64,000 nucleotides of DNA, from NCBI RefSeq assembly GCF_003426815.1, contig NZ_QKYK01000009.1, positions 62,001 through 126,000 of the forward strand, read 5' to 3'. This stretch comes from Desertimonas flava (GTDB taxonomy: Bacteria > Actinomycetota > Acidimicrobiia > Acidimicrobiales > Ilumatobacteraceae). The position numbers and the translations under genes are program-made. Positions 1-64,000 of the stretch are shown piece by piece. Every line of letters starts with the position of its first letter. Position 1 is the stretch's first letter. The notes beneath the pieces are model-generated. The model made no database searches, had not been told where the DNA came from, and was given only the letters and a program-made list of their open reading frames with translations.

Positions 1-264
1 ATCGACGACAGGCGGCTGAACTTCCAGTTCGGCTGCGAGATCGCCTACGAGGTGAAGGACGGCGTGCTCGGGAGGATGCTCAAGAACCCGACGTACACCG
101 GTATCGGCCCGCAGTTCTGGCAATCGATGGACATGCTGTCGTCGGAGATCAGGCCGTGGGGGACGCCGAACTGCGGCAAGGGGCAGCCGGGACAGGTCGG
201 CCACACCGGCCACCCGGCCGCGCCCGCCCGGTTCCGCAACGTCCGGGTGGGGGTGCGGGCGTGA
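1..264 (+). CDS. tldD: TldD metalloprotease family protein, C-terminal part (5' end outside window)
   Basis: The last 87 residues of a TldD-type protein; the start lies before the window. TldD pairs with TldE/PmbA to form a cytosolic zinc protease that trims unfolded or modified peptides (family knowledge). The visible tail contains a segment typical of the TldD C-terminus (YTGIGPQFWQSMDML, then GTPNCGKGQPGQ), in which a Gly-rich GQ/GK stretch precedes the end. Its TGA overlaps the GTG start of the next gene (GTGA), so the two are translationally coupled, as expected for partners of one complex. The zinc motif HExxxH of TldD would lie upstream and cannot be checked here. Confidence 0.85.
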   Translation: MDDRRLNFQFGCEIAYEVKDGVLGRMLKNPTYTGIGPQFWQSMDMLSSEIRPWGTPNCGKGQPGQVGHTGHPAAPARFRNVRVGVRA

Positions 265-1616
265 GAAGGCAGGTGGCGCCGGAACGCATCGTCGAGACCG
301 TGCTCGCCGCGGCCCCCGGTGCCGAGGTGGAGGCGACGGTCGTCCGCGACGAGCTGGCACTGACGAGGTTCGCCAACTCGTTCATCCACCAGAACGTCGC
401 CGACGAGTCGACCACCACCGTGCTGCGTGTGCACGTCGACGGCCGCACGGTGACCACGTCGACGTCGAGCGCGACCCCTGAGGATCTCGACGGCTTCGTC
501 GCCTCGACGCTGGAGGCGGCGCGAACCGGACCGCGCGACCCGGGCTGGCCCGGTGTCGCCCCGGCGGTCACCCTCCCGGACGCACGAACGCTCGCGCCGC
601 TGTCCAGTCCGGCCGACCGGGCCGCCCTGGTGCGGGCTTTCGTCGACGGCGCCGGAGGGCTCGAGGCCGCCGGCTATTGCCGCGACCGCCGCGTCACCAC
701 CACGTTCGCCAACTCAGCGGGGCATCACGGCGTGAACACCGTGGCCGGCGCGGCGTGCGACGGCATCGCCCGTGACGGCGGCAATGACGGCGTGGCCCGG
801 CTCGCCACCTTCGCCCTCGGCGACATCGACGGCGCCGAGCTCGGCGCCCGCGCTGCCGCCAAGGCCCGCGCCGCGGCGGCGACCAAGGTCGACCTCGAAC
901 CGGGGCGCTACGAGGTGGTGCTGGAACCGTCGGCGACGGCCGACATCATCATGATGTTGGCCGGCCTCGCCTTCAACGGGCGGTCGGTGCAGCAACGCCA
1001 GTCGTTCGCCGAGATCGGCGGCACCCAGTTCGACCCGTCGATCACGATCGTCGACGACCCGGTGGAGAGCGGGCTGACGTTCGACGCCGAGGGGACTCCG
1101 ACGTCCCGGCTCCTGCTCGTCGACGGCGGAACGACGGCCGCGCTCACGTACGACCGCCACACGGCCGCCGCCGTGGGCGCGGCTTCGACGGGCCACTCGG
1201 GAGCTCCCGGCGCCACCGAGCCGGTGGCGTTCAACGCGGGCATCGCCCCCGGCCCAGCGGCCGACGTCACCGATGCCGCGGCTCACGTGCACCCGGCGGC
1301 AGCCGCGCTCGTGGCGGGGATCGAGCGAGGAATCCTCGTGTCGGACTTCTGGTACACCCGGGTGCTCGACCCCAAGCCGCTCGCCGTCACTGGGCTCACC
1401 CGCAACGGGCTCTGGCTCATCGAGGACGGCGAGGTGACCCAGGCTCTGTCGAACCTCCGCTTCACGCAGGCGTACGCCGCCGCGCTGGCGCCCGGCAACG
1501 TCACCGCCGTCGGGCCGATCGCCGTCGGTGAGCCCGAGCGCTGGAGTGCCTCGCACTGGTCGGCCCCGGCGCTGCGGTTGGCGTCGTGGAACTTCACGGG
1601 CGGGGCAGCGGGATAG
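261..1616 (+). CDS. tldE: TldE/PmbA-type metalloprotease partner subunit
   Basis: About 451 residues, the usual length for TldE/PmbA, which forms a heterodimeric peptidase with TldD. The start is placed at the GTG that overlaps the tldD stop (GTGA); a GTG 12 nt downstream is possible. An open frame continues upstream of this point but is only the shadow of tldD. Visible family features: an N-terminal segment with ELALTRFANSFIHQN, the YEVVLEPSATADIIMML stretch, and a C-terminal block with SDFWYTRVLDPKPLAVTG and TRNGLWLIEDGEV. Like other TldE proteins it lacks the HExxxH zinc motif, consistent with a non-catalytic partner role. Coupled to tldD; a 12-nt gap separates it from the next gene. Confidence 0.88.
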   Translation: MRRQVAPERIVETVLAAAPGAEVEATVVRDELALTRFANSFIHQNVADESTTTVLRVHVDGRTVTTSTSSATPEDLDGFVASTLEAARTGPRDPGWPGVAPAVTLPDARTLAPLSSPADRAALVRAFVDGAGGLEAAGYCRDRRVTTTFANSAGHHGVNTVAGAACDGIARDGGNDGVARLATFALGDIDGAELGARAAAKARAAAATKVDLEPGRYEVVLEPSATADIIMMLAGLAFNGRSVQQRQSFAEIGGTQFDPSITIVDDPVESGLTFDAEGTPTSRLLLVDGGTTAALTYDRHTAAAVGAASTGHSGAPGATEPVAFNAGIAPGPAADVTDAAAHVHPAAAALVAGIERGILVSDFWYTRVLDPKPLAVTGLTRNGLWLIEDGEVTQALSNLRFTQAYAAALAPGNVTAVGPIAVGEPERWSASHWSAPALRLASWNFTGGAAG

Positions 1617-1628
1617 GACAATGCGGAC

Positions 1629-2795
1629 GTGACGAACGATCGCGTGCTGCGCTTCCCCGGTGTCCGAGACGGCTGGGCCCGGTTCGACGGCCCCGCCGGC
1701 ACGCAGATGGTCGACACGGCCATCGCCGCCATGGCCGACTGGGCCGCCGGCGGCGACAACGCCAACTGTGGCGGCGGGTTCGACGCCGCCGACGCGACCG
1801 ATGCCCTGCTCGACAACACGCGCCTCACGGTCGCTCGGCTGTTCGGTGCCGATCCGGCCGGCGTGACGTTCGGCGCCAACATGACCACGATGACGCTGGC
1901 GTTCACGCGTGCCGTCACCGAGATGCTCGGGCCCGGCGATCGCGTCGTCGGGACACGGCTCGATCACGACGCCAACGTCTCGCCCTGGCGCATCGCCTGC
2001 GAGCGTTCCGGGGCCGACCACGTGCTGGCCCCGTTCGATCCGGCGACCGGCGTGCTCGACCCGCAGGCGGTGATCGACCTCATCGACGAGCGGACCCGCT
2101 GGGTCGCGGTCACCGCGGCATCCAACCTCCTCGGCACCACGGTGGACCCGGCGCCGATCGCGGCGGCCGCCCACGCCGTCGGCGCCAGGGTGTACGTCGA
2201 CGCCGTGCACGCCGCACCCCATCGTCCCCTGGACATCGCCGCGCTGGGCTGCGACGTGCTCGTGACGTCGCCCTACAAGTGGTATGGCCCGCACGCGGGC
2301 GTGCTGTGCGCCGACCCGGCGTTGCTCGACGAGCTCCCCGTCGCCAAGGTCCGCCCGGCGCCGGACTCGGGCCCGCGACGCTGGGAGTCGGGCACCCCGA
2401 ACCTCGAGGGCATCGCGGCCGTCGATGCCGCCGCCCGGTTCCTGCTCGACGAGGGCATCGCCACCATCGCGGCCGACGAGGCCGTTCGGTGCACGACGCT
2501 GCTCGACGGACTCGCAGCGATCGACGGCGTCCGCGTCTGGGGACCGCCGACGATGTCCGGCCGGGCTCCCACCGTGGCGTTCACGGTCGACGGTGTGCAT
2601 CCCGACGACGTCGCGGCCGCGCTCGCCGCCGACCGCATCGCCACGTGGGCGGGCCACTCCTACGCCGTCGAGGCCGTGGCTCAGCTCGGCTTGGCGGAGT
2701 CCGGCGGGATCGTGCGCGCCGGCGTCGTGGCCTACATCACCGACGACGACGTGGCCCGGCTGCTCGCGTCGGTCGAGCGCATCGCCGCCCGCTGA
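1629..2795 (+). CDS. cysteine desulfurase-like class-V aminotransferase family protein
   Basis: 388 residues of a PLP-dependent fold-type I enzyme of the cysteine desulfurase/selenocysteine lyase superfamily. The PLP lysine is in TSPYKWYGPHAG (about residue 220), preceded by VYVDAVHAAPH, where the Asp binds the pyridine nitrogen and the His follows. The N-terminal ARFDGPAGTQM and the segment NANCGGGF match the cysteine-desulfurase-like subgroup, whose substrate is not settled. There is no obvious mobile catalytic Cys loop like that of IscS, so true sulfur transfer to IscU is doubtful. Starts with GTG 12 nt after tldE and is probably in the same transcript. It ends 10 nt before a long palindrome separating it from a convergent gene. 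Confidence 0.85.
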   Translation: MTNDRVLRFPGVRDGWARFDGPAGTQMVDTAIAAMADWAAGGDNANCGGGFDAADATDALLDNTRLTVARLFGADPAGVTFGANMTTMTLAFTRAVTEMLGPGDRVVGTRLDHDANVSPWRIACERSGADHVLAPFDPATGVLDPQAVIDLIDERTRWVAVTAASNLLGTTVDPAPIAAAAHAVGARVYVDAVHAAPHRPLDIAALGCDVLVTSPYKWYGPHAGVLCADPALLDELPVAKVRPAPDSGPRRWESGTPNLEGIAAVDAAARFLLDEGIATIAADEAVRCTTLLDGLAAIDGVRVWGPPTMSGRAPTVAFTVDGVHPDDVAAALAADRIATWAGHSYAVEAVAQLGLAESGGIVRAGVVAYITDDDVARLLASVERIAAR

Positions 2796-2804
2796 GCGGT
2801 GAGA

Positions 2805-2841
2805 GGTCTCCGAGATAGTGCCTGGCACTATCTCGGAGACC
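2805..2841. repeat. palindromic intergenic repeat, copy 1 (GATAGTGCC subtype)
   Basis: Perfect 37-nt palindrome: 18-nt arms (left arm GGTCTCCGAGATAGTGCC) around a single central T. It lies between two convergent stop codons, 9 nt after one and 3 nt before the other. It could form a very stable hairpin in either transcript, but no U-tract follows. Related copies occur at 44815-44847, 52284-52328 and 58719-58755, all sharing the core GTGCC-N-GGCAC and all downstream of stop codons. A bidirectional terminator-like or REP-like element is inferred. Confidence 0.85.
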
Positions 2842-2844
2842 GGG

Positions 2845-3828
2845 CTACTCCAGGGCGGCGTCGACGCGGTCGAGGACGTCGGGCGTCAGGGCGTCGAGGA
2901 CGTCGATGGCACCGAAGTTGTCGACGACCTGCTGCGGCCGGCTCGCCCCGGTGATCACGGTCGAGACGTTGGGGTTGGCGGCGCACCACGCGATGGCCAG
3001 CTGGGCGAGCGAGCAGCCGAGCTCGTCGGCGATCGGCCGTAGCCGCTCGACCTTGGCGATCTCGTCGGAGTTCGTCAACCGGCTCTGCAGCCACTCGTAG
3101 CCGGCGAGGGCGCCACGCGAGTCGGCAGGGACGCCGTCGCGGTACTTGCCGGTGAGCAAGCCCGACGCCAGTGGGCTCCAGATCGTCGCGCCGTACCCGG
3201 TCTCCTCGAACAACCGGGCGTACTCCTGCTCGACGCGCCGGCGAGCGACGAGGTTGTACTGCGGCTGCTCGGTGACGGGCTTGTGGAGGTGGTGACGCTC
3301 GGCGATGTCGATCGCACTGCGGATCTCGTCGGCCGACCACTCGCTCGTGCCCCAGTACAGCGCCTTGCCCGACGACACGATGTCGCTCATCGCCCACACG
3401 GTCTCCTCGATCGGCGTGTCGGGGTCGGCACGGTGGCAGTAGACGACGTCGACGAAGTCGTGCCCGAAGCGCTCGAGTGAGCCGTCGATCGCCTGCAGGA
3501 GGTACTTGCGGTTGAGCGTGTTACGCATGTTGACCGTGTTGCCCTGGCGCTTGTCGTGGATGCCCCAGTAGAGCTTCGTGGTGAGCACGTACGACCAGCG
3601 CGGCCAGCCGAGCTGGCGGAGGGCCTCGCCCATGATCGTCTCGCTCTTGCCGCCGGCGTACGACTCGGCGTTGTCGAAGAAGTTGCAGCCGGCGTCGTGG
3701 GCTGCCTGCATGCACTCGAGCGCGAGATCGGTCTGCAGCTGTGTGTCGAACGTGACCCACGACCCGAACGACAACACCGACACCTTGACGCCTGTCCGTC
3801 CCAACCTGCGGTACTTCATCTCGCTCAT
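2845..3828 (-). CDS. aldo/keto reductase, potassium-channel beta-subunit-like subfamily
   Basis: 327-residue NADPH-dependent aldo/keto reductase with a TIM-barrel fold. The start is the ATG giving [13 protein letters not shown], the canonical N-terminus of this family; the open frame continues upstream into the divergent PRPP synthetase gene and is not credible there. Catalytic tetrad residues are visible: Asp and Tyr in [11 protein letters not shown], Lys in LTTKLYWG, His in VVYCHRAD. The C-terminal [18 protein letters not shown] is the cofactor-binding segment. Closest to the YghZ/Kv-beta group, which reduces small aldehydes; the real substrate cannot be read from sequence. Monocistronic, divergent from prs with a 75-nt gap. 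Confidence 0.87.
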
Positions 3829-3903
3829 ACCGGGCGACGCTACCCACACTTGGCCGACTGCCCTTCCGCTGGCACAGCAGGAACCCCAGTACGGTGACGT
3901 GGC

Positions 3904-4884
3904 GTGCGAGACATCGTCGTCTTCTCCGGCAACGCCCATCCCCAGCTCGCCCGGCGGATCTGCGAGCAACTCGGCGTCGAGCTCTCACCGACGTCGATGG
4001 TTCGGTTCAGCAACGACTGCCTCCAGGTGCAGCTCCAGGCGAACTGCCGTCAGCGCGACGTGTACATCGTCCAGCCGTTGGTGCCGCCGACGCAGGACCA
4101 CCTGATGGAGTTGCTCTTGATGCTCGACGCCGCTCGCGGGGCGTCGGCGGCGCAGATCACCGCGGTGATCCCCCACTACGCCTACGCCCGCTCGGACAAG
4201 AAGGACGCCTCGCGGATCTCGTTCGGCGGGCGGCTCGTCGCCGACCTGCTCACCACGGCCGGCGCTCGTCGCGTCATCACGATGGCGCTCCACGCGCCCC
4301 AGGTGCACGGCTTCTTCAGCGTGCCGGTCGACCACCTGACGGCGATCGGCGAGCTGGCCGACCACTTCCGTGGCACCGATCTCACCAACACGGTCGTCGT
4401 CTCGCCGGATCTCGGCAACGCCAAGACCGCCAACCAGTTCGCCCGGCTGCTCGGCGTGCCGGTGGCCGCCGGCAGCAAGCAACGGCAGGCCGACGACAAG
4501 GTGGTGATCGAGGCGATCGTCGGCGACGTCGCCGGCAAGCGGGCGATCGTGCTCGACGACGAGATCGCCACCGGCGGCTCGATCCTCGAACTGCTGGACC
4601 GCCTCGCCGAGGCCGGCAGTCCCGAAGTGTCGGTGGCGTGTACGCACGGGCTGTTCAGCGGGCGCGCCGTCGAGCGTCTACGTAACCACCCAGCGGTGCG
4701 CGAGTGGGTCACCACCGACACCGTGCCGGCCCCGGCCGGGTGGCCCGAACTGCGCGTGCGCTCGGTGTCCAACCTGTTCGCCGAGGCGATCCGGCGCAGT
4801 CACGTGGGCGAGTCGGTGAGCAGCCTGTTCGACGGCGTCGACCCGTCCTACGCCCCACCCCAGCTCCGCCTGCCGTTCATATAG
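3904..4884 (+). CDS. prs: ribose-phosphate pyrophosphokinase (divergent type)
   Basis: 326 residues, GTG start. Makes PRPP from ribose 5-phosphate and ATP for nucleotide, histidine and tryptophan synthesis. Family blocks are recognisable: YAYARSDKK at 93-100, [10 protein letters not shown] at 129-138, [17 protein letters not shown] around 165-180 and the PRPP-binding loop DDEIATGG at 218-225. Two departures from classical Prs are seen: the usual Asp before LH is Ala128, and the loop reads DDEIATGG instead of DDMIDTAG/GG. These suggest a separate subgroup, perhaps with different allosteric control. It is convergent with the histidine operon, which consumes PRPP, across a 715-bp gap. A second canonical prs elsewhere in the genome cannot be excluded. 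Confidence 0.85.
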
Positions 4885-5010
4885 CGTTCCCTACAAGCGA
4901 TTCGCTGAAGCTCATTGGCCACGCAGGCCGCGCGCGCCGGACGGCTCCGCTAGCGCTCCGCCGCCCTTCGCGCGCGGACTCCGGGACGCTCGCTTCGCTC
5001 GCTCAACTCC
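4884..5010 (-). repeat. ~130-bp interspersed repeat, copy A
   Basis: Shares with copies C (38078-38219) and B (53789-53914) an end reading GAGCTTCAGCGAATC followed by GGAACGC, and another end with GCGAGCGAAGCGAGCGTC; the strand is that reading. Between the ends A and B also share GGCCACGCAGGCCG and GGCTCCGCTAGCGCTCCGCC (plus-strand reading). It overlaps the last base of the prs stop codon, so the gene ends exactly where the repeat begins. No ORF inside is convincing. Confidence 0.8.
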
Positions 5011-5599
5011 GCCAGCGGTTTCGTAGGACCGATTCTCAGCCGTCATTCGTCGCGTTTCGGGCGTTCCTGTCGGACCTGTGGGTCAGGTACAGGTGGGTTC
5101 GCTGTCCTGCGGCACGATTGTCTGCTCCTGAGGCTGGAGTGCCGACGTCGGTCGTCGGACGCCGGCAGCTTGTCGGTGTGACGGGGCGGTTTGGGTCGCC
5201 GGTTGCGGTTGCCGCACTCTCCGTCACCGACCTCGGGGTCTCGACGCCGGCGCGGCTCGTGGGGATGTTTCGGGGGCTGGTTCGTGACGGTTTTCGTCAC
5301 GATCCAGCCCCAGGTCACCGAATGGCACGATCGAGCCCCAGATTCTCGACGTTGTCCAGCTTCCACCCGGCCACCGACGTCAATCACCTCACCTTCGGAG
5401 CAGCAGCCGTCACCGGCGAAGCGGACCGACCAGCGGCCAGCAGAAGACGAGAGAGGCGCGACGGCCCCGCCGAAAGTGCCGACTCAGCGCGTTCACAGCA
5501 GGCCCACCCCGTACGCACTTCCACCGTTCAGAACCCACGAAAGCGACAGGAGCGCCCGAAAACGCGAGCAGGGCAGTACAAGAACCGCCGTGTGGGCCG
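5011..5599. other. long convergent intergenic region without a convincing gene
   Basis: About 590 nt between the repeat behind prs and the end of hisF. Open frames exist on both strands, but their translations are Arg/Ser/Pro-rich shadows with no recognisable domain. The region holds one strong hairpin (5273-5311). The stretches around 5030-5045 and 5550-5570 resemble the hairpin upstream of hisH (7734-7789): CCGATTCTCAGCC, and a CGAAAAC...CGA.CAGGGCAG stretch. It may be a degraded repeat or gene remnant. Confidence 0.5.
5273..5311. terminator. strong hairpin in the prs-hisF convergent gap
   Basis: 17-nt arms GGGGCTGGTTCGTGACG and CGTCACGATCCAGCCCC pair with one mismatch around the loop GTTTT. 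It is far (over 285 nt) from either flanking stop codon and has no following U-tract, so a classical terminator is uncertain; it may be part of an unannotated transcript. Confidence 0.5.
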
Positions 5600-6364
5600 T
5601 CAGTCGGTCGGACGCACGGTGATGCCGGCGTCGGCCATGAGTGCCTTGGCGTCGGCGACTGTGTGCTCGCCGAAGTGGAAGATCGACGCGGCGAGCACGG
5701 CGTCGGCGCGGCCGATGGTCACGCCGTCGACGAGGTGCTGGAGCGTCCCCACTCCCCCGCTGGCGATCACCGGGACGTTGACGGCGTCGACCACGGCCTG
5801 CGTCAGATCGAGGTCGAACCCCTCGCGGGTGCCGTCACGATCCATCGACGTGAGCAGGATCTCTCCGGCGCCGAGCGATGCCGCACGCGCCGCCCACTCC
5901 TCGACGTCGACACCGGTGGGTGTGCGGCCACCGTGGAGGTACACCTCCCACGACCCGCCGTCGCGGGCCTTGGCGTCGATCGCACACACGACGCACTGCG
6001 CGCCGAAGTCCGAGGCGATCTCGCCGATGAGCTCGGGGCGCTCGACGGCCGCGGTGTTCACGCTCACCTTGTCGGCGCCGGCGCGCAGGAGGCGCCGGGC
6101 GTCCTCGAGTGTGCGCACACCGCCGCCGACCGTGAACGGGATGAACACCTCCTCGGCCACCCGCTCGACCATGGCGATCGTGGTATCACGACCGTCGCTC
6201 GACGCCGTGATGTCGAGGAAGACGAGCTCGTCGGCGCCCTGGCGGTCGTAGAGCTCAGCCAGTTCGACGGCATCGCCAGCGTCGCGCAGATCGAGGAACC
6301 GGGTCCCTTTCACCACGCGGCCCGCCGTCACATCCAGGCACGGGATCACCCGGGCGACGTTCAT
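5600..6364 (-). CDS. hisF: imidazole glycerol phosphate synthase cyclase subunit HisF
   Basis: 254-residue TIM barrel that uses ammonia from HisH to convert PRFAR to imidazole glycerol phosphate and AICAR. The two catalytic aspartates are in the expected places: Asp11 in [10 protein letters not shown] and Asp130 in [11 protein letters not shown]. Phosphate-binding loops are [11 protein letters not shown] and [12 protein letters not shown]. The ATG overlaps the hisA stop (ATGA), so the genes are coupled. Last gene of the operon; nothing obvious follows on this strand for over 700 bp. Length is typical (250-258 residues). Confidence 0.97.
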
Positions 6365-7092
6365 GCCGTCGTCCTCTCGCCGATCCGGGCGATCGCCTCG
6401 GCAACCGTGAACCGTCCTTCGTAGAGGGCACGGCCGGTGATGATGCCGCCGAGGCCCTCGATGGCGCTCAAGGCGGCGATGTCGTCCAGCGAGCCGACGC
6501 CGCCACTGGCGACCACGGGGGTGGGCGTGGCCGCCACCGCCGCAGCCAGACCCTCGATATCGGGCCCGGCGAGCATCCCGTCGCGGCTGATGTCGGTGAT
6601 GACGAACGCCGACGCCGCGGGGAAGCGCGAGAGCGCGGCGTCGACGGTCAGCTCGGACGCCTCTGTCCAGCCGTGCACGGCAACCACCCCGGCCCGATGG
6701 TCGAGCCCCACGGCCACGGGGACCCGGTCGGCGACCACATCGACGAGCGACGGATCGGCGACGGCGGCCGAGCCCATCACGACCCTCGTCACGCCGGCGT
6801 CGGCCAGAGCGGCCGCATCGTCCAGCGACCGGACGCCGCCGCCCACCTGGACGGACGCCCGTCCGGCGACGGCCTCGACCACCTCCGCGATCACCAGGGT
6901 GTTGAGACGCTCGCCAGAACGGGCGGCGTCGAGATCGACGATGTGGATCCACGAGGTTCCGCCATCGCAGAACGATCGGGCGACCGACACCGGGTCGACG
7001 TCGTACGTGATCTGGTCGGCGTAGTCGCCCTGGATGAGCCGCACGACCTTGCCGTTGCGCAGGTCGATCGACGGATACAGCTTCGCCGTCAT
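6361..7092 (-). CDS. hisA: HisA: phosphoribosylformimino-AICAR-phosphate isomerase
   Basis: 243-residue half-barrel-duplicated TIM barrel that opens the ribose ring of ProFAR to give PRFAR. Catalytic Asp10 ([10 protein letters not shown]) and a second Asp at 131 (VGLDHRAG) are visible, with phosphate loops [12 protein letters not shown] and [12 protein letters not shown]. In many actinobacteria this enzyme is the bifunctional PriA that also serves tryptophan synthesis (TrpF); that cannot be decided here. ATGA overlaps on both sides couple it to hisH and hisF. The start MTAKLYPS is the standard family N-terminus. Confidence 0.95.
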
Positions 7093-7724
7093 CGGGTGCC
7101 CGCCGTGGCGGTCGGGATCGACGCCGACTGGACGAAGTTGCCGAGCAGCCGAAGCCCGGCACGTGCCGACTTCTCGGGGTGGAACTGCACGGCCACGACG
7201 TTCTGTGAGCGGAACGCCACGTTGACGGGGCCGCCGTAGTCGCACGTGCCGACCACGACGGACGGATCGTCGGGAACCCCGTGCAGTGAGTGGACGAAGT
7301 AGAACCACGGCGCCGTTCCGAGGTCGGCGAACAGCGGGTCGGGGGCGTCGCCGAGGTGCACCTGATTCCACTGCATCTGCGGCCGCTTCACGCCGGGCGG
7401 GATCCAGCGGATGACGCCGGGGATGACACCCAGGCCGGCGACATCGGGGTTCTCCTCGCTCGACGAGAAGAGCATCTGCATGCCGATGCAGATGCCGAGG
7501 AACGGCCGGCCCGACGCCACGGCGTCGAGGACGGGGCCCTCGAGGTTCGCCGCGCGCAACTCGCGCATGCACGCGCCGAATGCCCCCACTCCCGGCAGCA
7601 CCACCGCATCGGCGGCGGCGATCTCGGCGGCGTCGGCGGTGAGGCGGGCGTCGGCGCCGAGCCGGTCGAACGCCTTGTGCGCCGAGTGGAGGTTGCCGAT
7701 CCCGTAGTCGACGACGGCGATCAC
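7089..7724 (-). CDS. hisH: imidazole glycerol phosphate synthase glutaminase subunit HisH
   Basis: 211-residue class-I glutamine amidotransferase that feeds ammonia to HisF. The nucleophile is Cys79 in [10 protein letters not shown]; His and Glu of the triad are in VQFHPEKS. The start is set at the GTG giving [14 protein letters not shown], which is where HisH proteins begin. The frame stays open 27 codons further upstream to an ATG, but that part coincides with a hairpin and has no counterpart in the family. The end overlaps the hisA start (ATGA). Confidence 0.94.
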
Positions 7725-7733
7725 CGGCGCTCG

Positions 7734-7789
7734 CCGATTCCTGTGCTGCCCTGGTCGGGTTTTCGCGACCAGAGAGGGCTGAGAATCGG
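7734..7789. repeat. imperfect hairpin in the hisB-hisH gap
   Basis: Outer arms CCGATTC and GAATCGG and inner arms TGGTCG and CGACCA frame a GGTTTTCG-type loop, with partly paired sequence between. It occupies nearly all of the 77-nt hisB-hisH gap, the only real gap in an otherwise overlapping operon. Similar fragments occur in the prs-hisF gap. It could be an operon-internal processing or partial termination site, or a repeat insertion. Confidence 0.5.
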
Positions 7790-7801
7790 TTGGGGGGGTG
7801 T

Positions 7802-8395
7802 TCACAGGGTGCCCTTCGTGGACGGGACGCCCGAGGACTCGATGCGGACGGCGTCACGGAGGGAGCGGGCGAGACCCTTGAACGTCGCTTCGATGATGTG
7901 GTGCACGTTGCGGCCGGCGCGCAGGTTCACGTGGAGGGTGATGCCGGCGTTCATGGCGAACGACGACACGGCGTGCTCGGCGAGCTGCGGATCGAACGCC
8001 GGCGAACCGAGCGGCAGGCTCTCGGGCATCTCCACGTCCCATGCCACGAACGGCCGGCCCGACAGGTCGAGGGCCACCTCGACGAGCGCCTCGTCGAGCG
8101 GGTAGAGCCCGCTGGCGAACCGGCGCACACCGGCCTTGTCGCCGAGCGCCTCGGCGAAGGCCTCCCCGAGCGTGATCGCCACGTCCTCGACCGTGTGATG
8201 CGTGTCGATGTGCAGGTCGCCCTCGGCCTTCACGGTGAGGTCGAACCCGCCATGGCGGCCGAGCTGATCGAGCATGTGGTCGTAGAACGGGATGCCCGTC
8301 GACACGTCGACGACCCCCGTCCCGTCGAGGTCGATCGACAGGTCGATCGACGTCTCCTTGGTCGCCCGCTGCCGGGAAGCGGTCCGTGAGGTCAT
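7802..8395 (-). CDS. hisB: imidazoleglycerol-phosphate dehydratase
   Basis: 197-residue monofunctional dehydratase that converts IGP to imidazole acetol phosphate, which HisC then aminates. Metal-binding motifs are present: FYDHMLDQLGRHGGFD and DTHHTVEDVAI in the first half, and EHAVSSFAMNAGITLHV and GRNVHHIIEATFKG in the second, reflecting the internal duplication with two Mn sites. The ATG start overlaps the hisC stop (ATGA). No phosphatase domain is fused, so histidinol phosphatase must be elsewhere. Length is normal. Confidence 0.96.
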   Translation of the reverse strand: MTSRTASRQRATKETSIDLSIDLDGTGVVDVSTGIPFYDHMLDQLGRHGGFDLTVKAEGDLHIDTHHTVEDVAITLGEAFAEALGDKAGVRRFASGLYPLDEALVEVALDLSGRPFVAWDVEMPESLPLGSPAFDPQLAEHAVSSFAMNAGITLHVNLRAGRNVHHIIEATFKGLARSLRDAVRIESSGVPSTKGTL

Positions 8396-9507
8396 CGTGT
8401 CGCTCCCGTCGATCGGGCGGGGGCCACGTCGAGGGCGATGGCCAAGGCGGCGAGGAACCGGTCGTTCTCGGCGGGCAGGCCGATGGTGACCCGTAGGCAT
8501 CCATCGAGCCGCCCCCAGCCACTGCAGTCCCGGACGAGCACGCCCTGGTCGACCAGCGACTTCCAGACGGCGACGGCATCGTGGTCGGCCAGGCGGAACA
8601 ACACGAAGTTCGCTCCCGAAGGGAACACCTCGACGCCGAGGTCCGACAGGCCGACCGTGACCCGGCCCCGCTCCTCGACCAGCTGGCTCACCCGGCGTTC
8701 CATGTCATCGACGTACCGGAGCGCCAGCCGGCCGGCGAGCTGCTTGGCCGCGTCGAGATGGTACGGCAGCACCACCTTCTCGAGTTGGGCGACCACCCAC
8801 GACGGCCCGACGAGATAGCCGAGGCGAGCGGCCGCCATGCTCCACGTCTTGGAGAACGTGCGGGTGACCACCAGCGGGCGGTCCTCGGCGACGCGCTCGA
8901 GCGCCGACCAGCTGGAGAACTGCGCGTACGCCTCGTCGACCACCACCAGGCCCGGGGCCGTCTCGACGACGGCGTCGAGCACCTCCGGGGATTCGACCAT
9001 GCCCGTCGGGTTGTTCGGCGAGCAGACGAACGTCACCGCCGGCTGGGCCTCGGTGACGACCTGGCGGACCTCGTCGATATCGAGCGTGAAGTCCTCGTTG
9101 CGCTGCCCGGCGACGACGGTCGCTCCGGTGATCCGGGCGATCTGGGCGTGCATCTGGTACGTCGGCTCGAACACGACGACGGTGCGCCCCGGACCGGCGT
9201 ACGCGAGCAGGAGGGTCTGCAACACCTCGTTCGACCCGTTGGCGGCGAACACCTGCCCCACGTCGACGCCGTGCCAGCCGGCGATCGCCGCCCGGAGCTC
9301 GGTGGCCGCACGGTCGGGATAGCGGTTCCACGCCAGGTCGGCCAGCTGCGCCCGATAGTCGTCGAGCCATGCGGGCGGTGGGGCGAACGGCGACTCGTTG
9401 GTGTTGAGCCGCACATCCACGTCGACCTGGGCCGAGTGATACCCCTCGAGCGCTCGGAAATCGTCTCGGACGGCAACCAGGTCAGGGGTCGCGGGCTCGC
9501 GGTTCAC
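8392..9507 (-). CDS. hisC: histidinol-phosphate aminotransferase
   Basis: 371-residue class I/II PLP aminotransferase. Motifs: RLNTNESPFAPP at the N-terminus, the FAANGSNEVLQTL cofactor loop, VCSPNNPTGM, VVVDEAYAQF (the Asp that binds the pyridine nitrogen) and the PLP lysine in TRTFSKTWSMAAARLGY. It transaminates imidazole acetol phosphate with glutamate. The start is the GTG giving VNREPATPDLVAVRDDF; the open frame continues upstream through a divergent promoter region and is not used. It is the first gene of hisC-B-H-A-F; hisD, hisG, hisIE and hisN are not in the window. Confidence 0.94.
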   Translation of the reverse strand: MNREPATPDLVAVRDDFRALEGYHSAQVDVDVRLNTNESPFAPPPAWLDDYRAQLADLAWNRYPDRAATELRAAIAGWHGVDVGQVFAANGSNEVLQTLLLAYAGPGRTVVVFEPTYQMHAQIARITGATVVAGQRNEDFTLDIDEVRQVVTEAQPAVTFVCSPNNPTGMVESPEVLDAVVETAPGLVVVDEAYAQFSSWSALERVAEDRPLVVTRTFSKTWSMAAARLGYLVGPSWVVAQLEKVVLPYHLDAAKQLAGRLALRYVDDMERRVSQLVEERGRVTVGLSDLGVEVFPSGANFVLFRLADHDAVAVWKSLVDQGVLVRDCSGWGRLDGCLRVTIGLPAENDRFLAALAIALDVAPARSTGATR

Positions 9508-9559
9508 GGGGGCGACGATAACGGCCGCGTAGGATCGCCACCCGTATGAGTAACGCCAC

Positions 9560-9757
9560 ATGAACAGCACCACGGCGGCCGAACTGGCCGCGGCAGCCGA
9601 GGCGATCAACGGCTACCAGCGCCGGATCGGGCGGCTGGCGGCGACGACACCCGGGGACGAGGCCGACCTGCTGACGGCGATCTACGAGGCCGAGCGGGCG
9701 CTCGGCGTCGCCGAGAAGTCGATCCGTCGTGCGGTTCGTCTGGCGAGCAAGCGTTGA
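9560..9757 (+). CDS. small helical hypothetical protein
   Basis: 65 residues, ATG start, divergent from hisC with a 52-nt gap. The sequence is Ala-rich and amphipathic ([20 protein letters not shown] at the start, ALGVAEKSIRRAVRLASKR at the end), predicting two helices and a basic C-terminus. No signal peptide, cysteine or known motif. Codon use is strongly GC3-biased like the neighbours, which supports a real gene. Function unknown; a coiled-coil or nucleic-acid-associated small protein would fit, but that is a guess. Confidence 0.55.
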   Translation: MNSTTAAELAAAAEAINGYQRRIGRLAATTPGDEADLLTAIYEAERALGVAEKSIRRAVRLASKR

Positions 9758-9873
9758 AGCGACTACTGGTCGCCACGATCCCGAAAATGACGCCCTTGAC
9801 CAGCGAAGCTTGACACCACAAGTATCGGTCCGTATTGGAGTGAATGGGAGCGGAGGCGTGGACAGGTGGAAGC

Positions 9874-10010
9874 TTCACATACAGGCGCTTCCGTGTTATC
9901 CTTGGTTCGACCAACCAGGTTTCCGCCACCTGGATTGCTGCGTAGTCGGGATCCGCCGCCCGACAGAGCACGGAACGACGGCCTCTTCGTGAGGCCGTCG
10001 TTCTGCGTTT
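9874..10010 (+). ncRNA. candidate structured small RNA with own promoter and terminator
   Basis: In the 316-nt gap before mshD a promoter-like pair TTCACA (9874-9879) and TATCCT (9897-9902), 17 nt apart, is followed by three perfect stems: CCAGGT/ACCTGG (9915-9933), GTCGGG/CCCGAC (9945-9964), and a 12-bp stem AACGACGGCCTC/GAGGCCGTCGTT with loop TTCGT (9974-10002) followed by CTGCGTTTTGC, like an intrinsic terminator. A second -35-like TTGACA with 17-nt spacing lies upstream at 9810. Predicted product about 100 nt. It resembles no RNA family I can name. It could also be a leader or attenuator for mshD. Confidence 0.4.
9974..10010 (+). terminator. intrinsic terminator-like hairpin upstream of mshD
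   Basis: Perfect 12-bp GC-rich stem with a 5-nt loop, then TTCTGCGTTTT. It would end any plus-strand transcript from the small ORF at 9560 or from the candidate RNA, so mshD probably has its own promoter in the 60 nt that remain. Confidence 0.6.
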
Positions 10011-10073
10011 TGCAGCGATCACCAGGCGCCGACGCGGGTGCTGCAGCGACACCCGATCGGTACTGTCGTGGCC

Positions 10074-10934
10074 ATGAACTCGGTGCCGTCGGTCATCGCC
10101 CGCGCCGCCCTCGCCGATGGGTTCGAGCCGCTCTCCGATCAGCTCGCCGCCGACATCCGCGACGGTGTCGGCACCACCATCGCCGACGAGGGCGGCTTCG
10201 TGCACGTGTCGCCGCGTGCAGACGCCTGGACGATGCAGGTGGTCGTCGATCCACCGGCGCGCACGCCCGACCGTGTCGTCGACCGACGGCTCGTCGCCCA
10301 AGCCCTCGAGCACGTCGCCGCGGCCGGTGGGGGGCGCCTCGACTGGTGGGTCGCCCAGCCGGCGGATGCCGACGACGACGTCGCCGCGTCGGCGGGATTC
10401 ACCGTCGGACGAACACTGCACCAGATGCGTCGCCCCCTGCCCGCCGACGAGCGAGCGTCGGTCGTGACGAGGCCGTTCCGCGTCGGCGTCGACGATGCCG
10501 CGTGGGTGACCGTGAACAACCGGGCGTTCGACGGGCACCCGGAGCAGGGCAACTGGACGGTCGAGACGCTCCGGCAGCGCCGTGACGTCGACTGGTTCGA
10601 CCCCGACGGCTTCCGCATCCACGAGGTCGACGGTCGCATCGCCGCGTTCTGCTGGACCAAGGTCCACCCGCCCGCTGCGGGCGAGCGCGACGGGGAGATC
10701 TACGTGATCGGGGTCGACCCGGACTTCCAGGGCCGTGGCCTCGGGCGCCAGCTCACCCTCGCCGGCCTCGACTGGCTGTCCGACCACGGCATCGTGAGCG
10801 GCCTGCTCTACGTCGACGGCGACAACGCCGCGGCGCTGGGCCTCTACCACGCGCTCGGCTTCACCATCAGCCGCACCGACCGGGCCTACGTCGTCGACGT
10901 GCCCGCCCCCGACGCCGAAAGGACACCGTCGTGA
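10074..10934 (+). CDS. mshD: mycothiol synthase (acetyltransferase)
   Basis: 286 residues with two GNAT domains. It acetylates Cys-GlcN-Ins to mycothiol, the low-molecular-weight thiol of Actinobacteria, so it is also a lineage marker. The C-terminal active domain has FRIHEVDGRIAAFCWTKVH, the acetyl-CoA loop VIGVDPDFQGRGLGRQL (Q/RxxGxG/A) and GLLYVDGDNAAALGLYHALG, all close to MshD. The N-terminal GNAT domain is degenerate, as in the family. ATG chosen; a GTG two codons upstream and another 36 nt upstream are in frame. The stop overlaps the pepF start (GTGA). Confidence 0.93.
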   Translation: MNSVPSVIARAALADGFEPLSDQLAADIRDGVGTTIADEGGFVHVSPRADAWTMQVVVDPPARTPDRVVDRRLVAQALEHVAAAGGGRLDWWVAQPADADDDVAASAGFTVGRTLHQMRRPLPADERASVVTRPFRVGVDDAAWVTVNNRAFDGHPEQGNWTVETLRQRRDVDWFDPDGFRIHEVDGRIAAFCWTKVHPPAAGERDGEIYVIGVDPDFQGRGLGRQLTLAGLDWLSDHGIVSGLLYVDGDNAAALGLYHALGFTISRTDRAYVVDVPAPDAERTPS

Positions 10935-12790
10935 CCGACACGATCGACGCCACCACCCTCCCACGTTGGAGCGTCAGCGACGTCCACGACTCGCTCGACG
11001 CCCGAACGTTCGTCGACGCCATGGAGCAGTTGCGGGCGGGGGCCGACCGGGCCGTGGCCGCGTTCGACGAGCACGACATCCGGGCCACGGCTCCGCGCAC
11101 GGCGACGGCCGACGACGGCGCCGCGGCCGACGCGGCGATCGCCGCCTACAACGACGTTGCTGCGCAGGCCCGTGTGCTGTGGTCGTACATCTACGCCACG
11201 GTCAGCACGGACAGCCGCGACGAGCGAGCGCAGGCGGCGCTGAGCGAGCTGGAGTCGATCGACGCCGACGTGACGCCGTTGCTGGCCCGCCTGGCCGATT
11301 GGGTTCGAGCGATCCACGGCGGTGACGGCGGACCGGCCGCCCTCGAGGCCGTGAGTGAGCTGGCGGCCGATCACGCCGGCCCGCTGCTCCGCCTCGCCGA
11401 GCGCTCGACCCACCAGATGTCGGAGCGCGAGGAGAACCTCTACGCCGAGCTGGCCCAGACGGGACCGAGTGCGTGGTCGCGGCTGCAGCGCGACATCACC
11501 TCGCAGCTGGCCGCCGACGTGCGGTTCCCGGACGGCACCAACGAGCGCCTGCCCTTCCCGGCCGTGCGCGGCCTGGCCAGCCACAGCGACCCGGCGATCC
11601 GGCGCGCCGCCCTGTCCGCCGAACTGGAGGCCTGCCCCACGGTGGCCCTGCCCTGCGCGGCCGCCCTCAACGCGATCAAGGGCGACGCCAACGCGGTGAA
11701 TCGCCGCCGCGGGTGGGCCTCACCGCTCGACGCGTCGCTGTTCGCCAACGCCGTGAGCCGGTCGACGTTCGACGCGATGCAGTCCGCGGTCGTCGGCTCG
11801 CTGCCCGACTTCCGCCGCTGGATGCGGACCAAGGCCCGCCTCCACAGCACCCCCACCGGGAACGGCCTGCATTGGGCCGACCTGATGGCGCCGGCCCCGG
11901 TCGCCTCCGGTGAGATCACGTGGGACGAGGGCATCGACATCGTCCGCGGCGCGTTCTCGTCCTACGGTCCACAGCTCGGGGCCATCGTCGACCGAGCACT
12001 CGACGAGCGGTGGATCGACGCCGAACCGCGCGACGGAAAGCAGGGAGGAGCGTTCTGCATGCCGTTCGTCGGTGGCCGCTCGCTCGTCCTGCTCAACTGG
12101 TCGGGCAGCGCGGAGTCGGCGCAGACGACCGCCCACGAGCTCGGCCACGCCTACCACAACACGACGCTCTCGGAGCGCACGGCGTTGCAGCGGCGGCTGC
12201 CGATGGCCCTGGCGGAGACGGCCTCGATCTTCTGCGAGACCCTGGTGGTGGAGGAGGGCCTCTCCCGGCTGGAAGGCGCCGAACGGCTCGCCCTGCTCGA
12301 CGTCGACCTCGTCGGCGCCAATCAGGTGGTCGTCGACATCCACAGCCGCTTCCTGTTCGAGACGGCCGTGTTCGAGCGGCGCGCCAAGCGCACGCTCGGG
12401 GTCCGCGAGTTCGACGAGCTGATGCTCGCCGCCCAGGCCGAGGCCTACGGCGACGGCCTCGACCAGGACACGGCGCACCCCCACATGTGGCTCGTCAAGA
12501 GCCACTACTACGGGAGCCACTACTACAACTGGCCGTACACGTACGGCCTCCTGTTCGGTCTCGGCCTGTTCGCTCGGTACCGGGAAGACCCCGAGCGCTT
12601 CCGTTCGGGCTACGAGACGCTGCTGTCGCGGGCTGGCATGGACACGGCCGAGGAGCTCGGCGCGGCGTTCGAGCTCGACGTGACCAGCGAGGGATTCTGG
12701 GAAGCGAGCATCGACGTCCTCCGCGGTCGCATCGCCGACTACGAGCACCTCGCCGGCGAGTTCATCGCCGCGGAGTCCGAGCGGCCGTGA
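10931..12790 (+). CDS. pepF: M3 family oligoendopeptidase (PepF-like)
   Basis: 619 residues, the usual size for oligoendopeptidase F. A cytosolic zinc peptidase that cleaves short peptides. The zinc site is AHELGHAYHN with His402 and His406, and the downstream third ligand lies in the ETASIFCETLVVEE stretch about 25 residues later. The C-terminal HMWLVKSHYYGSHYYNWPY is characteristic of the M3B subfamily. The GTG start overlaps the mshD stop and its own TGA overlaps the rlmN GTG, so mshD-pepF-rlmN are translated as a coupled set. No signal peptide. Confidence 0.93.
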   Translation: MTDTIDATTLPRWSVSDVHDSLDARTFVDAMEQLRAGADRAVAAFDEHDIRATAPRTATADDGAAADAAIAAYNDVAAQARVLWSYIYATVSTDSRDERAQAALSELESIDADVTPLLARLADWVRAIHGGDGGPAALEAVSELAADHAGPLLRLAERSTHQMSEREENLYAELAQTGPSAWSRLQRDITSQLAADVRFPDGTNERLPFPAVRGLASHSDPAIRRAALSAELEACPTVALPCAAALNAIKGDANAVNRRRGWASPLDASLFANAVSRSTFDAMQSAVVGSLPDFRRWMRTKARLHSTPTGNGLHWADLMAPAPVASGEITWDEGIDIVRGAFSSYGPQLGAIVDRALDERWIDAEPRDGKQGGAFCMPFVGGRSLVLLNWSGSAESAQTTAHELGHAYHNTTLSERTALQRRLPMALAETASIFCETLVVEEGLSRLEGAERLALLDVDLVGANQVVVDIHSRFLFETAVFERRAKRTLGVREFDELMLAAQAEAYGDGLDQDTAHPHMWLVKSHYYGSHYYNWPYTYGLLFGLGLFARYREDPERFRSGYETLLSRAGMDTAEELGAAFELDVTSEGFWEASIDVLRGRIADYEHLAGEFIAAESERP

Positions 12791-13971
12791 GCGAGACGTC
12801 CGTGGCGATCGGTCGGCGTCCTGGCGCGCCGACGCGCTACGGCGTCACCCGCGACGACCTCGGCGAACTGCTGGCATCCGAGGGTCAGCCGCGCTATCGC
12901 GCCGATCAGGTCTGGCGCGGCCTGTACGAGCAGCTGGTGGGGCCGGCGGCGATAACCAACCTGCCGGCGGCCTTGCGGACCCGCCTCGAGGCGCTCCTCC
13001 CCCTCGCCCTGGAGCCGGTCACCGAGTCGGTCGCCGACGACGGCGAGACGGTGAAGTTCCTGTCGCGGGTGGCCGGCGGGTACGAGGTGGAGACCGTCTT
13101 GATGCTCTACCCCGATCGGGCCACGGTGTGTGTGTCGAGCCAGGCCGGCTGTGCCATGGGGTGCGGGTTCTGCGCCACCGGGCAGGCGGGCTTCGATCGG
13201 CACCTGACCACGGGCGAGATCGTCGAGCAGGCGGTCACCGCGGCGGCCCGGGCCAAAGCGGCCGGCCGCCGGCTCAGCAACGTGGTGTTCATGGGCATGG
13301 GAGAACCGCTGGCCAACGAAACGGCGATGTGGCCGGCCGTCGAGCGGCTCCACGGGGATCTCGGCCTGTCGGCGCGGCACCTCACCGTCTCGACGGTCGG
13401 CATCGTGCCCGGCATCCGCCGGCTCACCGAACGCCCCCTGCCGGTGACGCTGGCCGTGAGCCTCCATGCGGCCAACGACGGCCTGCGCGACGAACTGGTG
13501 CCCATCAACCGGCGTTACCCGATCGACGCCTTGCTCGACGCCTGCCAGGGCTACCTGGCCGCCCACGGGCGCCGGATGAGCTTCGAGTGGGCGATGATCG
13601 ACGGCGTCAACGACCGCCCGTCCGATGCGGTGGAGCTGGCGTCGTTGTGCCGGCGGCTACGCCCTGCGGCCCATGTCAACCTGATCCCCCTCAATCCGAC
13701 ACCAGGCTGGCCGACGACGGGGTCGCCGCTCGCCCGCGTTCGTGACTTCCGCGATCATCTCGAGTCGCTCGGGGTGCAGGCCACGGTGCGGCGCAATCGC
13801 GGCACCGACATCGATGCGGCGTGCGGGCAGCTTGCTGCCCGCCATCGGGAGGGGCAGCTTGCTGCCCGCCATCGGGAGGGGCAGCTTGCTGCCCGCCATC
13901 GGGAGGGGCAGCTTGCTGCCCGCCATCGGGAGGACGGGAGCCGGGATCAGCAGCCGGCGGCGCGAACGTAG
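12787..13971 (+). CDS. rlmN: 23S rRNA (A2503-C2)/tRNA (A37-C2) methyltransferase RlmN with repeat-extended C-terminus
   Basis: 394 residues; radical-SAM enzyme that methylates C2 of A2503 in 23S rRNA and A37 in some tRNAs. The 4Fe-4S cluster motif is Cys122-Cys126-Cys129 ([16 protein letters not shown]). The two mechanistic cysteines are Cys115 (TVCVSSQ) and Cys346 (DIDAACGQL). After Cys346 the normal short tail is replaced by four in-frame copies of GQLAARHRE (the last one truncated into DG) encoded by a 27-nt tandem repeat, so the protein is about 40 residues longer than usual. The start overlaps the pepF stop. The last 25 nt overlap the convergent M23 peptidase gene. Confidence 0.94.
13828..13933. 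repeat. 27-nt tandem repeat, four units, inside the rlmN 3' end
   Basis: Three full 27-nt units and one of 25 nt, virtually identical, starting CAGCTTGCTGCCCGCC. Being a multiple of three, it keeps the rlmN frame and adds GQLAARHRE units. Identity between units implies recent expansion, so the copy number may vary between strains. Confidence 0.95.
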
Positions 13972-15335
13972 GGATAGGGGTTGACGGCGGCGCCGCCACC
14001 GGGGTGCACCTCGAAGTGCAGGTGGTTGGTGCCGTTGGCGTTCCCGGTGGCGCCCACGTAGCCGATCACCTCGCCCTGTGAGACGCTGCGGCTCGAGCCG
14101 GCGAAGCTGCTCAGGTGGGCGTAGAAGTAGCGGGTGCCGTTGTTGCCCGACAGCCACACGGAATTGCCACCGAGATTGGTCTGCTTGAACTGCACGCTGC
14201 CGCTGACCACCGCCACGAGCGGCGTGCCCGACGGCGAGATGAGGTCGACGCCCTGGTGGCTACGACCGCCCGACCGCGAGGCGCCCCAGGTGTCGCTGTA
14301 CGCCCGAGGCCCGTTGACCGGGCACACCATTCCGCCGGTGGCCGGCGGCGGCGACGTCGCCGGCGGGGGCGTCGTGGTGCCCCCGCCGCCCGATCCACCA
14401 CCACCACCACCGGATCCGCCGCCGTTGTTGCCGGGGGAGGGCGGGTTCGGGCGAGGCGTCGTGCCGGGCGTCGGTGCGGCCGGCCGATCGGCTCCGTCGT
14501 CGGGCGGTGCCGTGGTCCCCGCCTGTGGCGTCTGCTGCTGTTGTTGCTGTTGCTGCGGCTGCTGCTGTTCTTGCTGCTGCTGTTGCGCCCGCTGCTCGGC
14601 CTCGCGCGCCTGCTGGGCGGCCGCCGCTTCGGCCGCAGCCTGTTGCTGGCGAAGCTCTTCGGCGCGGCGGGCCTCGAGGATGAGCCGCACCCGCTCGTCC
14701 TCCAGCCGCTGCTGCTCGATCTCCTGCAACCGCACGACCTCGGCCTCGGCGTCCTCCTGCGCCTGATCGAACGCTTCGCGTTGGCGCTCGACCTCGGCCT
14801 GCTTGGCGTCGAGCGCCTCTTGCGCCTCCTCCAGTTCCTGCTGGGTGTCGGCGAAGTCGTCGAGGGCGGTGGTCGAGCTGCTCGTAGCCGCGGCGACGAA
14901 CTCGGCGGCGACGAGCCGATCGGTGGATTGGCCCGGACCGGTGAGCAGGTCGAGCCCCCCACCGGAACCGGCGGACATGAACTGCGACACGGCGATGTCC
15001 TCCACCTGGCTGCGCAGCGCCTCGACCTCGGCCAGGAGCTCGTCGCGTCGGCTGGTGAGCTCGGTGGCGTCCTCCTCGAGGTTCTCCAGCTCGACCTCGG
15101 CATCGACGACCGCTGCCGCGGCCGCATTGGCCCGTCCCCGGGCGGCTTCGATCTCGGCCGCCGCCCTGGCGGCGGCCTCCTCGTCCGGGCCGCTGGCCCG
15201 AGCCGACGCGGCGAATGAGGCCGTCGAGGCCGACACCACCAAAAGGGCGGTGACCGACATGAGGCGAGTCCGACCGGCCCTGCTCCTGCGCACGGGACCC
15301 GACTCTAGCGGATGTTGCAGTTCGGTGACGATCAT
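13947..15335 (-). CDS. secreted coiled-coil M23 peptidase (LytM/EnvC-like)
   Basis: 462 residues. The N-terminus has a basic stretch ([11 protein letters not shown]) and a hydrophobic signal segment ([21 protein letters not shown]), so it is exported; the ATG at its front could be internal Met26. Residues about 50-260 are a Glu/Ala/Gln-rich coiled coil ending in a poly-Gln run, followed by a Pro/Gly/Thr-rich linker. The C-terminal M23 domain carries zinc and catalytic motifs [17 protein letters not shown] and [10 protein letters not shown]. This architecture matches EnvC/RipA-type regulators or hydrolases of septal peptidoglycan that work with FtsEX; those genes are not here. The 3' end overlaps rlmN by 25 nt, tail to tail. 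Confidence 0.9.
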
Positions 15336-15412
15336 GCTGCGGTCTCCGAACGCGGAGACGGCGGCGAGCCGGCTTGGGGAACCGCTGTGGTCAGCCAGCA
15401 GACTGGTCGCCG

Positions 15413-16273
15413 ATGACCGACCGCCCCGCCGACGACCAGCCCCACCCGGCGCTCCTCCTCGAACACGTCCGGCTCGTCCGCGACGCCACGACGATCCTCG
15501 ACGACGTCTCCCTCGCCGTGTACCCCGGGCAGCGCTGGCTGGTGCTGGGCGCCAACGGCTGCGGGAAGACGTCCCTGCTGCGGATCGCCGGCCTCTACGA
15601 CCACCCCACCTCGGGGACGGTCGACGTCCTCGGTGAGCGGCTGGGCCGGACCGACGTGCGGGTCTTGCGCCGCCGCATCGGGTTCGTGTCGGCCGCCCTC
15701 GCCGATCAGCTGCGCCTCGGGCTGTCGGGCCTCGACATCGTCCGCACAGCCCGGTACGCGGCGCTCGAGCCGTGGTGGCACACCTACACCGTGGCCGACG
15801 ATCGCCGGGCCCTCGACTGCCTCGATCGGATGGGCGTGGCGCGCCTGGCCGATCGCCCCCTCGCCACGATGTCCTCCGGCGAGCGCACCCGGGTCCTCCT
15901 GGCCCGCAGCCTCATGAACGACCCGGCGATCGTGCTGCTCGACGAACCGGCGTCGGGGCTCGACCTCGCCGGGCGCGAGCAACTGGTCGACGCCCTCGAC
16001 GACCTCGCCGCCGATCCCTCGGCACCGCCGTTCGTGATGGTGAGCCACCACGTCGAGGACGTCCCGACGAACCTGACGCATGCGATGCTCCTGCGTGAGG
16101 GACGCGTGCTGGCCGCCGGTGATGTCGCCGAGGTGGTGACCGCCGAGCGCCTGACCGCGTGCTTCGGGCTGGAGATCTGCATCGAGCGCCGGGCCAACGG
16201 CCGATTCAGTGCGTGGTCGCCTCGCCCGACACGGGCGGTGGTGCCGGATCCGATTCCGGCGGCGGCGGACTGA
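15413..16273 (+). CDS. ABC transporter ATP-binding protein (ModF/iron-complex-like)
   Basis: 286 residues, ATG start (MTDRPADDQ). A single nucleotide-binding domain: Walker [13 protein letters not shown], signature [15 protein letters not shown], Walker [18 protein letters not shown], switch His in [10 protein letters not shown]. The signature reads SSGE rather than SGGQ. The set of features ([23 protein letters not shown]) resembles orphan ATPases related to ModF or YlmA. No permease or binding protein is adjacent, so the partner is unknown. Divergent from the M23 peptidase; its 3' end overlaps the SRPBCC gene by 68 nt tail to tail. Confidence 0.85.
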
Positions 16274-16727
16274 CGCCGAGCCCGCTGTCGCCGGCCAGGA
16301 GCTCGTTGAGCGCCCTCGTGGCCCGGCGGATCTCGTCGTCGAGAATGCGGCCGAGCACGGTCCGGCTCCACAGCTGACCGGAGTACTCGAGGGCCATCGT
16401 CATCGACGCCCCGCTGTCGGCCCCCTCGATGGTGGCGTCGAGGATCCACGCCGCATGGTCGCGCTCGTCGGGCTGGATGCGCTCGAACCGCGCCCGACGC
16501 CCCGGCTCGAACTGCGTCCGCACCATGCGCAGCTGCTTCGACCGGGTGAAGGGCCCGACCCGGGCCCGCAACTCGACCCACCACGCGGCTCGGCCCTCGT
16601 CGGGCTCGAGCTCGGTGGCGCGGTGCACCAGCCTCATCCAGGGCGGATACCGGTCGAGCGACTCGACCTGGGCGAACAGCCACGCCGGCTCCGCGCCGTG
16701 GATCACTTCGGTGACGACGGTTCTCAT
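16206..16727 (-). CDS. SRPBCC (polyketide cyclase/dehydrase-like) family protein
   Basis: 173 residues with the START-like SRPBCC fold: N-terminal MRTVVTEVIHGAEPAWLFAQ (strand and helix), then WWVELRARVGPF, RARFERIQPDE and ALEYSGQLW strands and a long C-terminal helix IRRATRALNELLAG. Such proteins bind small hydrophobic ligands; no catalytic residue can be named. A Pro/Ser-rich tail of about 25 residues follows. It lies 10 nt after the DUF3499 gene and is surely co-transcribed. The family is common beside DUF3499 genes in actinobacteria, as far as I recall. The 3' end overlaps the convergent ABC gene. Confidence 0.75.
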   Translation of the reverse strand: MRTVVTEVIHGAEPAWLFAQVESLDRYPPWMRLVHRATELEPDEGRAAWWVELRARVGPFTRSKQLRMVRTQFEPGRRARFERIQPDERDHAAWILDATIEGADSGASMTMALEYSGQLWSRTVLGRILDDEIRRATRALNELLAGDSGLGVSPPPPESDPAPPPVSGEATTH

Positions 16728-16737
16728 CGGTGGATAC

Positions 16738-17376
16738 TCAGCGGGGACGGCCGCGGCCGGTCGAGCGGCGGCCCGTTCGCTGGCCGGTGAAGGCGCGCGA
16801 CAGCAGCGGCGAGGTGGCGTCGAGCACCCCGCCGAGGTCATCGGTCTCGTCGAAGTCGGGTTTCCACGGGATCGCCACGGTGGCGTCGGGGTCGTCGACG
16901 GACGCCGCCGCCAGTCCCGTGACCTCGGCCACGGTGCGCTCCGGGTCGGGCACCGGCTGCTCGTCGTCCGAGGTCGGCGGGCGGCCCGCCGCGGCGGGAG
17001 CGGTCGCTCGCGAAGCTGCCGACGGTGGCTCCGCCTCCTCGAGCGACAGCTGCACCTCGGGCTCGGCCGCGGTGGCGGGCACCCCGTCGGGCGTTCGAGC
17101 CGACCGTGGCTTGCGCGGTGACCCCTTGCGTGCCGGCACCCGGCGGGCCGGGCGTGGCGAGCGGAACAGGCGCGGGGTGGGGTCGCGTGCATCGTCGAGC
17201 GACCAGCCGATCGGCACGACCATGGCGTCGGCGTGGCGCAGGCAGAGGACACCGGCGCGGTTCCGGTCTGCCGACGGGTCGATCGGGATGAGCCAGACGA
17301 GGAGGCGGTCGGCGTCGAACCCGTACGCGATGGCGCCGGGCTCGGAGCACGCCGGGCGTTCGCACAACCTCGTCAT
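16738..17376 (-). CDS. DUF3499-family zinc-ribbon-like protein
   Basis: 212 residues. The N-terminal 60 residues carry Cys5 and Cys10 (LCERPACSEPG) and a Cys45-x2-His48 pair (VLCLRHADA), matching the actinobacterial DUF3499 pattern, probably a zinc site. The rest is low-complexity, Pro/Ala/Arg/Glu-rich and probably disordered, with a short ordered end (IPWKPDFDETDDLGGVLDA). Function unknown. The ATG is clear. Leads a two-gene unit with the SRPBCC gene; divergent from thrH. Confidence 0.75.
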   Translation of the reverse strand: MTRLCERPACSEPGAIAYGFDADRLLVWLIPIDPSADRNRAGVLCLRHADAMVVPIGWSLDDARDPTPRLFRSPRPARRVPARKGSPRKPRSARTPDGVPATAAEPEVQLSLEEAEPPSAASRATAPAAAGRPPTSDDEQPVPDPERTVAEVTGLAAASVDDPDATVAIPWKPDFDETDDLGGVLDATSPLLSRAFTGQRTGRRSTGRGRPR

Positions 17377-17472
17377 TGCTGCTCAATCTAGACCGCGGCT
17401 CAGGTCGTCCCTGGTACATCGGCTGGTGTGCGTTGGCGCCGGGCGGTGCCCGGCGACGAGAATGGCACCCCT

Positions 17473-18099
17473 GTGACCTCGTCCACCGCGCCCGCCGAGC
17501 CCCGCCAACGTCTCGTCACCCTCGACCTCGAGGGAGTGATGACACCCGAGATCTGGATCGCCGTGGCCGAGGAGAGCGGCGTCGACGGACTGCGCCGGAC
17601 CACCAGGGACGAGCCGGACTACGACGCGCTGATGCGCGGCCGGCTGGCCCTGATGGCCGAGCACGGGCTGACGATGTCGATGGTCACCGACGTGATCGCG
17701 TCACTGAACGTGCTCGACGGGGCCCGGGAGTTCCTCGACGAGCTGCGCCGCCGGACGCAGGTGGTGATCCTGTCGGACACGTTCGAGCAGTTCGCCGCGC
17801 CGTTCATGCGCCAGCTCGGGATGCCGACGATCCTCTGCCACTCCCTGGTGGTGCAGGACGACCGGATCGTCGACTATCGCCTCCGCCTCCCGGACCAGAA
17901 GCGCCGGGCCGTGGAGGCGTTCCGCGCTCTGAACTACCACGTGGCTGCGGCCGGCGATTCGTACAACGACTCGTCGATGCTGCGCGCTGCCGACCGGGGT
18001 GTGTGGTTCCACGCCCCCGAATCGATCCGCGCCGAGTTCCCGCAGTTCGGGGCCACCGACGACTACGGCGAGCTGATCGACCTGCTCACCGCCGACTGA
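17473..18099 (+). CDS. thrH: phosphoserine phosphatase/homoserine phosphotransferase ThrH
   Basis: 208 residues from the chosen GTG (a GTG 45 nt upstream is also in frame). HAD-superfamily enzyme that removes phosphate from phosphoserine and can pass it to homoserine. Motif I is TLDLEGVMTPEIWIAVAEE (DxE variant, normal for ThrH), motif II VVILSDTFEQF, the Lys of motif III in PDQKRRAV, and motif IV AAGDSYNDSSML. ThrH landmarks DEPDYDALM and MRQLGMPTILCHSL are all present. It provides a serine or threonine route; no other serine or threonine gene is adjacent. Its frame is continuous with the following MFS gene. Confidence 0.92.
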   Translation: MTSSTAPAEPRQRLVTLDLEGVMTPEIWIAVAEESGVDGLRRTTRDEPDYDALMRGRLALMAEHGLTMSMVTDVIASLNVLDGAREFLDELRRRTQVVILSDTFEQFAAPFMRQLGMPTILCHSLVVQDDRIVDYRLRLPDQKRRAVEAFRALNYHVAAAGDSYNDSSMLRAADRGVWFHAPESIRAEFPQFGATDDYGELIDLLTAD

Positions 18100-18225
18100 T
18101 CCTCCCGATCGCCAGGGAGCCGAACCCGGACGGTCGTCCCGGCGCCACCTCGTACAGTCGCTGGCCTGGACGACGTCACGACGCCCCCGATCGGCCGCCG
18201 GCCGCGGAGACATCTGGCGCTGGCG

Positions 18226-19356
18226 TTGTTCTCCGTCGCCTTCGGTACGAACGTGTCGACGCCCCTGCTCCTGCTCTATCAGGATCGCCTCGATCTCAGC
18301 ACGTTCACGACGACCGCGCTGTTCGCCGTCTATCCCGTCGGCCTGCTTCCTGCCCTGCTGTGGTCGGGACCGGCGTCGGACGTGCTCGGGCGCCGGCGTC
18401 TCATCGTGCCCGGCATCGTCGCCTCGGCGCTGGCGTCGGTGGTCATGATCCTCGGCCGCGACTCGGTCGCCGCGCTGTTCGCCGGACGATTCCTGCTCGG
18501 TGCGATCTCGGGCGTCGTGTTCGTGGCGGCGAGCGCTTGGATGCAGGAGATCGAGCCCAGCAGGGACCCGCTGTGGCCGTCACGGCTGACGAGCATGGTG
18601 CTGTACGGGGGGTTCGGCGGGGGCCCGTTCGTGACGGGCGTGCTCGCCCAGTGGGCGCCGTGGCCACTGACCCTCCCCTACCTCGTCCACATCGCCCTGG
18701 TCGGCGTCGGACTGTCGGCGATGACGAGGGTGCCCGAGGCCGGCATCGTCCGGCGGACCGGCCGCATCCGCCCCGATCTCGGCCTGCCGCCCGGTACGCG
18801 ACGTCCGTTCTTCGAGGTCGTCGCCCCCACCGCGCTGGCCGTGTTCGGGTTCGCGTCGCTGTCGCTCGCCCTGTTCCCGGTCCTCCTGCGCCCGGCGATG
18901 CATGGCATCGCCCTGTTCGTCACCGGTGCCAACGCACTGCTCACGGCCGGCGCCATCTTCGGCGCCCAGCGCGTCGTGGTGCGCATCGGCGTGGTCAGGG
19001 CCGCGCCCGTCGCCCTGTCGTTCGGTGCCGCCGGCTGCGCCCTCGGGGTCCTCGCCTTCGCCACCGACTGGTGGCCCATCGTGTTCCCCGCGGCGATCGC
19101 CCTCGGCGCCTCGTCGGGGCTGGCCGTGACGACCGGCCTGCGGTTCGTCGACATCCTCACCGCCCCGCAGACCCGCGGAGCGATGACGGGCGCGTTCTAC
19201 GCAGTCGCCTACGCGGCGATGACCGCCCCGGCGCTGGTCACGTCGATCGCCCGCACGCGCACCGGCTACATCGTCGTGCTGTCGACGATGAGCGTGTTCG
19301 CCGTCGCGGCGACCGCGTGGCTCCGCCGCCGCGCTCCGCAGATCGTCGAGCCGTGA
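18226..19356 (+). CDS. MFS transporter
   Basis: At least 376 residues with about 12 hydrophobic segments. The motif-A-like loop between helices 2 and 3 is SGPASDVLGRRRLIVPG, which supports the major facilitator superfamily. Substrate unknown. The start is uncertain: the listed start is TTG, but the first membrane helix seems to begin earlier (RRHLALAL just upstream), and no ATG or GTG exists between the thrH stop and this point. A CTG at 18166 would give a complete first helix with a basic N-terminus. Separated from tRNA-Val by 57 nt. Confidence 0.8.
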   Translation: MFSVAFGTNVSTPLLLLYQDRLDLSTFTTTALFAVYPVGLLPALLWSGPASDVLGRRRLIVPGIVASALASVVMILGRDSVAALFAGRFLLGAISGVVFVAASAWMQEIEPSRDPLWPSRLTSMVLYGGFGGGPFVTGVLAQWAPWPLTLPYLVHIALVGVGLSAMTRVPEAGIVRRTGRIRPDLGLPPGTRRPFFEVVAPTALAVFGFASLSLALFPVLLRPAMHGIALFVTGANALLTAGAIFGAQRVVVRIGVVRAAPVALSFGAAGCALGVLAFATDWWPIVFPAAIALGASSGLAVTTGLRFVDILTAPQTRGAMTGAFYAVAYAAMTAPALVTSIARTRTGYIVVLSTMSVFAVAATAWLRRRAPQIVEP

Positions 19357-19413
19357 TCGGGCACCGTGATTCGTCGAGCGCGCTGATATCCTGCCGGTGC
19401 CCTTTGGCGACAG

Positions 19414-19487
19414 GGGCGCTTAGCTCAGTTGGTTAGAGCGCTACGTTCACACCGTAGAGGTCGTGGGTTCGAGTCCCGCAGTGCCCA
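19414..19487 (+). tRNA. tRNA-Val (anticodon CAC)
   Basis: Full cloverleaf by eye: acceptor GGGCGCT/AGTGCCC (one G-T pair), D-arm GCTC-AGTTGGTTA-GAGC, anticodon stem CTACG/CGTAG with loop TTCACAC (anticodon CAC, reads GTG), variable AGGTC, T-arm GTGGG-TTCGAGT-CCCGC, discriminator A. The CCA end is not encoded. Confidence 0.97.
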
Positions 19488-19759
19488 CTGGAACACGCCG
19501 GGCGGCGACGCGTTCCGCTCCCGCGACGAGCGTGTACCTCGTGGGCACGTCGTGCGCCGTCCTTGCTGCCTCCGGCGGGCGTTCAAGCGCCACGCAGGCT
19601 TGCCTCGATTCGCTTGCGTCACATCGACGGCAGGGTTTGAGAGCTGTCCGGTCGGTCCACCTGGAACACGCCGGCCCCACCGGATCGCTGGCTGGAAGCA
19701 TCCGATGGAGCATGTCGTCCGCGTGACCCGGACCCCCGCCAGGCGTAGGGTCGGAGTTC
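19488..19759. other. intergenic region after tRNA-Val
   Basis: No credible gene. It contains two copies of TGGAACACGCCGG (near 19489 and 19662) about 170 nt apart; otherwise nothing is recognised. The promoter of the following reductase should lie near its end. Confidence 0.4.
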
Positions 19760-20641
19760 ATGTTGGAACGACTGATGTTCGGGCGCACGGGTCACGAGAG
19801 CACGAGGCTCATCTTCGGCGCTGCGGGTATCGGATGGACGAGCCAGGAGCACGCTGACGCGGTCCTCGAACAGGTCCGTGCGGCGGGGATCAACCACCTC
19901 GACACGGCCGCGTCCTACGGCGATGCCGAAGTACGAATGGCGCCGTTCCTCCGGCGGCACCGCGCCGACTACTTCCTCGCCACCAAGACGGGCGAGCGGA
20001 CCGGCGACGCGGCTCGGGCCGAGCTCGAGCGGTCGCTCGAGCGGCTGGAGGTCGACCAGGTCGACCTGATCCAGCTCCACAATCTCGTCGAGGCCGACGA
20101 GTTCGACGTCGCCCACGGTCCCGGCGGCGCCGTCGAGGCGCTCGTGCGAGCGCGGGACGAAGGCCTCGTCCGCTTCATCGGCGTCACCGGTCACGGCGTG
20201 CGCATCGCCGAGATGCACCGTCGCAGCCTGGAGCGCCACGACTTCGACTCGGTGCTGTTGCCCTACAACCACCTGATGATGCGCAACGCCGATTACCGGC
20301 GTCACTTCGAGGCGCTCGTCGACGAGTGCCAGGCGCGCCAGGTCGCAGTGCAGACGATCAAGGCGGTCGCCCGTCGGCGCTGGACGACCGACGGCGACGA
20401 GCCCCACCGTTCGTGGTACGAGCCGCTGCCGCCGGGCCCGGCGCTTGCCCGGGCGGTCGCCTTCGTACTCGCTCGACCCGGCCTGTTCCTCAACACCTCG
20501 AGCGACACCCGTCTCCTGGACGCCATCGTCGCGGCCGCGACGGGTCCGTGCGAGGCGCCGAGCGACGAGGACCTCGATGCCGACGCGCGCACGCACCACA
20601 TGGCGCCCCTGTTCGACGGGCACGAACTCGAGACGATCTGA
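19760..20641 (+). CDS. aldo/keto reductase
   Basis: 293 residues, ATG start. Shortened aldo/keto reductase barrel: Asp and Tyr in HLDTAASYGDAEVR, Lys in LATKTGER, His in LIQLHNLVEAD, then VRFIGVTGHGVR. It belongs to the branch in which the C-terminal cofactor segment is short and the loop holds a motif like YEPLPPGPALARAVAFVL instead of the usual GxSxP region. Substrate unknown. Not closely related to the reductase at 2.8 kb. Convergent with the J-domain gene, with 13 nt between stops. Confidence 0.82.
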   Translation: MLERLMFGRTGHESTRLIFGAAGIGWTSQEHADAVLEQVRAAGINHLDTAASYGDAEVRMAPFLRRHRADYFLATKTGERTGDAARAELERSLERLEVDQVDLIQLHNLVEADEFDVAHGPGGAVEALVRARDEGLVRFIGVTGHGVRIAEMHRRSLERHDFDSVLLPYNHLMMRNADYRRHFEALVDECQARQVAVQTIKAVARRRWTTDGDEPHRSWYEPLPPGPALARAVAFVLARPGLFLNTSSDTRLLDAIVAAATGPCEAPSDEDLDADARTHHMAPLFDGHELETI

Positions 20642-20654
20642 GCTCCGCCCAGGT

Positions 20655-21263
20655 TCACTCGTCGGCGGGGATGCGTTCCACGCACGCCGTACCCACGCCG
20701 TTGCGGTCGCGGTAACCGATGGTCCCGGAGGGACAGGCGCTCCCGAACGACACCAGGCTGCTCACACGGAACGCGGCAGAGTCGTCACACGGCACCTCCC
20801 CGGCCGATCGGTCCGTCTCGATCAGGACGACGCACGCCCCCGGCTCGAGCACGCCGTCGATCGGCCTCGCTGGGGACTGGCTGGCCAGCGTGGCGATCAG
20901 GAGCACGATGCCCGCTCCGATACCGGCCATCACGAGGCAGAGGCGCCACGGGAACGTCGCCGCCTGCGCCGGGAGCGGCGGCTGGCGTGTGAACGTCGTC
21001 GTTGACCGCGCCGGCGCTGTGTCGACTCGGGGGGCGGTCGGGCGGGTCGTTGCGTCGCGGACCGACGCGTCGTAGACGGCGCGGCGAGCTGGGTCGCTCA
21101 GCACCTGGTAGGCCTCGTTCAAGCGGGCCATCGCCGCGGGACTGCCCCCGGGCACATCGGGGTGATGCCGTCGCGCGAGCCGCCGGTAGGCGTCACGGAT
21201 GGCGTCCTCGTCGGCCGCCCCGGTCAGCCCCAGGGTCTGGTAGTGATCGCGGTCCGCGCTGAT
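20655..21263 (-). CDS. J-domain (DnaJ-like) membrane-anchored protein, start codon unclear
   Basis: The frame encodes a complete J-domain: DHYQTLGLTGAADEDAIRDA, YRRLARRHHPDVPGG (HPD motif), then MARLNEAYQVLSDPARRAVYD. It is followed by a Thr/Pro-rich linker, one membrane helix (LCLVMAGIGAGIVLLIATLA) and an outer part with three cysteines. J-domains stimulate Hsp70 ATPase; here it would face the cytosol. The oddity is that an in-frame TAG (21273-21275) sits just ten codons before HYQTLG, and no ATG, GTG or TTG lies between. The listed start is an ATC at 21263; the first standard start is the GTG within HPDV, which would destroy the domain. Confidence 0.65.
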   Translation of the reverse strand: MSADRDHYQTLGLTGAADEDAIRDAYRRLARRHHPDVPGGSPAAMARLNEAYQVLSDPARRAVYDASVRDATTRPTAPRVDTAPARSTTTFTRQPPLPAQAATFPWRLCLVMAGIGAGIVLLIATLASQSPARPIDGVLEPGACVVLIETDRSAGEVPCDDSAAFRVSSLVSFGSACPSGTIGYRDRNGVGTACVERIPADE

Positions 21264-21303
21264 GAGTCGACGCTATTGGGAAGGCGGGCCGTGGCGCACG
21301 TCG

Positions 21304-22227
21304 TCAGTAGCCGGCCTCGACGTCGACCAGCCCGATCAGCTCCTCGTCGTCGGCGAAGCGTCGCACGTTGGTGGCGATGCGCTCCGACAGCAGAGGAACG
21401 GCCATCTCCGGCGTGTTCCCCACGTGGGGGGTGATGATGCAGTTCGGGAGCGACCACAGTGGGTGCCCCTCCGGGAGCGGCTCGGGATCGGTGACGTCGA
21501 GCCCGGCCCCGCCGATGACCCCCTCGCGGAGCGCGTCGACGAGATCGTCGGTGACGACGTGGCCGCCCCGGGCGACGTTGACGAGCCAGGTGTGCGGCTC
21601 CATCAACGCCAGTTCCCCCGCCGCGATGATGCCTTCGGTCTCGGGGGTGAGCGCCAGGGCCAGCACCACGAGGTCGGCTCCGGGGAGGGCATCGGCGTAG
21701 CGATCGGCCTCGAGGACGTCGTCGACACCTTCCATGTCGTTCGCCGTGCGCCGTACCACCGTGATGTGACAGCCAAACGGGCCGAGGAGGCGGACGAGGG
21801 ACTCGGTGATCCCGCCGCCACCCAGGATCGTGACGCGAGCGCCGAGGAGGTTGCGGCCCTGCGGCGCCGACCAGGTGGTCGCCCGGGAGTACGTGCCCAG
21901 GCCGCGCATGCCGGCGAGAGCGAGCGTGAGCGCCATCTCGGCGACCGGCTCGGCGTACACCCCCTTGCCGCACACCCACGTGTGGTCGGTGTCGAGCAGG
22001 TGGGCGAACCGCTCGATGCCGGCGAACGGCAATTGGATCCAACGGGCACCCGGCGCCTCTTCGATGGCTGCGGCGAGCGCATCGGGATCGCGAGGATCGC
22101 CCCACACGATGCCTTCGGCGTCGGCGAGAGGGACGACGTGGCCGCCCCCTTCATGCACGGCCTCGGTCATCCACTCCGGGGCCCGCTCGGGGGCGATCGC
22201 TATTCGGGGAGGCTCAGGTCTCGGCAT
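21304..22227 (-). CDS. D-isomer-specific 2-hydroxyacid dehydrogenase
   Basis: 307 residues, ATG giving MPRPEPPRIAIAPERAP. NAD-dependent oxidoreductase that interconverts 2-oxo and D-2-hydroxy acids. Cofactor loop: VTILGGGGITESLVRLL, in which the third Gly of GxGxxG is replaced by the ITE stretch. Catalytic residues: Arg in VNVARGGHVVTDD, Glu in VTDPEPLPEGHPLW, His in ITPHVGNTPEMA. It lies 14 nt after potC and is probably the last gene of the polyamine operon, so a substrate linked to that pathway is likely, but not shown. Confidence 0.87.
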   Translation of the reverse strand: MPRPEPPRIAIAPERAPEWMTEAVHEGGGHVVPLADAEGIVWGDPRDPDALAAAIEEAPGARWIQLPFAGIERFAHLLDTDHTWVCGKGVYAEPVAEMALTLALAGMRGLGTYSRATTWSAPQGRNLLGARVTILGGGGITESLVRLLGPFGCHITVVRRTANDMEGVDDVLEADRYADALPGADLVVLALALTPETEGIIAAGELALMEPHTWLVNVARGGHVVTDDLVDALREGVIGGAGLDVTDPEPLPEGHPLWSLPNCIITPHVGNTPEMAVPLLSERIATNVRRFADDEELIGLVDVEAGY

Positions 22228-22241
22228 GTCGAGGTGCGAGG

Positions 22242-23036
22242 TTAGTGCCCGCGGGCTGCCCGACGGGTCGATCGCAGCACCCCGATGAGCATCAGCCCGA
22301 CGCTGACGACGAGGATGAGCGTGGCGAGCACGTTCACCTGTGCTGGGAACTCGCGCTGGAACGCACCGTTGATGTACACCGGGAAGGTCTGCAGCGAACC
22401 GGAGTTGAAGACCGTGATGATGTAGTCGTCGATGGAGAGGGCGAACGACAAGAGGGCGGCTGCCGCGATGCCCGGCAGGATGAGCGGGAACGTGACGCGC
22501 CAGAACGTGCGGAGCGGCGACGCGCCCAAGTCCTGCGCAGCCTGCTCGAGCGTCCAGTCGAACCCGCGGACCCGGGCTCGCACCGTGAGGGCGACGAAGC
22601 TGACCTGGAACATCACGTGGGCGATGACCACGGTCGTGAACCCACGCGTCACGTCGGCGTCGAGGAACAGCGCGGCGAGCGACGAACCCATCACGATCTC
22701 GGGCGTGGTGAGCGGCAGGACGAGCAGCACGTTGAGTGTCCCGGCGCCGCGGAAGCGGTACCGCGACAAGGCGATGGCGATCATCGAGCCGAGCACCGTG
22801 GCGATCGACGTGGAGATGGCGGCCACCTTGAGGCTCTCGACAAAGGCATCGCGATAGCTCGAGCCCTCGAAGGCGTTGAGCCAGTTGTCGAGCGTGAACT
22901 CCTGCCACGACAGGTTGAAGTCGCCCTTCGGCTTGTTGAACGAATAGATGACGATCCAAGCGATCGGCATGAAGAGATAGACGAGCACGACGCCGGCGAA
23001 GATGTTGAGCGGCCATCTCCCCCACCAGCGCCTCAC
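22242..23036 (-). CDS. potC: ABC transporter permease, spermidine/putrescine type (PotC)
   Basis: 264 residues, GTG start, six predicted membrane helices. The inner-membrane subunit that pairs with PotB. The EAA loop that docks on the ATPase reads AAQDLGASPLRTFWRVTFPLILPGI. N-terminal FMPIAWIVIYSFNKP is typical of PotC. It lies 40 nt after potB and 14 nt before the dehydrogenase. Family assignment is firm; the choice between putrescine, spermidine or GABA-type substrates is inferred from the neighbouring aldehyde dehydrogenase. Confidence 0.93.
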   Translation of the reverse strand: MRRWWGRWPLNIFAGVVLVYLFMPIAWIVIYSFNKPKGDFNLSWQEFTLDNWLNAFEGSSYRDAFVESLKVAAISTSIATVLGSMIAIALSRYRFRGAGTLNVLLVLPLTTPEIVMGSSLAALFLDADVTRGFTTVVIAHVMFQVSFVALTVRARVRGFDWTLEQAAQDLGASPLRTFWRVTFPLILPGIAAAALLSFALSIDDYIITVFNSGSLQTFPVYINGAFQREFPAQVNVLATLILVVSVGLMLIGVLRSTRRAARGH

Positions 23037-23076
23037 GATCGGCCCTCCATACGGCTGGCCGGCCTCTCGGTGCCGC

Positions 23077-24159
23077 TCAAGTGAGGTCCTCCGTCCCGAG
23101 GAACTTCGTGTAGACGAGGACGCCGATCGTGATGATGAGCATGAGCACGAACGACATCGCCGCGGCGACGGGCAGGTTGCTCTGGACCAGGAACTGATCC
23201 TGGATCGAGTTGCCGATCATCGTGGTGTTCGGGCCGCCGAGGTACTCGGCATTGATGAAGTCGCCGGCCGCCGGGATGAACGTGAGCAACGTCCCGGCGA
23301 ACACACCGGGAAGCGAGAGCGGAAGGACCACCTTCACAAACGCCCACACGGAGTTGGAGTAGAGGTCCTTGGCGGCGTCGACGAGATTGACGTTGATCTT
23401 CTCGAGGCTGACGTAGATCGGCAGCACCATGAACGGGACGAAGTTGTAGGTGAGACCGCCGACGACCGACCACATCGTGTTGAGGATGCGCCCGTTGTCG
23501 ATCAAGCCCACCGCCTCGAACACGCCGTCGAGCCGCAAGCCCTCGAGCACCCCCATGATCGGCCCGTTGTCGGCGAGGATGCTGCGCCACGCGATCGTGC
23601 GGATGAGGAACGACGTGAAGAACGGGATGACGACGAGTCCGAGCAGGAGGTTGCGCCACCGCCCGCCACGGAACGCGATGACGTAGGCGAGGGGATAGCC
23701 GATCAGGATGCAGAACACCGTGGCGAGCGCGGCGTAGCCGAAGCCACGGCGGAACTGGTCGCCGAACTCCGAGAAGGCATCGCTGTAGTTGCCGAAGTTC
23801 CAGTCGAACTCGGCCTCGACGGCGAACCGGCTGGGCAGAGTCGACAGTGACGTCTTGAGGAGCGTCAGCAGCGGCGCCACGAAGAACAGGGCCAGCCACA
23901 GCACGCCCGGCTTGAGCAGACCATAGGGCGCGAGCTGCCGGCGAGTGTCGGGCGCACCGGCTACGGCCACGACGACCAGCCCGACGATCGAGCCGAGCAG
24001 CACGAGCAGGGCGACCACAGCGGCGGTCCCCGTGACGGCACGGACCCCGATGAGCATCAGGATCAGCGTCGCCAGCACGAGCGCGCCGAGACCGACGAGG
24101 TCGGGGCGAGCGGTGCGTCGAGGCGCGCCGGCCGCTTCCGTCCCCGTGGCTGCTGTCAT
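23077..24159 (-). CDS. potB: ABC transporter permease, spermidine/putrescine type (PotB) with extra N-terminal helices
   Basis: 360 residues, longer than the usual 280-300 because about 75 residues with two extra hydrophobic segments (LVGLGALVLATLILMLIGV and VALLVLLGSIVGLVVVAVAG) precede the standard PotB start (PYGLLKPGVLWLALFFVAPL). EAA loop: AAKDLYSNSVWAFVKVVLPLSLPGV. Six core membrane helices follow. The extra helices are unusual for the family and could aid assembly. 34 nt after potD, 40 nt before potC. Confidence 0.92.
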   Translation of the reverse strand: MTAATGTEAAGAPRRTARPDLVGLGALVLATLILMLIGVRAVTGTAAVVALLVLLGSIVGLVVVAVAGAPDTRRQLAPYGLLKPGVLWLALFFVAPLLTLLKTSLSTLPSRFAVEAEFDWNFGNYSDAFSEFGDQFRRGFGYAALATVFCILIGYPLAYVIAFRGGRWRNLLLGLVVIPFFTSFLIRTIAWRSILADNGPIMGVLEGLRLDGVFEAVGLIDNGRILNTMWSVVGGLTYNFVPFMVLPIYVSLEKINVNLVDAAKDLYSNSVWAFVKVVLPLSLPGVFAGTLLTFIPAAGDFINAEYLGGPNTTMIGNSIQDQFLVQSNLPVAAAMSFVLMLIITIGVLVYTKFLGTEDLT

Positions 24160-24193
24160 CGCCGCCCCGTCGTTCCTTCCGCCGACGGTCCGC

Positions 24194-25393
24194 TCAGGCG
24201 CCGACGATCGACGAGAACGCTTCGTCGAACTCGGCCTCGACGTCCTCGCTCAAGTTGGCGAAGGTGTGCACCCGCGAGATCGTCTCCTCGTCGGGGAAGA
24301 CCAGCGGGTTCTCGGCCAGCTCGGGGTCGATCTTGGCGACCTCCTCCTGGACGCCCTTCACCGGCGACACATACTGCACGTAGGCGGTGATCTGGGCGGC
24401 CTGCTCCGGGTCGTAGACGAAGTCCATCCACTTGGCCGCCTGCTCGACGTTGGCAGCCCCCTTGGGCAAGACCATGGCGTCGGCCCAGCTGGTGCCGCCC
24501 TCCTCGGGGATGACGAAGCGGATGTTCGGGTTGTCGACCGACAACGATGCGACGTCGCCGGACCACCCGATGCACGCGGCGAAGTTTCCCGTCTCCAGGT
24601 CGGAGATGTAGTCGTTGCCGGTGAACGACCTGATCTGACCGTCGCTCTTCGCCTGCTCGAGCTTCTCGAACGCCTCGGCGGCCTCGTCGAACGATTCGAT
24701 CGTCGAGATGTCGACGCCGAGCGACAACAGGATGAGCCCGATGGTGTCGCGCATCTCGGTGAGCATGCCGATCTTGCCCTTGAACTCCGGATCGAAGAGA
24801 TCCTCGGTGCTCGTCAGCTCGCGCCCGGTCACCTCGAGGTTGTAGGCGATCCCGGCGAAGCCCGTCTGCCACGGCAGTGTGTACTCACCCGATGGATCCC
24901 AGGCCGGCTTCACCAGGTCGTCGCGGAGGTTGGCGGCGTTGGGAATCTGATCGAGCGGAAGCTTGTCGACCCACTCGAGCATCACCAGCCGACCGGCGAG
25001 CCACGACGTCGGGGCGATGATGTCGGGCTCGATGGTCTCGCCGCGACCGAGGACCGGCTGGATGCGAGCGAAGTACTCGTTGTTGTCGTTGAAAGCCTCC
25101 GAATAGGTCATGTCGATGCCGGTCGCCTCGATGAAGCGGTCGACGGTGCCGACATGCCCGTCCTCGGTGAGGTCGATGTACTCGGGCCAGTTCTCGAAGA
25201 ACAGCGAACCGGCGTCGCCCGAGGCCGGACGCCGCGCCGGACGGGGGGCGGCGCCGACGCGCGCCGAGCCGAGGATGGACGGCAGGGTGACCCCACTGGC
25301 ACCGAGGGCACCGGCGGCACCGAGGAATCGGCGTCGCGACATGCCGCCACGGGTGCGAGCGGGGACGTTGGCGGATCGGTCGGAACGGGTCAT
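24194..25393 (-). CDS. potD: polyamine ABC transporter substrate-binding protein (PotD-like), Tat-exported
   Basis: 399 residues. Twin-arginine signal MSRRRFLGAAGALGASG at residues 18-34 (a second possible Met start at 18), so it is exported folded. The mature part has the PotD hallmarks SLFFENWPEYID, TYSEAFNDNNEYFARI and APTSWLAGRLVMLEW, then LPWQTGFAGIAYN and ACIGWSGDVASL. The family binds putrescine or spermidine in the cleft; aromatic and acidic residues of that cleft appear to be present (Trp and Glu in ENWPEY). It lies between potA and potB in one operon. Confidence 0.93.
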   Translation of the reverse strand: MTRSDRSANVPARTRGGMSRRRFLGAAGALGASGVTLPSILGSARVGAAPRPARRPASGDAGSLFFENWPEYIDLTEDGHVGTVDRFIEATGIDMTYSEAFNDNNEYFARIQPVLGRGETIEPDIIAPTSWLAGRLVMLEWVDKLPLDQIPNAANLRDDLVKPAWDPSGEYTLPWQTGFAGIAYNLEVTGRELTSTEDLFDPEFKGKIGMLTEMRDTIGLILLSLGVDISTIESFDEAAEAFEKLEQAKSDGQIRSFTGNDYISDLETGNFAACIGWSGDVASLSVDNPNIRFVIPEEGGTSWADAMVLPKGAANVEQAAKWMDFVYDPEQAAQITAYVQYVSPVKGVQEEVAKIDPELAENPLVFPDEETISRVHTFANLSEDVEAEFDEAFSSIVGA

Positions 25394-25445
25394 GGGCGCT
25401 TGCCTTTCTCATGGGTCACGAGTCGGAAGGTGGAGACGGTGATCA

Positions 25446-26639
25446 TCACAGCGCGGCCTCGATCTGGTCGACGTCGGTGACGTTCGAGCCGGCCTGGCCC
25501 GGCCACCCGGCGAGGAGGTAGGCGGCGTCAGGTCGCCACGTGGCGTGCACTTCGGCGCCGGGCATCAAGAAGGGAAGATCGTCGTCAGGATCGACATACG
25601 TGACGATCGACGTGCCGTCGGCCAGCACGAGCTCGACCCGGGCCGAGGATCCCTGGAAGATCACGTCGCGTACCGTGCCGCGCAGGCTCGTCCCCTCACC
25701 GGCGGGCGCCATGGCGATCGTCAACCGTTCCGGGCGCAGCATCACCGAGACCGGATCGCCCGTCGCCGGAAGGCGCGGCCCGGCGGCCCTGACGACCGGC
25801 CCGCAGTTCAGGCGGACCACGGCCGCGCCACCGTCGCTCGCTTCGACCGTCCCGGGGAGCAGGTTGGCGCTCCCGATGAACCCGGCCACGAACATGGAGG
25901 CCGGCCGGTGGTAGATCTCCTCCGGCGTGCCGATCTGCTCCACGACCCCCTCGGACATGACGGCGATGCGATCACTCATCGTGAGCGCCTCGCCCTGATC
26001 GTGGGTCACGAAGACGAACGTGATTCCCACCTCTCGCTGGATCCGTTTGAGCTCGATCTGCATCGCTTCGCGCAGTTTCAGGTCGAGCGCGGCGAGCGGC
26101 TCGTCGAGCAGGAGCGCACTCGGATAGTTCACGAGGGCCCGGGCGAGGGCGACCCGCTGCTGTTGACCGCCGGACAATTGCGACGGCTTGCGGTCGGAGA
26201 AGTCGCTGAGCCTGACGATCTCGAGCATCTCGGCGACCCGCGGGAGGTAGTCACGCTTGGCCATTCGTTTGGATCTCGGCCCGAACGCCACGTTGTCGGC
26301 GATGGTCATGTGCGGAAAAAGGGCGTACTGCTGGAACACCGTGTTGACGTTGCGCTTGTGAGGTGGCGTGCGACTCACGTCGACCCCTTCGAGCAAGACC
26401 CGACCGTGTGTCGGCTGCTCGAACCCGGCGATCATCTTCAGCGTCGTCGTCTTGCCGCAGCCCGACGGACCGAGCATGGCGAAGAACTCCCCGCGCCGGA
26501 TCCCGAAGTCGGCGGACTTGACGGCCACGAACGACCCGAACTCCTTGCGGACTCCCTGGAGTTGAATGACGGTGTCGCCGGGCTCGTGGGCCGGCGCGCT
26601 GGCGCCCGCCTCGGCTGTCGCCAGGACCCCGTCGTCCAT
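25446..26639 (-). CDS. potA: polyamine ABC transporter ATP-binding protein (PotA)
   Basis: 397 residues. The ATPase domain has Walker [17 protein letters not shown]-loop [11 protein letters not shown], signature [15 protein letters not shown], Walker [13 protein letters not shown] and switch His in FVTHDQGEA. Residues from about 265 form a TOBE/MOP regulatory domain ([26 protein letters not shown]). Length and layout match PotA. It follows the aldehyde dehydrogenase by 161 nt that include a hairpin and precedes potD by 52 nt. Confidence 0.94.
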
Positions 26640-26690
26640 TCAGTGCTCCCTCGTGAGTTCGGGCCGCGAACGCCGGCGCCGCCGCAGCAG

Positions 26691-26721
26691 GTCCGACCGG
26701 CAGGGCCGCCACAGGTCGGAC
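26691..26721. terminator. hairpin in the aldehyde dehydrogenase-potA gap
   Basis: Inverted repeat GTCCGACC...GGTCGGAC with a 15-nt GC-rich spacer. There is no U-tract. It sits about 50 nt upstream of potA and might attenuate read-through from the aldehyde dehydrogenase gene or protect the pot mRNA. Confidence 0.4.
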
Positions 26722-26800
26722 GGCCGGGTTCCTCGGCCGCGCGCAGCATCGTAAACCCTCCGCGCGACCCCGCGCCGCCGATGGAGGTGGCCGCCGAGCA

Positions 26801-28228
26801 TCAGCTGTCGAGGTTGGCCATCACGTGCTTGATGCGCGTGTAGTCCTCGAAGCCGTAGGACGACAGGTCCTTGCCGTACCCCGAGCGCTTGAAACCGCCG
26901 TGGGGCATCTCGGCGACGAGCGGGATGTGCGTGTTGATCCAGACGCAGCCGAAGTCGAGTCGCTTGGACATCCGCATCGCCCGGCCGAAATCCTTGGTCC
27001 ACACGCTCGACGCCAGGCCGTACTCCACACCGTTGGCCCACGCCACGGCCTCGTCCTCGTCGGTGAACGGCTGCACGGTGATGACCGGGCCGAAGATCTC
27101 GTTCTGGATCATCTCGTCGTCCTGACGCAGGTCGGCCACGACGGTCGGTGAGTAGAAGTAGCCGGCGTCGCGTGCGCGGCTTCCGCCGGCGACGACACGG
27201 GCATGGTCGGGCGTGCGGTCGAGGAACCCGCTGACCCGGTCGAGCTGATTGGCGTTGTTGAGCGGGCCGAACAGCACGTCCTCGTCGTCGGGGAGCCCCG
27301 TCTTGGTCCCCGACGCCTGCTCGCCGAGCGCGTCGACGAAGTCGGCGTAGATGCGGGGGCCGGCGAGCACGCGTGTGGCGGCGGTGCAGTCCTGACCGGC
27401 GTTGAAGTAGCCGGCGACGGCGATCGCCTCGGCGGCGGCGGCGAGGTCGGCGTCGTCGAACACGACGACCGGGGCCTTCCCGCCCAGCTCGAGGTGGACC
27501 CGCTTGAGCCCGGCCGCCGCACTGCCGGCCACCTCGACACCCGCGCGGACGGAGCCCGTGATCGACGCCATCGCCGGCGTCGGGTGCTCGATCATTCCGC
27601 GGCCGGTGTCGCGGTCGCCGCAGATGACGTTGAACACGCCCGGCGGCAGGAACTCGGCGGCGATCTCGGCGAGCAGCGTGGTGCTGGCCGGGGTGGTGTC
27701 ACTGGGCTTGAGCACCACGGTGTTGCCGGCGGCGATCGCCGGGGCGAACTTCCACACCGCCATCATCATCGGGTAGTTCCACGGAGCGACCTGGGCGCAC
27801 ACCCCCACGGGCTCGCGGCGGATGATCGACGTCATGTTCTCCATGTACTCGCCGGCGCTCTTGCCCTCGAGATGCCGGGCGGCGCCGGCGAAGAAGCGGA
27901 CCTGGTCGACCATCGGCGGGATCTCCTCCGACCGGGTGAGGGCAATCGGCTTGCCCGTGTTGGCGACCTCGGTGGCGATCAGCTCGTCGGCGCGGGCTTC
28001 CATCGCGTCGGCGATGCGCAGGAGGGCCAGGGACCGCTGCGACGGCGTGGCGTCACGCCACGCCGGGAAGGCGGCGGCCGCCGCCGCCATCGCCGCGTCG
28101 ATGTCGGCGCCCGACGACAACGGGGCGGTGGCGTACTGCTCGCCCGTGGTCGGATCGATCACGGGCGTCGTGCGACCGTCCGCGGCGTCGACGTGGGACC
28201 CGTTGACGAAGTTCTGAAAGGCCTTCAT
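26801..28228 (-). CDS. gamma-aminobutyraldehyde dehydrogenase (PatD/YdcW-like)
   Basis: 475 residues, ATG start. NAD(P)-dependent aldehyde dehydrogenase: Rossmann and substrate motifs [27 protein letters not shown], catalytic Glu in HLELGGKAP, catalytic Cys in [14 protein letters not shown]. The C-terminus [20 protein letters not shown] resembles the aminobutyraldehyde dehydrogenase YdcW/PatD, the second step of putrescine breakdown to GABA. E. coli ydcW likewise follows a pot-like transporter (ydcSTUV), which supports the assignment by context. It is probably the first gene of the polyamine operon. The putrescine aminotransferase is not in the window. Confidence 0.87.
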
Positions 28229-28282
28229 GGACGAGTTGTAGCACGTCGTCGACCGTCCGGCTGCTGGGCCCTCCGCGACTCG

Positions 28283-29998
28283 TCAGGGGCCGGGTGGCGC
28301 GGTGCCCACCGGCTCGGTCGCCGGAGCGGGCGGCGGTTCGGTGGCCGGCACCGTTTCGGGCGGTGCCGGTGGTGGCACCACGATCGGGCTGTCGACGATG
28401 TCGAGGAGGCCGTTGGGCGCGGGGAGGTCGGGCGTCTCGATCAGCGCTCCGTTGATCGTCAGCGCCACGGGGTCGATGACGAGCAGGTCGTCGTTGAGCG
28501 TGCGGAACTCGGTGGGCGGATCGGTCGGCGTGAACAGCGTGATCGCGGGTACCGCTCCGGGCAGGAGGTGGGCGAGCACGAACCGTTCGAGCCGATCGGG
28601 ATCGGCTTGGATCGCCGGCCACTCGGCGAGGGCCGTGAGCGCGTCGTTCGTCGGGACCAGGGCCGTCAGCTGCGGGTGCTCCGGGTCGAGACCGGTCAGC
28701 AGGTCCACGAGACCGGCCGACTGCACGGCACCGGCGAACTGCGTCAGCAGCGGGTCGGTGCTGACGATCTCCCACAGGGACTCGGCGGCGACGATCGTCG
28801 TCGTCGTGGTGGTCGGCGGCAGCGTCGTCGTGCTGGTCGATGTGGTGGTCGTCGGCGGCTCCGTCGTCGTGGTCGGCGGCAGCGTCGTCGTGCTGGTCGA
28901 CGTGGTGGTCGTCGGCGGCTCCGTCGTCGTGGTTGGCGGCAGCGTCGTCGACGTGGTCGTCGACGTGGTCGTCGTCGGCGGCAGCGTCGTCGACGTGGTC
29001 GTCGACGTGGTGGTCGTCGGCGGCAGCGTCGTCGACGTGGTCGTCGTGGACGTGGTTGTCGTGGTCGTCGACGTGGTCGTCGTCGGCGGCAGCGTCGTCG
29101 ATGTGGTCGTCGACGTGGTCGTGGTCGGCGGCAACGTGGTGGTCGTGGTGGTCGACGTCGTCGGCGCCAACGTCGTGGACGTGGACGTCGTGGACGTGGA
29201 CGTGGTCGTCGTGGACGTCGTGGTCGTCGATGTCGTCGTCGTCGTGGTCGTCGACGTGGTCGAACCGGTGGGCGTCGTCGTCGTGGTCGTCGTGGTGGTG
29301 GTCGTCGTGGTGGTGGTGGTGGTCGGGGGCAGGCCGGTGATCAGCGTGTCGACGAACTCCGGGACGAGGTCGACGAGCAGTTCGGCGACCGAGCGCTGCG
29401 CGCCACCCGTGAGCACCAAGCCGAGCACGAACCCTTCCCGGTGCCAGAGGGCCAGGCACCGCCCACCTTCGCAGCGTCCGGCGATCTCGCCACCGATGGT
29501 CGGCGGCTCGACGCGCACGACGTTGCCGACGCCGAAGCGCCGGGCGACGCGGTCGAAGTCCAGTCCCGACGCGGCGTCGAACCGGGAGATGTCGAGGGCG
29601 AACAGTGACAGCCCGTCCGCAGCGGGCGTCGCCATGCAGTTGACCACGGTCACCCTGTCGCCGGTGTCGGAGTGGAGCTCGGCGTCGACCCGGGCGAACC
29701 CGTACCAGGCGGTGAAGTCGGTGCGAAGGTCCGTCCCGACGGCGGCGGCCACGGCGACCAGCTCCTCGGGTGTGACCAGCGGGCAACGCGGGCCGGTCGC
29801 CGGCGCGTCGGACCCGGCGGGCAGTGGCGGGTTGGCGGACACGAAGTCAGCCAGCTCGGCCTTCGCTCGGCCGATGTCGAAGACCGCCGACGCCGTGGAC
29901 GGCGTGAGCGCGGCGACGCCGACGAGGCCGATCCCCACCGCCGCAGCGGCGAGCGCGGCGACCGTCCGGAACGGCCGCTGGAACGAGGAAGTACGCAT
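28283..29998 (-). CDS. secreted four-Cys domain protein with Thr-rich stalk and fasciclin (FAS1) domain
   Basis: 571 residues. Signal peptide 1-38 (ends STASA). Residues 39-220 form an unrecognised domain with Cys72, Cys121, Cys176 and Cys181 that is shared with the proteins at 30002-31198 and 50378-52240 (common stretch VARRFGV...GGEIAGRC). Residues about 222-400 are an almost pure Thr/Ser/Pro stalk with TTTLPPTTTT repeats, probably surface-exposed and possibly glycosylated. Residues about 405-540 match a FAS1 adhesion domain (LTALVPTNDALTAL, FVLAHLLPG, LTINGALIETPDL). A Pro-rich tail ends the protein. Three nt after its upstream neighbour, so in one operon with it. A cell-surface adhesive role is inferred. 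Confidence 0.82.
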   Translation of the reverse strand: MRTSSFQRPFRTVAALAAAAVGIGLVGVAALTPSTASAVFDIGRAKAELADFVSANPPLPAGSDAPATGPRCPLVTPEELVAVAAAVGTDLRTDFTAWYGFARVDAELHSDTGDRVTVVNCMATPAADGLSLFALDISRFDAASGLDFDRVARRFGVGNVVRVEPPTIGGEIAGRCEGGRCLALWHREGFVLGLVLTGGAQRSVAELLVDLVPEFVDTLITGLPPTTTTTTTTTTTTTTTTTPTGSTTSTTTTTTTSTTTTSTTTTSTSTTSTSTTLAPTTSTTTTTTLPPTTTTSTTTSTTLPPTTTTSTTTTTTSTTTTSTTLPPTTTTSTTTSTTLPPTTTTSTTTSTTLPPTTTTEPPTTTTSTSTTTLPPTTTTEPPTTTTSTSTTTLPPTTTTTTIVAAESLWEIVSTDPLLTQFAGAVQSAGLVDLLTGLDPEHPQLTALVPTNDALTALAEWPAIQADPDRLERFVLAHLLPGAVPAITLFTPTDPPTEFRTLNDDLLVIDPVALTINGALIETPDLPAPNGLLDIVDSPIVVPPPAPPETVPATEPPPAPATEPVGTAPPGP

Positions 29999-30001
29999 CG
30001 G

Positions 30002-31198
30002 TCAGATCCCGAGCGCCGCCTGGGTCTGGCGGCCGGCCCTTCCGTCCACGATGATCCCGGCGCCGGTCTGGAAGTCGACGACCGCCGCGGTCGTCAGCGG
30101 CCCGTACGTCCCGTCGATCGGCAACTCGTAGCCGAGGGCGACGAGTGCGACCTGGAGGCCCGTCACCCGCTGGCCGGTGCTGCCGGGGGCCATCGACCCG
30201 CCGCGCAGCGTGCGGGCGTCCGAATCGCAAGGCTGTACCAACTCCTGGGCCGTCACGCCCGTCATGCCGAGCACGGCGAAGTTCTCGGCGCAGGCGTGAT
30301 CGACGAGGCCGTTGTGCTTCCAACCGTCGTTGTCGATGTGGAACACATCGGACGTGAGGCACCCGGTGTCGGTGGGGCACGGCGTGCTGTTGCCGACCGC
30401 CCACCCGTCGTTGCACACAGGCTCGGCGAGCAGGGTGATCCCGGTGTCGGCAGCGATCGCCGCCGCGGTGCACTCGGCGGGCGCGCCGCGGATGACGGCG
30501 AGCTCGTCGAGGAGCTGCGGCACGGCCGCGGTCATCACCGTCGACGCCGACGAGGGCCCGACCCCCGCCGCCGGGCCTTCCAGTGTCATCCCGATGACGA
30601 GCCGGTTCGACTGCCAGATCACCACGCACGAGCCCGTGCTCGCCGCAGTGAGACAACTCCCGGCCATCTGGCCGCCGAGGCCGGCCGGCTGCACGGGCAG
30701 GACCGGCTCCACGCCGTACCGCCGGGCGACGTCGGAGAACGACACGCCGTCCCGCAGGGTCACGGCGAACAGTGTCGGCCGGGTGACCGAGCCGTCACCG
30801 GGCCGGCTCGTCGAGCACGTGATCACCGGGAGGCCACCGACCTGACCCACCGGCGTGGATGCCGGCCGGAGTTCGGGCTCGGAGGTGGTGACGGCGGACC
30901 ACGGATCGAGCTGCGCCTGCAGCCCGCCGGCCGACGCCGCGGCATTCATCACGTCGGTGCTGGCCACCGGACAGGCGGGCGCGGTGGGCGCCGCGGTGTC
31001 GGGCGGGTTGGCGCCGACGTACCGAGCGAGCCGGATCTTCGCCGCGTCGATGGCCAGCTGACGCGAGAACTCGAACGTGCTCGGTCCGCCATCGGGGGGC
31101 ACGGCGGCGTGCGTGCTCACCGCCGGCAGCAAACCGAGGACGGCGGCGACCACCACCGCCGCGATGCCCGAAACCAGCCGGCCTCTCGACCTGCCCAT
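30002..31198 (-). CDS. secreted four-Cys domain protein with C-terminal peptidoglycan-binding domain
   Basis: 398 residues from the ATG preceded by a good ribosome site (AGGAGG, 6 nt upstream). Signal peptide about 1-31. Residues 45-235 carry the shared domain with Cys76, Cys128, Cys182 and Cys191 and the stretch DVARRYGV...GGQMAGSC. A middle part has six further cysteines (VCNDGWAVGN, CPTDTGCLTSD, HACAENFAV, VQPCDSDA). Residues about 338-398 are a PG_binding_1 domain (VTGLQVALVALGYELPIDGTYG, VVDFQTGAGIIVDGRAG), so the protein should attach to the cell wall. First gene of the pair with the FAS1 protein; divergent from ald. Confidence 0.82.
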   Translation of the reverse strand: MGRSRGRLVSGIAAVVVAAVLGLLPAVSTHAAVPPDGGPSTFEFSRQLAIDAAKIRLARYVGANPPDTAAPTAPACPVASTDVMNAAASAGGLQAQLDPWSAVTTSEPELRPASTPVGQVGGLPVITCSTSRPGDGSVTRPTLFAVTLRDGVSFSDVARRYGVEPVLPVQPAGLGGQMAGSCLTAASTGSCVVIWQSNRLVIGMTLEGPAAGVGPSSASTVMTAAVPQLLDELAVIRGAPAECTAAAIAADTGITLLAEPVCNDGWAVGNSTPCPTDTGCLTSDVFHIDNDGWKHNGLVDHACAENFAVLGMTGVTAQELVQPCDSDARTLRGGSMAPGSTGQRVTGLQVALVALGYELPIDGTYGPLTTAAVVDFQTGAGIIVDGRAGRQTQAALGI

Positions 31199-31389
31199 GT
31201 GTGCCTCCTGGATTCGATCCGACCCGTCGGCGGCCACCCGCACGCCCTGCCCGTCGGGCGCCGCCTCGGCCCCGGACAGGCACGCTAGATCGCCATCTTG
31301 CCCCGCGGATCGCGGCGACGACGAATGTCGCCGAACTGTAAGAGAGCTGTCGCACGCCCCGGTCCGGGCCGCCCTCTACAGTACGGCCC

Positions 31390-32541
31390 ATGACGTCCGC
31401 GGAACGCCCGATCCGAACAGCCGCCATCACGACCGTCGGCGTTCCGAAGGAGGTCAAGACGGCCGAGCACCGCGTGGCGATGACCCCCGACGGCGTCCGC
31501 GAGCTCGAACGCAACGGCATCAACGTCTACGTCGAGGCCGGCGCCGGCGAGGGCGCCTCGATCAGCGATGCCGACTACGTCGCGGCGGGTGCGGACATCG
31601 TCCCCACCGCAGCCGACGCGTGGTCACAACAGATGGTGGTGAAGGTCAAAGAGCCCAAACCGGAAGAGTTCCAGTTCCTCCGCGACGACCTCGTGCTCTT
31701 CACCTACCTGCACCTCGCCGCCTACCCCGCCGTCGCCCAGGCCCTCATCGATGCCAAGACGACGTCGCTGGCCTACGAGACGGTGCAGCTCGCCAACGGC
31801 GCGCTGCCGCTGCTCGCGCCGATGAGCGAGGTCGCCGGCCGCCTCGCCCCCCAGATGGGCGCCCACTTCCTCGAGCGCCACAACGGCGGCCGCGGGATGC
31901 TGATGGGCGGAGCACCGGGCGTCCGTCCGGCCAAGGTCGTGGTGCTCGGCGCCGGCAACGTCGGCTGGAACGCGGCGTGGATCGCCGCCGGCATGGAGGC
32001 CGAGGTGGTGCTGATCGACAAGAACCTCGATCGCTTGCGGTGGGTCGACCAGATCCACCGCGGTCGCATCATGACGCTGGCCTCGAACCGGGGTGCCATC
32101 GAGCGCAGCGTGGCCGATGCCGACCTGGTGATCGGGGCCGTCCTGGTCGCCGGGGGACGCGCTCCGGTCGTCGTCAGCGAGGACATGGTCAGGTCGATGA
32201 AGCAGCGCGCCGTCATCGTCGACGTTGCCGTCGACCAGGGCGGATGCATCGAGACGATCCGGGAGACCACGCACGACGAGCCGGTCTACGAGCTGCACGG
32301 CGTCGTCCACTACGCCGTCGGCAACATGCCCGGCGCCGTCCCGCACACGAGCACCTACGCGCTCACCAACGCGACGCTCCCCTACCTGCAGGACGTCGCC
32401 GTCCACGGCCCGGCCGCCGCGGCGCGGAAGGATCCGGCGATCGCCTTCGGCGTCAACACCGTGGGCGGGGCCGTGACCAACGAGCCGGTGGCCGAGTTCC
32501 TCGGCTGCGACTCCGTCGATCCGCTCGACGCCCTGTCGTGA
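31390..32541 (+). CDS. ald: alanine dehydrogenase
   Basis: 383 residues, ATG start. Catalyses the NAD-dependent interconversion of alanine with pyruvate and ammonia. Substrate-binding N-terminal part: VGVPKEVKTAEHRVAMTP (Arg and Lys contact pyruvate), and the catalytic-His region FTYLHLAAYP. The NAD loop is VVVLGAGNVGWNAAWIAAGM. The C-terminal NMPGAVPHTSTYALTNATLPYL is diagnostic. A ten-residue N-terminal extension precedes the usual start. Divergent from the secreted-protein operon (191-nt gap). Confidence 0.95.
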   Translation: MTSAERPIRTAAITTVGVPKEVKTAEHRVAMTPDGVRELERNGINVYVEAGAGEGASISDADYVAAGADIVPTAADAWSQQMVVKVKEPKPEEFQFLRDDLVLFTYLHLAAYPAVAQALIDAKTTSLAYETVQLANGALPLLAPMSEVAGRLAPQMGAHFLERHNGGRGMLMGGAPGVRPAKVVVLGAGNVGWNAAWIAAGMEAEVVLIDKNLDRLRWVDQIHRGRIMTLASNRGAIERSVADADLVIGAVLVAGGRAPVVVSEDMVRSMKQRAVIVDVAVDQGGCIETIRETTHDEPVYELHGVVHYAVGNMPGAVPHTSTYALTNATLPYLQDVAVHGPAAAARKDPAIAFGVNTVGGAVTNEPVAEFLGCDSVDPLDALS

Positions 32542-32589
32542 CCGCAGTGGGCTCCGGCGAGCCCACAACACCTGGGACCGCCCGGCCGG

Positions 32590-34374
32590 TCAGTCGTACA
32601 TCGACTCGAAGTGGTCGGTGTGGTTGGCGTACACCACGTTGCGCTTGAGCTTCAACGACGGCGTGAGCTCACCGGACTCGACGCTGAAGTCGTGGCCGAG
32701 GATGGTGAACTTCTTGATCTGCTCGACCCGGGCGTAGTTGGCGTTCGCCGCGTCGAGGTCGGCCTGGATGAGCGCGATCAGCTCAGGGTTGGTGGCGAGC
32801 GAGGCGAGATCGGGATCGAGGCCCTGGGCGGTGGCCCACGGGATCACGACCTCGGCGTCGAGCGTGATCAGGGCCACGGGGTAGGGCTTGCGGTCGGCGA
32901 ACATCACGGCCTGCGAGATCCACCGCGAACGCCGCAGGTCGCCTTCGAGGTTGGCCGGCGTGAGGTTCTTGCCGCCCGCGGTGATGATGATGTCCTTCTT
33001 GCGGCCGGTGATGAACACGTAGCCGTCCTCGTCGATCGAGCCGAGGTCGCCGGTCCGCAGGTAGCCGTCGGGCGTGAGCGCCTCGTCGGTGGCCTCGGGG
33101 TTGCGCCAGTACTCCTTGAGCAGCATCGGGCCGGCCATCTCGATCTCGCCGTCGATGGCGATGCGGATGTCGCTGCCGGCGACCGGGCGGCCGATCGAGC
33201 CGAAGCGATGGGCCGCCGGCAGGTTGACCGTGCCGATCCCGGTGGTCTCCGACATCCCCCATCCCTCCATCACCGGGACACCGGTGGCGTAGAAGAAGCG
33301 CAGGATCTCGGGGGCGATCGGCGCGGCACCGGAGATCGCCAGCTTGACGTTGCCGCCGAAGATCCCGCGCACCAGCGGGAACAGTTCGGTGTCGGATCTT
33401 TCGAAGATCGCCTCGTCCTCGGGCGAGACCGGCTCGCCGGTGATGCGGGCCTCCCGGACGCGAACGCCGACCTCGATCGCCGTCGCCACCTCGTCGGCCC
33501 GCTCGGGCGGGATCATGCCCATCGCTGCGGCGTACACCTTCTCGAAGATCCGCGGCACCGAGGGCAGGACGGTCGGCTTCACCTGGCTCAGCTCGGTGAC
33601 GATCTGTGCCGGGTCGCCGCCCCAGAACGAGAGCGTGCCACCGATCTCGAGGGCCACGGCCATGACGAGCTGAGCGAAGACGTGGGCGAGCGGGAGGTAG
33701 AGGTACACGGAGTCACCGGGCTCGAACAGCTGCATCTCCACGGCGGCGTGGCGACCGGCGGCGAAGCCGGCGTTGGCGAGGGCGACGCCCTTGGGCCGGC
33801 CGGTGGTGCCCGACGTGTAGACGATCAGGCAGACGTCGTCGGGCCCGACTGCCGCGGCGCGCCGGTCGAGCTCGCTCCGATCTGCGACGCCACGCCCCAC
33901 TGACGCCAGCTCGTCGAGGGTGATCGCCCCCGGCGCCGAGCCGTCGATGAGCACGACCGTGCGGAGGTCGGGCAGCGCCCCACGCACCGACTCGATCTTG
34001 GTGAGCTGCGCCGGGGTCTCGCACACGATCGCCACGGCGCCGGAGTCGGAGAGGACCCATTCGCACTCGTCGGCCGAGTTCGACGAATAGACCGGCACCA
34101 CGATGGCTCCGGCCGCGCTGATGGCGAGGTCGGCGAGCATGAACTCGAAGCGGGTCTCGGCGAGGATGGCCACGCGGTCGCCGACACCGATCCCGAGATC
34201 GACGAGACCGAGCGCCACGTCACCCACCCGTCGCCAGAGCTCGTCGTACGACACGGTCTGCCACTCGCCCTCACGCTGGTACGAGGCGGCGGTCCGCGAC
34301 CCGTATCGAACCGCCGAGACGGCGGCGAGGGCCGCCATCGTGTCGTTGCGGTCAGCTGCCACGTCACCCGTCAT
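32590..34374 (-). CDS. long-chain fatty-acid-CoA ligase (FadD15-like)
   Basis: 594 residues, ATG start. ANL-superfamily enzyme that activates fatty acids via acyl-AMP to acyl-CoA. Motifs: P-loop IVYTSGTTGRPKGVAL, VMEGWGMSETTG (A5), YLRTGDLGSIDEDGYVFI (A7-A8) and the C-terminal ITGRKKDIIITAGGKNLTP; the catalytic Lys is near the end (LTPSLKLKRNVV). The layout matches FadD15/FACS of Actinobacteria. 36 nt downstream of murF on the same strand, so co-transcription is possible. It could supply acyl-CoA to the reductase and acyltransferase 4-10 kb away, which is inference only. Confidence 0.92.
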   Translation of the reverse strand: MTGDVAADRNDTMAALAAVSAVRYGSRTAASYQREGEWQTVSYDELWRRVGDVALGLVDLGIGVGDRVAILAETRFEFMLADLAISAAGAIVVPVYSSNSADECEWVLSDSGAVAIVCETPAQLTKIESVRGALPDLRTVVLIDGSAPGAITLDELASVGRGVADRSELDRRAAAVGPDDVCLIVYTSGTTGRPKGVALANAGFAAGRHAAVEMQLFEPGDSVYLYLPLAHVFAQLVMAVALEIGGTLSFWGGDPAQIVTELSQVKPTVLPSVPRIFEKVYAAAMGMIPPERADEVATAIEVGVRVREARITGEPVSPEDEAIFERSDTELFPLVRGIFGGNVKLAISGAAPIAPEILRFFYATGVPVMEGWGMSETTGIGTVNLPAAHRFGSIGRPVAGSDIRIAIDGEIEMAGPMLLKEYWRNPEATDEALTPDGYLRTGDLGSIDEDGYVFITGRKKDIIITAGGKNLTPANLEGDLRRSRWISQAVMFADRKPYPVALITLDAEVVIPWATAQGLDPDLASLATNPELIALIQADLDAANANYARVEQIKKFTILGHDFSVESGELTPSLKLKRNVVYANHTDHFESMYD

Positions 34375-34410
34375 GACGGTGACGGTAGCGCTGTACGAAC
34401 GGGACTCGAT

Positions 34411-35733
34411 TCAGCGATTGCGGGCCAGCAGCTCGGCGGCCACGGCCTGCAGACCACCGACGAGACTGGCCTTCACGACCACGGCGGTGCCGCGGCCGAT
34501 CGGACCGACCGCCTCGATGGGATCATCGACCGGTGGGCGGCCGTAGAGGTCGGTGCCGACAGGGACGAGCTCGATGCCGAGGGCGGTGGCGAGTCCGGCG
34601 ATCTCGGCATGACCGGACGCCGGATCGTCGAGCTCCGCCATCACACCGAGCACGGCGATGCGGCGCTCGGCGGGGATCGCCACCAGCGACTGCAACGACG
34701 CGCGCATCGACGTGGGATTGGCGTTGTAGGCGTCGTTCACCAGCACGCCGCCCGAGTTCAAGCGGTGCACGGTCATGCGGCCGGGCGACAACGTGGCCCG
34801 TTCCAACCCGGAGATCGCCGTGGCCAGGTCGACGCCCACGCTCCCCGCGGCGGCCAGGGCCGCGGCGGCGTTCCCGGCCATGTGACGACCGGACACGGCG
34901 AGGCGGGCGGTGCCGTCTCCCCACGGTGTGACCACCCTGATCGTCGGCCGGGCCAGCTCGTCCAGTTCGACGGCAACGACGCGCACGTCGCTCGCCGGTG
35001 ACTCGCCGAACGTGACGACGCGGGCGTCGGTACGGCCCGCCATCGCCAGCACGTGGGCGTCGTCGGCGTTGAGCACCGCCGTCCCGGTCGCCGGCAGGGC
35101 TTCCACGAGCTCGCCCTTGGCACGGGCGACGCCGTCGAGGCCACCGACCATCGCGGTGTGTGCCGCGGCGACGGCGGTGACGATCCCGATCGTCGGCGGG
35201 GCGATCGCACACAGGCGAGCGATCTCGCCGAAGCCGCGCATCCCCATCTCGACGATCAGCACCTCGGTGTCGTCGGGTGCGTTGAGCACGGTGACGGGCA
35301 AGCCCTGCTCGTTGTTGAAGCTGCGCTCGTTGGCCGTCGTCCTCCGACCGGCGCCGATGGCCGACGCGGCGAGGTCCTTGGTGCTCGTCTTGCCGACGCT
35401 GCCGGTGACACCGACGATCATCGTCCCGGCACCCGACGGGTCGCCGAGGCGCCGGGCCCCCCACGCGGCGAGATCCATCAGCGCGGCCGCGGTGTCGGCC
35501 ACCTCGATGGCCGGGCCCTCGGCGACGATGCCCCTCGAGGTGAGGTACGCCGCAGCGCCGGCGCTCACGGCAGCCCCGGCGAAGTCGTGGCCGTCGCGCT
35601 CGGCGACGATGGGGACGAACAGCTGCCCGGCCCCGATCGACCGGGAATCGAACGATGCTCCGGTCAGCTCGACGTCGTCGCCGACGAGGCGCCCGCCGGT
35701 GGCCGAGGCGACCTCGGAGCTACGGAACCGCAT
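34411..35733 (-). CDS. murF: UDP-N-acetylmuramoyl-tripeptide:D-alanyl-D-alanine ligase MurF
   Basis: 440 residues from the ATG giving MRFRSSEVASATGGRLVG. Adds D-Ala-D-Ala to UDP-MurNAc-tripeptide in the cytosol. Mur-ligase ATP loop GVTGSVGKTSTKDLAASA, then TANERSFNNEQGLPVTVLNA, EMGMRGFGEIARL, and the C-terminal domain NDAYNANPTSMRASLQSL, all MurF-specific. The open frame upstream of the start runs through the repeat element and into ddl on the other strand and is not real. Divergent from ddl, which makes its D-Ala-D-Ala substrate: a functional pair. Confidence 0.95.
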   Translation of the reverse strand: MRFRSSEVASATGGRLVGDDVELTGASFDSRSIGAGQLFVPIVAERDGHDFAGAAVSAGAAAYLTSRGIVAEGPAIEVADTAAALMDLAAWGARRLGDPSGAGTMIVGVTGSVGKTSTKDLAASAIGAGRRTTANERSFNNEQGLPVTVLNAPDDTEVLIVEMGMRGFGEIARLCAIAPPTIGIVTAVAAAHTAMVGGLDGVARAKGELVEALPATGTAVLNADDAHVLAMAGRTDARVVTFGESPASDVRVVAVELDELARPTIRVVTPWGDGTARLAVSGRHMAGNAAAALAAAGSVGVDLATAISGLERATLSPGRMTVHRLNSGGVLVNDAYNANPTSMRASLQSLVAIPAERRIAVLGVMAELDDPASGHAEIAGLATALGIELVPVGTDLYGRPPVDDPIEAVGPIGRGTAVVVKASLVGGLQAVAAELLARNR

Positions 35734-35780
35734 TCCCGAGACGGTACCGCCCCGTCCTCCGCGTCGGGAGTCCCCCGCTC

Positions 35781-36079
35781 GCGCCTGACGGGATGTGCCA
35801 GGAGGGTGAGCGGAGAGGGCATGTAGTTGTCGGTGAGACGGTGGGTCGCCTCGGGGACACCTCAGGCACGGACGGGACGGTACATACCCCACCGAAGCGT
35901 CCGGTATTTGCCCTCCGGTCGGGCGAGCCGAGTGGCCGGTCACCGCCAGGTACGAACGGGAGGGCAAGTACCCCACCGAAGCGTCCGGTATGTACCCTCC
36001 GGTTGGGTCGGGCGAGCCGGGTGGCCCTCCGCCTGGCACGGCCTTTCCGCTCACCGCCCAGGCACATCCCGTCAGACGC
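35781..36079. repeat. 299-bp element with terminal inverted repeats and an internal duplication (MITE-like)
   Basis: The ends are inverted copies: 35786-35814 and the complement of 36046-36074 match at 26 of 29 positions (TGACGGGATGTGCC...GGTGAGCGGA), with similarity extending to about 34-45 nt. Inside, a 53-58 nt direct repeat (35885-35937 and 35969-36026, containing CACCGAAGCGTCCGGTAT) is duplicated. The element fills the murF-ddl divergent gap, ending 47 nt from murF and 45 nt from ddl. No ORF. Either a mini transposable element or a duplicated symmetric regulatory region. Confidence 0.75.
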
Positions 36080-36124
36080 TGGTGCCGCGGTCGGAGAGCA
36101 GGCCGGCAAGTACCGTTGGCACCC

Positions 36125-37249
36125 ATGAGCCGCATCCATCTCGTGGTCCTGTACGGGGGCCAGTCGGCCGAGCACGACGTGAGCTGCGTCACGGCCGCCC
36201 ACGTGCTCGCCGCGGTCGATCCGGCCAAGTACCGCGTCACCCCGATCGGGATCTCCACCTCGGGCGAGTGGATGCTCAGCGAGGGCGCCCAGGCCGCCCT
36301 CGACGCCGGGCCCGGAGCCCTGCCGAGCCGCCTCGAGGTGGCCGGTCCGGCCGTGTCGGTCGGCGATATCGTCGCCGCGGGCGGCGCCGGCGCCGTCACC
36401 GCCGAGCATGACGCCGACCGTGACATCGACCATGAACTGACCGTCGTGCTGCCCCTGCTCCACGGCCCGCTCGGCGAGGACGGCACCGTGCAGGGACTCC
36501 TCGAGCTCGCCAACGCCGTGTATGTCGGATCCGGGGTGCTCGGCTCGGCCCTGTCGATGGACAAGGCGATGGCCAAGCAGGTCCTCGCCGTCAACGGCAT
36601 CCCCCAGGCCCGTTTCCGGGCGTTCGGCGAGCACGAGCTCACGCCCGGCCTGCCGGCCGAGATCGCCGCCGACCTCGGCCTGCCGTGCTTCGTGAAGCCG
36701 TCGAACATGGGGTCGTCGGTCGGTGTGACCAAGGCCCACGACGTCGAGGAGCTGCGCGACGCCATCGACTACGCCCTCGGCTACGACGAGTGGGTGGTCG
36801 TGGAGGAGGCGATCACGGGTCGCGAGATCGAGGTCGCCGTCCTCGGCGGCACCAGCCCCGAGGCCTCCGGGGCCGGCGAGATCGTGCCCGGCGAGGAGTT
36901 CTACACGTACGAGGACAAGTACGTCACCGACGGCGCGCAGCTGCTGATTCCGGCGCCGCTCACCCCCGAGCAGACGACCGAGGTCCGCGACCTGGCCGTG
37001 CGCGTCTTCAAGACGCTGCGCTGCGACGGCCTCGCCCGCATCGACTTCTTCCTCGAGGAGGGCGCCGAGGGGCGGCCCGGCCGCGGGTTCCTCTGCAACG
37101 AGGCCAACACCATGCCCGGCTTCACGCCGATCTCGATGTACCCGAAGCTGTGGCAGGCCGCCGGCGTGTCGTACCCGGAGCTGATCGACCGCCTCGTCGA
37201 TCTCGCCGTCGCCCGCTCGCAACGCCGCCGCCGCAACACGAAACACTGA
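36125..37249 (+). CDS. ddl: D-alanine-D-alanine ligase
   Basis: 374 residues from the ATG giving MSRIHLVVLYGGQSAEHDVS. ATP-grasp enzyme that joins two D-alanines for peptidoglycan. Motifs: GGQSAEHDVS at the N-terminus (the Glu binds the first D-Ala), LHGPLGEDGTVQG, VYVGSGVLGSALSMDKAMAK (Ddl signature), ATP-grasp loop FVKPSNMGSSVGV, metal-site end RIDFF...NEANTMPGFTPISMYPKLW. The Tyr of the omega loop (YTYEDKY) indicates D-Ala specificity rather than D-Lac (family knowledge). It faces murF across the inverted-repeat element. Confidence 0.96.
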   Translation: MSRIHLVVLYGGQSAEHDVSCVTAAHVLAAVDPAKYRVTPIGISTSGEWMLSEGAQAALDAGPGALPSRLEVAGPAVSVGDIVAAGGAGAVTAEHDADRDIDHELTVVLPLLHGPLGEDGTVQGLLELANAVYVGSGVLGSALSMDKAMAKQVLAVNGIPQARFRAFGEHELTPGLPAEIAADLGLPCFVKPSNMGSSVGVTKAHDVEELRDAIDYALGYDEWVVVEEAITGREIEVAVLGGTSPEASGAGEIVPGEEFYTYEDKYVTDGAQLLIPAPLTPEQTTEVRDLAVRVFKTLRCDGLARIDFFLEEGAEGRPGRGFLCNEANTMPGFTPISMYPKLWQAAGVSYPELIDRLVDLAVARSQRRRRNTKH

Positions 37250-37271
37250 GCCCGCCCGACGTTCGCTGATC

Positions 37272-37383
37272 GTTCTGCTGGCGCGAAGAGGCCGTGCCCC
37301 GACGTTCTGGCTCCACCAGAAACTCGGTCGCTGTTCTGGTGGCGCGAAAACGCCGTGACACGGTGTTCTGGCTCCAGCAGAAC
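37272..37383. repeat. two tandem hairpin-forming units between ddl and tetR
   Basis: Two ~51-nt units (37272-37322, 37333-37383) about 75-80% alike. Each starts GTTCTGCTGG/GTTCTGGTGG followed by CGCGAA, and ends GTTCTGGCTCCA followed by CCAGAA/GCAGAAC, so the ends of each unit, and of the whole array, are inverted. They sit between convergent stop codons and could terminate both transcripts. Confidence 0.7.
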
Positions 37384-37390
37384 GCGAGGC

Positions 37391-37996
37391 TCAGGCGTGG
37401 GGTGACAGGGCGGCGCGGAGGAAGGCGCGCAACTCGGTGCGGAGGTGACGGAGCTCGACCAGGTTGGCGTGCCAGCCGACGGCCCGCAGCGCTTCGGGGT
37501 CGGTGGCGATGCCGGTGACGGTTGCCGCGGCGAGGGATGCGAGCAGGCGCGGATCGCTGCGACGCACCCGGCCGGCGTCCATCTCCGCGCCGAGATACGC
37601 CACGGCGCGGTCGACCAGCGGGACCAACCGCTCCCGCAGGCGGGCTGCCCGGGCCTCGGGGAGCCTGCTCAGCTCACGCATCAGCCCGAGCAGGGGCGGC
37701 GTGCGCACGGCCGCACGGAAGACGGCGCGCACCACCGAGTCCACGCGGGCCAGCGGCTCGTCGGGCGCGGCGCGCACGGCAGCCTCGATGACGGCGCCCA
37801 TCTGGGCCACGGCGTCGGCGAACACGGCGTCGACCAGCTCGTCCTTGGTGGCGAACCAGTACAACACGGTCTGCTTGCGCACCCCGACGGCAGCGGCGAT
37901 CTCGTCGAGCGAGACGGCGTCGACGCCGCGCGTGCCGAAGAGCTCGGTCGCCGCGGCCAGGATCCGGCCCCGGGTCGATGTCGCGACCACCGCCAC
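37391..37996 (-). CDS. TetR-family transcriptional regulator
   Basis: 201 residues, GTG start. N-terminal helix-turn-helix: TRGRILAAATELFGTRGVDA, VSLDEIAAAVGVRKQTVLYWFATKDELVDAVF. The C-terminal ligand domain is Ala/Arg-rich with no known ligand motif. The start is 14 nt from a perfect 30-nt palindrome that also precedes the divergent acyl-CoA reductase gene, so it very probably represses itself and the plus-strand lipid cluster. An acyl-CoA or fatty aldehyde ligand would fit the context but is a guess. Confidence 0.9.
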   Translation of the reverse strand: MAVVATSTRGRILAAATELFGTRGVDAVSLDEIAAAVGVRKQTVLYWFATKDELVDAVFADAVAQMGAVIEAAVRAAPDEPLARVDSVVRAVFRAAVRTPPLLGLMRELSRLPEARAARLRERLVPLVDRAVAYLGAEMDAGRVRRSDPRLLASLAAATVTGIATDPEALRAVGWHANLVELRHLRTELRAFLRAALSPHA

Positions 37997-38010
37997 GCCA
38001 TCGGTCTAGC

Positions 38011-38040
38011 ACGTCTCTCTACCAACTGGTAGAGAGACGT
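38011..38040. promoter_or_regulatory. TetR operator: perfect 30-nt palindrome
   Basis: Arms ACGTCTCTCTACCA and TGGTAGAGAGACGT are exactly complementary around the central AC; the inner part CTACCAACTGGTAG is the shape of TetR-family operators. It lies 15-44 nt upstream of the tetR start. A weak promoter with an extended -10 (TGATAGAAC, 38051-38058) follows on the plus strand, so the right arm would overlap its -35. Confidence 0.85.
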
Positions 38041-38077
38041 CGCCGGGCGTGATAGAACAAGGTCCGTGATGCCTCCC

Positions 38078-38219
38078 GTTCAGCGAGCGCAGCGAGCGTC
38101 CCGAAGTCCGATCGGCCAAGGGGACGGAGGAGCTTGCTCCGACCGAGCCGTTCACGCTGCGCAGGCAGATCACGGCGTGGCCACTGAGCTTCAGCGAATC
38201 GCTCGTATGGAACGCAGCA
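38078..38219 (+). repeat. ~140-bp interspersed repeat, copy C
   Basis: Same ends as copies A and B: CAGCGAGCGCAGCGAGCGTC at the left, GAGCTTCAGCGAATC and GGAACGCAGCA at the right, but opposite orientation and a diverged middle (GGACGGAGGAGCTTGCTCCG). The right end stops 4 nt before the GTG of the reductase gene, so the repeat makes up its 5' leader and GGAACG may act as its ribosome site. Confidence 0.75.
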
Positions 38220-38223
38220 GCGC

Positions 38224-40626
38224 GTGATCGCCGAGAGCCTGGCCGGCAAGCGCATCGCCATCACCGGATCCACCGGGTTCGTGGGCACGGCGCTGGTGGA
38301 GCGCCTGCTTCGCTCCGTGCCCGACTGCTCGCTGGTCCTCCTCGTGCGCGACGGCAAGCGCACCCCGGCGCCCGAGCGGGTGCGCAAGGAACTGTTGAAG
38401 AACGACGCCTTCGACCGGCTTCGCGCCAGCCACAGAGACGGCCGGGGTCGCGGCGGCGAATCGTTCGACGAGATGACGGCGCGGCGCATCACGACCATCC
38501 GCGGCGACGTCGGGCGAGACGGCCTCGGACTCGACGCCGACGACCGGCGCACGCTCGCCAGCTGCGACGTCGTCATCCACTCCGCCGCCACCGTGTCGTT
38601 CGACTCCCCGCTCGACTCGGCGATCGAGATCAACCTGCTCGGGCCCACCCGCATCGCCAACCTGCTCCACGAACTGGGCCCCAACCCGAATGGCGTCCTC
38701 CCCCACCTCGTCGCCGTGTCCACGTGCTACGTGGCCGGCAACCGCCGCGGACGGGCGCCCGAGGAGCTGGTCAGCCAAGGACCGTTCGACCTCGGCCTGT
38801 CGTGGCAGAACGAGGTCACCGCCGCCCGTCGCCTGCGCAGCGACAGCGAGGCGGCCAGCCGGCTCCCCGATCAGCTCGCCGAATTCCGGGCGGCGGCGCG
38901 CAGCGAGCTCGGAGCCGCCGGCGCGCCTGCGCTCGCCGCCAAGACCGAGCAACTCCGCGAGCGATGGGTGAAGGACCAGCTCGTCACCGCCGGGCGCGCG
39001 CGCGCGGCGAGCGTCGGCTGGCCCGACGCCTACGCGTTCACCAAGGCGCTCGGCGAGCAGGCCCTCACCGACACCGTCGCGGCGAACGCGGCGACGACCG
39101 ACACCGGCCTCCGGGTGCCGTTCACGATCGTGCGGCCGTCGATCATCGAGTCGGCGTGGGCCGAGCCGCGCCCGGGGTGGATCCGCGGCTTCCGCATGGC
39201 CGAGCCGGTCATCCTCTCCTACGCCCGTGGTCTGCTCAGCGAGTTCCCGGGCGTTCCCGAGGGCACCGTCGACGTCATCCCGGTCGACCTCGTCGTGGCC
39301 GCCATCATCACCGTCGCCGGCGTCGGCGCGGCGGACTCGCCACCGATCGTGCAGGTCGCCTCCGGAGGCATCAACCCGCTCAAGTACAAGGCGCTCGTCG
39401 ACGACATCCGCGACTGGTTCACCGAGCACCCCGTGTACGACAGCGAGGGCCAGCCGATCGTCGTCCCCGAGTTCCGCTTCCCCGGCCGCGGACGCGTGCA
39501 GGGCCAGCTCACCAAGGCCAAGGCGGTGCTGGACCGCGGCGAGAAGATGCTGCACGCCCTGCCCTTGCGGGGCAAGCAGGCCGAGCTGTCGGCCAAGCTG
39601 GAGACGAAGCGTCAAGAAGTCGAGCGGGCGCTCGAGTACGTCGAGCTGTACGGCCTCTACACGGAATGCGAGGCGATCTACGAGGTCGACCAATTGCTGT
39701 CGGTGTGGGACCGCCTCGACGCCGCCGACCAGGAGGCGTTCAACTTCGACCCGCGCAGCGTCGACTGGCACCACTACGTCACCGAGATCCACCTGCCGTC
39801 GATCGTGCGCCACAGCCGTGTCAAGACGGCACCGGGCAAGACGACCACCGATCGCAACAAACGGCTGCGCAAGCAGGTGCTGTCCCCCGACCGCCACATC
39901 GCCGCGTTCGACCTCGAGAACACGCTGATCGCCTCCAACGTCGTCGAGAGCTACTCGTGGATCGCCACCCGCCGGCTCGATCCGGCTGAGCGGGTTCGGT
40001 ACGTGCTGCGCACCCTGGCCGAGGCACCGCGGATGCTCAAGCTCGATCGGGCCGACCGCACCGACTTCCTGCGGCACTTCTACCGCCGCTACGAGCACGC
40101 GCCGGTGGAGCAGATCGAGCAGGACACACGCGAACTGCTCACGCAGGTGATCCTCACCAAGAGCTTCCCGGCCGGCCTGCGCCGCGTGCGTGAGCACAAG
40201 GCGCTCGGGCACCGCACGGTGCTGATCACCGGGGCGCTCGACTTCGCCGTCGCCGGGCTGCGGCCGCTGTTCGACGAGGTCATCTCGGCCGAGATGTCGG
40301 TCCGGCCCGACGGCACGTACTCGGGTGAGATGACCACCGTGCCGCCGACCGGAGAGGCCCGCTCGCAGATCCTCGCCGACTACGCCGAGGCCGAGGGCCT
40401 GTCGCTCGCCGAGTCGGTGGCCTACGCCGATTCCTCGAGTGACCTGCCGATGCTCGAGGCGGTCGGCTTCCCGGTGGCCGTCAACCCCGAGACCCGGCTC
40501 GCCGCCATCGCCCGCAAGCGGGGCTGGCTCGTGGAGCACTGGGCCAAGGCGGGCGGCAACGCCACCCGCCCGTTCCCCTTCGCCCCCGTGATGTCCGAAC
40601 GCGACCGCCGCGAGAGGTTCGCATGA
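38224..40626 (+). CDS. fatty acyl-CoA reductase fused to an HAD-IB hydrolase
   Basis: 800 residues. Residues 1 to about 420: extended short-chain dehydrogenase of the male-sterility/NAD_binding_4 type (ITGSTGFVGTALVERLL at 13-29, catalytic Tyr270 and Lys274 in YAFTKALGEQAL, VRPSIIESAW). These reduce acyl-CoA to aldehyde or alcohol with NADPH. A middle helical 'sterile' part follows. Residues about 555-790: HAD subfamily IB domain with Asp563 in AFDLENTLIASN, LITGALDFAV and YADSSSDLPML (Asp736); the second acidic residue of motif I is Glu. Its substrate is unknown (phosphate or lysophospholipid-type esters in related proteins). First gene of the cluster under the TetR operator. GTG start fixed by the repeat end. 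Confidence 0.85.
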   Translation: MIAESLAGKRIAITGSTGFVGTALVERLLRSVPDCSLVLLVRDGKRTPAPERVRKELLKNDAFDRLRASHRDGRGRGGESFDEMTARRITTIRGDVGRDGLGLDADDRRTLASCDVVIHSAATVSFDSPLDSAIEINLLGPTRIANLLHELGPNPNGVLPHLVAVSTCYVAGNRRGRAPEELVSQGPFDLGLSWQNEVTAARRLRSDSEAASRLPDQLAEFRAAARSELGAAGAPALAAKTEQLRERWVKDQLVTAGRARAASVGWPDAYAFTKALGEQALTDTVAANAATTDTGLRVPFTIVRPSIIESAWAEPRPGWIRGFRMAEPVILSYARGLLSEFPGVPEGTVDVIPVDLVVAAIITVAGVGAADSPPIVQVASGGINPLKYKALVDDIRDWFTEHPVYDSEGQPIVVPEFRFPGRGRVQGQLTKAKAVLDRGEKMLHALPLRGKQAELSAKLETKRQEVERALEYVELYGLYTECEAIYEVDQLLSVWDRLDAADQEAFNFDPRSVDWHHYVTEIHLPSIVRHSRVKTAPGKTTTDRNKRLRKQVLSPDRHIAAFDLENTLIASNVVESYSWIATRRLDPAERVRYVLRTLAEAPRMLKLDRADRTDFLRHFYRRYEHAPVEQIEQDTRELLTQVILTKSFPAGLRRVREHKALGHRTVLITGALDFAVAGLRPLFDEVISAEMSVRPDGTYSGEMTTVPPTGEARSQILADYAEAEGLSLAESVAYADSSSDLPMLEAVGFPVAVNPETRLAAIARKRGWLVEHWAKAGGNATRPFPFAPVMSERDRRERFA

Positions 40627-40713
40627 CCCGCGACAGCATTCTCAGGCGTCAACGGTCGCGAAATCGCGACACGCGCGTCACACGAATCCTCGAGCGACCG
40701 CCGGCGCGGCGAA

Positions 40714-40755
40714 CTGTGAGCGCTCGGCGCGGGTATGCGCGCTGTGGGCTCACAG
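40714..40755. promoter_or_regulatory. inverted repeat upstream of the Zn-dehydrogenase gene
   Basis: CTGTGAGC and GCTCACAG are perfect complements 26 nt apart, ending 16 nt before the start codon, in a 145-nt gap. The same gap has GTCGCGAAATCGCGAC. Either may be an operator or a leader hairpin; no matching regulator is known. Confidence 0.4.
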
Positions 40756-40771
40756 ATCGCGGGAGGCGGCG

Positions 40772-41965
40772 GTGAAGGCGCTGCAGATCAAGCGGTCGGT
40801 GCCGCGTCTCGGCCTTGCTCGCGTGGCGTCGGCTCTCGGATCAGCGGCGGCGGCGCGGGTCGGCCCGCTCGACTACACGAGCGTCGACGAGCCGGAGCTC
40901 CCGGGCGACGGCTGGCACCGCGTGCGCACGCGGCTGTCGGGCATCTGCGGATCGGACCTGTCGATGATCGAAGGCCACGCGTCGACGTACTTCGACGACC
41001 TCGTCTCGTTCCCGTTCGTCCCCGGCCACGAGGTGGTCGGCCAGCTCGACGACGGAACCCGGGTGATCCTCGAGCCGGTGCTGGGCCACGCCGCCCGCGG
41101 CTTCCCGCCGCCCTTCGACGGCGCCGCACCCGGCGACGGCGACGACTACGGCCACCTCGCCGACGAGACGGTGATCGACGCCGGCATCCAGACGGGCTTC
41201 TGCTGTTCCACCGGCGGGGGCTGGGCGCCGGAGTTCGTCGCCCACGAGAGCCAACTGCACCGCATCGGCGACGACGTCCCCGACGAACGGGCCGTCCTCG
41301 TCGAGCCGTTGGCCGGCGGCATCCACGCCGCCCTCCTCGCCGCCGCCGGGGCGTCCGCCGCCGCGACGGCCGAGCCGATCATCGCCGTGCTCGGCGCCGG
41401 CACGATGGGGCTCGCCGCGGTCGCCGGGCTCGTGCGGTACGTGCCCGACGCCGTCGTCGTGGTCGGCGCCCGCTATCCCCACCAACAAGCGGCGGCGAGG
41501 CTGCTCGGCGCCCATCACGTGGTGCCGGCCGCCGAGCTCGCCCGCGCCGTGCGCCGCCTCGACGGGTGCCGGATCGTCGGTGACCACCTCTCACGCGGCG
41601 CCCATGCCACCATCGACGCCGTCGGCACGGCGGCGTCGATCGCCGAGTGCCTGCGGCTCACCCGTCCGCGGGGCCGCGTCACGCTGATGGGCATGCCGGC
41701 GGAGGTCACGCTCGACCTCACCGGCCTGTGGCACCGCGAGACAGAACTCGTCGGCGCCTACACCTACGGCACCGAGACGCTCGTCGACGGCAGCCGCCGC
41801 CGAACGTTCGATCTCGCCATCGAAACCGCCACGGCGATCGAGGCCGAGCGGTGGCTGTCGGCCACCTACCGCCTCGCCGACCACGTCGACGCCATCGCCC
41901 ACGCCGGGGCCGCCGGCCGACGGGGCGCCATCAAGATCGCCTTCGACCTCAGGGAGCCGGCATGA
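40772..41965 (+). CDS. zinc-binding medium-chain dehydrogenase
   Basis: 397 residues, GTG start with GGGAGG 5 nt upstream. MDR-superfamily: catalytic zinc ligands Cys in LSGICGSD and His-Glu in VPGHEVVG, with the third region VEPLAGGIHAAL; NAD(P) loop AVLGAGTMGLAAVAGL. The four-Cys structural zinc loop of classical alcohol dehydrogenases is absent; in its place is a GQ-poor loop with CCSTGGGWAPEF. C-terminal LRLTRPRGRVTLMGMP is standard. It could oxidise or reduce the fatty alcohol/aldehyde made by its neighbour, or a polyol. Second gene of the cluster. Confidence 0.83.
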   Translation: MKALQIKRSVPRLGLARVASALGSAAAARVGPLDYTSVDEPELPGDGWHRVRTRLSGICGSDLSMIEGHASTYFDDLVSFPFVPGHEVVGQLDDGTRVILEPVLGHAARGFPPPFDGAAPGDGDDYGHLADETVIDAGIQTGFCCSTGGGWAPEFVAHESQLHRIGDDVPDERAVLVEPLAGGIHAALLAAAGASAAATAEPIIAVLGAGTMGLAAVAGLVRYVPDAVVVVGARYPHQQAAARLLGAHHVVPAAELARAVRRLDGCRIVGDHLSRGAHATIDAVGTAASIAECLRLTRPRGRVTLMGMPAEVTLDLTGLWHRETELVGAYTYGTETLVDGSRRRTFDLAIETATAIEAERWLSATYRLADHVDAIAHAGAAGRRGAIKIAFDLREPA

Positions 41966-42039
41966 CGCCTCCGCCGACGACATCGCCCGACCTCATCCGA
42001 GTGCCGACTGCCCTCCAGGTGGGCGCTCGACACTCCGGC

Positions 42040-42062
42040 GCGGTTCAACACTCGGACGGGTC
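42040..42062 (+). repeat. 23-bp repeat GCGGTTCAACACTCGGA-Y-GGGTC, copy 1
   Basis: Matches 44874-44896 at 22 of 23 positions. Located in the 124-nt gap between the dehydrogenase and LarA-like genes, 27 nt before the latter's start. A shorter inverted match (CCCATCCGAGT, near 43686) lies between the LarA-like and acyltransferase genes. Confidence 0.65.
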
Positions 42063-42089
42063 GGACCGGGCGGACGGAGGGCGGGGCTG

Positions 42090-43676
42090 ATGCCGCGCCC
42101 CGGATTCGTGCTCGATGTCGATCGCTCGACGCCGCCGATCCTGTTCTGGCACGGCGACGGTCTGCGCCTCGAGAAGCTGCCGGCCGACCGCAGCCGCGTC
42201 GTGTACGCGCCCGAGCCCCTGGACTCGATCGACGACATCGACGGCGCCATCCGCCACGCCCTTGAGCACCCGATCGACAAGGAACCGTTGCGGGCCTTGC
42301 TGTTCCCGGGCATGAAGCTGACGATCGCCTTCGACGACGTCAGCCTGCCGCTGCCGAAGATGCAGCGTCCCGACATCCGCCAGCGCGTCATCGAGGCCGT
42401 GCTCGACCTCGCCGCCGAGGCCGGCGTCGACGACGTGCACATCATCGCCGCCCTCGCCCTGCACCGGCGGATGACCGAGGCCGAGTTGCGCCACGCCGTC
42501 GGCGACCGCGTCTACGACGCCTTCGCCCCGTCCGGCGCGCTGTACCAGCACGACGCCGAGGACGCCGACAACCTGCTGTCGTTCGGCGAGACGCCGCACG
42601 GCGAAGAGGTCGAGATCAACAAGCGGGCGGCGACGTCGGATCTGCTCGTCTACGTCAACATCAACCTCGTCGCCATGGACGGCGGGTGGAAGTCGACGGC
42701 GATCGGTCTGGCGTCGTACAAGTCGCTGCGTCACCACCACAACCCGGTGACCATGGAGAACAGCAAGAGCTTCATGGACCACCACAAGAGCGAGATGCAC
42801 CACGCCACGTGGCGCATGGGCAAGGTGCTCACCGACGGCGGCGTGAAGGTCTTCCAGATCGAGACCACGCTCAACACCGACACGTTCCCCAAGCCGTTCT
42901 CGTTCCTGTCCAAGCGCGAGTGGGAATGGAACGCCAAGGACCGGGCGCTCTACCTCGGCACCGCCAAGGGACTCGGCGCCATGCCCACCCCGGCGGCCCG
43001 CAAGATCCTCCACTCGATCGAGTCCCCGCACCAGGTGACGAGCATCCAGTGCGGCGACGTCGAGGCGGTGCACAAGATCACGGTGGCCAACGTGCACAGT
43101 CAACAGCTCGTCGAGGTGCACGGGCAGACCGACATCTTGACGATGGGCATCCCCTACATCTGCCCGTACAACGTTCACTCGATCATGAACCCGATCCTGG
43201 TCATGTGCATGGGTCTCGGGTACCTGTTCAACATGTACCGGGGCAAGCCGCTGGTGCGGGAGGGGGGCGTGGTGATCATGACGCACCCCACCGAGCCCGA
43301 CTTCAACCCGGTGCACCACCCGAGCTACATCGACTTCTACGAGCAGGTGCTCACCGACACGACCGACCCGCACGAGATGTCGAAGAAGTGGGAGGAGCGC
43401 TACGCCTACGACGACTGGTACCGGCACCTCTACCGCACCGGCAACGCCTACCACGGCGTGCACCCGTTCTACATGTGGTATTGGGGTGCCCACGGGTTGC
43501 GTCACTGCGGCAAGGTGATCATCGTCGGCGGCAACCCCAAGGCCGTACGGCGGCTCGGCTTCACCGCCGCGTCGACGTTGAACGATGCACTGGAGATGGC
43601 CTCGGACGTGGTCGGCCGCTCCCCCACCATCACGCACATCAAGGCCCCGCCGCTCATGATCGCCGATGTGCACTGA
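42090..43676 (+). CDS. LarA-like (lactate racemase/DUF2088 domain) protein
   Basis: 528 residues, ATG start. N-terminal DUF2088-like part with TIAFDDVSLPLPKMQRPDIR at 78-97, as in LarA nickel-pincer racemases and epimerases, then an Asp/His-rich middle (SLRHHHNPVTM, SFMDHHKSEMHHATWRMG) that could hold the cofactor and catalytic histidines, and a C-terminal part (GIPYICPYNVHSIMNPILVM). About 100 residues longer than LarA. The NPN cofactor genes larB, larC and larE are not in the window. The assignment to the fold is fairly safe; racemase activity on a hydroxy acid or sugar-like group is inferred. Third gene of the cluster, 40 nt before the acyltransferase. Confidence 0.75.
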   Translation: MPRPGFVLDVDRSTPPILFWHGDGLRLEKLPADRSRVVYAPEPLDSIDDIDGAIRHALEHPIDKEPLRALLFPGMKLTIAFDDVSLPLPKMQRPDIRQRVIEAVLDLAAEAGVDDVHIIAALALHRRMTEAELRHAVGDRVYDAFAPSGALYQHDAEDADNLLSFGETPHGEEVEINKRAATSDLLVYVNINLVAMDGGWKSTAIGLASYKSLRHHHNPVTMENSKSFMDHHKSEMHHATWRMGKVLTDGGVKVFQIETTLNTDTFPKPFSFLSKREWEWNAKDRALYLGTAKGLGAMPTPAARKILHSIESPHQVTSIQCGDVEAVHKITVANVHSQQLVEVHGQTDILTMGIPYICPYNVHSIMNPILVMCMGLGYLFNMYRGKPLVREGGVVIMTHPTEPDFNPVHHPSYIDFYEQVLTDTTDPHEMSKKWEERYAYDDWYRHLYRTGNAYHGVHPFYMWYWGAHGLRHCGKVIIVGGNPKAVRRLGFTAASTLNDALEMASDVVGRSPTITHIKAPPLMIADVH

Positions 43677-43715
43677 GCGCGTGGTCCCATCCGAGTTCGG
43701 TGCCCGGCGGGTGAC

Positions 43716-44726
43716 GTGAGCTCGGCGCGATATCTCAAGGTCGCGGCTCGGGCCGCGGGGCGCGTCGAGGACGCCGTCGCCAAGGCGACGCGGCCGGCGC
43801 GCAACGTCGGCTTCCCCTATCGGGCGCCGACCGTGCCGGGCGGCGTGGAGGTGCCCGAGGAGCCGTCCGAGCTCGGGGCCGACTACGACACTCGCTGGGC
43901 GCGTTCGCCCGTCGCCAAGGTGGCCAGGGCCGTCATCGTCGCCGGGCCGATGAAGGCGCTCGTCGACGGTCTGGCCGCGCCCGACATCTTCGGGCACGAC
44001 CGCCTCGACGATCTCGTGCGCACCGCCGGCGACGACGGTCCCGCGCCGGTGATCTTCACGCCCAACCACCACAGCCACCTCGACACGGCGCTGATGGTGC
44101 GGGCCGTTCCCGACGTGTGGCGGCCCAAGCTCTTCACCGCAGCCGCCGCCGACTACTTCTTCGACAAGCGCTGGAAGGCGCGTCTGTCGGCGCTGTCGCT
44201 GAACGCCGTGCCGATCGACCGCGAGGCCACCGGCCGCAAGTCGGCCGATCAGATGGCCACGCTGCTGCAGCGTGGCTGGAGCCTCGTGATCTATCCAGAG
44301 GGCGGCCGCTCACCCGACGGCTGGGGTCACTCGTTCAAGGGCGGCGCCGCCTACCTCGCCAACCGGGTGGGCGTCCCCGTGGTGCCCGTCCACATCGATG
44401 GCACCGACACCGTGTTCCCGAAGGGCGCCAAGCGTCTCAAGCCGGGGCGCACTCGGGTGACGTTCGGTCGCCCGATCCGCCCCCACGAGGGTGAGTCGAC
44501 GCGGCGCCTCAACGAGCGCATCGAGCGGGCCGTCGCCGAGCTCGCCGACGAGGCGTCCACCGACTACTGGTCGGCACGCCGCAGGGCGGCTGCCGGGACG
44601 ACCCCGTCGCTCACCGGCCCCGCCTACACCGGTTGGCGGCGCCAGTGGGCCCTCGCCGATCGCCGCAAGCGCGGCGTCGCCGCCTGGCGCAAGCCGCCCC
44701 AGCGCCGCTGGCCCGACCTCGGCTGA
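43716..44726 (+). CDS. PlsC-like 1-acylglycerol-phosphate acyltransferase family protein
   Basis: 336 residues, GTG start. Acyltransferase motif I NHHSHLDTALM (HX4D), motif III VIYPEGGRSPDG, and VPVVPVHIDGTDTVFP (motif IV). About 115 residues precede motif I, and a basic Arg/Lys/Trp-rich C-terminal tail of about 60 residues follows. Probably membrane-associated; transfers an acyl chain to a glycerolipid-type acceptor. Last gene of the TetR-facing cluster. The stop lies inside a 30-bp tandem repeat, and a long palindrome follows before the convergent livF. Confidence 0.86.
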   Translation: MSSARYLKVAARAAGRVEDAVAKATRPARNVGFPYRAPTVPGGVEVPEEPSELGADYDTRWARSPVAKVARAVIVAGPMKALVDGLAAPDIFGHDRLDDLVRTAGDDGPAPVIFTPNHHSHLDTALMVRAVPDVWRPKLFTAAAADYFFDKRWKARLSALSLNAVPIDREATGRKSADQMATLLQRGWSLVIYPEGGRSPDGWGHSFKGGAAYLANRVGVPVVPVHIDGTDTVFPKGAKRLKPGRTRVTFGRPIRPHEGESTRRLNERIERAVAELADEASTDYWSARRRAAAGTTPSLTGPAYTGWRRQWALADRRKRGVAAWRKPPQRRWPDLG

Positions 44727-44781
44727 GCGAAGCGAAGCCGGCCGACGGCGCGCTGAGCGAAGCGAAGCCGGCCGACGGCGC
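44722..44781. repeat. 30-bp tandem duplication at the acyltransferase stop codon
   Basis: Two identical 30-nt units, each containing GCTGAGCGAAGCGAAGCC and GGCCGACGGCGC; the acyltransferase TGA is inside the first unit. The AGCGAAGCGAAG part resembles the ends of the ~130-bp interspersed repeat. Confidence 0.8.
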
Positions 44782-44814
44782 GAGCGCCAGCGAGCCCGGC
44801 GGCGATGGGGTCCG

Positions 44815-44847
44815 GGTAACAGCTGGTGCCAGGCACCATCTGTTACC
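44815..44847. repeat. palindromic intergenic repeat, copy 2 (GGTAACAG subtype)
   Basis: 16-nt arms GGTAACAGCTGGTGCC and GGCACCATCTGTTACC with one mismatch around a central A. It lies between convergent stop codons (acyltransferase and livF). Nearly identical arms occur in copy 3 at 52284-52328. Confidence 0.85.
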
Positions 44848-44873
44848 GCCCACAGCGCGTCCGACCCTCGGGA

Positions 44874-44896
44874 GCGGTTCAACACTCGGATGGGTC
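44874..44896 (+). repeat. 23-bp repeat, copy 2, overlapping the livF stop codon
   Basis: Differs from the copy at 42040 by one base (T for C). Its last two bases are part of the livF stop codon on the minus strand. Confidence 0.65.
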
Positions 44897-45608
44897 AATC
44901 GATGCCGAGATAGGCCTGGACGACCCGCTCGTCGGCGAGCAGCTCGAGGCCGGGGCCGTCGTGCACGATCTCACCGGTCTCCATCACGTAGCCGTGGTCG
45001 GCGACGCGCAGCGCACGACGGGCGTTCTGCTCGACGAGCACGACCGTCGTGCCGGTGTCGCGGATGGCAGCGATGACGTTGAATACCTCGTCGACGATGC
45101 GCGGCGCCAGGCCCATCGACGGCTCGTCCATCATCAGCACCGACGGGTCGGCGACGAGGGCGCGAGCGATCGCCAGCATCTGCTGCTCGCCACCGGAGAG
45201 CGAGCTCGCCGGCGCGCCCCGGCGTTCGGCAAGCACCGGAAACAGCTCGTACATCTCGGCGATCCGTCCGCCGCTGCTCCCCGATCGCTGCCAGCCGCCG
45301 AGCTGGAGGTTCTCGTGCACCGTCAGCCCGCCGAGGATCTCGCGTCCTTCGGGCACGAGGACCAGACCGGCGCCGACGAGGCGATGGGCCGGCTGCCGGG
45401 TCACGTCGCGTCCATCGAACACCACGCGGCCGCCCTTCGGCTTGAGCAGCCCGGCGACCGCCGACAGCACCGACGTCTTGCCGGCGCCGTTGGCTCCGAC
45501 GAGCGTGATCAGCGACCCGGCCGGCGCCTCGAACGACACGCCGCGGGCCGCCTGGACCCGGCCGTAGGACACCGACAGGCCCTCCACCACCAACGCCGCG
45601 CCGGTCAT
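44895..45608 (-). CDS. livF: branched-chain amino acid-type ABC transporter ATPase LivF
   Basis: 237 residues. Walker A LVGANGAGKTSVLSAVAGL, signature LSGGEQQMLAIARAL, Walker B VLMMDEPSMGLAPRIVDEVF, and VLVEQNARRAL, all LivF-typical. The ATG overlaps the stop of the LivM-LivG fusion (ATGA). Last gene of the operon. The substrate class (hydrophobic amino acids, amides, urea or aromatic acids) cannot be fixed. Confidence 0.94.
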   Translation of the reverse strand: MTGAALVVEGLSVSYGRVQAARGVSFEAPAGSLITLVGANGAGKTSVLSAVAGLLKPKGGRVVFDGRDVTRQPAHRLVGAGLVLVPEGREILGGLTVHENLQLGGWQRSGSSGGRIAEMYELFPVLAERRGAPASSLSGGEQQMLAIARALVADPSVLMMDEPSMGLAPRIVDEVFNVIAAIRDTGTTVVLVEQNARRALRVADHGYVMETGEIVHDGPGLELLADERVVQAYLGID

Positions 45609-47314
45609 CGGTCGTCCCCGACCGGTGCGTCGGACCCGAGATAGGCCTCGATCACCGTCTCGTCGGCGGCGATCTCGTCGGGCGTGCCCGAGGCGATCAC
45701 CTCGCCGAAGTTGAGCACCACGACACGCGTGCAGGTGGCCAGCACCATGCGGACGTTGTGCTCGATCAGCAGCACCGAGACGCCCTGGTCCGGGAGCCCT
45801 GCGATCAACCGGCCGAGCGCCGACGCCTCGACGTGGTTCATCCCCGCCGCCGGCTCGTCGAGGATCAACAACGACGGATTGGATGCGAGGGCCCGAGCGA
45901 TCTCGAGGCGTCGCTGGTCCCCGTAGGCGAGCTCGCCGGCCAGCGACGTGGCCCGCTCACCCAACCCGACGCGCTCCAGCTGGACCCACGCGTGGGCCAG
46001 GGCATCCTCCTCGTCACGCGCCGCCGAAGGCATCCACACGAGCCGGCGGAGGAACGTCGGCCGGGTCACGTGATGCGCACCGACGAGCACGTTCTCGAGG
46101 GCGGTGAGCCGGGTGAACAACTTGGCGTGCTGGAACGTCCGGCTCATACCAGCCCGGGACACCCGGTCGGCCCGGGTCGATTGATCGAGCCGGACGCCGA
46201 GCACGTCGCCGTCGCCCACGGTCGGAGCGACCAGACCGCTCAGCATGTTGACGAGCGTCGTCTTGCCCGCCCCGTTCGGGCCGATCAGCCCGACGATCTC
46301 GCCGGGCAGGACGTCGAGATCGACGTGGCGAACGGCGTGCACGCCGCCGTAGCTCTTGCCCATGCCCCGCACCCGCACCAGCGGCGCCGCGTCGCCCAGC
46401 GACCCCGGGTCCTGGCGGCCGACGGCGACCGCGGCGTCCCCGGCGCCGATGGCCTCCGCGCGTTGGGGTCGATGCCGCCCCCGCCGTGTCACCGGAACCA
46501 GGCTGGCGAACCCTCCGGGCAGGAAGAGGATCACCGCCAGCAGGAGCGCCCCGGCGATGAACGGCCGGATCCAGCCGGCCTCGATGTTGAGCGCCCGCTG
46601 GATGTCGGGGATGAACTCGAAGAACGCCGAACCGAGCACGGGGCCGACGAACACGGCGGTGCCGCCGACAACCGCCTTGACCAGACCATCGACGGCTGCC
46701 GGGAAGTTGAAGTTGTTGGGCTCGATGAACCGCGTGAAGTGGGCGTACATGACGCCGTAGAGCCCGGCGATCGCCCCCGCCGTCACGTAGCTGATCAGGC
46801 GGTAGCGGACGACGTCGATGCCCATCGCCAGGGCGGCGAGCTCGTCCTCGCGCACCGCGGCGAGCGCCCGTCCGAGCCGGGACCGGCGTTGCCGGGCGAA
46901 CCAATAGGCGACGGCGGCCAGCAACCCGATGGCGATGGGCAAGGTGATGAGCTTGTCGACCCGCATTCCCAGCGCACCGCCGGTCCACGACATGTTGTTG
47001 AGCGTGATGCGGGCCATCTCGGCGAAGCCGAGCGTGGCGATGGCGAGGAAGACACCGCGCAGCCGCATCACCGGGATGCCGATCAGGAACGCCGCGGCCG
47101 CCCCCACACACATCCCGATGGCCACGCTCACGGCGAGCGGGGGGATGAAGCCCGCCACCGTGTCGTCGGGCACGGCCTTGGCCGCCGTGAAGGCGGCGAC
47201 GCCGGCGCACCCGATCTGGGCCAGGCTCAGCTGGCCGGCGATCAGTACCGCGTAGAACGAGTACGCCAGCACGCCGTTGATCGCGATGAGGATGAGGGTG
47301 GACTCCTCGATCAC
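45605..47314 (-). CDS. livMG: fused LivM permease-LivG ATPase
   Basis: 569 residues, GTG start. Residues 1 to about 290 are a LivM-type permease with 8-9 membrane segments (MRLRGVFLAIATLGFAEM, FTRFIEPNNFNFPAAVDGLV, VVGGTAVFVGPVLGSAFFEF). A short Arg/Gly linker leads into a LivG ATPase (about 318-565): Walker A LIGPNGAGKTTLVNM, Q-loop SRTFQHAKLF, signature-like LAYGDQRRLEIARAL, Walker B LLILDEPAAGMNHVE, LLIEHNVRMV. The fusion fixes one permease to one ATPase. It lies 3 nt after livH and overlaps livF. Confidence 0.92.
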   Translation of the reverse strand: MIEESTLILIAINGVLAYSFYAVLIAGQLSLAQIGCAGVAAFTAAKAVPDDTVAGFIPPLAVSVAIGMCVGAAAAFLIGIPVMRLRGVFLAIATLGFAEMARITLNNMSWTGGALGMRVDKLITLPIAIGLLAAVAYWFARQRRSRLGRALAAVREDELAALAMGIDVVRYRLISYVTAGAIAGLYGVMYAHFTRFIEPNNFNFPAAVDGLVKAVVGGTAVFVGPVLGSAFFEFIPDIQRALNIEAGWIRPFIAGALLLAVILFLPGGFASLVPVTRRGRHRPQRAEAIGAGDAAVAVGRQDPGSLGDAAPLVRVRGMGKSYGGVHAVRHVDLDVLPGEIVGLIGPNGAGKTTLVNMLSGLVAPTVGDGDVLGVRLDQSTRADRVSRAGMSRTFQHAKLFTRLTALENVLVGAHHVTRPTFLRRLVWMPSAARDEEDALAHAWVQLERVGLGERATSLAGELAYGDQRRLEIARALASNPSLLILDEPAAGMNHVEASALGRLIAGLPDQGVSVLLIEHNVRMVLATCTRVVVLNFGEVIASGTPDEIAADETVIEAYLGSDAPVGDDR

Positions 47315-47317
47315 CGT

Positions 47318-48193
47318 TCAGACCTCGCGCACCTGGCGACTACCGAACAGCCCTTGCGGCCGCAACAGGAGGATGAGGACGAGCAGCCCGAACGTGACGA
47401 CATCCCGCCACGTGGAGCCGACGTACTGGATCGTCAGCACCTCGGCGAGTCCGACGACCATGCCGCCGACGAGCGCGCCGGGGATCGAACCCATCCCGCC
47501 GACGATGATCACCGCCAGTCCCTTGAGCTCGATGTTGTAGCCCATGTCGAGCTCGGCGCTGCTCACGTTGAGGGCGAACAGCACGCCGGCGACTGCGCCG
47601 AGGCCGCTCGAGAGGGCGAACGTCGACGCCGTGATCCGGTTGACGTTCACCCCCACGATGCGAGCCGCGTGCGGGTTCTCGGCGACCGCGCGCATTGCAC
47701 GGCCGATGCCGGTCTTGGTGACCAGCAGCCACAGCAGCAGCGTCAATCCGAGGCTGACGGCCACGATCACGATCTGGAGCAGCGTGATGCGAACGTCGCC
47801 GACCTCGTAGCGGTGGTGCGGGAACGTGTCGGGCGGGAAGCGGCGGGTCGCCGGCCCGTAGCGCTGCTGGAGCAGGGCGACGAACATCGTGCCGAGCGCG
47901 ATCGACGAGATCATCCCGCCGAAGTGGGCGTCGGGCCGGCGCGCCAACGGGGCGAACGCCAGGCGGTCGATGACGATGCCCAGCACCGCGCCGGCAACGA
48001 ACACGCCGGGGATCGCCAGCCATATGTACCAGCCGGCGTCGGCCACGAGCTCGATGCCGATGTAGGCACCGGCCGCGTAGACGCCGGCATGGGCCAGGTT
48101 GAGGCGGTCGAGCACACCGAAGACCAGCGTGAAGCCGAGTGCGAACAGGGCGTAGATCGCCCCGTTCGAGATGCCGTTGACGAGTTGTTGCAT
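47318..48193 (-). CDS. livH: branched-chain amino acid-type ABC transporter permease LivH
   Basis: 291 residues, ATG start, about eight membrane segments. Standard LivH start MQQLVNGISNGAIYALFALG, then FGVLDRLNLAHAGVYAAGAY and the conserved LSSGLGAVAGVLFAL, YNIELKGLAVIIVGGMGSIPGA. Forms the translocation pore with the LivM half of the fusion protein. 21 nt after the binding-protein gene, 3 nt before the fusion gene. Confidence 0.94.
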   Translation of the reverse strand: MQQLVNGISNGAIYALFALGFTLVFGVLDRLNLAHAGVYAAGAYIGIELVADAGWYIWLAIPGVFVAGAVLGIVIDRLAFAPLARRPDAHFGGMISSIALGTMFVALLQQRYGPATRRFPPDTFPHHRYEVGDVRITLLQIVIVAVSLGLTLLLWLLVTKTGIGRAMRAVAENPHAARIVGVNVNRITASTFALSSGLGAVAGVLFALNVSSAELDMGYNIELKGLAVIIVGGMGSIPGALVGGMVVGLAEVLTIQYVGSTWRDVVTFGLLVLILLLRPQGLFGSRQVREV

Positions 48194-48214
48194 GCCGGAG
48201 CGGCAGCAGGATGG

Positions 48215-49459
48215 TCAGCTCGTGGTGGACGGTTCGGTGCCCGCCGGGGCGCTGGCTGCGGTCTCGCTCCCGTCGGCACCGTCGCTCCCGCTCGCGAGCA
48301 CGGCGAAGGCGCCGTCCTCGACGATCTGCACCACGGCCGGGTGGACCGCGTCGCGGTTCTCGTCGAAGCTGAAGCTGCCGAGCGGCGTCGGCACGTCGGC
48401 CAGTCCGGCCAGGCTGTCGCGCAATTCCACGGGGTCGATCGAGCAGGTGCTCTGGATGGCCGCATCGATGAGGTAGAGCCCCGTGTACGCCTGGGCGGCG
48501 AACTGGTCGGGCTCGGCGTCGTACGCCGCGCGATATGCCTCGAGGAACGCCTGGTTCTCCGGATTGTCGGAGGTGGAGTTCCACGCCGCGCCGACCACCA
48601 CGCCCTCGGCTGCCTCGCCCGCGTCGGCCATCAGCTGCGGCGAGTTGAAGCCGTTGCCGCCGATGATCGGCACCTCGAGCCCGATCTCCCGTGCCTGGGA
48701 CACCAGCGGGATCGCCGCCTCGATGAGCGCCGACACCACGAGGGCGTCGGGCTCGGCGTCTTGGGCTTCGGTGAGCAGGGTCCGGAAGTCGGAGTCGCCC
48801 TTCGAGAACGTGAGGGTGTCGAGGACCTCGATGCCCTGCTCCTCGAGCGCCGCGGCGAAGGCGTCGTAGCCCGACTGGGTGAAGGCGTCGTCGTTGGCGT
48901 ACATCACGACGACGCTCTCGATGCCGAGCGTGGACGCCGCCGCCTCGATCGTCTGGGGGATGACCGCACCCTCGGTGAGCGAGTCGCGGAAGACGAAGTC
49001 GCCGATGTCGGTCACACCGGCTGCCGTGTTGGAGATGCCGAGCACGGGCACACCGGCGTCCTGGGCGACGGGATCAGCCTGCATCGCGCCGTTCGAGAGC
49101 GTCGGGCCGATGATTGCCGCCACACCGTCGCTGACGAAGCCCTCGAACACGGTGATGCCCTGCGTCGGCTCGGTGGCGTCGTCCTCGATGCGCAGGTCGT
49201 AGGTGACCCCGCCGCGTTCGTTGAGCTCGTCGCGGGCGAGCTCGAGGCCGCGCTGCTGGCTCTCTCCGTACGCCGCGGCGGCGCCGGTGAGGCTCAGGGC
49301 CGCGCCGATCGGGACGTCCGCGATCTCGCAGTCGCCGCCTTCCGCTCCGCTTCCCTCGCTGGGCGGTGCGGTGGTGGCGCCGACGGATGTGGATGCCACC
49401 AGGCCGGCAGCAACGGCCGCGATCGCGGCGATGGCAAGAGTTGGTCGCTTGACGTGCAC
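48215..49459 (-). CDS. LivK-like amino acid/amide ABC transporter substrate-binding protein
   Basis: 414 residues from the GTG preceded by GGGAGG (5-nt spacing). Signal segment LAIAAIAAVAAGLVASTSVGA without an obvious lipobox. The mature Peripla_BP_6 fold starts with PIGAALSLTGAAAAYGESQQRGLELARDELN and includes IIGPTLSNGAMQADPVAQ, LGISNTAAG and ANDDAFTQSGYDAFA. A Ser/Thr/Gly-rich tail follows. Binds the ligand for LivH-LivMG-LivF; which ligand is unknown. First gene of the operon. Confidence 0.92.
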   Translation of the reverse strand: MHVKRPTLAIAAIAAVAAGLVASTSVGATTAPPSEGSGAEGGDCEIADVPIGAALSLTGAAAAYGESQQRGLELARDELNERGGVTYDLRIEDDATEPTQGITVFEGFVSDGVAAIIGPTLSNGAMQADPVAQDAGVPVLGISNTAAGVTDIGDFVFRDSLTEGAVIPQTIEAAASTLGIESVVVMYANDDAFTQSGYDAFAAALEEQGIEVLDTLTFSKGDSDFRTLLTEAQDAEPDALVVSALIEAAIPLVSQAREIGLEVPIIGGNGFNSPQLMADAGEAAEGVVVGAAWNSTSDNPENQAFLEAYRAAYDAEPDQFAAQAYTGLYLIDAAIQSTCSIDPVELRDSLAGLADVPTPLGSFSFDENRDAVHPAVVQIVEDGAFAVLASGSDGADGSETAASAPAGTEPSTTS

Positions 49460-49581
49460 GTCAACCTCCCTCGGGGTCTTCGGACGGACGTCGTGCACCA
49501 TAGTGCAGCGTTTCTCAGCGCTCGACGGACCCGCCGACGCCCGCCGAGCGAGGGCGGTGAGCCGACGCGCCGGCGTTGCGG

Positions 49582-50298
49582 TCAGTCGACGTCGCAGGGC
49601 AGCCAGAGCTCCTGGCCCACGATGAACGTGTTCCACGCCGGGTTGTTGGCGTTGGCGATCTGGAGCTGGTCGACCGTCAGGTCGAGCTTCGTGGCGACGC
49701 GTGCCGGGTAGTCGCCGGCGACGATGTCGTAGGTGCTCCGATCGGATCCGTCGGGGCACTTCTCGCCGCCGTCGTCGACGAGGCTCGACGACTCCTCCTC
49801 GGTGGTCTCGGTGGCGTCGCCGTCGGACGAGGTGTCCTCCTCGTCCTCGGGTTCCTCCTCGTCGATGGTCGCCACGTCGAACGCGTTGGGCGGGATGGTG
49901 ATGACCGTCCCCGGATAGAAGTCGTTCGGCGGGCAGGCGTCCCACCGGTTGATCTCGCAGATCTCGTTGTAGTCGTCGATACCCAGCTTGTTCGCCAACG
50001 ACGACAGGAAGTCGCCGCTGCGGACCGTGTACTGCTGGGTTCCCGGCACGCGGCCGTCTTCACCGGCCGTGCCGGGCGTCTCCCCTGCCGCCAGCGTGGT
50101 CGACGCGCCAACGGCCGGAACGGTGGCGTAGCTGTTGGGCTTGATCGTCACCGTGGTGGGTCCGGTGACGTCGCCGTCGTCGCCACCGCACGCCGCCAGC
50201 GCGACCACCAGCATCAGCGGCGCGCCGAGGCCGGCGAGGCCGGCGCGGCGATGCCAGCCTCGTCGTTCGCCCTGGCCCGTTGCGGTCGTCGCCGTCAT
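49582..50298 (-). CDS. lipoprotein with two LysM domains
   Basis: 238 residues. Signal with lipobox VVALAAC (Cys37), so lipid-anchored outside the membrane. Two LysM domains at about 90-137 (YTVRSGDFLSSLANKLGI) and 190-235 (YDIVAGDYPARVATKLDL), separated by an Asp/Glu-rich acidic linker with EEEPEDEEDTSSDGDATE. LysM modules bind N-acetylglucosamine in peptidoglycan. Each has an extra Cys pair (ICEINRWDAC; KCPDG with LWLPC) that may form disulfides. Monocistronic by spacing; no catalytic domain. Confidence 0.87.
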   Translation of the reverse strand: MTATTATGQGERRGWHRRAGLAGLGAPLMLVVALAACGGDDGDVTGPTTVTIKPNSYATVPAVGASTTLAAGETPGTAGEDGRVPGTQQYTVRSGDFLSSLANKLGIDDYNEICEINRWDACPPNDFYPGTVITIPPNAFDVATIDEEEPEDEEDTSSDGDATETTEEESSSLVDDGGEKCPDGSDRSTYDIVAGDYPARVATKLDLTVDQLQIANANNPAWNTFIVGQELWLPCDVD

Positions 50299-50377
50299 GA
50301 GCCCTCAGCGTAACGAGGCCGAGGCGCCGACAACGGTCAGCGCGACACCTGGACCAGGGCCTGTCGCCGGGTTCGCG

Positions 50378-52240
50378 TCAGGCCTCGGCGAGGACCACCC
50401 ACGTGGCGCAGAGGACGTCCGACGGAATGCTGACGGAGAACGGTGTGGTGGCGCCGGGGGCGACGTCGTCGGTGTCGCCGTAGCCGTGGAACACGCCCGT
50501 CAGCTCGTCGCCGTCGAAGCAGGCCACCGACGCGCTCGGGAAGCTCGCCGCGACCGACTCGTCGTTCCGGGCGATGCCGACCAGCTCGTCGGTGTAGGCG
50601 CCGGGATTGAGCGTGGCTTCCGTCACGGTGAGCAGCATCGGGTCGCGGAAGGTGCCCGACTCGACTCCCGTCACCGCCAGTTCGAGCTCCTCGTCACCGA
50701 CCAGCGAGTCGTAGCCGAAGCTGAGGCGGCCCATCGCCCAGCCGCCGGCGGGGATCTCGTCGGGGGCGACCGAGCCGTTGCCGGTGGCCACCAACCTGCC
50801 GTCGGCGTCCCGCGCGACCCCGCTGATCTCGACGCCGTACACGGTGGTGCCGGTGTCGTTGCGCAGGATGAACGACACGCCACTGCTGTCGGGCGCGGAC
50901 TGCATGACGATGGACACCTCTCCCGGAACGCCGGCCGGAATCGCCACTTCCCCCTCTGCCCACGCCCCGGCCGGGACGCTTGTAAGCGACGAATCGGGCT
51001 CGGTGGAGGCGATCTCGTCGGTCGTCGACGCCGTGACGTCGCCGTCGCCGGGCGCGGTGGACGAGGGCTCGTCGTCGGTCGACGCCGTGTCGACCGGGGT
51101 GTCGGTCGACACGGTGTCCCCGGTCGACCCGTTGACGTCTGCGGGCTCCGTGGTCGACGTCGACGGCGGCGGACCGGGCGGCGGCGCCGTCGGGACGGCG
51201 ACGGTGGGCGCGGGAACCAGGGGCGGCACCGTCGGTTGGCCCGCGGTCGTCACCGGCACGGGCGGGACGGTCGGCACGGCGACGGTCGTGCTCGTTGCAG
51301 GGATCGTCGGCGCGGCGACGGTCGTGCTCGCCGCGAGGGCGGTCGTCGGGGCCGGGGCCACGGTCGGTGCGGGCGGGGCTACGGTCGTGGCGGGCGCCGG
51401 AGCCATCGTCGTGGCGGGCGGCACGGTCGTGGCGGGCGCCGGAGCCATCGTCGTGGCGGGCGGCACGGTCGTGGCTGCGGCCGCGGTCGTGGTCGGGCCG
51501 GTCGGCTGGTTGTCGGGAAGGGGCGGCAGCGACGGCAGCGTGGTGGGCCCTGACGTCTCGCGGTAGGAGGCGCCGAGGTTGGCGACCATCTCGGGCAGCA
51601 TCGCCGCGAACATGTCGACCATCGCCTGCTGCTGCACGCCACTCGGCGGTCCGACCACGGCGAACGAGATGAGCAGCTCGTTGCGTGACCACCGGAGCAG
51701 GCACACGGCGTTGGCACCGGAGCCGCACCACCCTCCGAGCTGTCCCCCCACCGTGGCGACGGCCGGCACGAGCACGGTGCCCTCGTCGGCGGCCAGGACC
51801 GACTCGAGGCTGGTGGCGCCGAGGAGGTAGCTCACCTCGAGGCCGATGCCGAACGGCGCGGCGGGGTCGGGTGACGCGGCGACCAGGTCGAGATCGACAC
51901 CGCAGTACAGCGAGACGTTGTCGCCGAGGTCGGCGTTCAGGCCGGCGTCGATCACGTAGCCCTGTGTGCTCGGGGTCACGCCCCACTGCTGCGTGTACCA
52001 GCCCAGCTGCTCGGGCGTGAGGATCGGGCAGGGCTCGACGATGGGATCGACCTCGGCGTTGCGGAACAGGTACGAGTAGAAGCCGTCGATGGCCAGCTGG
52101 ATCGTCGCGTCGTCGACGGCCGGCGGCGCGGCCGCCGCCCGGGCGGGCGCGGTGGGCAGGACGACGGTTGCGGCGACGACGGCTCCGATCGCGCTGAGCG
52201 CAAGCTTCCACCGTGCCGTACGCGGGCGCGACGACGGCAT
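50378..52240 (-). CDS. secreted four-Cys domain protein with Thr/Pro/Val linker and C-terminal FxLYD-like domain
   Basis: 620 residues from ATG (a GTG one codon upstream is possible). Signal peptide about 1-35 (ends APARA). Residues 40-225 are the domain shared with the two proteins at 28.3-31.2 kb: Cys71 (PCPILTPEQL), Cys113, Cys172 and Cys180 (GGQLGGWCGSGANAVCLLRW). Residues about 230-430 are Thr/Pro/Val/Ala repeats (PPATTMAPAPATTV). The C-terminal part (about 440-620) looks like a beta-sandwich resembling FxLYD proteins: VSFILRNDTGTTVYGVEISG, VARDADGRLVATGNG. Function unknown, probably cell-surface. A long palindrome separates it from gltD. Confidence 0.78.
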   Translation of the reverse strand: MPSSRPRTARWKLALSAIGAVVAATVVLPTAPARAAAAPPAVDDATIQLAIDGFYSYLFRNAEVDPIVEPCPILTPEQLGWYTQQWGVTPSTQGYVIDAGLNADLGDNVSLYCGVDLDLVAASPDPAAPFGIGLEVSYLLGATSLESVLAADEGTVLVPAVATVGGQLGGWCGSGANAVCLLRWSRNELLISFAVVGPPSGVQQQAMVDMFAAMLPEMVANLGASYRETSGPTTLPSLPPLPDNQPTGPTTTAAAATTVPPATTMAPAPATTVPPATTMAPAPATTVAPPAPTVAPAPTTALAASTTVAAPTIPATSTTVAVPTVPPVPVTTAGQPTVPPLVPAPTVAVPTAPPPGPPPSTSTTEPADVNGSTGDTVSTDTPVDTASTDDEPSSTAPGDGDVTASTTDEIASTEPDSSLTSVPAGAWAEGEVAIPAGVPGEVSIVMQSAPDSSGVSFILRNDTGTTVYGVEISGVARDADGRLVATGNGSVAPDEIPAGGWAMGRLSFGYDSLVGDEELELAVTGVESGTFRDPMLLTVTEATLNPGAYTDELVGIARNDESVAASFPSASVACFDGDELTGVFHGYGDTDDVAPGATTPFSVSIPSDVLCATWVVLAEA

Positions 52241-52283
52241 CACTCCAGTAAAGCAGCCGCCGAGCCGGGCGAGCCGCGGCCCC

Positions 52284-52328
52284 GCCGGCGGTAACAGATG
52301 GTGCCTGGCACCATCTGTTACCGCCGGC
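52284..52328. repeat. palindromic intergenic repeat, copy 3 (GGTAACAG subtype), longest
   Basis: Perfect 45-nt palindrome: 22-nt arms (inner part GGTAACAGATGGTGCC, outer GCCGGC) around a central T. Begins 3 nt past the gltD stop (reading the minus strand) and lies upstream of the secreted-protein gene, so it would end the gltBD transcript. Confidence 0.88.
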
Positions 52329-52330
52329 CC

Positions 52331-53782
52331 TCAGACGAGGGGGCGGGCGGTCGGAGGGATCGGCGCCGGCAGGGTCGTCTCGCCGACGAGGTAGCGGTCG
52401 ACCGACGCTGCGCACGACCGCCCCTCGGCGATCGCCCAGACGATGAGGCTCTGGCCGCGACCGACGTCGCCGGCGACGAACACGCCCGGCACCGACGACA
52501 TGTAGGAGTCGTCGCGGGCGACGTTGCCGCGCTCGTCGAAGTCGACGCCGAGTTGATCGAGCCACGACCCGTGCTCGGGACCGACGAAGCCCATCGCCAG
52601 CAGCACGAGGTCGGCGGGCAGCTCGCGGTCGGTGCCCTCCACCTTGGTGAAGCGGCCGTCGACCATCTCGACCTCGTGGATCAACAGGGCCTTGACGTTG
52701 CCGTTGCCGTCGTCGACGAAGCGCTCGGTGTTGACGCTGTAGACGCGCTCACCGCCCTCTTCGTGAGCCGACGACACGCGATAGATGAGGCTCCACTGCG
52801 GCCACGGATTGTTGGGCGCCCGCTGTTCCGGCGGGCACGGCATGATCTCGAGCTGGGTGACCGACTTGGCGCCATGGCGGTGGGACGTGCCCAGGCAGTC
52901 GGCACCGGTGTCACCGCCGCCGATGATGACCACGTGCTTGCCGGCCGCGCTGATCGGCGGCTCGTCGAGGTCGCCCTCCTGCACCCGGTTCGCCCACGGC
53001 AGGAACTCCATCGCCTGGTGGATGCCGTTGAGCTCGCGGCCGGGAACGGGAAGATCACGCCAGGCGGTGGCGCCGCAGGCGAGGACGATCGCGTCGTTCG
53101 ACGCCAGCAGGACGTCGATGTCGATGCCGTCACCGACCGCCGCGTTGGTGCGGAACTCGGTGCCTTCGGCCTCCATCTGCGCCAGGCGCCGATCGAGGTG
53201 ACGCTTCTCCATCTTGAACTCGGGGATGCCGTAGCGCAGCAGACCGCCGATGCGATCGGCCCGCTCGAGCACGACGACGTCGTGGCCGGCGCGGGTGAGC
53301 TGCTGGGCCGTCGCCAGGCCGGCGGGGCCGGAGCCGATGACGACGACGCGCTTGCCGGTGCGCACGCTGGGGATCTGCGGCTCGACCCAACCCTCGTCCC
53401 AGGCCCGGTCGATGATCTCGACCTCGACCTGCTTGATGGTCACCGGGTCGGCGTTGATGCCGAGGACGCACGCCGCCTCGCACGGCGCCGGGCAGAGGCG
53501 CCCCGTGAACTCGGGGAAGTTGTTGGTGGCGTGGAGCCGGTCGATCGCCTCCCGCCACTGGTTGCGGTAGACGAGGTCGTTCCAGTCGGGAATGAGGTTG
53601 CCGAGCGGGCAGCCGTTGTTGCAGAAGGGAATGCCGCAGTCCATGCAGCGCCCGGCCTGCGTGGTGATCGCTTCGACCGGGAAGTCCTCGTAGACCTCCT
53701 TCCAGTCGCGCAATCGCACCGGCACCGGCCGCCGCGTCGGCGTCTCCCGCGCCCATTTGAGGAATCCAGTCGCCTCACCCAT
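52331..53782 (-). CDS. gltD: glutamate synthase small subunit
   Basis: 483 residues, ATG giving MGEATGFLKWARETPTRRPV. FAD/NADPH subunit that passes electrons to GltB. N-terminal iron-sulfur cysteines: GRCMDCGIPFCNNGCPLGN and LCPAPCEAACVLGI. FAD loop VVIGSGPAGLATAQQL and NADPH loop VIIGGGDTGADCLGTSHRHG. Length matches family. Although it belongs after gltB, the 132-nt gap is filled by a copy of the ~130-bp repeat that ends 6 nt before this start. Confidence 0.97.
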   Translation of the reverse strand: MGEATGFLKWARETPTRRPVPVRLRDWKEVYEDFPVEAITTQAGRCMDCGIPFCNNGCPLGNLIPDWNDLVYRNQWREAIDRLHATNNFPEFTGRLCPAPCEAACVLGINADPVTIKQVEVEIIDRAWDEGWVEPQIPSVRTGKRVVVIGSGPAGLATAQQLTRAGHDVVVLERADRIGGLLRYGIPEFKMEKRHLDRRLAQMEAEGTEFRTNAAVGDGIDIDVLLASNDAIVLACGATAWRDLPVPGRELNGIHQAMEFLPWANRVQEGDLDEPPISAAGKHVVIIGGGDTGADCLGTSHRHGAKSVTQLEIMPCPPEQRAPNNPWPQWSLIYRVSSAHEEGGERVYSVNTERFVDDGNGNVKALLIHEVEMVDGRFTKVEGTDRELPADLVLLAMGFVGPEHGSWLDQLGVDFDERGNVARDDSYMSSVPGVFVAGDVGRGQSLIVWAIAEGRSCAASVDRYLVGETTLPAPIPPTARPLV

Positions 53783-53788
53783 TTTGCT

Positions 53789-53914
53789 GCGTTCCTACAA
53801 GTGATTCGCTGAAGCTCACTGGGCCACGCAGGCCGGCGCGCCGGCCGGCTCCGCTAGCGCTCCGCCGACCTATCCGGTCGAACTTCACGACGCTCGCTTC
53901 GCTCGCTGAACTCC
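53789..53914 (-). repeat. ~126-bp interspersed repeat, copy B, filling the gltB-gltD gap
   Basis: Same ends as copies A and C (GAGCTTCAGCGAATC, GGAACGCAGCA; GCGAGCGAAGCGAGCGTC). It begins directly after the gltB stop and ends 6 nt before the gltD ATG, in the same orientation relative to gltD as copy C is to the reductase gene. GGAACG would then be the only ribosome-site-like sequence for gltD. Confidence 0.82.
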
Positions 53915-56900
53915 TCATCCGCGACTCGCCTCCATCACTCGATCGACGGCTGCGGCCTCGTCGAGACCTTCGGCCTCGGCGGCGGCGAGCACGTCGAGCA
54001 CCCGCTTGTAGTCCAAGGGCATCACCTTCCGGAACACAGTCAGCGACGTCTCCCAATCCTCGAGGAGCCGGGCCGCGACGGCTGACTCGGTGAACGCGTG
54101 ATGGCGGCTGACGATGTCGCGCAGCTCCTCGGCGTCGCCACCGGTGACCTCTTCGATGACGACCATCTCGAGGTTGACCTTGTCGGCGAACGTGCCGTCG
54201 GGGTCGTAGACGTAGGCGATGCCGCCGGACATGCCGGCGCCGAAGTTGAGCCCGGTCGGGCCGAGAACGACGACGCGGCCGCCGGTCATGTACTCACAAC
54301 CGTGGTCGCCCACGCCCTCGGCAACGGCGAGCGCCCCGGAGTTGCGCACGCAGAACCGCTCCCCCACCTTGCCGCGCAGGAAGATCTCCCCGCCCGTCGC
54401 GCCGTAGGCGATGACGTTGCCGGCGATGACCTGCTCTTCGGCGACGAACGGCGCCGTGGGATGCGGGCGGACGATGATGCGCCCTCCCGACAGTCCCTTG
54501 CCGAGGTAGTCATTGCTGTCGCCGATGAGGCGCAGCGTCACGCCGGCCGGGACGAACGCCCCGAAGCTCTGGCCGGCCGACCCGGTGAGGCGGATGTCGA
54601 TCGTGCCGTCGGGCAGGCCCCCGCCTCGCCACTTCTTGGTGATCTCGTGGCCGAGCATCGTGCCGACCGTACGGTTGACGTTGCGCACCGGAAGATCGAT
54701 CGCCACGGGCGTGGCGTCGTCGATGGCGGGCCGAGCCTGGCGGATCAGCTCGACGTCGAGGGCCTCGGTCAGGCCATGGTCCTGGGGTACCGACTGCAAC
54801 AGCGACTGGCCGTAGGGGTTGCGCGGCGTGGCGAGGATCGGCGACAGATCGAGACCCGACGCCTTCCAGTGGTCGACCGCGGCGCGGGTGTCGAGCATCT
54901 CGACGTGGCCGATCATCTCGGCCATCGAGCGGAACCCGAGCTTGGCCATCAGTTCCCGCACCTCCGTGGCGATGAACTCGAAGAAGTTCTCGACGAACTC
55001 CGGCTTGCCACTGAAGCGGGCGCGCAGCTCGGGGTTCTGCGTGGCCACGCCGACGGGGCAGGTGTCGAGGTGGCAGACCCGCATCATCACGCAGCCCGAG
55101 ACGACGAGCGGGGCGGTGGCGAAACCGAACTCCTCGGCACCGAGCAGGGCGGCGACGACGACGTCGCGCCCGGTCTTCATCTGACCGTCGGCCTGAACGA
55201 CGATGCGGTCGCGCAGCCCGTTGAGAAGCAGCGTCTGCTGGGTCTCGGCGAGGCCGAGCTCCCACGGGCCGCCGGCGTGCTTGAGCGACGTCAGCGGGCT
55301 GGCGCCCGTTCCGCCGTCGTGACCCGAGATGAGCACGACGTCGGCCTTGGCCTTGGACACGCCGGCGGCGACGGTGCCGACGCCCATCTCGGCGACGAGC
55401 TTGACGTGCACGCGCGCCGCCGGGTTGGCGTTCTTCAGGTCGTGGATCAGCTGCTTGAGATCCTCGATGGAGTAGATGTCGTGGTGCGGCGGCGGGCTGA
55501 TCAGCCCGACGCCCGGGGTGGAGTGCCGGGTCTTGGCGATCCACGGATACACCTTGTGGCCGGGCAGCTGACCGCCCTCGCCCGGCTTGGCGCCCTGGGC
55601 CATCTTGATCTGCAGGTCGTCGGCGTTGGTGAGGTACTCGGCGGTGACACCGAATCGGCCCGAGGCCACCTGCTTGATCGACGAGCGGCGCTCGGGGTCG
55701 TAGAGGCGCTCGGGGTCCTCGCCGCCCTCGCCGGTGTTCGACTTGGCGCCGATGCGGTTCATGGCGATGGCCAGCGTCTCGTGGGCCTCGGCTGAGATCG
55801 AGCCGTAGCTCATCGCCCCCGTGGAGAAGCGCCGCATGATCGCCGCCACCGACTCGACCTCGTCGATCGGCACCGGCTCGCGGACGCCTTCGCGAAGCTG
55901 GAAGAGGCCCCGCAGCGTGGCCAGCGTGCGCGACTGGTCGTCGACCGCCCGCGTGTACTCCTTGAAGATGTCGAAGCGCTTCGCCCGCGTGGCGTGCTGG
56001 AGCTTGAACACCGTCGTCGGGTTGAAGAGGTGGTGCTCGCCTTCGCGCCGCCACTGGTACTCGCCGCCGAGCTCGAGCTTGCGGTGCGCCCGCTCCTCGG
56101 GACGGGTCGGGTGGGCCGCGGCGTGGCGGGCGGCCACTTCGGCGGCGATCTCGGCGAGCCCGATGCCGCCGAGGCGGCTGACCGTGCCGGTGAAGTAGCG
56201 CTCGACGAGCTCCTCGCCGAGCCCGACGGCTTCGAAGATCTGCGCGCCGGTGTAGCTGGCCACGGTGGACACGCCCATCTTGGACATGACCTTGAGCACG
56301 CCTTTGCCGCACGCCTTGATGTAGTTGCGCACCGCCTTGTGGGCGTCGAGGCCGCCGAGGTTGTGCATGCCCTGCCCGTCGTTGGCGGCGATGAGGTCCT
56401 CGATCGACTCGAACGCGAGGTACGGGTTGATGGCACCGGCGCCGTATCCGATGAGGAGGGCCATGTGGTGCACCTCGCGAGCGTCCCCACACTCGACGAT
56501 GAGGCCCACCTTGGTGCGCTGCTTGGTGCGCACGAGGTGGTGATGCACCGCCGCGGTCAGCAGCAGCGACGGGATCGGCGCCTCGACAGCGTCGGAGTTG
56601 CGGTCCGACAGCACCACGATCCGGGCGCCGTTGTCGATCGCCGTCGACACCTCCGAGCAGATGGCGCTCAGCGCCCGCTCCAGCGCCAGGCCGCCACCGG
56701 CGACGCGATAGAGCCCCTTCACCTCGACGGCCTTCAAGTGAGCGAAGCGGCCAGCCTCGTGAGATGCGTCGTCCGTGCGTCGTTCCGGTGTGGAGTCGGT
56801 GGCGGCATGGAGGATGCGGGCGAGCTCGTCGTTGTCGATGATCGGGAACGGCACGGTGAGTTGCCGGCAGCTCTCGGGACCCGGCTCGAGCAGGTTGGCC

Positions 56901-58549
56901 TCGGGCCCGACGGTGGAGGCCACCGACGTGACGACCTCCTCGCGGATGGCGTCGAGCGGCGGGTTGGTGACCTGGGCGAAGAGCTGACTGAAGTAGTCGA
57001 ACAACAGGCGCGGCCGCTCGGACAGCACGGCGAGCGGCGTGTCGGTGCCCATCGAGCCGAGCGGCTCGCCGCCGGTCGCAGCCATCGGCGCGAGGATGAT
57101 CTTGAGCTCTTCGTGCGTGTAGCCGAAGAGTTGCTGGCGGCGCAGCACGCTGTCGTGGCTGAACACCACGTGGTCGCGCTCGGGCAGGTCCTCGAACTCG
57201 ACGAGCCCGTCCTCGAGCCACTGCTCGTACGGGTGCTCGGCGGCGAGCGTCGCTTTGATCTCGGCGTCGTCGACGATGCGGCCCGCCGCGGTGTCGATCA
57301 GGAACATGCGGCCGGGCTGGAGCCGGCCCTTCAGCACCACCTTGGCCGGGTCGATGTCGATCACGCCGACCTCGGACGCCATCACGACGATGTCGTCGTC
57401 GGTCACCCAGTAGCGGCTCGGGCGCAGGCCGTTGCGGTCGAGGACCGCACCGATGACCGTGCCGTCGGTGAACGTCACGCTCGCCGGGCCGTCCCACGGC
57501 TCCATCAGTGAGGCGTGGAACCTGTAGAAGGCGCGCTCGGCCGAGCTGAGCGTCTTGTTGTTCTCCCACGCCGGCGGGATCATCATCATCACGGCATGGT
57601 GAAGTGGTCGTCCAGCAAGGTGGAGCAGCTCGAGCACCTCGTCGAAACGCGCCGTGTCCGACGCGCCCGGGGTGCAGATCGGGAACGCCTTCTCGAGCGT
57701 CGGCAGGAGCGGACTGGCGGCCATCGCCTCGCGTGCACGCATCCAGTTCTCGTTGCCCTGCACCGTGTTGATCTCGCCGTTGTGGGCGATGAAGCGGTAC
57801 GGGTGGGCCAGTGGCCACGACGGGAACGTGTTGGTGGAGAAGCGGCTGTGGATCAGCAGCAACGCCGACTCGAACCGCTCGTCGAGCAGGTCGGGGTAGA
57901 ACGCCTGCAACTGCGGTGTTGTGAACATCCCCTTGTAGACGATCGTGCGCGCCGACAGTGAGGAGAAGTAGGTGGTGAGCTCGCCGTCGAGCTCGTGCTC
58001 GATTCGCTTGCGGGCCACGTAGACCTTGCGGTCGAGGTCGATGCCGCTGCTGCGGCTACAGGTGGCTCCCGCCGAAGCATCACCGGGATCGGCGACGAAC
58101 AGCTGCCGGAACGACGGCATGACGGCACGAGCCGATTGTCCGAGGCAGGACGGCTCGATCGGGACGTCTCGCCAGGCGACGACCGTCAGACCCTCGTCGG
58201 CGACGATCGCCTCGATCGCCGCCTGGGCCTTCTCGGAGGCCACCGGATCGGCGGGCAGGAAGCCGATGCCGACGGCGTACTGACCGGGCGGCGGCAGGGT
58301 GACTCCGTCGTCGGCGAGGACGGACCGGAAGAAGCGATCGGGGATCTGGACGAGGATGCCGGCACCGTCGCCCGTGTCGGCCTCGGCGCCCGTGGCGCCA
58401 CGATGCTCGAGGTTGGTGAGTGCGTCGAGGCCCGTTCGCACCAGCTCGTGGCTGGCGATCCCTTTGATGTGGGCGACGAACGAGACGCCACAGGCATCGT
58501 GTTCGAATCGCGGGTCGTACAGGCCGATGCGGCCGGGAAGATCTGACAT
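53915..58549 (-). CDS. gltB: glutamate synthase large subunit
   Basis: 1544 residues, usual for NADPH-GOGAT alpha. The N-terminal glutaminase nucleophile is Cys20 ([13 protein letters not shown]), exposed after removal of a 19-residue propeptide. Then come the central domain, the FMN/2-oxoglutarate domain ([41 protein letters not shown]) with the 3Fe-4S cysteines [15 protein letters not shown], and the C-terminal GXGXG beta-helix ([20 protein letters not shown]). Makes two glutamates from glutamine and 2-oxoglutarate. Upstream there are 211 nt to the crotonase gene, with a palindrome near the far end. Confidence 0.98.
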
Positions 58550-58718
58550 GGACGTCGTCCTTGGTCTCGGCCCCGCCGGATCGGAGTCGGCGGGTGTCGG
58601 GATCGATGGTGGAGCAGGGACGACATTGGCCCAGCGAGATGTCAGTGTAGAGGGCGACCTGCCTGGTGGGGAAACACCGTTTTCACACGCATGTCACAAC
58701 CAGTACCTGGACACCCGC

Positions 58719-58755
58719 CGGTCCCGAGATAGTGCCAGGCACTATCTCGGGACCG
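58719..58755. repeat. palindromic intergenic repeat, copy 4 (GATAGTGCC subtype)
   Basis: Perfect 37-nt palindrome: 18-nt arms (CGGTCCCGAGATAGTGCC) around a central A. It begins 5 nt after the crotonase stop (minus strand). The inner 14 nt of each arm match copy 1 except for one base. Confidence 0.88.
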
Positions 58756-58760
58756 CGAGG

Positions 58761-59630
58761 TCAGGCGGGATCGGTGAAGACGGGCGGGCGATTCTCCATG
58801 CCGGCGGCGACCGCCTCGGCCTGGTTCGGGGTGCCGATCAGACTGCTGATCGTCTCGCGTTCGAGGGCGAACATCTCGGCGGCGTCGGCGTTGGCGAGGC
58901 GGTTGAACAGCGCCTTCACGCCGCGCACGGCATCGGGGCTGCGGCCGAGGAGCTCGTGGGCGAGATCGAACGCAGCGGCGCGGGGATCGTCGCTCAAGTG
59001 CGTGACGATGCCGAGCGCGTGGGCCTCGGCGCCGCTGATGATGCGGGCGGTCATCGCCAGCTCCTTGGCCACGTCGGGTCGGGTGAGCCGCGACAGGAAC
59101 AGCGACGCCGTCATGTCCGGCGACAACCCCCAGAACGATTCCCGCACCGACATCTTGGTGTCGGGGTGGGCGAAGCGGATGTCGGCCCCGAGGGCGACCT
59201 GGAACCCGCCACCGAGCGCATGGCCGTGGACGGCGGCGATGACGGGCACGGCGACCTCCTGCCAGACCCACGCCGTGCGCTGGCCGAGGTGGGCGATCTG
59301 CCCGTCGCCGAGCGACCCGATAGCTGTCGATGCCTCGGCGCCAGCGCCTGTCGACGTGACGTTGCTGTCGCCGGTGTCGCTGTCGCTGTCACGCCCGGCC
59401 AACGCCGACAGCGACGAGAAGTCGAGGCCGGCGCAGAACGACGCACCTTCGCCGCTGAGCACGACGACGCGAACCCCGGACGCCGACTTGACCCACTCGC
59501 CGGCCTCGACGATGCCCTTGAACATGGCGTTGTCGAGGGCATTGCGCTTGTCGGGCCGGTTGAGCCGAACGTCGGCGATCCCGTTGGTGACAGAGATGGT
59601 GACCCGGTCCTGGAACGATGCGGTCGTCAT
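58761..59630 (-). CDS. enoyl-CoA hydratase/isomerase (crotonase) family protein
   Basis: 289 residues from the ATG giving MTTASFQDRVTISVTNG. Crotonase fold: ADVRLNRPDKRNALDNAMF, oxyanion-hole loops GEGASFCAGLDFSSL and HALGGGFQVALGADIRFA. The Glu positions of true enoyl-CoA hydratase are not obvious: after GLSPDMTASLFLSRL an acidic residue is absent at the expected place, which fits the isomerase-like subgroup (crotonase/enoyl-CoA hydratase with Asp in SPDM). A Ser/Asp/Gly-rich insert (RDSDSDTGDSN) is unusual. Likely fatty-acid or aromatic-acid breakdown. Divergent from the nitroreductase. Confidence 0.87.
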   Translation of the reverse strand: MTTASFQDRVTISVTNGIADVRLNRPDKRNALDNAMFKGIVEAGEWVKSASGVRVVVLSGEGASFCAGLDFSSLSALAGRDSDSDTGDSNVTSTGAGAEASTAIGSLGDGQIAHLGQRTAWVWQEVAVPVIAAVHGHALGGGFQVALGADIRFAHPDTKMSVRESFWGLSPDMTASLFLSRLTRPDVAKELAMTARIISGAEAHALGIVTHLSDDPRAAAFDLAHELLGRSPDAVRGVKALFNRLANADAAEMFALERETISSLIGTPNQAEAVAAGMENRPPVFTDPA

Positions 59631-59724
59631 CGGCCCATCATCATTGCTCGGCCCGCCGGTTGACGAGCCGGTCGCCGTGACCTCCGGTCCGAGCCGCGGC
59701 GGGCGGCGATGGAAGACTGCCGGC

Positions 59725-60372
59725 ATGAGCCTCAACCTGTCGGCCGACCAAGTTCTCACCACCACGCGCTCGGTCCGCAAGCGCCTCGACTTCGACCGCC
59801 CCGTGGATCGGTCCATCGTCGAGGAGTGCCTCGAGATCGCCCTCCAGGCACCGACGGGATCGAACCGCCAGGGCTGGCACTGGGTCATCATCGAAGACCA
59901 GGCGAAGAAGACCGCCATCGCCGAGATCTACCGGGAGAACTTCGCGGCCTACCGCAACATGGCCCGGCCGGAGTACGCCGAGGGCGACACGCGCGGGGAA
60001 CGGGCAGCCTTCGTGTCGGAGTCGGCCGACTACCTGGCGCAGAACTTCGAGCGGGCCCCGCTGCTCCTGATCCCGTGCATCTGGGGCCGCGTCGACGGAG
60101 CCGATTCGGCCACCAGCGCCGGGTTCTGGGGCTCGCTGCTCCCGGCCGTGTGGAGCTTCATGCTGGCGCTGCGCGAGCGTGGCCTCGGCTCGGCGTGGAC
60201 GACGCTCCACATGCCCAACGGCGGCGACGCCAAGGTCGCCGAGCTGCTCGGCATCCCCCACGACAAGGTGAGCCAGGCGGGCCTGTTCCCCATCGCCTAC
60301 ACGCTGGGCACTGATTTCAAGCCGGCCAAGCGTCAGCCGCTCGCCGACGTCCTGCACTGGGACACCTGGTAG
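59725..60372 (+). CDS. nitroreductase family protein
   Basis: 215 residues from the ATG giving MSLNLSADQVLTTTRSVRKRLDF. FMN-dependent NAD(P)H oxidoreductase fold; FMN-binding RSVRKRLDF and QAPTGSNRQGWHWVIIED, then GLGSAWTTLHMP and GLFPIAYTLGTDFKPAKR. Related proteins reduce nitro groups, quinones or enones; the natural substrate is unknown. Convergent with gntR (22-nt gap). Confidence 0.87.
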   Translation: MSLNLSADQVLTTTRSVRKRLDFDRPVDRSIVEECLEIALQAPTGSNRQGWHWVIIEDQAKKTAIAEIYRENFAAYRNMARPEYAEGDTRGERAAFVSESADYLAQNFERAPLLLIPCIWGRVDGADSATSAGFWGSLLPAVWSFMLALRERGLGSAWTTLHMPNGGDAKVAELLGIPHDKVSQAGLFPIAYTLGTDFKPAKRQPLADVLHWDTW

Positions 60373-60394
60373 GCCACGCGAGCGGGAGCGGGCG

Positions 60395-61123
60395 CTACTC
60401 CACGAGACGCAGACCCGTCGGGTTGATCGACGGTTCGGCCGACGGCAGCTCGACCACGAACTCCGTGCGGTGCGCCGGGAAGAGGTGCTCGCTCACGAGG
60501 ACCGGACGGCCATCGATGTCGGTGGTGACCCGCTGGCAGGTGAGCAGTGGTGCCCCGGCCGGCACCCGGAGCAACTGAGCGTCGGCCCCCGATGCGGCGT
60601 CGGCCCCGATCGTCTGCGTGGCGCCGCGCAGCTGAACGCCGAGCAGCTCGTGGAACGACCGCTGCTCGACGTCGTCCCGCGACAGCTTGCGGCCCAGGTC
60701 GGCCGGGCACCACACGGTGACGACGGCGAACGGCTCGCCGTCGGCGAGGTTCACGCGCTTCACCCGCAACACCGTGTCGGGGCCGAGGAGGGCGGCGACC
60801 CGCGCCGGTGGCTCGACGAAGGCGAACTCGAGGACCCGCCGCTCGTTGCTGCGCCCGTCCGAGGCGAGCTGGGCCTCGATCGTGCCCAGCTGCTCGAGGC
60901 TCTGGCGCACCGGCTCGGTGGCGACGAACCATCCGAATCCCTGCCGGGCGGCGATGAGGCCGTCTTCGCGCACGAGGTCGAGGGCCTTGCGGATCGTCAC
61001 CCTGCTGGCGCCGAACTGCGCCGACAGATCGGACTCGCTCGGCAGGAGCGATCCGGCCGGGCGGGACCGAGCGAGCTGCCGGATGGCGTCGGCGATCTCC
61101 TGATAGCGGATCTGACGGGTCAC
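60395..61123 (-). CDS. GntR-family regulator with UTRA ligand domain (HutC subfamily)
   Basis: 242 residues, GTG start. N-terminal winged helix: YQEIADAIRQLARSRPAGSLLPSES, LSAQFGASRVTIRKALDLVREDGLIAARQG. Residues about 90-238 are UTRA: RRVLEFAFVEPPARVAALLG, VLRVKRVNLADGEPFAVV, LTCQRVTTDIDGRPVLVSEHLFPAHRTEFVVEL. HutC-type regulators sense small metabolites. 26 nt upstream of the start lies a direct-repeat site that recurs in front of the aconitase gene, so the gene probably controls itself, the divergent phosphatase gene, the VOC gene and aconitase. Confidence 0.9.
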   Translation of the reverse strand: MTRQIRYQEIADAIRQLARSRPAGSLLPSESDLSAQFGASRVTIRKALDLVREDGLIAARQGFGWFVATEPVRQSLEQLGTIEAQLASDGRSNERRVLEFAFVEPPARVAALLGPDTVLRVKRVNLADGEPFAVVTVWCPADLGRKLSRDDVEQRSFHELLGVQLRGATQTIGADAASGADAQLLRVPAGAPLLTCQRVTTDIDGRPVLVSEHLFPAHRTEFVVELPSAEPSINPTGLRLVE

Positions 61124-61149
61124 GGTGCGTCGTCTCGGGGTTCGCAGGT

Positions 61150-61171
61150 CACTTGTATCAGAGTTGTCTAC
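61150..61171 (+). promoter_or_regulatory. putative GntR operator 1 (gntR-phosphatase gap)
   Basis: CACTTGTATCAGAGTTGTCTAC: two TTGT half-sites spaced 11 nt apart, one helical turn. It matches 20 of 22 positions of the site at 63272-63293, and both are followed by a ...GTCAAG at similar distance. Located in the divergent promoter region between gntR and the PhoD-like gene. Confidence 0.7.
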
Positions 61172-61264
61172 CTCGGGAGCCTCGTCAAGGGACTGCGGCG
61201 CGCGGGTTCACCCGAAGATCACATCGACGCCAGATCGCGGCCGCTGTGACGACAGATCGACCTG

Positions 61265-62890
61265 TTGCCATTGGCACTCGTGGCTGCCCCCACCCGAGTG
61301 TCGCGTCGGCGGTTCATCTCGCTCGGCGGCGCCGTCGCCGCCGGGCTCACAGGGAGTGGCATCGCCCGCGGAGCCGCAGGCGGCGTGCGCTTCTTCGGCA
61401 CGTCGGCCGAACCGCCGATCACCCGGGATCCCTTCACCCTCGGCGTCGCGTCCGGCGACCCGTGGCCCGGCAGCGTGGTGTTGTGGACCAGGCTCCTCCC
61501 CCGCCCCGACCGGATCGACGATCCGGGACTGGGACAGCGATCCGTGGACGTCGCCTGGCAGATCGCCACCGACCCCTCGATGCGAGTCATCGAGCGCCAC
61601 GGCGTCGCACGAGCCGAGCCGGCGCACGGCCACTCGGTGCATGTCACGGCCGACGGCCTGCGGCCGGGCCGCGAGTACTGGTACCGCTTCCGGACCGGAT
61701 CCTGGCTCAGTCCGATCGGGCGGACGAAGACCGCACCGGCGACCGACGCCACGCCCGCTCGGCTCGACCTGATCGCTGCGTCATGCCAGTCGTGGGCGGC
61801 CGGCTACTACACCGCGCATCGTCACATCGCCGCGGAGCATCCCGACGTGGTGGTGTTCCTCGGCGATTACATCTACGAGCGCCCGATCACGGCCACCGAC
61901 TGCGCCCGGCTCCTGCCGACCGACCTGCCCCCGCACCTCGCGACGGAGACCGACACCCTCGAGCGCTACCGCGCCCAGTACGCGTGGTACCGGCAGGATC
62001 CCGACCTGCAGGCGAGCCACCGCGCGGCGCCATGGGTCGTCACGTGGGACGACCACGAGGTGCAGGACAACTACGCAGGCTTTGACAACGTGAGCGGCCT
62101 CGCCGATGATCGCTTCGCCGCTCGCCGGGCCGCGGCCTACCAGGCGTACTGGGAGCACCTGCCGCTGCGCAGCCGTCCACCGATCGGGCCGTCGATGACG
62201 ATGCACCGGCGTCTCGACTTCGGCACGTTGCTGCTGCTCGAGGTGCTCGACACCCGCCAGTTCCGCTCACGTCAGATGTCGGGAGCCGGATGGACGGCCG
62301 ACGCCCCGGGCCGGCGCGACCCCGGGCGGACCATGCTCGGCGACTCCCAGCAGCGCTGGCTCGAGGCTGGCCTACGAACCTCACCGGCGACGTGGAACGT
62401 GATCGCCCAGCAGGTCATGCTCGGCCGCATCGCCATCGAGTCGACCGACGGCCCACTCCACAACGTCGACACCTGGGACGGCTATCCCGTCGCGCAGCGC
62501 CGCATGCACGACGCCCTTGCGGCGACTGCCAACCCGGTGGTGCTCACCGGCGACCTGCACGCCGGCTACGCCCTCGATGTGACGGCCGCAATCCGCCACG
62601 ACTCCGACCGCGACGTGACGCCGATCGCCGCCGAGTTCGCCGCCACGTCGATCAGCAGCGGCGGTGACGGGAGTGACGAGTCAGCGACCCATCGCCGTCT
62701 GCTGCGCAGCAACCCCCACCTGCACTACGCCAAACCGCGCCGCGGCTATCTGCGCTGCCGAGTGTCGCCGCGCGAGATGACGGTCGACTTCCGCACCGTT
62801 CTCCGCGTCGAGCGCGATGCTCACTCGCCGGTGTCGACAGACCGTTCGTTCGTCGTCGAGGCCGGCCGCCGGGGAATTCACACCGCGTAG
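61265..62890 (+). CDS. PhoD-like alkaline phosphatase D, Tat-exported
   Basis: About 541 residues. A twin-arginine signal SRRRFISLGGAVAAGLTGSG lies at about residues 13-32. Then an N-terminal PhoD domain (PFTLGVASGDPWPGSVVLWTR) and the metallophosphatase core: CQSWAAGYYTAHRHIA, VFLGDYIYE, VTWDDHEVQDNYAG, VLTGDLHAGY, which hold the Ca/Fe ligands. Periplasmic-side phosphodi- or monoesterase for phosphorus scavenging. The listed start is TTG; no ATG is available and a second TTG or a GTG (61280) is possible. Divergent from gntR; the GntR site lies 94 nt upstream. Confidence 0.9.
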   Translation: MPLALVAAPTRVSRRRFISLGGAVAAGLTGSGIARGAAGGVRFFGTSAEPPITRDPFTLGVASGDPWPGSVVLWTRLLPRPDRIDDPGLGQRSVDVAWQIATDPSMRVIERHGVARAEPAHGHSVHVTADGLRPGREYWYRFRTGSWLSPIGRTKTAPATDATPARLDLIAASCQSWAAGYYTAHRHIAAEHPDVVVFLGDYIYERPITATDCARLLPTDLPPHLATETDTLERYRAQYAWYRQDPDLQASHRAAPWVVTWDDHEVQDNYAGFDNVSGLADDRFAARRAAAYQAYWEHLPLRSRPPIGPSMTMHRRLDFGTLLLLEVLDTRQFRSRQMSGAGWTADAPGRRDPGRTMLGDSQQRWLEAGLRTSPATWNVIAQQVMLGRIAIESTDGPLHNVDTWDGYPVAQRRMHDALAATANPVVLTGDLHAGYALDVTAAIRHDSDRDVTPIAAEFAATSISSGGDGSDESATHRRLLRSNPHLHYAKPRRGYLRCRVSPREMTVDFRTVLRVERDAHSPVSTDRSFVVEAGRRGIHTA

Positions 62891-62893
62891 CGG

Positions 62894-63274
62894 TCAGACG
62901 CCGATGAGCTCAATGCGATTCCCGAACGGGTCGTGCACGAACCCGCGCTCGGTCCCGGGGGTCTCGTCCGACCAGGTGATGTCGAGGCCGGCGTCGGCGA
63001 CGAGTCGACGGAGCCCTTCCACTACCAGCGCGGGGTGCGCCTTACGAGCCGGCCGGAAGTCGGCATCGACGCCGACGTGGAGCTGCACGTCGCCGGCGAC
63101 GAACCAGCAGCCACCCCGGGCAGCCATCGCCGCCGGCTTGGGCAGCTCCGCGAACCCGAGCGCTCCGACGTAGAACCGGCGCGCCTCCGCTTCTCCCCCG
63201 GCGGGGATGGCAAGCTGGACGTGGTCGATCGCCCGCCATCTCGACGAGCCGGAATGTTGGGGGACGTCGCTCAC
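62894..63274 (-). CDS. VOC (glyoxalase/bleomycin-resistance-like) family protein
   Basis: 126 residues from the GTG giving [23 protein letters not shown]; the frame stays open 12 codons further to a TTG. Single VOC domain: [34 protein letters not shown], and the end [17 protein letters not shown] with the metal-binding Glu; first ligand His in IDHVQLA. Reaction unknown (isomerase, dioxygenase or binding protein). The GntR site at 63272-63293 overlaps this start codon, so the transcript would have to be leaderless or the real start is lower down. Convergent with the phosphatase gene (3-nt gap). Confidence 0.83.
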
Positions 63275-63293
63275 TTGTATTAGAGTTGTATAC
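63272..63293 (+). promoter_or_regulatory. putative GntR operator 2 (VOC-aconitase gap)
   Basis: CACTTGTATTAGAGTTGTATAC: two exact TTGTAT half-sites with 11-nt spacing. Same sequence as site 1 apart from two bases. 70 nt upstream of the aconitase ATG and overlapping the VOC start; likely at or near the -35/-10 of the aconitase promoter. Confidence 0.7.
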
Positions 63294-63363
63294 GTCAGCG
63301 GAGACGTCAAGTCCCCCGGCCTCTCCCAGCCCAGCCGCCTCTCCCAGAAGGAGCGCCCATTCC

Positions 63364-64000
63364 ATGAGCACCGTCAGCGCCTCCACCCCCATCGAACTCG
63401 TCGAGGGCGTGTACGCCTCGCTTCCCGACCGGGTCGCTCAAGGACGCGAGCGGTTCGGCCGCCCGCTCACCCTCACCGAGAAGATCCTCCTCAACCACCT
63501 GTCGAGCGACAATCAGGACATCGAACGGGCCACGACGTACAACGACTTCCGTCCCGACCGCGTCGCCATGCAGGACGCCACCGCCCAGATGGCGCTGCTG
63601 CAGTTCATGACGGCCGGGCTGCCGGAGGTCGCCGCACCGTCGACGGTGCACTGCGACCATCTCATCCAGGCGAAGGTCGGCGCGACGATCGACCTCGGTG
63701 TCGCCGTCGACACCAACAAGGAGGTGTACGACTTCCTCCGCTCGGTGTCGGCGAAGTACGGCATCGGCTTCTGGGGTCCGGGCAGCGGCATCATCCACCA
63801 GGTCGTGCTCGAGAACTACGCCTTCCCCGGGGGCATGATGATCGGCACCGACTCCCACACGCCCAACGCCGGCGGCCTCGGCATGGTCGCCATCGGCGTC
63901 GGTGGTGCCGATGCCGTCGACGTGATGACCGGCTTCCCGTTCAACGTGCGCTTCCCGAAGGTCATCGGCGTGCGCCTCACCGGCACCCTGTCGGGCTGGT
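63364..64000 (+). CDS. acn: aconitate hydratase, mitochondrial type (3' end outside window)
   Basis: First 212 residues; the gene runs off the window. ATG preceded by AGAAGGAG. Converts citrate to isocitrate in the TCA cycle with a 4Fe-4S cluster. The visible part, with [68 protein letters not shown] and [12 protein letters not shown], follows eukaryotic mitochondrial aconitase rather than the longer AcnA/IRP type. The cluster cysteines lie downstream. Expression is probably set by the GntR/HutC site 70 nt upstream, unlike the known AcnR (TetR) control in corynebacteria. Confidence 0.93.

Follow-up and report, generated by a model that had tools for sequence, protein, structure and literature searches.

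We analysed a window of 64,000 nucleotides from Desertimonas flava (contig NZ_QKYK01000009.1, forward-strand positions 62,001 to 126,000). In this window, a gene for a TetR-family regulator diverges from four plus-strand genes, with a perfect inverted repeat between them (Table 1). The initial annotation had described a TetR operator followed by four such genes, and every one of them was found in its place. The gaps between the reductase, dehydrogenase, LarA and PlsC genes are 145, 124, and 39 bp, which is wider than in relatives.

Table 1. Features of the TetR-linked locus, in window positions
Feature	Position	Strand	Remarks
TetR-family regulator	37391..37996	-	divergent; PF00440 E 4.1e-14
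Inverted-repeat operator	38011..38040	.	two perfect 14-bp arms flanking AC
Fatty acyl-CoA reductase (NAD_binding_4 + Sterile) fused to HAD-IB domain, 800 aa	38224..40626	+	
Zinc-type medium-chain dehydrogenase	40772..41965	+	PF00107, PF08240
LarA homologue, LarAH14/15/16 family, predicted nickel-pincer nucleotide enzyme	42090..43676	+	NF052592
PlsC-type acyltransferase	43716..44726	+	PF01553 E 2.7e-19

In a scan of genome contigs, at least 585 relatives of the LarA homologue were verified, all within the first 589 stretches, and the best 80 (69–80% identity) were kept. Gene order was counted in other genomes among these 80, at loci with sufficient flanking sequence. PlsC lay directly 3' of the LarA homologue in 75 of 76 testable loci, the reductase lay 5' of it in 67 of 67, and the dehydrogenase came directly before it in 67 of 74; near-identical genomes occur among these loci, so that the counts are not independent. 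The median gap between match ends was 30 bp before the LarA homologue and 54 bp after it. This bore out the view that the locus is a conserved TetR-linked cluster of lipid type. The dehydrogenase was missing from the remaining seven of the 74 loci, which ruled it out as an essential part of the unit. A search of the phylum gave a similar picture: in the best 30 loci, which include the window's own and others from its family and order, the dehydrogenase adjoined the LarA homologue in all 30 and PlsC did so in 28, the exceptions being one locus without a PlsC match (L089) and one cut by the contig end (L114). A TetR gene was found downstream of PlsC in 11 of these 30. Likewise, 13 regions of 20 kb around LarAH14 genes, at least six of whose genomes are also among the best 30 phylum loci, all carried the reductase, dehydrogenase, and LarA genes, and PlsC was present in eight. 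We also noticed that sister LarA groups scoring about 420–540 bits, below the family cut-off (L127, L128, L143), had none of these lipid genes nearby, the exception being L143, which has a match to HAD alone at a distance of 5 kb.

We then considered the operator. Its 22-bp core had no second match in the window at up to three mismatches (0 in 100 shuffles), and its 14-bp core occurred as a single exact copy in the 6,220,585-base genome. Of 54 spacers between divergent TetR and reductase genes in other genomes, 50 contained the core TACC-N4-GGTA, as compared with 103 of 20,000 110-bp fragments drawn at random from these loci. The 54 spacers are those of loci with TetR and reductase both in view, L058 and L069 being excluded for gaps above 600 bp, and, given near-identical genomes among them, they are not all independent. 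In these sequences, the core recurs more often than by chance, which supports a dedicated local regulator. Of 53 loci that extend far enough upstream, 48 have a divergent TetR gene. A wider regulon was sought as well. Allowing one mismatch gave six other places in the genome, but the total of seven was below the 15 matches of a reversed-pattern control, so that no additional regulated genes can be named.

The reductase matched the fatty acyl-CoA reductase 7eoz of the PDB (E 4e-58), and its motifs GxTGFxG and YxxTK, of the GxxGxxG / YxxxK kind expected for NAD_binding_4, were found in 65 of 65 sequences. In the fused HAD domain, residues D563, E565, T669, R713, D736, and D740 were kept in the same proportion. 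Motif I reads DxE, not the phosphatase-type DxD, in all 65 genome-contig sequences, and DxD occurs in the L131, L132, L138, and L141 copies. The best family matches of the dehydrogenase, all far below cut-off, included inosose, idonate, threonine, and galactitol-phosphate dehydrogenases. The acyltransferase carried the PlsC-type HX4D and EGxR motifs, with H118, D123, E195, G196, and R198 in 101 of 101 sequences.

The LarA homologue matched the NCBIfam model NF052592 (LarAH14/15/16) over its full length with 898.7 bits, for a curated cut-off of 740. We aligned 111 sequences, one from the window and the others from 110 loci; the window gene occurs among these in a second copy, and one genome is present twice (L012, L100). 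D82, S85, H125, N190, N192, K201, H217, Y360, H455, and H458 were invariant in 111/111. Alignment to solved LarA enzymes, together with residues named in PMC7583248 and PMC12611868, identifies K201 as the pincer lysine and H217 as the residue that binds nickel. H125 is the first of the catalytic histidines, the counterpart of H108 in the L. plantarum enzyme. Membership of the LarA superfamily, as given by the initial annotation, was thus confirmed. Its suggestion to look at the active site had a mixed outcome: the lysine, the nickel histidine, and one catalytic histidine are in place, but the second catalytic histidine (H174 of L. plantarum LarA) is missing. Residues 186–200, which cover the H174 region, contain no histidine except at a variable residue adjoining the lysine; phmmer puts N192 at the H174 position, where Asn-type single-histidine LarA enzymes have asparagine, beside a one-residue gap, and MAFFT sets a gap beside N192. 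Moreover, the arginine that contacts cofactor phosphate and substrate is replaced by serine in every one of the 111 sequences. An AlphaFold2 model (mean pLDDT 84.2, with stretches 85–88, 357–366, and 402–408 below 50) was closest in fold to a single-histidine LarA, 9q3k (Z 37.2, rmsd 2.9, 453 residues aligned), as compared with the ordinary LarA 5huq (Z 29.1, rmsd 3.4, 411 aligned). The model pointed to no substrate, and PF17763, tried as the LarA C-domain, was a wrong guess and uninformative.

Given the loss of the second histidine and the exchange of the arginine, plain alpha-hydroxy-acid racemisation is unsupported. For groups without such residues, a different reaction that proceeds through hydride was previously put forward as a possibility (Desguin 2020, PMC7583248), and groups 14 and 15 are described as devoid of the second histidine (PMC12611868). 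A Frankia LarAH14 protein was negative in seven racemase/epimerase assays (PMC7583248), which fits a different substrate and proves none. A possibility was that the unit nonetheless makes a 2-hydroxy-acid or long-chain-diol lipid, LarA inverting or oxidising the hydroxyl of a 2-hydroxy acid before reduction and acylation. Indeed, 2-hydroxy acids are substrates of characterised LarA enzymes (PMC7583248, PMC11770544), NCBIfam names the family hydroxyacid isomerase, and a Phytophthora protein numbered LarAH15, in a numbering that may differ from that of NCBIfam, is an active gluconate 2-epimerase (PMC11770544). Yet the two residue losses and the Frankia assays speak against this proposal, and the unit contains no hydroxylase; we therefore consider it unlikely, although it survives best among the alternatives.

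Evidence on the kind of lipid came from Rubrobacter. We assigned one family of the phylum (f24) to the Rubrobacteraceae because three of its genomes (G237, G076, G195) have plasmid contigs that share 15 kb of identical sequence with plasmids of R. marinus, R. indicoceani, and R. tropicus. A LarA homologue above cut-off was present in 23 of the 26 f24 genomes that occur among the matches listed for LarA or LarC. One copy (L132) scored 867.2 bits with NF052592, and five copies carried the same residue signature as the 111 sequences. In all five Rubrobacteraceae regions, PlsY lay directly upstream of the reductase (PF02660 in L141), and a span of 20 kb gave no match to PlsC. A PlsC-type acyltransferase in the window and PlsY beside the reductase in Rubrobacter point to glycerol phosphate lipids. 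This argues against a role in the synthesis or recycling of neutral lipids such as wax esters, or in the removal of fatty aldehydes, with LarA performing a side reaction. An acyl-CoA reductase with an acyltransferase would also suit fatty alcohol storage lipids, but on balance we give that proposal a low probability. About 46% of the core lipids of Rubrobacterales are ether-linked (PMC10821996, citing Sinninghe Damste 2023). On the opposing side, we found no lipid data for the source organism of the window, and the one paper retrieved on Acidimicrobiia and alkyl ethers names the class in 16S profiles only. The abstract of Sinninghe Damste 2023 reportedly mentions a putative 1-O-alkyl glycerol phosphate operon in Rubrobacter. 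That operon may be the present unit, in which case part of the novelty is gone; our search for a Rubrobacter glycerol-ether operon in open-access literature returned nothing. The ether-like lipid put forward by the initial annotation thus gains indirect support through Rubrobacter, as a product that we infer.

We asked which known ether-forming proteins accompany the cluster. PF09989, which we take to be the mark of Ger/PlsA, was found in 0 of 17 LarA-homologue genomes, ten Rubrobacteraceae among those tested. It matched 4 of 14 controls (Thermotoga, Thermus, Deinobacterium, and Lactococcus) and is a loose mark, given its presence in the last three. The second route uses AGPS. The window genome encodes an AGPS-like protein elsewhere (L153 on C4; best PDB match AGPS, E 1.5e-50), which might make ether bonds in the established way and would count against an ether step of the unit's own. 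The unit would then supply fatty alcohol and acyl transfer, and LarA would only set the stereochemistry of the backbone. However, among 41 FAD-oxidase_C matches in 14 LarA-homologue genomes, none of the 30 loci that were read was closest to L153. In two Rubrobacteraceae that were fully covered (G041 and G011, three of three FAD-oxidase_C loci each), a glycolate-oxidase-type protein outscored the AGPS-like one, and no AGPS-like protein was found. Such a division of labour between the unit and L153 is therefore rather improbable in our eyes. In G041, the unit's reductase was the only strong NAD_binding_4 match, three others reaching 1e-10 to 1e-11. A second strong NAD_binding_4 protein was present in eight of ten Rubrobacteraceae; by eye, in L194 and L195, these extra proteins resemble adenylation-reductase proteins.

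The initial annotation had also raised the question of the nickel-cofactor genes. The window genome has all three, each above cut-off, with larB and larC adjacent on one contig (C53) and larE on another (C41). The same genome carries a second LarA-type gene (on C67), so that the presence of larBCE alone is not specific. More telling was the finding that three genomes (G051, G226, G289) have larE, larB, and larC right beside the cluster. All seven genes run in the same direction in G051 and G226, where larC comprises the LarC1 part only, and larE is inverted in G289; in a fourth genome (G075), larE adjoins the cluster. A search of these four genomes with the family model (E 0.001) found no other LarA. 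The linkage in three genomes makes it likely, as far as gene neighbourhood can tell, that the LarA homologue uses the nickel cofactor. Across 296 genomes of the phylum, LarC was present in 63 of 72 genomes that have the LarA family above its cut-off, as against 130 of 224 others (Fisher p 2e-6, genomes being treated without correction for kinship). Five members of the same family or order that have no LarA homologue (G145, G166, G210, G230, G241) were also without LarC and LarE.

Nine family-bearing genomes were without LarC; two of them have LarE, and in the other seven neither was detected. These seven (G263, G294, G106, G084, G213, G181, and G160, with completeness of 98, 96, 95, 91, 84, 81, and 81%, respectively) weigh most heavily against a strict dependence on the cofactor. 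Also, Desguin 2020 put group 16 to one side because it perhaps does without the cofactor (PMC7583248), and because NCBIfam merges groups 14, 15, and 16, this doubt counts to that extent against the nickel-pincer reading. That the LarA homologue has dropped the cofactor and works without it, for which the seven genomes, four of them 91–98% complete, and the serine at the phosphate-binding position could be invoked, is nevertheless very unlikely in view of the larE, larB, and larC linkage and of a pincer lysine and nickel histidine kept throughout the alignment, including four of the seven genomes (four loci read).

Taking these observations together, our preferred interpretation, held tentatively and at somewhat less than even confidence, is that the four genes are a single unit under TetR control, which makes an alkyl (ether-type) glycerolipid with a nickel-pincer hydride step. 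The reductase would convert acyl-CoA to fatty aldehyde or alcohol. LarB, LarC, and LarE would make the nickel-pincer nucleotide carried by the LarA homologue, which would transfer hydride on an alkyl or glycerol unit, its presumed substrate, by means of its single catalytic histidine. The dehydrogenase might act as hydride donor or acceptor towards a polyol-type carbon, phosphate would be handled by the HAD domain, and the backbone would be acylated by PlsC, or by the PlsY beside the reductase in Rubrobacter; the sequence of these steps is likewise conjectural. We count the loci devoid of dehydrogenase against an ether unit. A bolder version, to which we assign only a slim chance, makes the LarA homologue itself the ether-forming enzyme. 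By acting with hydride on a hemiacetal of fatty aldehyde or alcohol and glycerol phosphate, it would yield an alkyl ether, that is, by reductive or hydrogen-borrowing etherification. If true, this would add another route to ether lipids, in which a nickel-pincer enzyme helps to build a bond and does not invert a centre.

The LarAH14 group of nickel enzymes, so far without a known substrate, gains here a testable pathway setting. The ether lipids reported in Rubrobacterales also gain a candidate operon in this unit, since the Ger marker was absent from ten of ten Rubrobacteraceae and an AGPS-like protein from the two that were fully checked. Should the proposal hold, the nickel-pincer cofactor would take part in membrane lipid metabolism in Acidimicrobiia, in Rubrobacter, and in further lineages of the phylum. 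Collectively, the conserved cluster suggests a new use for the cofactor of this rare kind of enzyme, possibly in the synthesis of ether-linked lipids.

How does the unit compare with known systems? With the LarAH14/15/16 family (NF052592), the LarA homologue shares the full-length match, the pincer lysine, the nickel histidine, and one catalytic histidine. The closest solved folds, the single-histidine LarA proteins of Blautia wexlerae (9q3j) and Streptococcus plurextorum (9q3k), have lost the second histidine too, but they are only 24–25% identical and have lysine where serine stands here at the phosphate-binding place; their authors propose a role in carbohydrate metabolism (PMC12611868). 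Ger/PlsA ester-to-ether reductases also give sn-1 ether lipids (PMC11150832), but the protein is unrelated to the present unit. We found nothing in open-access literature tying a lactate racemase to an ether lipid or to a cluster of acyl-CoA reductase and acyltransferase genes. The nearest parallel is the elb ether-lipid operon of Myxococcus xanthus, which likewise brings together a FAR1-like domain with a HAD protein and a PlsC-like acyltransferase (PMC9131029). The claim that no known pathway has this set must therefore be qualified, although for elb there is no mention of a LarA homologue. In elb, ElbD adds acyl-CoA synthetase and ACP domains, whereas the unit contains no multidomain protein of the ElbD type (FAR, acyl-CoA synthetase, ACP, acyltransferase). 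As judged by homology, the locus thus likely brings known protein families into a new combination, one that would give a nickel-pincer enzyme a role in lipid metabolism.

The nickel-pincer cofactor genes were not detected in every genome with the LarA homologue. Neither LarC nor LarE was detected in G263, G294, G106, G084, G213, G181, and G160, seven genomes in which the LarA homologue scored above the cut-off (740 bits) of NF052592, the NCBIfam model for LarAH14/15/16; completeness was 91-98% for four of the seven. LarC genes adjoined the cluster in two fetched regions, L130 and L135, and a LarC2 query of these 20 kb regions returned nothing except one chance-level match.

The D. flava genome holds a second LarA-type gene (474 aa), on contig C67. 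It scored 199.9 bits against NF052592 and is a member of a group other than LarAH14/15/16. Judged by eye, its neighbours resemble sulfatase and sugar-acid genes.

Features in and around the cluster and its relatives
Feature	Location	Remark
LarC adjoining cluster	L130 13847-14572	LarC1 part alone matched
LarC adjoining cluster	L135 6186-6893	LarC1 part alone matched
Second LarA-type gene	L006 6570-7991	C67
Protoglobin gene	L131 12669-13322	PF11563
Protoglobin gene	L132 12306-12905	between dehydrogenase and LarA
Rubrobacter marinus dehydrogenase	L136 7760-8829	match in two pieces
15-base repeat, copy 1	window 42042-42056	spacer before LarA
15-base repeat, copy 2	window 44876-44890	after PlsC
D-Ala-D-Ala ligase gene	window 35990-37249	upstream of TetR

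Two copies of the 15-base repeat were reached in none of 100 shuffles. The D-Ala-D-Ala ligase gene also lay upstream in 41 of the 49 loci with enough flank. Clusters resembling those of Acidimicrobiia were seen in three records (L025, L082, and L058), two of which bear the title Bifidobacterium breve and one the title Acidobacteria; these titles are probably wrong.

Among the five Rubrobacteraceae regions, two had a protoglobin gene between dehydrogenase and LarA. The split match of the Rubrobacter marinus (G237) dehydrogenase possibly reflects a frameshift or a diverged middle.

Motif I in the HAD part of the reductase-HAD fusion (window 38224-40626) was DxE in 65/65 sequences of the genome-contig set, and DxD instead in the copies from L131, L132, L138, and L141. 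The residue in the general acid/base position has changed in a lineage-specific way.
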